The notes below the pieces were generated by a model, which was given only the letters and a program-made list of their open reading frames with translations, was not told the DNA's origin and searched no databases. From positions 1 through 18,983 of the forward strand of contig NZ_JOEH01000058.1 in NCBI RefSeq assembly GCF_000719095.1: a stretch of DNA of 18,983 nucleotides, given 5' to 3'. Position numbers and translations under genes: made by a program. This stretch comes from Streptacidiphilus jeojiense (GTDB taxonomy: Bacteria; Actinomycetota; Actinomycetes; Streptomycetales; Streptomycetaceae). Positions 1 through 18,983 of the stretch are shown here, piece after piece. How positions within the stretch are numbered: position 1 is the first letter of the stretch; each line of letters starts with the position of its first letter.

Positions 1-97
1 GAAACTCGGCGTATGGATCATGAACATGCGATCCCGCCGCACCAAACTCACCCCCGAACAACACACCGCCCTCGACAACCTCCACATGCGCTGGTGA
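1..97 (+). CDS. C-terminal end of a helicase-associated-domain protein (partial)
   Basis: The second forward frame is open from the window edge and gives 31 residues ending in ...LHMRW before TGA (95-97). The pattern LGVWIMNMRSRR followed by KLTPEQ...LDNL.MRW is the end of a helicase-associated (HA, PF03457-type) repeat, which in canonical copies reads LG.W...QR.....L...Q...L..LG..W. In Streptomyces such repeats form the tail of large DEAD/DEAH helicases, common in chromosome arms and plasmids. Only the last repeat is visible, so whether the rest of the gene exists upstream cannot be seen. The family call rests on the residue pattern alone. Confidence 0.6.
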   Translation, partial: KLGVWIMNMRSRRTKLTPEQHTALDNLHMRW

Positions 98-246
98 GGG
101 TGGGGCCGCGGCGATCCCAGGACATGGGACCCGCCCCAGCACCATGGCGGTGCCGCCGGTCCACTGCCCCTTCGGACTGTGAACATCGGCCGATGTCAGT
201 GGTCACTGGCACGATGCCGGTCATTACGACAGAGCAGGAGAGCGTC

Positions 247-678
247 ATGGGTACCTGGGACGTCGGCCCCTTCGACAACGACACCGCAGCCGACTTCGCC
301 GGCGACCTCGACGACGCAGCCGAGAACGAGCGGGAGGCCATGATCCGGCATGCTCTGACCAGCGCCGTCGACACCCCCGGCTACCTCGACAGCGACGTCG
401 CGGTCCACGCCGTCGCCGCGGCCGCCCTGGTCGCAGCCCAATGCCCCGGCGGACAGCCCGTCACCACCGCCTACGGCCCGGACAAGCCCCTGCCCCACCT
501 GGCCACCGACCTTCGTACACTCGCCGTCCAAGCCCTGGACCGCGTCCAGACCCCGCCCAGCGAACTCCTGGAACTCTGGGAAGAGAGCGTCGTACCCGGC
601 CCCTGGCACGCCACGATCAACCGCCTGCGGGCCCCACTCCTTCCCCCGCCACCCGGACAGCAACTCCCACTCGGCTGA
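247..678 (+). CDS. DUF4259 domain protein
   Basis: This 143-residue protein begins MGTWDVGPFDNDTAADFAGD, the hallmark start of DUF4259 proteins (G.W...PFDND.A.DF..DL). The rest of the family pattern follows: an alanine-rich helix with AAAALVAAQ near residue 60, then LELWEES near residue 115. The ATG at 247 is chosen over upstream in-frame ATGs because AGGAG lies 6 bases before it and the family starts here. The tail after about residue 130 is proline-rich. DUF4259 has no established biochemical activity; it is a small soluble protein often found singly or among toxin/immunity loci. The presence of barstar and SMI1 genes within 5 kb is suggestive but not proof of an immunity role. Confidence 0.88.
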   Translation: MGTWDVGPFDNDTAADFAGDLDDAAENEREAMIRHALTSAVDTPGYLDSDVAVHAVAAAALVAAQCPGGQPVTTAYGPDKPLPHLATDLRTLAVQALDRVQTPPSELLELWEESVVPGPWHATINRLRAPLLPPPPGQQLPLG

Positions 679-792
679 CCAGCCGGCCGACTCACGGTGG
701 CCTCAGCACCAGGCGCAGCCGCGGGTCAGGTCCGACGCGGCCCCCTCGGCGGTCACGATCGAGCGGGTCCGCACGCTGGCACAGCAGGCCCT

Positions 793-825
793 GCTGAACA
801 GCTAGAACATCAACCCAGCTGACAC
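793..825 (+). repeat. 33-bp imperfect direct repeat, copy A
   Basis: This copy matches 5288-5320 at 30 of 33 positions; the first 16 bases (GCTGAACAGCTAGAAC) are identical. In both copies a forward frame ends in Leu-Asn-Ser-stop inside the repeat, preceded by different but similarly spaced sequence, so these may be the 3' ends of two related dead genes or the ends of a recombined segment. Confidence 0.6.
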
Positions 826-834
826 AAGACCGGC

Positions 835-1175
835 GTGTCGCATGCGGAAGAGCGGCTCAGCCAGTTCCGCAACGGTGAAGGTGGGGCGAAGCAAGCCCAG
901 GACGTCATGGCATGGGTGATCGCGTTCAATGCGTGGTCGACCGCCCAGGGGCGTTTCTGGAGAGCATCGACCTGCGGCCCCTGGACACGGGAGGACTCGA
1001 GATGGCCCCGGTCCTCGAATGGACCGGCATCCTGCTGATGGGGCTGGCCCGCAACGGCGCCGGCTTCGACATCGCCCTCGGCGCCGAAGCCCGCTCAACA
1101 CCCTCCCGGTTCGGGCGGGCCGTCTCGGCTCTCCCGTGCTGCCCCAGAGAGGCAGGTACGCGGCCGTACGGCTGA
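835..1175 (+). pseudogene. unidentified coding remnant between DUF4259 and the leaderless gene
   Basis: The gap 679-1233 has no intact gene. Two overlapping forward frames look partly coding. One runs from GTG 835 to about 950 (AEERLSQFRNGEGGAKQAQ...). The other, from ATG 912, shows strong G/C third-position bias between about 945 and 1110, with segments such as FLESIDLRPLDTGGLEMAPV and GILLMGLARNGAGFDIALG. Bias fades after 1110. A frameshifted or truncated gene is the simplest reading. I do not recognise the family, and no ribosome binding site decides a start. Confidence 0.3.
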
Positions 1176-1197
1176 TACGACCTCGCGGGAAACCCCG

Positions 1198-1226
1198 TCG
1201 ACCGAGCGGGCGCGGCTGTCTACGCT
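1198..1226 (+). promoter_or_regulatory. promoter of the leaderless gene at 1234
   Basis: A -35-like TCGACC (1198-1203) is separated by 17 bases from a -10-like TACGCT (1221-1226). The expected transcription start falls 6-8 bases further on, at the GTG start codon (1234). No Shine-Dalgarno sequence is present, consistent with a leaderless mRNA. Confidence 0.55.
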
Positions 1227-1233
1227 GCACTGC

Positions 1234-2088
1234 GTGACCTCCGCCCTGTGCGTTCGCCGGCTCTTCCACGCTGTGCAGGAGTACCAGGGGGTGGACGCCT
1301 TCCCCGCTGTGGTGGACCCGTGGTTGGACGAGCACGCCGATGCGGTCCGGGAGGCCCTCTTGCCGCTGGCCGTGTTCGGCGGATGGACCCGGGCCACGTA
1401 CGAGTTCGGAGATCCCCTGGAGCTGTTGTACGCACTCAGCCGTGTCAGCGACGCACTGATCTACAAGTTCCAGCCACAGCTGCCTCCGGGCTCCGAGACG
1501 CCCTGGGCGCACGACATCCACGAGCCGGAGCGCTGGCCGCATGTCACCCGTGCCCAGTACCTGGCTGCCTTCTCCCGGCTCGGCATGACCCCGATCGGCG
1601 AGGCCACGTTCGAACCGTTCTTCCACGAGGTCGTCCACGTCACGCAGCACCAGCGCCCTCAGGCACCGGTTGAGATCACCGGGACGCTCTGGCCGGGCCT
1701 GATGTTCGGGCAGATGCTGTTCAACCGCACCGGTGTGACGGTGCGTGCCGGCGCCCAGCACCTGGTCGCGGGCATTGCGGACCGCTCACCGCTGCACGAG
1801 GTGTTCATGCGCCGTTACCGCGAGACGCTCGACGGCTCACTGGGCTGGGGCCACAACTCGCAGTGGAAAACCGACTTCCGCCGCGACTACCTCACCGACA
1901 CCGCCTTTCACTTCAACGTCGACCAGGAGCCCGACCCAGACCAATACCTCCTCGGCCAGCCGAAGACACCGACTCCAACCGAACAAACGGACCTGGTACG
2001 GCACCGCTGCTTGACCCGCCCCCTCCAGGACCCACACGCCTCGCACAGGACCAGCCAGATCGGGCGGCTCACCATCCCGCGGACCTGA
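1234..2088 (+). CDS. conserved hypothetical protein, leaderless
   Basis: This is a 284-residue soluble protein with no signal peptide or membrane segment. It has an acidic, aromatic-rich core: PWLDEHADAVREALLP near residue 30, WTRATYEFGDPLELLYALSR near 52-71, then HEVVHVTQHQRP near 131-142, and SLGWGHNSQWKTDFRRDY near 203-220. Codon bias is good to about residue 245 (LVRHRCL). The last 40 residues look like read-through, so the ancestral stop may have been lost or displaced by the junction with the tRNA-like region. The GTG start is supported by the promoter at 1198-1226. I do not recognise a family of known function. The HEVVH string resembles an HExxH metalloprotease motif but lacks the correct spacing (H-E-V-V-H does fit HExxH), with no obvious third ligand, so enzyme activity is only a possibility. 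Confidence 0.75.
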   Translation: MTSALCVRRLFHAVQEYQGVDAFPAVVDPWLDEHADAVREALLPLAVFGGWTRATYEFGDPLELLYALSRVSDALIYKFQPQLPPGSETPWAHDIHEPERWPHVTRAQYLAAFSRLGMTPIGEATFEPFFHEVVHVTQHQRPQAPVEITGTLWPGLMFGQMLFNRTGVTVRAGAQHLVAGIADRSPLHEVFMRRYRETLDGSLGWGHNSQWKTDFRRDYLTDTAFHFNVDQEPDPDQYLLGQPKTPTPTEQTDLVRHRCLTRPLQDPHASHRTSQIGRLTIPRT

Positions 2089-2271
2089 ACCAGACCGACA
2101 AGCCCACCGGCCCGGCTGAGGAACTACCACCGGACAGGGAGCCCCGCAGGCCGCGCAACTCCTATGCACCACCGGGGTGTTCCCCGCGCAAATCCCCGCG
2201 CCCAGCGAGCGAGCCGGCCACGCGGCATTCCGGTCGACCGGCCGCACACGGCAGGCAAGGATCACGACGCT

Positions 2272-2347
2272 TGCGGGAGCAGGCCAGCGGTGAAGCACCC
2301 GGCGCCGCCTATCCGGGCGCACGCAGGTTCGAGCCCTGTCCCCGCAC
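2272..2347 (+). tRNA. degenerate tRNA-like sequence A
   Basis: Acceptor strands TGCGGGA (2272-2278) and CCCCGCA (2340-2346) form 6 of 7 pairs. The T-arm is complete: stem GCAGG/CCTGT with one G-T pair around the loop TTCGAGC (2328-2334). A CCCGG/CCGGG stem (2298-2302, 2313-2317) stands at the anticodon arm, but its loop is 10 bases and contains GCC twice. The D-arm is poorly paired although it holds AGCGGT. It is therefore a decayed or unusual tRNA gene rather than a canonical one. No terminal CCA is encoded. Confidence 0.4.
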
Positions 2348-2368
2348 GCACCCCCCGGACGTCACGGC

Positions 2369-2440
2369 CGTGGTGCAACTCAGCGGTAGAGCAACCGGCT
2401 CGAGACCCGGTGGACACAGGTTCGAGCCCTGCCGCCACAG
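2369..2440 (+). tRNA. degenerate tRNA-like sequence B with 8-base anticodon loop
   Basis: Acceptor CGTGGTG (2369-2375) pairs with CGCCACA (2433-2439) at 6 of 7 positions. The D-arm has CTC/GAG and the conserved AGCGGTA loop (2378-2392). The anticodon stem ACCGG/CCGGT (2394-2398, 2407-2411) is perfect but encloses 8 bases, CTCGAGAC, rather than 7. The T-arm has ACAGG/CCTGC around TTCGAGC with one mismatch. If the first seven loop bases are used, T33 is followed by CGA (serine-type), yet no long variable arm is present. It may be a pseudogene or a frameshift-type tRNA. Confidence 0.45.
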
Positions 2441-2561
2441 CCGTGACCCAGACGACCCAACCAACCCAGAACCGACCACGGCACCCTGCGGCTGCCGACA
2501 GTACGGCCATGGGGCCACCTCACACCTGGCCCGGAGGCATGGGATCGGGAGTGTCGAATTA

Positions 2562-2580
2562 ACGGCGGATCACCCGCCGT
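2562..2580. repeat. perfect 7-bp hairpin upstream of the IS256 stub
   Basis: ACGGCGG and CCGCCGT are separated by ATCAC. There is no T-run. It may be a weak terminator behind the tRNA-like region or part of a mobile element end. The rest of 2441-2622 shows nothing I can assign. Confidence 0.4.
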
Positions 2581-2622
2581 GCCAGGTAGCCGGATGGCTG
2601 GCCTGGGGAAGAGGATTCATCA

Positions 2623-2744
2623 GTGACTGACGTGACCAAGGGGACCGTGGACGCTGCTGCCGCTGGGGCGGTGGACGACCAGCTGATCGGGATGCTCGTG
2701 GACCGGGCTCGTGCCGGGGGCAGCTGACCGGTGAGGGCGGGCTG
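2623..2744 (+). pseudogene. amino-terminal stub of an IS256-family transposase
   Basis: Starting at GTG 2623 the frame reads VTDVTKGTVDAAAAGAVDDQ, then LIGMLVDRARAGGS and a stop. The next frame continues with QLTGEGGL. Intact IS256-type transposases of Streptomyces begin with the same order: TDVT..., DEQL.GMLVERAR..GL, QLTGEGGLLQQLTK. A few bases are missing at the RARAGG/QLTGEGG junction (around 2718-2722), and similarity ends after GGL. Most of the element, including its DDE core, is gone. The remnant is inert and marks an old insertion just before the barstar gene. Confidence 0.7.
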
Positions 2745-2794
2745 GTGGTCCATGACCGCGCTGCTCTACGGCATCGTGATCGGCTACAGGGGAA

Positions 2795-3919
2795 ATGGCT
2801 TCGCCGTGGGGTCCGGATCCCGGCATGATGCCCACCGTGCATGAGGACGGGAAGCATCGCGGGCGGACGCGGTACACGCTGGTTGAGACGGAGCACGGTC
2901 ATGCCTGGGGTGTCTGCGCCGGGGCGGAAGGGTTGTTCGGGGAACCGCGGCGCGGGGCCTACGAGCTGTTCGGCTGGGTTCCACAAACAGAGGTACGTAG
3001 TTGGGTCGGCAGCCGGGTGTGGTTGGTGCCGGAAGACAAGGCGCTTGATCCCTGGCTGTTGGAGGACGCGGAGAGCCTGGGGCAGCAGCCCGGAACAGAC
3101 AGCCTCGTGCTCACTGGCCTGGACGACTATGAAGGACCACCCGAGGGATTCCGAGGCCCGGTACGAGTGCACGACAAGCACCGGTGGCTGGGCTCCTGCC
3201 GGGAAATCGCCCGTGCCCTGCCGGCCGACCAGCCGGCGCTCCCGCTCGTCCTGCGGGGACTCGCCCCGAGTGACCAGCTGAGGGCTGCACTGGCGAAGGG
3301 CACCCGGCGAGCGCTGGACCTGGAGCAGGCCACCTTGGAGATACAGGACGACCACGGTGAGCCGCTCACCGATCGACTGCTGTGGGCCAGGGTCGGCGCC
3401 TGGCGCCCGTCCTCCTACGGGACAGACCTGTTCGACCTGGAGTTCGACGGGGGCCTCTTCGCACCTGTTCCCGAGTACGCCCGGCCCGTCTGGGAGCGAT
3501 GGTTCGCCGGGCCGCCAGACACGCCAGGTGCCTGGGCCGGCTTCGACACACGGTTGCGGGGTGCTTGGCACGACCTCGTCCGAGAGCGGGGCTGCCGGCG
3601 CACCCACAGTGACCGGCCAGCCGGTCACTCCTACGAGCTCGACGGCCAGCACATCACTGACGAACCGGGCCTCTACCTGGCGATCGGCGAGGCGGTGAAT
3701 GGGCCGGGCGGCTACTTCGGCGGCTGTCTGGACGCCCTCGTCGACTGCCTACGCGGAACGTTCGGCTATACCGCTCCTGCCACCTTGCTCTGGCGGGACG
3801 CCGCGACCGCGCGCGAGCACCTGTCCCGGGTGCTGGCCCCGGAAGGCCAGTCCTACGACCTCTTCGCAGAAGTCCTCGACGTCCTGACAGAGGGCGGCAT
3901 GAACGTCACCTTGGCCTGA
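2795..3919 (+). CDS. barstar-domain protein with large N-terminal region
   Basis: The C-terminal 95 residues (about 280-374 of 374) match barstar-family (PF01337) proteins: YELDGQHITDEPGLYLAIGE, then AVNGPGGYFGGCLDALVDCL, and ending LTEGGMNVTLA. In the family the segment YFG.NLDAL.DCL holds the helix that inhibits barnase-like RNases; here Asn is replaced by Cys (GGCLDAL). The N-terminal 270 residues include RTRYTLVETEHGHAWGVCAG and a second domain near residues 150-200. Such two-part barstar proteins occur in Streptomyces. The start is uncertain: ATG 2795 has AGGGGA only one base upstream, and ATG 2825 or 2828 would put the protein nearer the conserved RTRYTLVE segment. No RNase toxin gene is adjacent, so any immunity role would be as an orphan. 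Confidence 0.82.
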   Translation: MASPWGPDPGMMPTVHEDGKHRGRTRYTLVETEHGHAWGVCAGAEGLFGEPRRGAYELFGWVPQTEVRSWVGSRVWLVPEDKALDPWLLEDAESLGQQPGTDSLVLTGLDDYEGPPEGFRGPVRVHDKHRWLGSCREIARALPADQPALPLVLRGLAPSDQLRAALAKGTRRALDLEQATLEIQDDHGEPLTDRLLWARVGAWRPSSYGTDLFDLEFDGGLFAPVPEYARPVWERWFAGPPDTPGAWAGFDTRLRGAWHDLVRERGCRRTHSDRPAGHSYELDGQHITDEPGLYLAIGEAVNGPGGYFGGCLDALVDCLRGTFGYTAPATLLWRDAATAREHLSRVLAPEGQSYDLFAEVLDVLTEGGMNVTLA

Positions 3920-3991
3920 GCCGCGGTACGCCTGCGGGTCATCGCGCCTTCCCGATGGCTCTGACCCTCGCGCGTCGTGTTGTGGTCGTCG

Positions 3992-4225
3992 ATGGCGTAC
4001 GGTCCGCAGGTGCTGCGACTTGGAGCCTGGTCGACCCACTTCACGATGCGGGACCCGGCCCTGGACCGGTAACGGCTGCAGGAAGTGGAGCGCGCCGTAA
4101 GGGGCGGGTGGAGCGCCACGGTGGCGTGGATCCGGATCCTGGCCACCCTGGTGGTGGCCACCGTCGTGACCACCTTGATCGGTGAGGGCTTCGACCTGGC
4201 GCTGCAGCTGTGGCGGCACTCGCGG
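3992..4225 (+). pseudogene. small membrane-protein remnant with in-frame stop
   Basis: From ATG 3992 the frame has very strong G/C third-position bias: MAYGPQVLRLGAWSTHFTMR then DPALDR, a TAA at 4070-4072, and in the same frame RLQEVERAVRGGWSATVAWI followed by a hydrophobic helix (RILATLVVATVVTTLIG) and EGFDLALQLWRHS. The bias on both sides of the TAA and the unbroken frame suggest one gene split by a nonsense mutation. The alternative is that the second half starts at GTG 4085. Similarity to a gene-like frame is lost near 4225-4240. There it runs into an opposite-strand fragment, also truncated. The family is not recognised. Confidence 0.45.
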
Positions 4226-4261
4226 ATCGCAGCCCACCAGTGGCAGCGCCCCACCCCCCTG

Positions 4262-4501
4262 CTGCTCCAGATCGTCCGAGCCGGTCTGCCGCACCTCCAG
4301 ACGACACTCCACCCACGGCGCCCGTTCCCACAGCACCCGCGCGAACGCGTGCTGCAGATCCGCCTCCGAATGAAATACCGGACGCGCCCCAGCCAGCGCA
4401 GCCATCACCTCGGCCAGCGGTACCCCACCAGCGATCAGGTCCGGTCGGCTACCAGAGGCACGGACACCGAACGGCGCCCCGGGCGAGCGCTCAGCGGGCA
4501 C
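4262..4501 (-). pseudogene. truncated nuclease-like protein, amino end only
   Basis: GTG at 4501 follows AAGGGGG with about 5 bases spacing and lies 11 bases after the stop of the SMI1 gene, so the two form an operon. The reading frame gives ...GVPLAEVMAALAGARPVFHS, then EADLQHAFARVLWERAPWVE and CRLEVRQ. The F.SEADLQHAFA..L...AP....RLEV pattern is the start of a family of actinobacterial proteins I associate with restriction-endonuclease-like (PD-(D/E)XK) folds. The acidic and Lys residues expected later are absent because coding character stops around 4240-4290. The family assignment is from memory of the pattern and moderate at best; truncation is well supported by the loss of codon bias. 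Confidence 0.45.
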
Positions 4502-4512
4502 AGCAGCCCCCT

Positions 4513-5137
4513 TCAGAGTGATAGCGGTCCTGCACGATCCGGCCCCGGAGCCTGCCACTGCCTGCCCCACGCAAGGAAGCCCAGGACATGAACACTGTCG
4601 CGATCCAGGCCCGTACAAGGAAAGGCGCAGCCGTCCGCGAGCAGCCAGATCTTCCCCCCGCTGGGGTCCGGCAGTGATCAGCGCCCAGTACGAGCCGGGT
4701 TCCTCGGCGATCAGGATGACAGAGCCGTCGCGGTAGAGCGAAGCCATGAGGCCGACATGCTCCCCGGGGTCGAAGTCGTACTCCCACTGCCATTCCTCAG
4801 CCAGCGGGAACGGTGCCGCAAGATCACGCGGAGTCCGGCTGTCGAACGGCTCCGGGGACAGCCAGTTCACCGAGTCCCAGCGGTGCCAACTCCCGGGAAG
4901 CCGACCCAGCGGCAGCAGCGGACCATCAGCCGAGCCCAGCCTCAGAGAACGGCCGTCTGCGATCTCCGCGACGAAGGTCCGGTAGGGCTCGGGCAGCACC
5001 ACCCCGTGCCGGGCCTCCCAGGCCACGAGCGCCAGCCAGCCCAGCGGCGGCCCACACCGCCGCCAGGCGACAGCGGCCCGTAACGCCTTCACCTCTTCGG
5101 CCACGACACGGAGGTCCTCTGACGCATCCACAGGCAC
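4513..5137 (-). pseudogene. SMI1/KNR4-family protein with a frameshift
   Basis: From GTG 5137 the frame gives VPVDASEDLRVVAEEVKALR, then GVVLPEPYRTFVAEIADG, LLPLGRLPG and WQWEYDFDPGEHVGLMASLY, ending at SYWALITAGPQRG. This order (LP..Y..F...I.DG, L.PL, ...L..DG...L....G.YW.LI..G) is the SMI1/KNR4 (SUKH) domain. The expected C-terminal strand GGKIWLLADGCAFPC...FLAWGRQW...PLSL then appears in another frame, ending at TGA 4513-4515. The shift maps to a run of six C (plus strand, 4654-4659); removing one base restores a full protein of about 207 residues. SUKH proteins are immunity proteins of polymorphic toxins. The lesion may be real or a homopolymer sequencing error. The downstream nuclease-like gene starts 11 bases later. 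Confidence 0.72.
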
Positions 5138-5287
5138 CACACCCACCAGCCCCCACCGACAACCCGTCCACCCAGCCGGCGAGCCAGGCCCGAACACACC
5201 GAAACACCACCCCGCAACCATGAAGACCACCCCGCCGCGCCACCCTCATGACATCAGCGCCCACACCCTCCACACCCTCCAGACCCG

Positions 5288-5320
5288 GCTGAACAGCTAG
5301 AACACCCACCCAGCTGGCAC
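5288..5320 (+). repeat. 33-bp imperfect direct repeat, copy B
   Basis: This is the partner of 793-825 (30/33 identical). The surrounding 5138-5538 contains no gene I can support. A forward frame here ends in ...LQTRLNS-stop within the repeat, mirroring ...QALLNS-stop in copy A. Confidence 0.6.
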
Positions 5321-5538
5321 ACCGTCACTGACAGCACACCCACTGACACCCAACCGACATGACACACACAGGCCGAGCGGCTTCACCAGCCAGAGGGTGG
5401 ACAACTGACCGCACATCGAAACTCCCATGGGCAGGGCGACTTGGGAACGACACCCTGCTCGACCAGAGAATCGTTGCTTCCATGACACGACAACCCTGCA
5501 ACACTGTGACCTGCAGACTCGCCTGATCATCGGGAATT

Positions 5539-5568
5539 TTGAAACACCCCTGCTTAGGCTGCTAGCCT
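5539..5568 (+). promoter_or_regulatory. promoter upstream of the small conserved gene
   Basis: TTGAAA (5539-5544) and TAGCCT (5563-5568) are separated by 18 bases, a good housekeeping-type Streptomyces promoter. The leader to the ATG at 5635 would be about 60 bases. Confidence 0.5.
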
Positions 5569-5634
5569 GCTCCACCGTGACGGATGTCAAGAGCACCGCC
5601 GCATTCCTCTGGCAATCACAGGCACTGGGTGAGC

Positions 5635-5889
5635 ATGAAGATTGTAAGACGACTTGACTCTACGACGCCCAGCCTGGATCGGTGCATCACCGAAAGTAAT
5701 TGTCCGGCAGTATTCGAGTTGTCGACCGGAGATTTCGGATTCATCGGAGTCGAAGCAGACGAAGCCCTCGCTCATTCCTTGCCCACAGGTTCAGGAGTCG
5801 GTCCCGGCGAACGTCTCGTAGTCGTTCCTCGCGAAGTCGTCATCAGCGCCGGACTGCAACTCCCGAGCACAATGACGCAGTCCACCTAG
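5635..5889 (+). CDS. small conserved actinobacterial protein
   Basis: This 84-residue soluble protein has the sequence pattern MKIVRRLDSTTPSLDRCITE, then SNCPAVFELSTGDFGFIGV, and GPGERLVVVPREVVISA. The layout (basic start, CP..FEL..G.F..IG, then GERLVVVPR.V) is one I know from short Streptomyces proteins of unknown function commonly encoded next to regulators. The ATG at 5635 fits that family start; upstream in-frame codons are not conserved in style, and GGGTGAG lies a few bases before it. The DNA is less GC-rich than its surroundings, as is the neighbouring DUF6082 gene, which suggests they arrived together. The two genes converge with only 14 bases between their stops. Confidence 0.72.
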   Translation: MKIVRRLDSTTPSLDRCITESNCPAVFELSTGDFGFIGVEADEALAHSLPTGSGVGPGERLVVVPREVVISAGLQLPSTMTQST

Positions 5890-5903
5890 ACGGAGTCACA
5901 AAC

Positions 5904-6581
5904 TCAGGCCGCTTCGTCGTCCGTACGGCTCTGCCAGGCCAGGTCCGCGAGTTCATAGAACTTACGCATCTTGCCACCATACGGCGAGATGCGGGCACGT
6001 GTCGGCCGTGTGTGCTCCCAGAAGGCGTCGATGACGGGGCTGCTAAACAGGTGCCTGAGTGCCTCCAAAACCTCATCATCTGTATAGTAATTCATGCTGT
6101 AGACCATGCACTGAAATGAGATGATCAGGTTCGCATAGCAGAACTGTCGCTGACGATCGGGCGCTATATCGGGACCATAGCTGGGCCAGACGTCCGCCAA
6201 TACCTGATCCTCGAGGGCAAGGCGCATCAGTGTCACGTGCTCGCCTCGCACTGAAGCCTGCGCCAATCGCTCGGTGTAGTCGTGTCCCGTTTTGGCATCA
6301 AGGCGCTGTAGCCTCATCTCCTCGCACTGCTCCGCCATTTCTTCGCGGCGCAAGCGCGACTCGTCGGCCTGCAGGCGAAAACTTCTAGCCATGTAGAAGA
6401 GGACGAAGAATGACGCGCAGGCGGCAGCTGCGCCAAAGGCCTGGCCTGCGTTCCCACTGCCACTGGTCTGGAGGCCGGGGACTCGGACCAGGACGGCCGT
6501 CAGTGCGATCGATCCAACGCAGGAAACGGTTCCGATGAGCACGATCGAGCCCACGTGCCGCACGTGCCTCGCTGTGATCAT
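5904..6581 (-). CDS. DUF6082 family membrane protein
   Basis: This 225-residue protein has two hydrophobic helices (about residues 11-31 and 46-66), then a charged helical segment RSFRLQADESRLRREEMAEQ typical of DUF6082. The soluble part carries LMRLALEDQVLADVWPSYG, NLIISFQCMVY and FWEHTRPTR, all family-like. The topology suggests a membrane anchor with a cytoplasmic helical domain. A G-rich Shine-Dalgarno (GGGGGGTGA) lies 5' of the ATG. The ATG overlaps the stop of a 69-codon upstream frame (6578-6787, minus) by ATGA, but that frame has no supporting features and is not called. DUF6082 has no known activity. It is common in Streptomyces accessory regions near small HTH-linked genes. Confidence 0.82.
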   Translation of the reverse strand: MITARHVRHVGSIVLIGTVSCVGSIALTAVLVRVPGLQTSGSGNAGQAFGAAAACASFFVLFYMARSFRLQADESRLRREEMAEQCEEMRLQRLDAKTGHDYTERLAQASVRGEHVTLMRLALEDQVLADVWPSYGPDIAPDRQRQFCYANLIISFQCMVYSMNYYTDDEVLEALRHLFSSPVIDAFWEHTRPTRARISPYGGKMRKFYELADLAWQSRTDDEAA

Positions 6582-6983
6582 TTTCGGATCACCCCCCGTA
6601 GAATCTGCAAGTCAAGCACCACGACCGAAACGCCCATACACTTGCAATTCGAGGCCATGTCACGTGGAATAGGTAACCAGCCCTCGGACACGCCGCTCGC
6701 CCTCATTATGACCACCAGTTCTCCATTAAAACGTTCGGTTGAAGCAGGCGGGGGCGCACAGAAGCACGCATTCATGGCGCCATGCACTTCCCGGGACTAC
6801 GAGACCTCATCCATCGCTCACGGCGCCCGAGTCCCGACAGCGCCGGTCGGACTAATCTATTCCACATCAACTGCATTGCAGAGGGTTTAAACGAGAGCGG
6901 GCCGGCCTCACGGCAAGCCAAAGCAAAACCCATCTGCATCCATCGGTTTCCGCATTGCTGACCAACCGTTCGCCCGGCCCCAG
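6582..6983. other. 400-base gap without a supported gene
   Basis: The DNA is AT-richer than the window average (for example TTAAAACG near 6725 and GTTTAAAC near 6885). A minus frame of 69 codons (6578-6787) ends four bases into the DUF6082 gene and could be a leader peptide or chance. No tRNA, clear terminator or operator was seen. It probably contains the DUF6082 promoter. Confidence 0.4.
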
Positions 6984-7642
6984 TCAGAGGCTGTGCTTCT
7001 GGAGCGCGGCGAGCGCGCGACTGGAGATCTCGTCGAACGTGCCGGCAGCATCGACTGTGACGAGCAGGCCCTGCTCGGCGTAGTGCCGGGTGAGGGGCTC
7101 CAACATCGCTTCGTAGGACAGGAACATGTTGCGGTACCGGGTCTCGGTCTCGTCCTCGCGCTGATAGAGCTCTCCTCCGCAGTGGCAGACGCCTTCGACG
7201 TCGAGGTGGTCCACCTCCGGTTCGAAGCGGTGAGTGCGGTCGTTACGGCAACGGCGACGCGCCGCCAGGCGGTCGATGCGACGCTCCACCTCCGAATCGG
7301 GAAGACGCAGGTGCACCACACCGTCGAGAGGAGCGTCGAGCTCGCGGAGCAGGTCATCAAGGGCAAACGCCAGCGAGACGGTGCGGGGGTGTCCAAGGAG
7401 GAGAAAGCCCGTGCCGGTCAGCCGCTGCAGGCCGTCACGGACGACTTCGGTGATGAGGTGCTCGTCAACCAGGCTGCCGGATTCCATGACCCACAGACCC
7501 GAACTCCCAAGTCGGTGCCCTGCGAGATGTTGGCGCGCATGAAAGCACCGAGCGAGGTCTCCGGCACCTCCAACGCCCGAGCCAGCGAACCAACCGTGTC
7601 ATCTCGCCCTACCAGCGGCGCTTCGAAGACAACCGCACGCAT
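6984..7642 (-). pseudogene. adenylate-kinase-like protein, frameshifted and P-loop lost
   Basis: From ATG 7642 (GAGGAG about 10 bases upstream) the frame gives FEAPLVGRDDTVGSLARAL, then FMRANISQGTDLGVRV. The next frame continues MESGSLVDEHLITEVVRDGL, GFLLLGHPRTV, RRCRND..H, EGVCHCGGELYQREDETETR and a C-terminal VDAAGTFDEISSRALAAL. This is the full domain order of adenylate kinase: P-loop region, NMP-binding FRANISQGTELG, M.SG.LVPDE, GFLLDGFPRT, Zn-type LID with C...D and C..CGGELYQR.DD. Two things are wrong: the frame breaks near 7480-7500, and the Walker A (GPPGAGKGT) is replaced by EAPLVGRDDT with no lysine. The LID has C-x-C instead of C-x2-C. A degenerating paralog is the best reading, not the housekeeping adk. 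Confidence 0.7.
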
Positions 7643-7660
7643 CGGCCCGTCACTCCTCAG

Positions 7661-7960
7661 TCAGGCTCCGACCACAGGTCCACTTGGCTGTCGATCCGGA
7701 TCGGCTCGGGTTTCCGTGGGTGGTGATCGTGTCACGACCAGACTGGAGCCCGCCAATGCCTCGTGGAGCCAGCAGTGCCGGATGAGATCACACACCTTGC
7801 AATCGCTCACACCGCTGACGTTGCCGTTCCTCAATCAGGGCAACCAACCTGCTGCACAGCAGTTCGGACATACCGGCGGAGCGGTCTGGAGCTCCGCCCG
7901 GGCGACCCTGCAGAACCAGCGCATCACGGCGTCCTTGTCCAAGAAGAGGCAGCGATCAAC
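7661..7960 (-). pseudogene. frameshifted remnants upstream of the kinase-like gene
   Basis: Three overlapping minus frames show short coding-like segments. One has LFLDKDAVMRWFCRVARAEL, then QTAPPVCPNCCAAGWLP and a stop at 7835-7837. A second starts at ATG 7871: MSELLCSRLVALIEERQRQR, CERLQGV, stop at 7788-7790. A third takes over near there: CKVCDLIRHCWLHEALAGSS, stop at 7661-7663. The last two read as one small protein interrupted by a frameshift around 7795. The cysteine pairs suggest zinc binding. I do not recognise the family. The tail runs into the ribosome binding site of the kinase-like gene, so the set was probably one operon. The rest of 7643-8117 shows nothing else. Confidence 0.35.
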
Positions 7961-8117
7961 GGGTCACAGGTCCTGCGTCCACACTCCGACAGAGTGTTCC
8001 TCGGGATGCAGGTCCTGGCGGGCACCAGCGTTCTGCGCCCTACGACCGGTCCCACCTTGGATGGTTGGCCGGCCGCGCGGGTGCTTCCTGCCCAGTCATC
8101 AGAAGGAGATCTCCAGT

Positions 8118-8252
8118 ATGGCGAGCCCCGAACAGGACTGCTGGGGCTGCGGCCGCCCCGCATCCGACTTCTTCCGCCGCGCCTCTGCCGTCCAGTTCCT
8201 GGCTGCGCCCCTCGGCCCCGCCCGCGAAGGAGGACCCCCTGGCCGGGGGTGA
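8118..8252 (+). CDS. 44-residue Cys-containing ORF with a strong ribosome binding site
   Basis: ATG 8118 is preceded by AGAAGGAGA with about 9 bases spacing, one of the best Shine-Dalgarno sites in the window. The peptide begins MASPEQDCWGCGRPASDFFR and ends ...GPAREGGPPGRG. A CxxC pair sits at residues 8-11. Codon bias is strong through residue 35. The stop may be premature, since downstream DNA also carries coding-like frames and a 35-bp duplication. It could be the N-terminus of a broken larger gene. Function is not recognised. Confidence 0.4.
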   Translation: MASPEQDCWGCGRPASDFFRRASAVQFLAAPLGPAREGGPPGRG

Positions 8253-8304
8253 CCGGCTTGTGCGTCGGCGGGATCGGGCGGCGGAGCGGACAGGAACCAG
8301 TTCG

Positions 8305-8374
8305 GCGGCCGGGCGCTGGTACAGCTACTCGGACAGCAGGCGGCCGGGCGCTGGTACAGCTGCTCGGACAGCAG
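8305..8374 (+). repeat. 35-bp tandem duplication
   Basis: Two copies (8305-8339 and 8340-8374) differ at one base (CTACTC versus CTGCTC), and a third partial copy (GCGGCCG) follows. The 35-base unit is not a multiple of three, so the duplication shifts any reading frame passing through it. Confidence 0.9.
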
Positions 8375-8381
8375 GCGGCCG

Positions 8382-8552
8382 AACTTCACCGCCGTGCCGC
8401 TGGACCTGATCCTCCATCCGGAGTTGGTGGCTGTAGTCCTCTACCGCATCGCCGACTCAGGCAAAGGCTTCAGACTGGGTCAAGTTCTCTGCAACGGACT
8501 CACTCCGTCAATGAAAGTGTTGACGTCTGCAACATTGCGATTAGAGTGTTGA
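8382..8552 (+). pseudogene. short coding-like remnant after the tandem duplication
   Basis: In frame with the end of the duplication, the DNA reads NFTAVPLDLILHPELVAVVL, then YRIADSGKGF, with strong third-position bias to about 8470, and runs to a TGA at 8550-8552. No start is present. The LHPELVAVVLYRIA segment resembles the helix before the hexapeptide repeats of serine acetyltransferase-like enzymes, but nothing else of that family remains, so the resemblance is weak. The part after 8480 is more likely promoter DNA for the next gene. Confidence 0.3.
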
Positions 8553-8553
8553 C
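8516..8553 (+). promoter_or_regulatory. leaderless promoter with 9-bp direct repeat
   Basis: AGTGTTGAC occurs at 8516-8524 and 8545-8553, 29 bases apart. The first copy contains the -35 (TTGACG, 8520-8525). A 16-base spacer leads to TAGAGT (8542-8547), and the start codon at 8554 falls where transcription should begin, so the mRNA is probably leaderless. The second copy lies over the -10/start-site region. A protein binding both copies would block the promoter. Confidence 0.6.
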
Positions 8554-9291
8554 ATGCCTCAGATGCCTACCCTGTCCGAACTGGCTGGCCTGGTGGTTCT
8601 CGCCGGCATCAACGAGCCCCGCGACCCTGTCCGGCAGATCGCCGCCGCAGAGCAGCTCGCCAGTGACCTCAATATGCTCGGAAACAGCCTGATCGGCTTG
8701 TTCGTGGAGATGGCGCGGGCCGAGGGCTGTTCCTGGGCGGACATCGGCGCGCCTCGCGGTCTCAGCAAGCAGGGTGCGCAACAGCGATACGCGCCATTCC
8801 TCGCGTGGCTGACCGTCGATGACCTGGTCAGCGCCGGTGTTGTGCAACGCTTCGACGAGGAGGCGCTCAGATGCTTGCGCCGCGCCGAGACACGGGCGGG
8901 TCAGTACGGCCGCGACGCGGTCGACAGCGGCGACCTCCTCGCTGCGGTCCTCGACGACCCAGCCGGGTTGGCCGGCGCCGTGCTGCGCGGGTTCGACGTC
9001 GACCCGTCCGACGTTCGAGCCGCGCTGGAGCGGGAGCCGGACAGCGAACAGCCGGTCGAGGCGACCGGCCGCACTCGACCGGGTATCGGACCGGACGCCC
9101 GCCGGGCGATCGACGGCGCGGTCGCCGAGGCGGACGGGCACGGCGTCGCCGCGGCCCACCTGTTCCTCGGCCTCCTGCGCGCGCCCGGCAGCCGCGCGGG
9201 CAAAGTGCTCACCGATCACGGCGTGACCCGGCGAGCCGCGCTAGCCATCATGCTCGGACTGGCGGGCCGCTCCACACCGGGCCCGGCATGA
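8554..9291 (+). CDS. HTH plus Clp N-terminal domain protein
   Basis: This 245-residue protein has a helical N-terminal part with a helix-turn-helix around residues 59-80 (GCSWADIGAPRGLSKQGAQQ, the SWA.IG..LG.SKQ..QQR pattern). It is followed by two Clp_N-type repeats (about 88-150: FDEEALRCLRRAETRAGQYG...DLLAAVLDDP; about 165-230: RRAIDGAVAEADGHGVAAAH LFLGLL). Clp_N domains in ClpA/ClpC bind adaptors and substrates. Here there is no ATPase module, a layout common in Streptomyces and probably regulatory. The ATG at 8554 is dictated by the promoter directly upstream. The stop overlaps the start of the serine hydrolase gene by ATGA, so the two are translationally coupled. Self-regulation through the AGTGTTGAC repeats is plausible but inferred. 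Confidence 0.85.
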   Translation: MPQMPTLSELAGLVVLAGINEPRDPVRQIAAAEQLASDLNMLGNSLIGLFVEMARAEGCSWADIGAPRGLSKQGAQQRYAPFLAWLTVDDLVSAGVVQRFDEEALRCLRRAETRAGQYGRDAVDSGDLLAAVLDDPAGLAGAVLRGFDVDPSDVRAALEREPDSEQPVEATGRTRPGIGPDARRAIDGAVAEADGHGVAAAHLFLGLLRAPGSRAGKVLTDHGVTRRAALAIMLGLAGRSTPGPA

Positions 9292-10223
9292 GCGCCTTCC
9301 AGCCCGTCGTCGACGCGCTCGACGCCTTGCCCACCACCGCGTTCCTCGTGCTCAACCGGGGCCGAGTCGTGTTCGACCACGGCGAGACGAGCACACCCCA
9401 TTTCATGGCATCGGCGCGCAAGAGCATCCTGTCCGTCCTGTACGGAACGGCGGTCACCGACGGAACCATCAGGCTCGACGCGACCCTCGACGAGCTCGGA
9501 ATCGACGACACCGGCGGGCTGCTGCCGCAAGAACGCCGCGCCACCGTGCGCGACCTGCTGACCTCGAGCTCCGGGGTCTACCACCCACCGTCGACCGTGG
9601 CCGGCCCCGAGGAGAGTGCGCCGCCCCGGGGCACACAGCCACCGGGCACGCTGTTCCTCTACAACAACTGGGACTTCAACGCCCTGGGCACGATCTTCGA
9701 ACGCTGCACCGGACGGTCCGTCTTCACAGCACTCGCCGAGGACCTGGCCGCACCGGTCGGCTTCGAGGATTTCGACCCGGCCCGCCAGCGGCTGCTCGGC
9801 CGTCCCGAGGTCTCCGAACACCTCGCCCATCACATCTTCCTTTCCGCCCGCGATCTCGGACGGATCGGCACGATGATGCTGCAGGACGGCCGCTGGGACG
9901 ATCGGCAGGTGGTACCCGCGGCCTGGACGTCCGAGAGCACGTCAGTGCAGGTCAACCGCGGCGCCGACGTCCAGCTCGACTACGGCTACCTCTGGTGGCT
10001 CCCGCGACTGGTGGGGCGCGGCTCCTTCATGGCGATCGGCAACTTCGGCCAATACCTCCTCTGCGTGCCACCCGGGCTGGCCATCGTGCACCTGCGCGCC
10101 GTCCCTGACGACATCGTCCTCGCCCGCACCCAGGGCACCCCGCTCCCGGCCCCGATCGACTCCGTAAGCCCGCAGCAGTTCATGAAGGTGGTACGTCTGA
10201 TGTCGGCCGCACTACGGCCCTGA
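9288..10223 (+). CDS. class C beta-lactamase-like serine hydrolase
   Basis: This 311-residue protein belongs to the beta-lactamase class C / penicillin-binding esterase family. SARK (residues 42-45) supplies the S-x-x-K nucleophile and base, YNN (125-127) the Y-x-N motif, and IGNFGQY near residue 250 stands where the family has HxG/KTG. DLLTSSSGVYHPP (89-101) and DLGRIGTMMLQDGRW (about 184-198) are typical supporting segments. There is no signal peptide, so the enzyme is predicted cytoplasmic and more likely an esterase or amidase than a lactam resistance enzyme. The start ATG overlaps the upstream stop by four bases. No terminator was noted directly behind it. Confidence 0.88.
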   Translation: MSAFQPVVDALDALPTTAFLVLNRGRVVFDHGETSTPHFMASARKSILSVLYGTAVTDGTIRLDATLDELGIDDTGGLLPQERRATVRDLLTSSSGVYHPPSTVAGPEESAPPRGTQPPGTLFLYNNWDFNALGTIFERCTGRSVFTALAEDLAAPVGFEDFDPARQRLLGRPEVSEHLAHHIFLSARDLGRIGTMMLQDGRWDDRQVVPAAWTSESTSVQVNRGADVQLDYGYLWWLPRLVGRGSFMAIGNFGQYLLCVPPGLAIVHLRAVPDDIVLARTQGTPLPAPIDSVSPQQFMKVVRLMSAALRP

Positions 10224-10443
10224 CACAGACAGGCCGCCACCCCGGACGTCGACAGGCAGGCTGCTCCAAGATCGGTCCCTCGAGGCGATGCTGCAGTGGT
10301 TCGCGCGCTGGTCGCCGTGAGGTGGTGATCCTCGTCAACCGCGCAAAGCGTCACCGGCACGACAAGTAGCGGAGCCACGCGCCTGTCCCAAGGTCCCGGC
10401 TCGCAATGGAGGTTCGCCGGCGGGCCTGGCGGTTGGGTGCCCG

Positions 10444-10581
10444 CGGTGGAAGGCCGCGTGCGGGCCGGGACTGCACGACACCGCGTTCGACTCCTCGCTG
10501 CTGGCCTACTTCCCCCGGCGGCTGGGCCGCTCCGCCCGCCCGAACCGGTCTTCGCATCCGTGCGCGAGGTCTCCGGAGCCT
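10444..10581 (+). pseudogene. internal fragment of an IS1182-type transposase
   Basis: The frame from 10444 reads RWKAACGPGLHDTAFDSSLL, then AYFPRRLGRSARPNR, and the next frame continues VFASVREVSGAW. Intact actinobacterial IS1182-type transposases carry RWKAA.GL.L.D.AFDPSLLTYFR.RL..S.RP.R.FE.VREV. A single missing G at about 10548 explains the frame change. No terminal repeats or DDE core are visible. The remainder of 10224-10826 holds no gene I can support; a GGACCGG/CCGGTCC inverted repeat stands near 10777-10791. Confidence 0.65.
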
Positions 10582-10826
10582 GGCGAGAGCGACCGCCAGC
10601 GAGGATCGCAGGTCGTCGGCGCAGGTGACGCACGAGGAGGGCGGTCAAGCCCGGGGGCGAGTCAGGAAAACCTGTCGCCTGCGCCGCTCCCGGTTCGTAG
10701 CATCAGGCTGGCGCGAAGGCGCGGTTCGGTGACTCCCGCACTCTCCACGGCGTCCTAGCCAGGCGGCACAGGGAACCGGTCCAGGACCGGTCCCGTAGGC
10801 GTTCGCACCGCACCAACGCTACGCAA

Positions 10827-10900
10827 GGCGCTGTTCCCCAACGGGCAGAGGGGGCGGTCCGAGGGACCGTCAGTTGCAGGTTCGACTCCTGCTGGCGCCA
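10827..10900 (+). tRNA. tRNA-like gene, anticodon GAG, U33 replaced by C
   Basis: The 74 bases fold as a near-complete class I tRNA. Acceptor GGCGCTG/TGGCGCC has 7 pairs (2 are G-T). The D-stem CCCC/GGGG encloses a 10-base loop with GGG. Anticodon stem GCGGT/ACCGT encloses CCGAGGG, placing GAG (Leu) at 34-36. There is a 5-base variable region, and a perfect T-stem GCAGG/CCTGC around TTCGACT, then discriminator A. Oddities: position 33 is C rather than T, base 26 is missing, and a leucine tRNA should have a long variable arm. No CCA is encoded. It may be a specialised, phage-type or decayed tRNA, or an attachment-site remnant. The next gene's ATG starts two bases after its end. Confidence 0.55.
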
Positions 10901-10901
10901 C

Positions 10902-11456
10902 ATGGCCAACCAACGCCCAGACGGGCCGCCGCCGATGCCAGGCAAGCCCTTGAACCGCGACAACCATGACGTGCCCGGGCACGGCATCCGCATAGCCTTC
11001 AGTTCCCGGGCACGCCGCTCCACCCTGCGCGCAGCCGTGCTCTTCTCGGCGACCCTCACCGCACTGGTCATCTGGTTCGTCGGCTCGAACGCACCCCACG
11101 GCCTGCACACAGCCGGGCCCTGGCTCGCCGGCACCATCCTCGCCAGCCCCGCGCCGGCCTTCTGGTGCCACCGCGTCTGGCGTGTGTTCGGCTCCGCGAC
11201 GCTCACGGACACCGGCATAACGTGGCACACCCTCACCAGCCGCCGGTTCGTACCCTGGACCGACATCGCCGACTTCGACGTCGAAGTGCACACCGGCGAC
11301 CGCTTCGGCGGCTGGGGCGTCGCACGCGCCTACCTCCCCGGCGGCCGGACAGTGAACCTCCCCGGCGTCATGCATGGCCTTCGCCTGGACACCAGGGCCG
11401 AATTCAACGAGAAGGTGGCCACGCTCCGTTCCCACTGGGCAGCAGCCCAGGAGTAG
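10902..11456 (+). CDS. PH-domain membrane protein
   Basis: This 184-residue protein has two membrane helices (about residues 45-63, TLRAAVLFSATLTALVIWFV, and 72-90, WLAGTILASPAPAF), then a C-terminal bacterial PH-like domain: GSATLTDTGITWHTLTSRRF, VPWTDIADFDVEVHT, ARAYLPGGRTVNLPGV. The W..I..F.V motif and the closing strand plus helix (RAEFNEKVATLRSHW) are typical of this Streptomyces family. The role is unknown, probably a membrane-associated adaptor. The first ATG (10902) lies immediately after the tRNA-like sequence with no Shine-Dalgarno; ATG 10935 is an alternative and also lacks one. The N-terminal 20 residues are proline-rich. Confidence 0.8.
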   Translation: MANQRPDGPPPMPGKPLNRDNHDVPGHGIRIAFSSRARRSTLRAAVLFSATLTALVIWFVGSNAPHGLHTAGPWLAGTILASPAPAFWCHRVWRVFGSATLTDTGITWHTLTSRRFVPWTDIADFDVEVHTGDRFGGWGVARAYLPGGRTVNLPGVMHGLRLDTRAEFNEKVATLRSHWAAAQE

Positions 11457-11588
11457 GGCCACCGCGACCCGGCGCCCGAGCCACCCGCACAGCCCACCAC
11501 CGGCCCCCGCGCACGCCCCACGAGTCCCACCACCCCAGAAGCCGCCGCCACCCCAACGCGCTCACCCCCAGGCGTGGCCGGTGTGGCC

Positions 11589-11745
11589 GGTGACGTCGAA
11601 ACCGGCGTCCATGACCAGCAGGATGTCGGGATCGCCGGCCTGCCGGTGTCCGGCCTCGATCAGGCGCCCGCCCATCTCGCGCAGTTGGGCAGCGGTGATC
11701 GCGATGGCGTCGTCAACAGGTCCCAGCCGGACCGCGTGCTGTGCC
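11589..11745 (-). pseudogene. internal fragment of a DDE transposase
   Basis: On the minus strand the frame reads AVRLGPVDDAIAITAAQLRE, then MGGRLIEAGHRQAGDPDILL and VMDAGFDVT. This matches a widespread actinobacterial transposase family (VRLGP.DD...VTA.QLREV..RLI.AG.W..GDPDI..V.DAGYDV.RL), in which the D of DAGYD is catalytic. Similarity ends at DVT and upstream near 11745. Both ends are gone and there is no start. The flanks 11457-11588 and 11746-11894 hold no other feature I can support. Confidence 0.65.
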
Positions 11746-11894
11746 AGTGTCAGGCGTCGGAGACCAGGCGCACCGTACTCCCCAGGAGACACAGCCAAGC
11801 GGCGGGCCGGGACAGCGGGCCCGCAACACCACCACCCGGACAGCTGAGCACTGCAGAGAGCATCCGCAGCGACCTCTCGCCCCCCGTGCTGATC

Positions 11895-11933
11895 GAAGCG
11901 GCTGGACCCCGTGCCGCGGCGCCCAGCCGCTTC
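11895..11933. terminator. 11-bp hairpin behind the WD40 operon
   Basis: GAAGCGGCTGG (11895-11905) and CCAGCCGCTTC (11923-11933) are perfectly complementary around a 17-base loop. It lies about 130 bases after the WD40 stop codon. There is no T-run, as is usual for actinobacterial terminators. A second short palindrome, GCGCGC-A-GCGCGC (12048-12060), directly abuts the stop. Confidence 0.5.
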
Positions 11934-12060
11934 AGCACAGCAGGCCACCACCCACGGGGCAGCGGCAGGCACAGGCCCCGCGGCCAGCGCCCGCGTTCGC
12001 AGAGCATGCGAGGGAACCCGCTGCCGACGCCGCGGCCGCCCCATGGTGCGCGCAGCGCGC

Positions 12061-14274
12061 TCACCGGGGTGTCAGGACCGCGACCTCCCATCCGAAGCCG
12101 ACGACCAGCCGGCCGTCCTGGCACAGCGTCAGCGCGCGCACTGGCCCGGGGAACGCCAGCGGGCTTCCCAGGGGCCGGCCGTCGGTCAGGTCCCACATTC
12201 GCACGGTGCGGTCCCTGCTGCCGCTGACGGCCACCGGGCGGCCGTTCACCACACCGGTCGCCACCGCCTGGACCCAGTCGGTGTGCAAGGTGTGCAGTTT
12301 GCCAACGGGTTCGCGGCTGGCCAGATCCCAGACCTGCACCGTTGCGTCCCAGCCCCCGACCACGGCGACCGCCCGGCCCTGCACCTGTGCGGTGGCCACC
12401 GTCCTGGCCATCGCGTTCACCAGGCCGATGCGGCCGGTGAGCGGACTGCCGACCGGGGTGCCGCAGGCCAGGTCCGACAGGCGCACCGTCGTGTCCAGGC
12501 TTCCGGTGACAGCGACCGTGCGGCCCTCCAGTTCTGCGGTGGCCACCGATCCCACCGAGCCGTAGTGGCCGGTCAGGGGTGCGCTGATCGGGCGGCGGGT
12601 GGCCAGGTCCCACACCAGCACGGTCGCATCCCGGCAGCCGGCCAGGGCCACCGCGGTTCCCCCGAGCGTTGCTACCGCCAGTGACTGCACCTGGCCGGTG
12701 TGGCCCACCAGGGGCTCCCCCAGGGGCCGGCCGGTGGCCAGGTCCCAGACCCGGACCACGGCCTCCCAGCTGCCGGTCAGGACCGCGGGCCGGCCGTCCA
12801 CCACAGCGGTGGCGAGCGCGTCCACCGGCTGGGGAGGACTGATCACCGGCTCGGCGCAGGGCCGGCCGGCGGCCAGGCCCCACACCCGGACCGTGCCGTC
12901 CCGGCTGCTGGTGACCGCGACCGGGCGGCCGTCCACCTGCCCGGCCGCCACCGCGCGCACCTCGCCGGTGTGACCGCGGGGCACGCCGGTGACCGGGCGG
13001 GCCGGGGACAGGTCCCACACGCGCGCCTCCCCGTCCTCGTTGCCGCCGCTCACCGCGACCGTGCGACCGTCCACGACAGCGGTCGCCACCGCCCAGACCC
13101 CGTCGACGTGGCCGGCCAGAGGCTCCCCCACCGGTTGTCCGGCGGCCAGGTCCCACACCCGCACAGTGCCGTCCATGCAGCCGCCCACGACAACGGGGCG
13201 GCCCTGCACCGACCCTGTCGCCAGCGCGTAGACCGCTTCGGTCGAGCCGGCCAGAGGCTCCCCGACGGGTTGTCCGGTGGCCAGGTCCCACACCCGCACG
13301 CTCCCGTCCTGGCTGCCGGTCACCGCGACCGGGCGGCCGTCCAGCTGCGCGGTCGCCAGGGCCGGCACGCCTGCGGCGCAGTCGGCGAGAAAGCTGCCCA
13401 GGGGCTGTCTGGTGGCCAGGTCCCAGACCCGGACCGTCCCGTCCCAGCTCCAGACCACCACGACGGGCCGGCCCTCCATGACGGCCGTCGCCAGTCTCTG
13501 CACCGGGCCGTTGTCCCCGGTGAGGGCTTCGCCGACGAGCCGGCAGGTCGTCAGGTCCCAGATCCGCACCGTCCCGTCCCGGCTGCCGCTGATGGCGTGC
13601 AGGCGTGCGTCCAGCACCGCGGTCGCCACCGTGGCGACGACTTCGGTGTGGCCGGTCAGCGGATCGCCGAGACGGTGGCCGGTCGCCAGGTCCCAGACCT
13701 GCACGCTCCCGTCCCGGCTGCCGCCGACGGCCACGGTCCGGCCTCGAAGCACTCCCGTGGCCACCGCACGGACCTCGCTGTCCCCGACGGGCAGTTCGCC
13801 GACAGGTTGTCCGGTGGCCAGGTCCCACACCCGGACCGTGCGGTCGTCGCTGCTGCAGGTGACGGCCACCGGGCGGCCTTCGACCAGTCCCGTCGCCACC
13901 GAGCAGACCCGTTCGCTGTGGCCGACCAGAGCGTGCCGGAACCGGTGGTCGACCGTGCTGCCGGTCGCCCACGCGACGCTCCACGCTGTGTCCGCCATGT
14001 CCGCACCGTCCCCGACCGGTGCGGCGGCGATCCGCGCCGACAGGCCCAGGTCCCCGAAGCGGGCGGCGTCCAGCGCCAAGAGCTGCCGGCGGGACTGCGG
14101 ACCGGCCTGCCCGTGCAGATGCGCCGAGGCCCGGTACACCGCGTGCGCCAGCCGGACCGCGGGCCCCGGGATCCTCGCCAGTTCGTCCCGGACCTGCTCG
14201 GGGCCGGCGGTCACCAGGAACACCGCATCGGGCAGCGGAGCCTGGCCGTCGCCCGGAAAGCCCTCACCCCTCAT
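12061..14274 (-). CDS. 14-repeat WD40 protein with NTPase-type linker
   Basis: This 737-residue protein starts with about 110 residues of helical linker (VRLAHAVYRASAHLHGQAG, then SRRQLLALDAARFGDLGLSA). In Streptomyces this segment normally connects an AAA/NACHT-type NTPase to a WD40 tail; no NTPase is present here. From about residue 113 there are 14 repeats of roughly 45 residues, each with the pattern GH...V..VAT...GRPVAVTGS.DGTVRVWDLATG.PVGEPL. Fourteen fits two seven-bladed propellers. Several repeats have lost the GH or WD residues (for example repeats 5, 9 and 11). The DNA repeats are about 135 bp and highly alike, suggesting recent expansion. The ATG overlaps the TGA of the upstream membrane-protein gene (TGATG), so translation is coupled. 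Likely a protein-binding scaffold or sensor. Confidence 0.9.
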   Translation of the reverse strand: MRGEGFPGDGQAPLPDAVFLVTAGPEQVRDELARIPGPAVRLAHAVYRASAHLHGQAGPQSRRQLLALDAARFGDLGLSARIAAAPVGDGADMADTAWSVAWATGSTVDHRFRHALVGHSERVCSVATGLVEGRPVAVTCSSDDRTVRVWDLATGQPVGELPVGDSEVRAVATGVLRGRTVAVGGSRDGSVQVWDLATGHRLGDPLTGHTEVVATVATAVLDARLHAISGSRDGTVRIWDLTTCRLVGEALTGDNGPVQRLATAVMEGRPVVVVWSWDGTVRVWDLATRQPLGSFLADCAAGVPALATAQLDGRPVAVTGSQDGSVRVWDLATGQPVGEPLAGSTEAVYALATGSVQGRPVVVGGCMDGTVRVWDLAAGQPVGEPLAGHVDGVWAVATAVVDGRTVAVSGGNEDGEARVWDLSPARPVTGVPRGHTGEVRAVAAGQVDGRPVAVTSSRDGTVRVWGLAAGRPCAEPVISPPQPVDALATAVVDGRPAVLTGSWEAVVRVWDLATGRPLGEPLVGHTGQVQSLAVATLGGTAVALAGCRDATVLVWDLATRRPISAPLTGHYGSVGSVATAELEGRTVAVTGSLDTTVRLSDLACGTPVGSPLTGRIGLVNAMARTVATAQVQGRAVAVVGGWDATVQVWDLASREPVGKLHTLHTDWVQAVATGVVNGRPVAVSGSRDRTVRMWDLTDGRPLGSPLAFPGPVRALTLCQDGRLVVGFGWEVAVLTPR

Positions 14275-14990
14275 CAGCGCGTCCCCCCTTCCCGGCACAC
14301 AGCCCCAGCGCAGCCCCCGCGCAGCCCCCGCGCAGCCCCCGCAGAGCGCCTGCGGTACCGCAGGCGGTGCGCCGGCCGCCACAAGGCCCAGGCCACGCCG
14401 AAGCCGAGCGGGACCTGCAGCGCCCTTTGGACCACTGGCGCACCGGGGTCGCCGCCCCGCCCGACCCCTGCCAGCCCCCTCGGGTCCACCGTCACCACGT
14501 AGCTGCCCCCCACCCTCCAGGGCCACTGCGTGAACACGCCGCCCCGGACCGGGGCCAGCGGCGGACCGTCGAGAACCGAGACGGTGTAGAAGTTGACCTG
14601 GCCGCCGCTCATGCCGTCCTGGGATGCCTGGACGGACAGGACCCTGACGTGTTCGGTGCGCCCGAAGCGGTGCAACGCCTGCTGGTCCAGCTCGGACCGC
14701 TGCACCGTCAGAATCCCCAGCAGGAGCAGCGCGCCCACCAACCACCTCAGGCCCAGGAACCGGCGGACCCCGACCAGGCAGCAGGCCAGGAGGAGCGCAG
14801 CCGTAGCCGCCAGGTCGATCCACTGGGCGCGCCGGGAGAACGAGGCCTGTGCGATCACGCGCACGAGCACCCATAACCCGCACGCCCCCGCGAGGCTCAC
14901 CGCCGCCGGGACCACACTCCGCGCCGCCCTTCCCGCGGCCGGCCGCCGCCCAACCGCGCTCCACGCACCATCCGCACGACCCACACCCAT
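14274..14990 (-). CDS. multi-TM protein coupled to the WD40 gene
   Basis: ATG 14990 has GGAG 8 bases upstream and gives 238 residues; the longer frame from 15035 would overlap the promoter. There are three hydrophobic helices in the first 100 residues (VVPAAVSLAGACGLWVLVRV; IDLAATAALLLACCLVGV; LRWLVGALLLLGILTV). A soluble domain follows (TEHVRVLSVQASQDGMSGGQ, VNFYTVSVLDG, WRVGGSYVVTVDPRGLAGVG), in style like DUF3592 domains, with a weak fourth helix (PLGFGVAWALW) near the end. The basic, Ala/Gly-rich tail is encoded by an 11-bp tandem repeat. TGATG coupling makes it a probable partner that anchors or signals with the WD40 protein. I do not recognise an assigned family. Confidence 0.78.
   Translation of the reverse strand: MGVGRADGAWSAVGRRPAAGRAARSVVPAAVSLAGACGLWVLVRVIAQASFSRRAQWIDLAATAALLLACCLVGVRRFLGLRWLVGALLLLGILTVQRSELDQQALHRFGRTEHVRVLSVQASQDGMSGGQVNFYTVSVLDGPPLAPVRGGVFTQWPWRVGGSYVVTVDPRGLAGVGRGGDPGAPVVQRALQVPLGFGVAWALWRPAHRLRYRRRSAGAARGLRGGCAGAVCREGGTR
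14308..14340. repeat. 11-bp tandem repeat, three perfect copies
   Basis: GCGCAGCCCCC is repeated three times (14308-14318, 14319-14329, 14330-14340), with partial copies on both sides. It encodes part of the C-terminal tail of the membrane protein, 34 bases before its stop. The unit length is not a multiple of three, so gain or loss of a copy would change the tail and the stop used. Confidence 0.9.
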
Positions 14991-15033
14991 GATCGTCTCC
15001 GCCCCTGTGCCCCGGCAGTCACCCCTCGCCCCC

Positions 15034-15062
15034 ACCGTATGGATTGTTCAACGATCCATCAA
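15034..15062 (-). promoter_or_regulatory. promoter of the membrane protein/WD40 operon
   Basis: Read on the minus strand: -35 TTGATG (15062-15057), 17-base spacer, -10 TACGGT (15039-15034). The predicted start is near 15027, giving a leader of about 37 bases to ATG 14990. The spacer contains the GntR-type palindrome. Confidence 0.6.
15039..15059. promoter_or_regulatory. GntR (FCD-type) operator 1
   Basis: A 21-base palindrome: outer arms ATGGAT and ATCCAT, inner GTT and AAC. The core TTGTTCAACGA (15044-15054) fits the FadR-subfamily consensus TNGTNNNACNA. It fills the spacer of the divergent operon promoter, a position where binding would repress. Confidence 0.65.
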
Positions 15063-15131
15063 GGGGTTCGCCTCACAAGCCCAGAGACCACCCCTCCACC
15101 CGTTCCCAGCTGAGCCGAAGGAGGGTAACTT

Positions 15132-15142
15132 TTGTTCAACCA
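15132..15142 (+). promoter_or_regulatory. GntR (FCD-type) operator 2
   Basis: TTGTTCAACCA shares nine bases with the core of operator 1 and also fits TNGTNNNACNA. It lies 43 bases before the gntR start codon and overlaps a possible -10 (TAACTT, 15126-15131), consistent with self-repression. Confidence 0.6.
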
Positions 15143-15184
15143 GACTCCGACGCTGCGGATCCGCCAACACCACCGGACGGGACA

Positions 15185-15892
15185 ATGACCACGCACACAG
15201 CCCCGGGCTGGGTTACGGCGCTGGAACAGGCCAAGGGCCCCCTCGGCCGCGGCAGCACCGCCGAACGGATCGCCGACGTCCTACGGACACAGGTGACAGA
15301 CGGTCACATCGCGCCCGGAACACGACTGTCCGAGGAAACCGTGGGCGCGGCCCTGGGCGTATCCCGCAACACCCTGCGCGAGGCATTCCGGCTCCTGGCC
15401 CACGAACGGCTCCTGGTCCACGAATTGAACCGCGGCGTATTCGTCCGCACCCCGCACCCCGACGACGTCACCGAACTCTACCGACTGCGCCGCCTCATCG
15501 AAGGCGCCGCCGTCCGCGAAGTAGCCGGCGCCCCCGACCGGGCCATCGACGAAATCCGCAGATCCGTGGAAGAAGGAGAACAAGCAGCAGCCGAGCAGCG
15601 CTGGCCCGACGTCGCCACAGCCGACCTGCACTTCCACCGCGCAATCGTCCGACTGGCCGGATCCCCGCGACTGGAAGCCTTCATGGACCGCATCCACGCC
15701 GAACTACGCCTCGCCTTCCACGCCACCGGCGACCCGCAACGCTTCCACGCCCCCTACCTGAACCGCAACCGCGAACTCCTCACCGCCCTGCAGACACGCG
15801 ACACCCGCCAAGCCGAAATCCACCTCACCGCCTACCTCGACGACTCCGAGCGACAACTCCTGCGCACACTCCACGACACCGCCCACCCCTGA
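15185..15892 (+). CDS. GntR-family transcriptional regulator, FCD (FadR) subfamily
   Basis: This 235-residue protein has a winged HTH at about residues 24-88 (STAERIADVLRTQVTDGHIA, PGTRLSEETVGAALGVSRNT, LREAFRLLAHERLL). The C-terminal FCD domain (about 95-220) has LYRLRRLIEGAAVREVA and the metal/ligand segment D147-x3-H151 (ADLHFHRAIVRLAGSPRLE), with H213 near the end. Asn replaces the usual His in the NRELLTAL segment, so metal binding may differ. ATG 15185 (with GGACGGG upstream) is preferred over the longer frame from 15044, which would cover both operators. It is divergent from the WD40 operon. The effector is unknown; FCD regulators usually sense small carboxylates. Confidence 0.9.
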   Translation: MTTHTAPGWVTALEQAKGPLGRGSTAERIADVLRTQVTDGHIAPGTRLSEETVGAALGVSRNTLREAFRLLAHERLLVHELNRGVFVRTPHPDDVTELYRLRRLIEGAAVREVAGAPDRAIDEIRRSVEEGEQAAAEQRWPDVATADLHFHRAIVRLAGSPRLEAFMDRIHAELRLAFHATGDPQRFHAPYLNRNRELLTALQTRDTRQAEIHLTAYLDDSERQLLRTLHDTAHP

Positions 15893-15935
15893 CCTTGGCG
15901 CGCACCGCCGGTTGGCCGTCGCGCGGACCCAGACT

Positions 15936-17144
15936 TCACGGGATGAACTTCACCTCTGGGAAGGCCACGCTCGGGCCGTCGAGCAGATGCTCCCGGCGGT
16001 GCCGCGGGTGCAGGTCGAAGAAGGCGAGCGGGTACGCCTGCTGGATCCGCACCGCCCGGGCCGGATCGAGGGTGCCGATCATGTCCTGGACCTGCTGGTC
16101 GGTCATGCCGAGGAGCTTCGCCGCCTGCGGGATCAGCACCTCGTTGTCCCCGTAGGAGAAGTGGAGGGCCCCGTCGGCCTGGATGTTGAGCCGCCACCCG
16201 CGCAGATGCGTCCAGAACTCGGCGACGTCCGGCATGGCCGCCCGGGTGAAGACGGCGGTCATCATCATGAACGGCCGGTCCAGGTCGGCGGTGATGGTCG
16301 GCTGCATCGGGCCGTCCAGGCTCAACCCGGCGCTGACGCGCTGGTCGGCGAGCATGGTGAGGGCCGTGGCGGTGCCGCCCTTGGACCAGCCGAGCAGGCC
16401 GATGCGCTGCGGGTCCAGGGCGCCGAGCAGGCCGGCGGGCAGCTGCTTGCCGTCGGTATCGGGGTTGCGCCCGGCGGCGAGTTCCTCCACGCAGTCGAGC
16501 AGGAAGCGGATGTCGGCGGCGTAGTCCTTCGGGTACAGGGAGACGTTGTAGCTGTCCGGGGTGAGCACCCGGCCGTCGGGGAACTCGGTGATCGCGTCGT
16601 AGGTGTGGTCGACGGTGACCACGACGTAGCCGTGGCTGGCGAGTTCCTGGACCATGACGGTGTGGTCGGCGCGGTGGCTGCCCGCGCCGTGCGAGTACAC
16701 CACGACGGGCAGCCGGTGGCCCGTGCGGTGCACGGGGGCGCCCGCGTGCCCGGCGGTGAGCGGAACGAGGGTGGGGTCGATGGGGAAGCCGGTGTAGGTC
16801 AGGAACGCCTGCATCGCGCCGTCGGGCATCCAGGGCGCGCGCGGGTAGTCGCCGGTGTCCCGGGCGGGGTACCAGACGCTGGCCATCAACTCGCGGTAAT
16901 GCCCCGGGCCGGCCACAGGATCCGGGCGTGAAGCGTCCATGAGGTGCAGCGGCACCGTGCCCACCGGGTGCGGCCCGGTGGGCACGGGCAGGGTGAGCCG
17001 CGCCGGGCCAGGGGCGGTGGCAGCCGCCCAAGCGGGGCGTGCGGCGCCGAGCGGCGCGGCGGCCCCGACGCCGACGACGAGCGCGGTTGCGAGCATGCGA
17101 CGGCGCGGCATGTCCGTCTCGGAGGTATCCGGCGTGATGGTCAC
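15936..17144 (-). CDS. Tat-exported alpha/beta hydrolase, PAF-acetylhydrolase-like
   Basis: From GTG 17144 (GAGGGAG just upstream) the protein is 402 residues. It opens with a twin-arginine signal: MPRRRMLATALVVGVGAAAP, cleavage probably after ARPAWA (residue 40). The catalytic core has SHGAGSHR (150-157, oxyanion hole), GWSKG (251-255, Ser253 nucleophile), SLDGPMQP (Asp276) and GALHFSYGD (His327). This order and the long insert before the nucleophile fit the PAF-AH isoform II / secreted lipase family of Streptomyces. It probably hydrolyses short-chain esters or phospholipids outside the cell. It converges on gntR with 43 bases between stops. An ATG at 17180 is in frame but would put extra residues before the signal. 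Confidence 0.88.
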   Translation of the reverse strand: MTITPDTSETDMPRRRMLATALVVGVGAAAPLGAARPAWAAATAPGPARLTLPVPTGPHPVGTVPLHLMDASRPDPVAGPGHYRELMASVWYPARDTGDYPRAPWMPDGAMQAFLTYTGFPIDPTLVPLTAGHAGAPVHRTGHRLPVVVYSHGAGSHRADHTVMVQELASHGYVVVTVDHTYDAITEFPDGRVLTPDSYNVSLYPKDYAADIRFLLDCVEELAAGRNPDTDGKQLPAGLLGALDPQRIGLLGWSKGGTATALTMLADQRVSAGLSLDGPMQPTITADLDRPFMMMTAVFTRAAMPDVAEFWTHLRGWRLNIQADGALHFSYGDNEVLIPQAAKLLGMTDQQVQDMIGTLDPARAVRIQQAYPLAFFDLHPRHRREHLLDGPSVAFPEVKFIP

Positions 17145-17246
17145 ACGTCTCCCTCGGGTTCCTTGAACGGTGTTCGGCATGCTGTCGGTGTTCGCCGGGC
17201 TGCGGTGCGAGCGGATCGTTGCGGACGCGGTGCCCCGGTGCCCGGG

Positions 17247-17585
17247 CTAGGACTTCGGGGCCGAGCTGCCTTGTTCGATCTGGCGAATGAGTCGCTTGAG
17301 CTGGGTGACTTCGTCCTGGAGGGCGCGGTTGCCGGCGGGGGTCAGGGAGAGCCAGGTACGGGCGCGCTTCCCCTCGTAGCCCTTCTCGACGTGGATCAGC
17401 CCGGCCTTCTCCAACACGGCCAGGTGCTGGCTGAGGTTGCCGGAGGTCAGGCCGAGCGCCGTGCGCAGGAAGCCGAACTCGACCCGCCGTGCCTGGTGGG
17501 CGACGGTCAGGATGCCGAGGCGAACGCGCTGATGGACCACGTCGTCAAGGCCGTTGACGGGGTGCTGATCGGGCTCAGCGGTCAT
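17247..17585 (-). CDS. winged-helix transcriptional regulator
   Basis: This 112-residue protein has a winged helix: RVRLGILTVAHQARRVEFGF, then LRTALGLTSGNLSQHLAVLE (recognition region about 45-62) and KAGLIHVEKGYEGKRARTWL (the wing). The family (ArsR/MarR-like, HTH_27 type) regularly pairs with a membrane protein in actinobacteria. ATG 17585 overlaps the TGA of the upstream membrane-protein gene (ATGA), so the two are coupled. The palindrome at 18356-18372 in front of the pair is a likely operator. No metal-binding cysteines of ArsR sensors are present. The C-terminal 25 residues form a helix probably used for dimerisation. Confidence 0.88.
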   Translation of the reverse strand: MTAEPDQHPVNGLDDVVHQRVRLGILTVAHQARRVEFGFLRTALGLTSGNLSQHLAVLEKAGLIHVEKGYEGKRARTWLSLTPAGNRALQDEVTQLKRLIRQIEQGSSAPKS

Positions 17586-18340
17586 GACACGTCGCGCTGA
17601 CGACGCCGTTGGCTCACGGCGAAGCCGACAGCGCCGAACAGGAGGAACGCGGCGGGAACGACCAGGCGCGGCAGACCCGACCAGGGCGAGGTGGCACCGA
17701 TCCCGGCCCAGCCGGTGGACAGCGGCGCCAGCTCGATGGCCAGGTAGGCCAGGGCGAAGAACAGCAGGGCGCGACTGCGTTCCACCCAGGCCAGCACCAG
17801 CAACGGCAACCCGACCGATGCGGCCGCTCCGGTGAGCTGCATGAGGAACTGCGTCAGCCCCGAGGCGGGATCCAGTTGCAGGCCCCAGAGGTCGAGCGGG
17901 GCGCCGGGCTGCGGCATCCCGTGCCGAGTGCCCCAGAACGAGGTCGCGGCCACCAGGGCGACCAGGACGATTCCAGCGAGGACGTAGGGCCGGACCGGGG
18001 TGCCGACGCCGCGGTTGCGGGAACGGCGGATGTAGAACCATGCGGTCGCGGCGTAGACCACGGCGATGCCGAGCGTCCAGTAGACCGCCGACCCCTGCCT
18101 GGTGACGGTGCAGCCCGGCTGAACAGCGCCTGCCGTGCCGGGGACGGCCGGGCAGGTGGAGACGGTGTGGACACTGAAGGTGAAACGGTCGACGAGGATC
18201 CCGCCGAGGGTGAGCACACCGAACAGCAGCAGGGGGAGCCAGGTGCCGCGCTGGGCTGAGCGGACCCTGCCGGTCAGGTCGCGGAGGCCGGCAAGGACTT
18301 CATGGGGGGTGCCCGGCGAAGGCACCGATACATCTGACAT
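17582..18340 (-). CDS. six-TM membrane protein partner of the regulator
   Basis: This 252-residue protein starts with a cytoplasmic segment (LAGLRDLTGRVRSAQRGTWL) and has six hydrophobic helices at about 33-52, 87-105, 118-137, 163-183, 188-208 and 224-243, ending in basic RRRQRDVS. A loop between helices 1 and 2 has two cysteines (STCPAV, QPGCTV) that could form an external disulfide. No transporter motif is seen. The regularly observed pairing with a small winged-helix regulator suggests the regulator controls it or is controlled through it. ATG 18340 has no Shine-Dalgarno (the upstream is AAGCTGCGTGT), so the mRNA may be leaderless or have a weak site. Confidence 0.85.
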   Translation of the reverse strand: MSDVSVPSPGTPHEVLAGLRDLTGRVRSAQRGTWLPLLLFGVLTLGGILVDRFTFSVHTVSTCPAVPGTAGAVQPGCTVTRQGSAVYWTLGIAVVYAATAWFYIRRSRNRGVGTPVRPYVLAGIVLVALVAATSFWGTRHGMPQPGAPLDLWGLQLDPASGLTQFLMQLTGAAASVGLPLLVLAWVERSRALLFFALAYLAIELAPLSTGWAGIGATSPWSGLPRLVVPAAFLLFGAVGFAVSQRRRQRDVS

Positions 18341-18355
18341 ACACGCAGCTTTGCA

Positions 18356-18372
18356 TCACAAACCAGTTGTGA
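18356..18372. promoter_or_regulatory. 17-base palindromic operator before the membrane protein/regulator pair
   Basis: TCACAA and TTGTGA flank ACCAG, ending 16 bases upstream of the ATG at 18340. On the minus strand a -35-like TTGTCA (18375-18370) overlaps it. The position fits repression by the small winged-helix protein encoded second in the operon. Confidence 0.6.
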
Positions 18373-18423
18373 CAAGAGACCTATGCGAAACCGCTGCTGA
18401 CGCGACGGTCCTCGACCCTCGCG

Positions 18424-18800
18424 TCACGACCGACCGCCACCCAACACACCCTCCGCGACCGGCAGTAGAGCGTGCGTCAGGGCACCACCGACCCGTGGGT
18501 GGCCACCGATCTCGCCGCGCTCCATGACCGGGACACCGGTGAGCCGCATGACCTGCTCACGAGCCCCCTCGACCGGCTCAGCGGTCTCCCGCTCGCGCTC
18601 CCCCCAGACGTACCAGCACCACCCCAGGATCAGCTCCCCGCCGGTCACACGACGCGCCATCAGGTTGCGCTGCTGGCCAGCCAACGGGTCATCACGTCGC
18701 CCCTCGCCCAGCAGACCCGGGACTGGGCCGAGGCGGGGCGGTGCTCGCAGTCGCGTACCAGCCACCGGCGCAGCATCAAGAGCCCGTTCCGCTGCTCCAC
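18424..18800 (-). pseudogene. conserved small protein gene with one-base frameshift
   Basis: From GTG 18800 or ATG 18776 the frame gives MLRRWLVRDCEHRPASAQSR, then VCWARGDVMTRWLASSAT and a stop (TGA, overlapping an ATG). The next frame continues RNLMARRVTGGELILGWCWY, VWGERERETAEPVEGAREQV, MRLTGVPVMERGEI, ending at 18424. Both halves have strong third-position bias. Adding one C near 18672-18676 joins them as ...MTRWLASQRNLMARRV..., giving a protein of about 125 residues. The function is unknown to me; no membrane segment is seen. The start GTG lies 26 bases after the stop of the upstream gene, so they form an operon. The frameshift may be genuine or a sequencing error. Confidence 0.5.
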
Positions 18801-18826
18801 TCCCCCAGCGGCGCTGCGCTCGGGTG

Positions 18827-18983
18827 TCAGAACAGGGCATCCTGCTCCTGTGCTTCGCTCGGGGTGTGCAGAGGCTCGAGCTCAGCGGTGAGCAGTGTGC
18901 CGGCCGCGGCCCGGTCCAGGGCCCATCCGGTCAGGAGCCGAGTGTCCAGCAGGACCAGGCCCTGGGCGGTCTCCAGGTAGAGG
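18827..18983 (-). CDS. C-terminal end of an unidentified protein (partial)
   Basis: The minus frame is open from the window edge to TGA at 18829-18827, giving 51 residues: LYLETAQGLVLLDTRLLTGW, ALDRAAAGTLLTAELEPLHT, PSEAQEQDALF. Third positions are almost all G or C, so it is real coding DNA. No start is in the window. No family is recognised from this piece. Confidence 0.6.
   Translation of the reverse strand, partial: LYLETAQGLVLLDTRLLTGWALDRAAAGTLLTAELEPLHTPSEAQEQDALF

Follow-up and report, generated by a model that had tools for sequence, protein, structure and literature searches.

A PxpR-like repressor and its conserved operator are predicted to control a membrane protein/WD40 operon in Streptacidiphilus jeojiense

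The stretch of DNA that we analyzed, which we will call the window, is 18,983 nucleotides long and is one whole contig of the genome of Streptacidiphilus jeojiense (9,155,087 bases in 143 contigs). It contains a regulatory gene of the GntR family, gntR, and a divergent operon of two genes, which encode a membrane protein and a WD40 protein. The gap between gntR and the membrane protein gene is 194 nt and contains two copies of a putative operator:

12061..14274, minus strand: WD40 gene, 737 amino acids; its start overlaps the stop of the membrane protein gene (TGATG)
14274..14990, minus strand: membrane protein gene, 238 amino acids; first gene of the operon divergent from gntR
15034..15039, minus strand: probable -10 of the membrane/WD40 operon, TACGGT; the TA is kept in 13 of the 14 membrane-gene promoters displayed; absent from the result of a strict promoter scan
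15041..15057, no strand assigned: box 1, GGATTGTTCAACGATCC, a 17-bp palindromic putative PxpR-type operator that lies within the membrane/WD40 promoter
15057..15062, minus strand: probable -35 of the membrane/WD40 operon, TTGATG; the TTG is kept in all 14 membrane-gene promoters displayed
15126..15131, plus strand: probable -10 of gntR, TAACTT; overlapped by box 2; all 8 displayed loci have TA directly 5' of this box
15129..15145, plus strand: box 2, CTTTTGTTCAACCAGAC, before gntR; less symmetric than box 1; an equivalent is present in 8 of 8 subclade loci
15185..15892, plus strand: gntR, encoding a PxpR-like GntR/FCD regulator of 235 amino acids (assigned from its Pfam domains and a tree); the start is kept in close relatives

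The regulator has an N-terminal GntR helix-turn-helix domain (PF00392, 53.1 bits) and a C-terminal FCD domain (PF07729, 76.2 bits), both above the cut-off. By sequence, the closest solved structure is another GntR protein, 2hs5 (E = 6.1e-51, with both domains aligned), and the closest named relative in our genome collection is S. carbonis, whose regulator is 89% identical to the one in the window. The membrane protein has no match in Pfam or NCBIfam, and its named homologs among those listed are all annotated as “hypothetical” or “uncharacterized.” Its AlphaFold model (mean pLDDT of 61.7) is too low in confidence for a fold search. We considered whether the WD40 unit might be part of an anti-phage defense system and compared both proteins to the PADLOC families: the membrane protein has no match, and the WD40 protein has one, to HEAT-ARM_XIII (E = 8.5e-26), in which the best stretch covers 87 amino acids of repeats out of a model of 1972 positions. 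Elsewhere in the window, a tRNA-Leu (GAG) at 10827-10901 immediately precedes an open reading frame with a weak match to a bacterial PH domain.

The probable promoter of the membrane/WD40 operon, on the minus strand, has TTGATG at 15062-15057 and TACGGT at 15039-15034, separated by a 17-nt spacer; the ATG at 14990 comes 44 nt after TACGGT. The original prediction was that a palindrome fills this spacer, and it does so almost exactly: 16 of the 17 bases of box 1 lie within the spacer, and one overlaps the -35. TACGGT is a weak -10, and a strict scan of 12000-18983 for sigma-70 promoters listed none (a scan of the same region for consensus terminators likewise gave no sites). We call this a promoter because its layout is conserved in relatives. 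The operator lies in the spacer in all 14 of the membrane-gene promoters displayed, and the same layout is present in unrelated MFS and pxpA promoters of the regulator’s relatives. The position of box 1 between the -35 and the -10 is consistent with repression.

Both boxes had been predicted to fit a GntR consensus, and TNGTNNNACNA matches at 15044 and 15132. The 194-nt gap has no other match. The second core was correctly placed before gntR, but it ends 42 bases, rather than 43, 5' of the ATG at 15185. Box 2 is imperfect, yet it is kept in all eight of the subclade loci displayed (counting the window). Because box 2 overlies the probable -10 of gntR, autorepression is suggested, and, given this conservation, gntR and its two boxes probably form an autoregulated local switch.

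Could the boxes be chance matches to a loose consensus? TNGTNNNACNA by itself is loose: it has five matches in the window, of which the boxes are two. However, two or more matches were found in just 0.02% of 20,000 Markov-1 shuffles of the gap, and two copies of the core TTGTTCAAC, on either strand, in none of 20,000 such shuffles. The strict 15-mer GATYGTTSAACRATC has one exact copy in the 9,155,087-base genome, as compared to 0.006 expected (from base composition, on one strand). We also searched for the box at the loci of 7 other GntR genes of S. jeojiense and of 25 other relatives of the N-terminal part of the WD40 protein (a part of those matched), and we found none.

To these results we can add conservation at the regulator’s own loci. 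Relatives of the regulator were found in 206 of 394 genomes from the family (E ≤ 1e-60) and in 50 of 296 genomes from the class (E ≤ 1e-30). From these we took in 58 loci, which are the best-scoring part of a larger number of matches; a duplicate (L038) and a distant paralog (L041) were left out and L093 was added. In 57 of the 58 loci, a box of the form [TC]GTT[CG]AAC[GA] lies within the 420 nt before the regulator; the sole exception, L015, has no box in that interval. The check proposed along with the original prediction, conservation of both boxes in homologous loci, thus came out in its favor. Given this conservation, the unique 15-mer, and the shuffles, we reject a chance origin of the boxes, which we consider extremely improbable.

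The regulator and its boxes had also been described as a self-contained switch. The uniqueness of the strict site in the genome agrees with this, but weaker targets may exist in trans. We found nine places in the S. jeojiense genome that differ from the site at two bases and eight that differ from a second pattern at one base, and we examined all nine of the former and three of the eight latter with a rough screen for open reading frames. (The control for the two-mismatch scan, which used the reversed pattern, is a poor one, since that pattern includes CTAG.) Four of the two-mismatch sites (L043, L044, L048, and L049) lie outside of called open reading frames, so a wider regulon may exist. One possible weaker target is L048, at contig C30:66426-66440.

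The boxes resemble a known operator. In Corynebacterium glutamicum, PxpR is a GntR repressor of pxpTABC with the operator 5'-agattgttcaacaatct-3'; altering or deleting this operator raised expression of a reporter by 6.5-fold, and PxpR bound 5-oxoproline (pyroglutamate) with a KD of 726 nM (PMC13274462). Box 1 is identical to this reporter-tested operator at 14 of 17 bases (PMC13274462). Among the papers that we found, PMC13274462 is the only one on a GntR regulator of 5-oxoproline; we found nothing that joins a GntR regulator with 5-oxoprolinase, or a WD40 protein with a GntR operon, in Streptomyces.

Several relatives of the regulator adjoin, or sit within, operons that encode an MFS permease, D-glutamate cyclase, LamB/YcsF (PxpA), and CT_A_B (PxpC). 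At these pxp-linked loci, the divergent gene has the box within its promoter. In two cases (L091 from genome G010 and L094 from genome G119), the pxp operon ends with the regulator gene, and a box stands before the operon as well as before the regulator. At another locus (L101), a further full PxpR-type box (6173-6189) precedes a DUF969 gene next to pxpR; this gene might encode a transporter for 5-oxoproline. The pxpA/pxpC locus of S. jeojiense itself (L096, on contig C13) has neither a box nor a regulator. Because the pxp genes of this genome lack both linkage and box, we call the regulator in the window PxpR-like, not PxpR; and linkage therefore gives no support to a role for 5-oxoproline in S. 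jeojiense.

To examine the targets of the box, we searched for homologs of the membrane protein and found them at 17 distinct places, in 10 of 394 genomes from the family and 8 of 392 Streptomyces genomes. All 15 of the membrane genes with an intact 5' end have a box upstream, and in 14 of these it is at most 92 nt from the start of the match (in L143, it is about 240 nt away). These 15 include a gene in G539 that matches over the first 93 residues only and one in G003 with a stop inside the match. The C-terminal fragments of the gene in G271 and G313 have no box. In contrast, the WD40 gene accompanies the membrane gene at just 5 of the 15 loci, and the other 10 have another gene, which we will call V (about 211-280 amino acids). 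We considered whether the WD40 gene is the conserved target, but we rejected this because the 25 other WD40 loci that we fetched lack a box, whereas every membrane gene with an intact 5' end has one. The WD40 scaffold had been viewed as the point of the switch. As judged from these neighborhoods, the box has the membrane gene as its constant target, and WD40 is a lineage-specific partner.

At nine of the ten loci with V, this gene and the membrane gene diverge; at the tenth, V lies behind the regulator. V of L145 (5823-6455), from Streptomyces, lies across the boxed intergenic region from the membrane gene, and V follows pxpR in L093 (7004-7843) and in L097 (3908-4720). V proteins from L145 and L093 have no match in Pfam. 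In G114, the membrane protein and the WD40 protein are encoded by one reading frame of 1,000 codons (L098, 3001-6003), which suggests that the two proteins might be physical partners. In S. carbonis (L038, 4356-5114), about 256 of the 737 WD40 residues are matched, beside conserved boxes and a membrane gene, so the WD40 gene there looks truncated.

Ten of the 15 boxed membrane-gene loci have no pxpR in the 3.3-11 kb that we fetched. In three of those ten genomes (G297, G177, and G326), a relative of the regulator is encoded elsewhere, on another contig or 3.8 Mb away. In G010, divergent membrane and WD40 genes lie on contig C2 with two boxes between them, and the sole close relative of the regulator is in the pxp operon on contig C1. 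Since these membrane genes are boxed without a local regulator, the operator stays with the membrane gene in trans as well.

This bears on another explanation, which is that the regulator is an activator, or that it acts mainly on its own gene while box 1 is shared or passive. The boxes serve both of the divergent genes, which leaves some room for such a role. But box 1 lies between the -35 and the -10, where a bound protein would block the polymerase; PxpR from C. glutamicum is a repressor (PMC13274462); and membrane genes retain the box even where no regulator gene lies close by. We consider an activator or a passive box 1 to be quite improbable, and we continue with the view that the regulator represses the membrane/WD40 operon.

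In a tree of 40 regulators, the regulator from the window groups with seven others (support 100/99). Of these eight, two (L011 and L014) are linked to pxp genes, and the other six form a single branch (99/96). We will call these six the switched regulators: four adjoin membrane and WD40 genes, and L093 adjoins a membrane gene. In the sixth, L013, the divergent reading frame beside the box is only 56 amino acids and may be a remnant.

We took 52 comparison regulators and asked which of the positions conserved in at least 90% of them are kept by the regulator from the window. It keeps 50 of 53 such positions in the helix-turn-helix region and, in the FCD part, 34 of 37. D97E and N147D occur in all six switched regulators, against at least 90% of the comparison set, and the third change in the FCD part, E165A, occurs in three of the six. 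Position 147 directly precedes a conserved FH, and an aspartate at the equivalent position binds metal in many FCD proteins.

These changes raise the possibility that the repressor and its boxes are unchanged but that the effector has changed, so that the switched subclade responds to a different small molecule instead of 5-oxoproline. That both substitutions are found in all six switched regulators, while L011 and L014 retain N147, fits with this idea, as does the lack of a box at the pxpA locus of S. jeojiense. On the other hand, most of the conserved FCD positions are kept, and 2hs5 also has aspartate at position 147, so aspartate alone is no proof of a new ligand. Also, in G010, a single regulator in a pxp operon is the only candidate to control the boxed membrane/WD40 pair on the other contig. 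We consider a changed effector to be unlikely, though it deserves some weight. The original prediction of a small carboxylate as the ligand would narrow to 5-oxoproline, which we propose because the operator is that of PxpR. 5-Oxoproline is likely to be the inducer of the regulator from the window.

Overall, we propose that gntR encodes a PxpR-like GntR/FCD repressor that controls both itself and the membrane/WD40 unit, with 5-oxoproline as the likely inducer; we put the probability of this reading at roughly 0.8. We infer binding and repression from several features of the sequence: the conserved boxes, the layout of the promoter, the regulator’s place in a PxpR-like clade, and the link between the box and the membrane gene, in trans as well. 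Bound to box 1, a dimer would block RNA polymerase between the -35 and the -10 of the membrane/WD40 operon; bound to box 2, another dimer would sit over the probable -10 and start region of gntR, leading to self-repression. The effector, most likely 5-oxoproline, would release the repressor and turn on the membrane protein, along with its WD40 partner in the lineage of the window. If so, the membrane/WD40 pair gains a candidate regulator, an exact operator, and a candidate inducer, and its function could be tested by adding 5-oxoproline.

More tentatively, and at slightly less than even odds, a repressor of the 5-oxoproline pathway may now command a non-metabolic envelope module in the Streptomycetaceae. 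This module would consist of the membrane protein and a swappable partner (the WD40 propeller or V), and 5-oxoproline or a close ligand would serve as a signal for the envelope or scaffold. In the lineage of the window, the regulator would have left the pathway genes, with its pocket possibly altered (N147D). The regulator appears to keep its operator while its targets rewire, and several states are seen: pxp genes only, pxp genes plus a boxed membrane/WD40 pair in trans (as in G010), and the membrane/WD40 pair alone.

Among known systems, the ycsFGI-kipIAR operon of Bacillus subtilis has a regulator, KipR, from the IclR family. This operon is similar in gene content to the pxp operons of the regulator’s relatives, and it is not known to have a membrane/WD40 target. 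PxpR from C. glutamicum and the regulator from the window are both GntR regulators with a C-terminal ligand domain, and both have a nearly identical 17-bp inverted repeat before a divergent operon. This likeness lies in the operator and the domain type. The systems differ in their targets, which are a transporter and 5-oxoprolinase in C. glutamicum and the membrane/WD40 operon in the window. Also, the second box before the regulator suggests autoregulation in the window, whereas the authors thought autoregulation unlikely in C. glutamicum (PMC13274462). PxpR-like regulators from Streptomyces and other actinomycetes (such as L094 and L102) are about 52-58% identical to the regulator from the window and share its box and its promoter with the operator in the spacer, but their box serves genes for the MFS permease, D-glutamate cyclase, pxpA, and pxpC.
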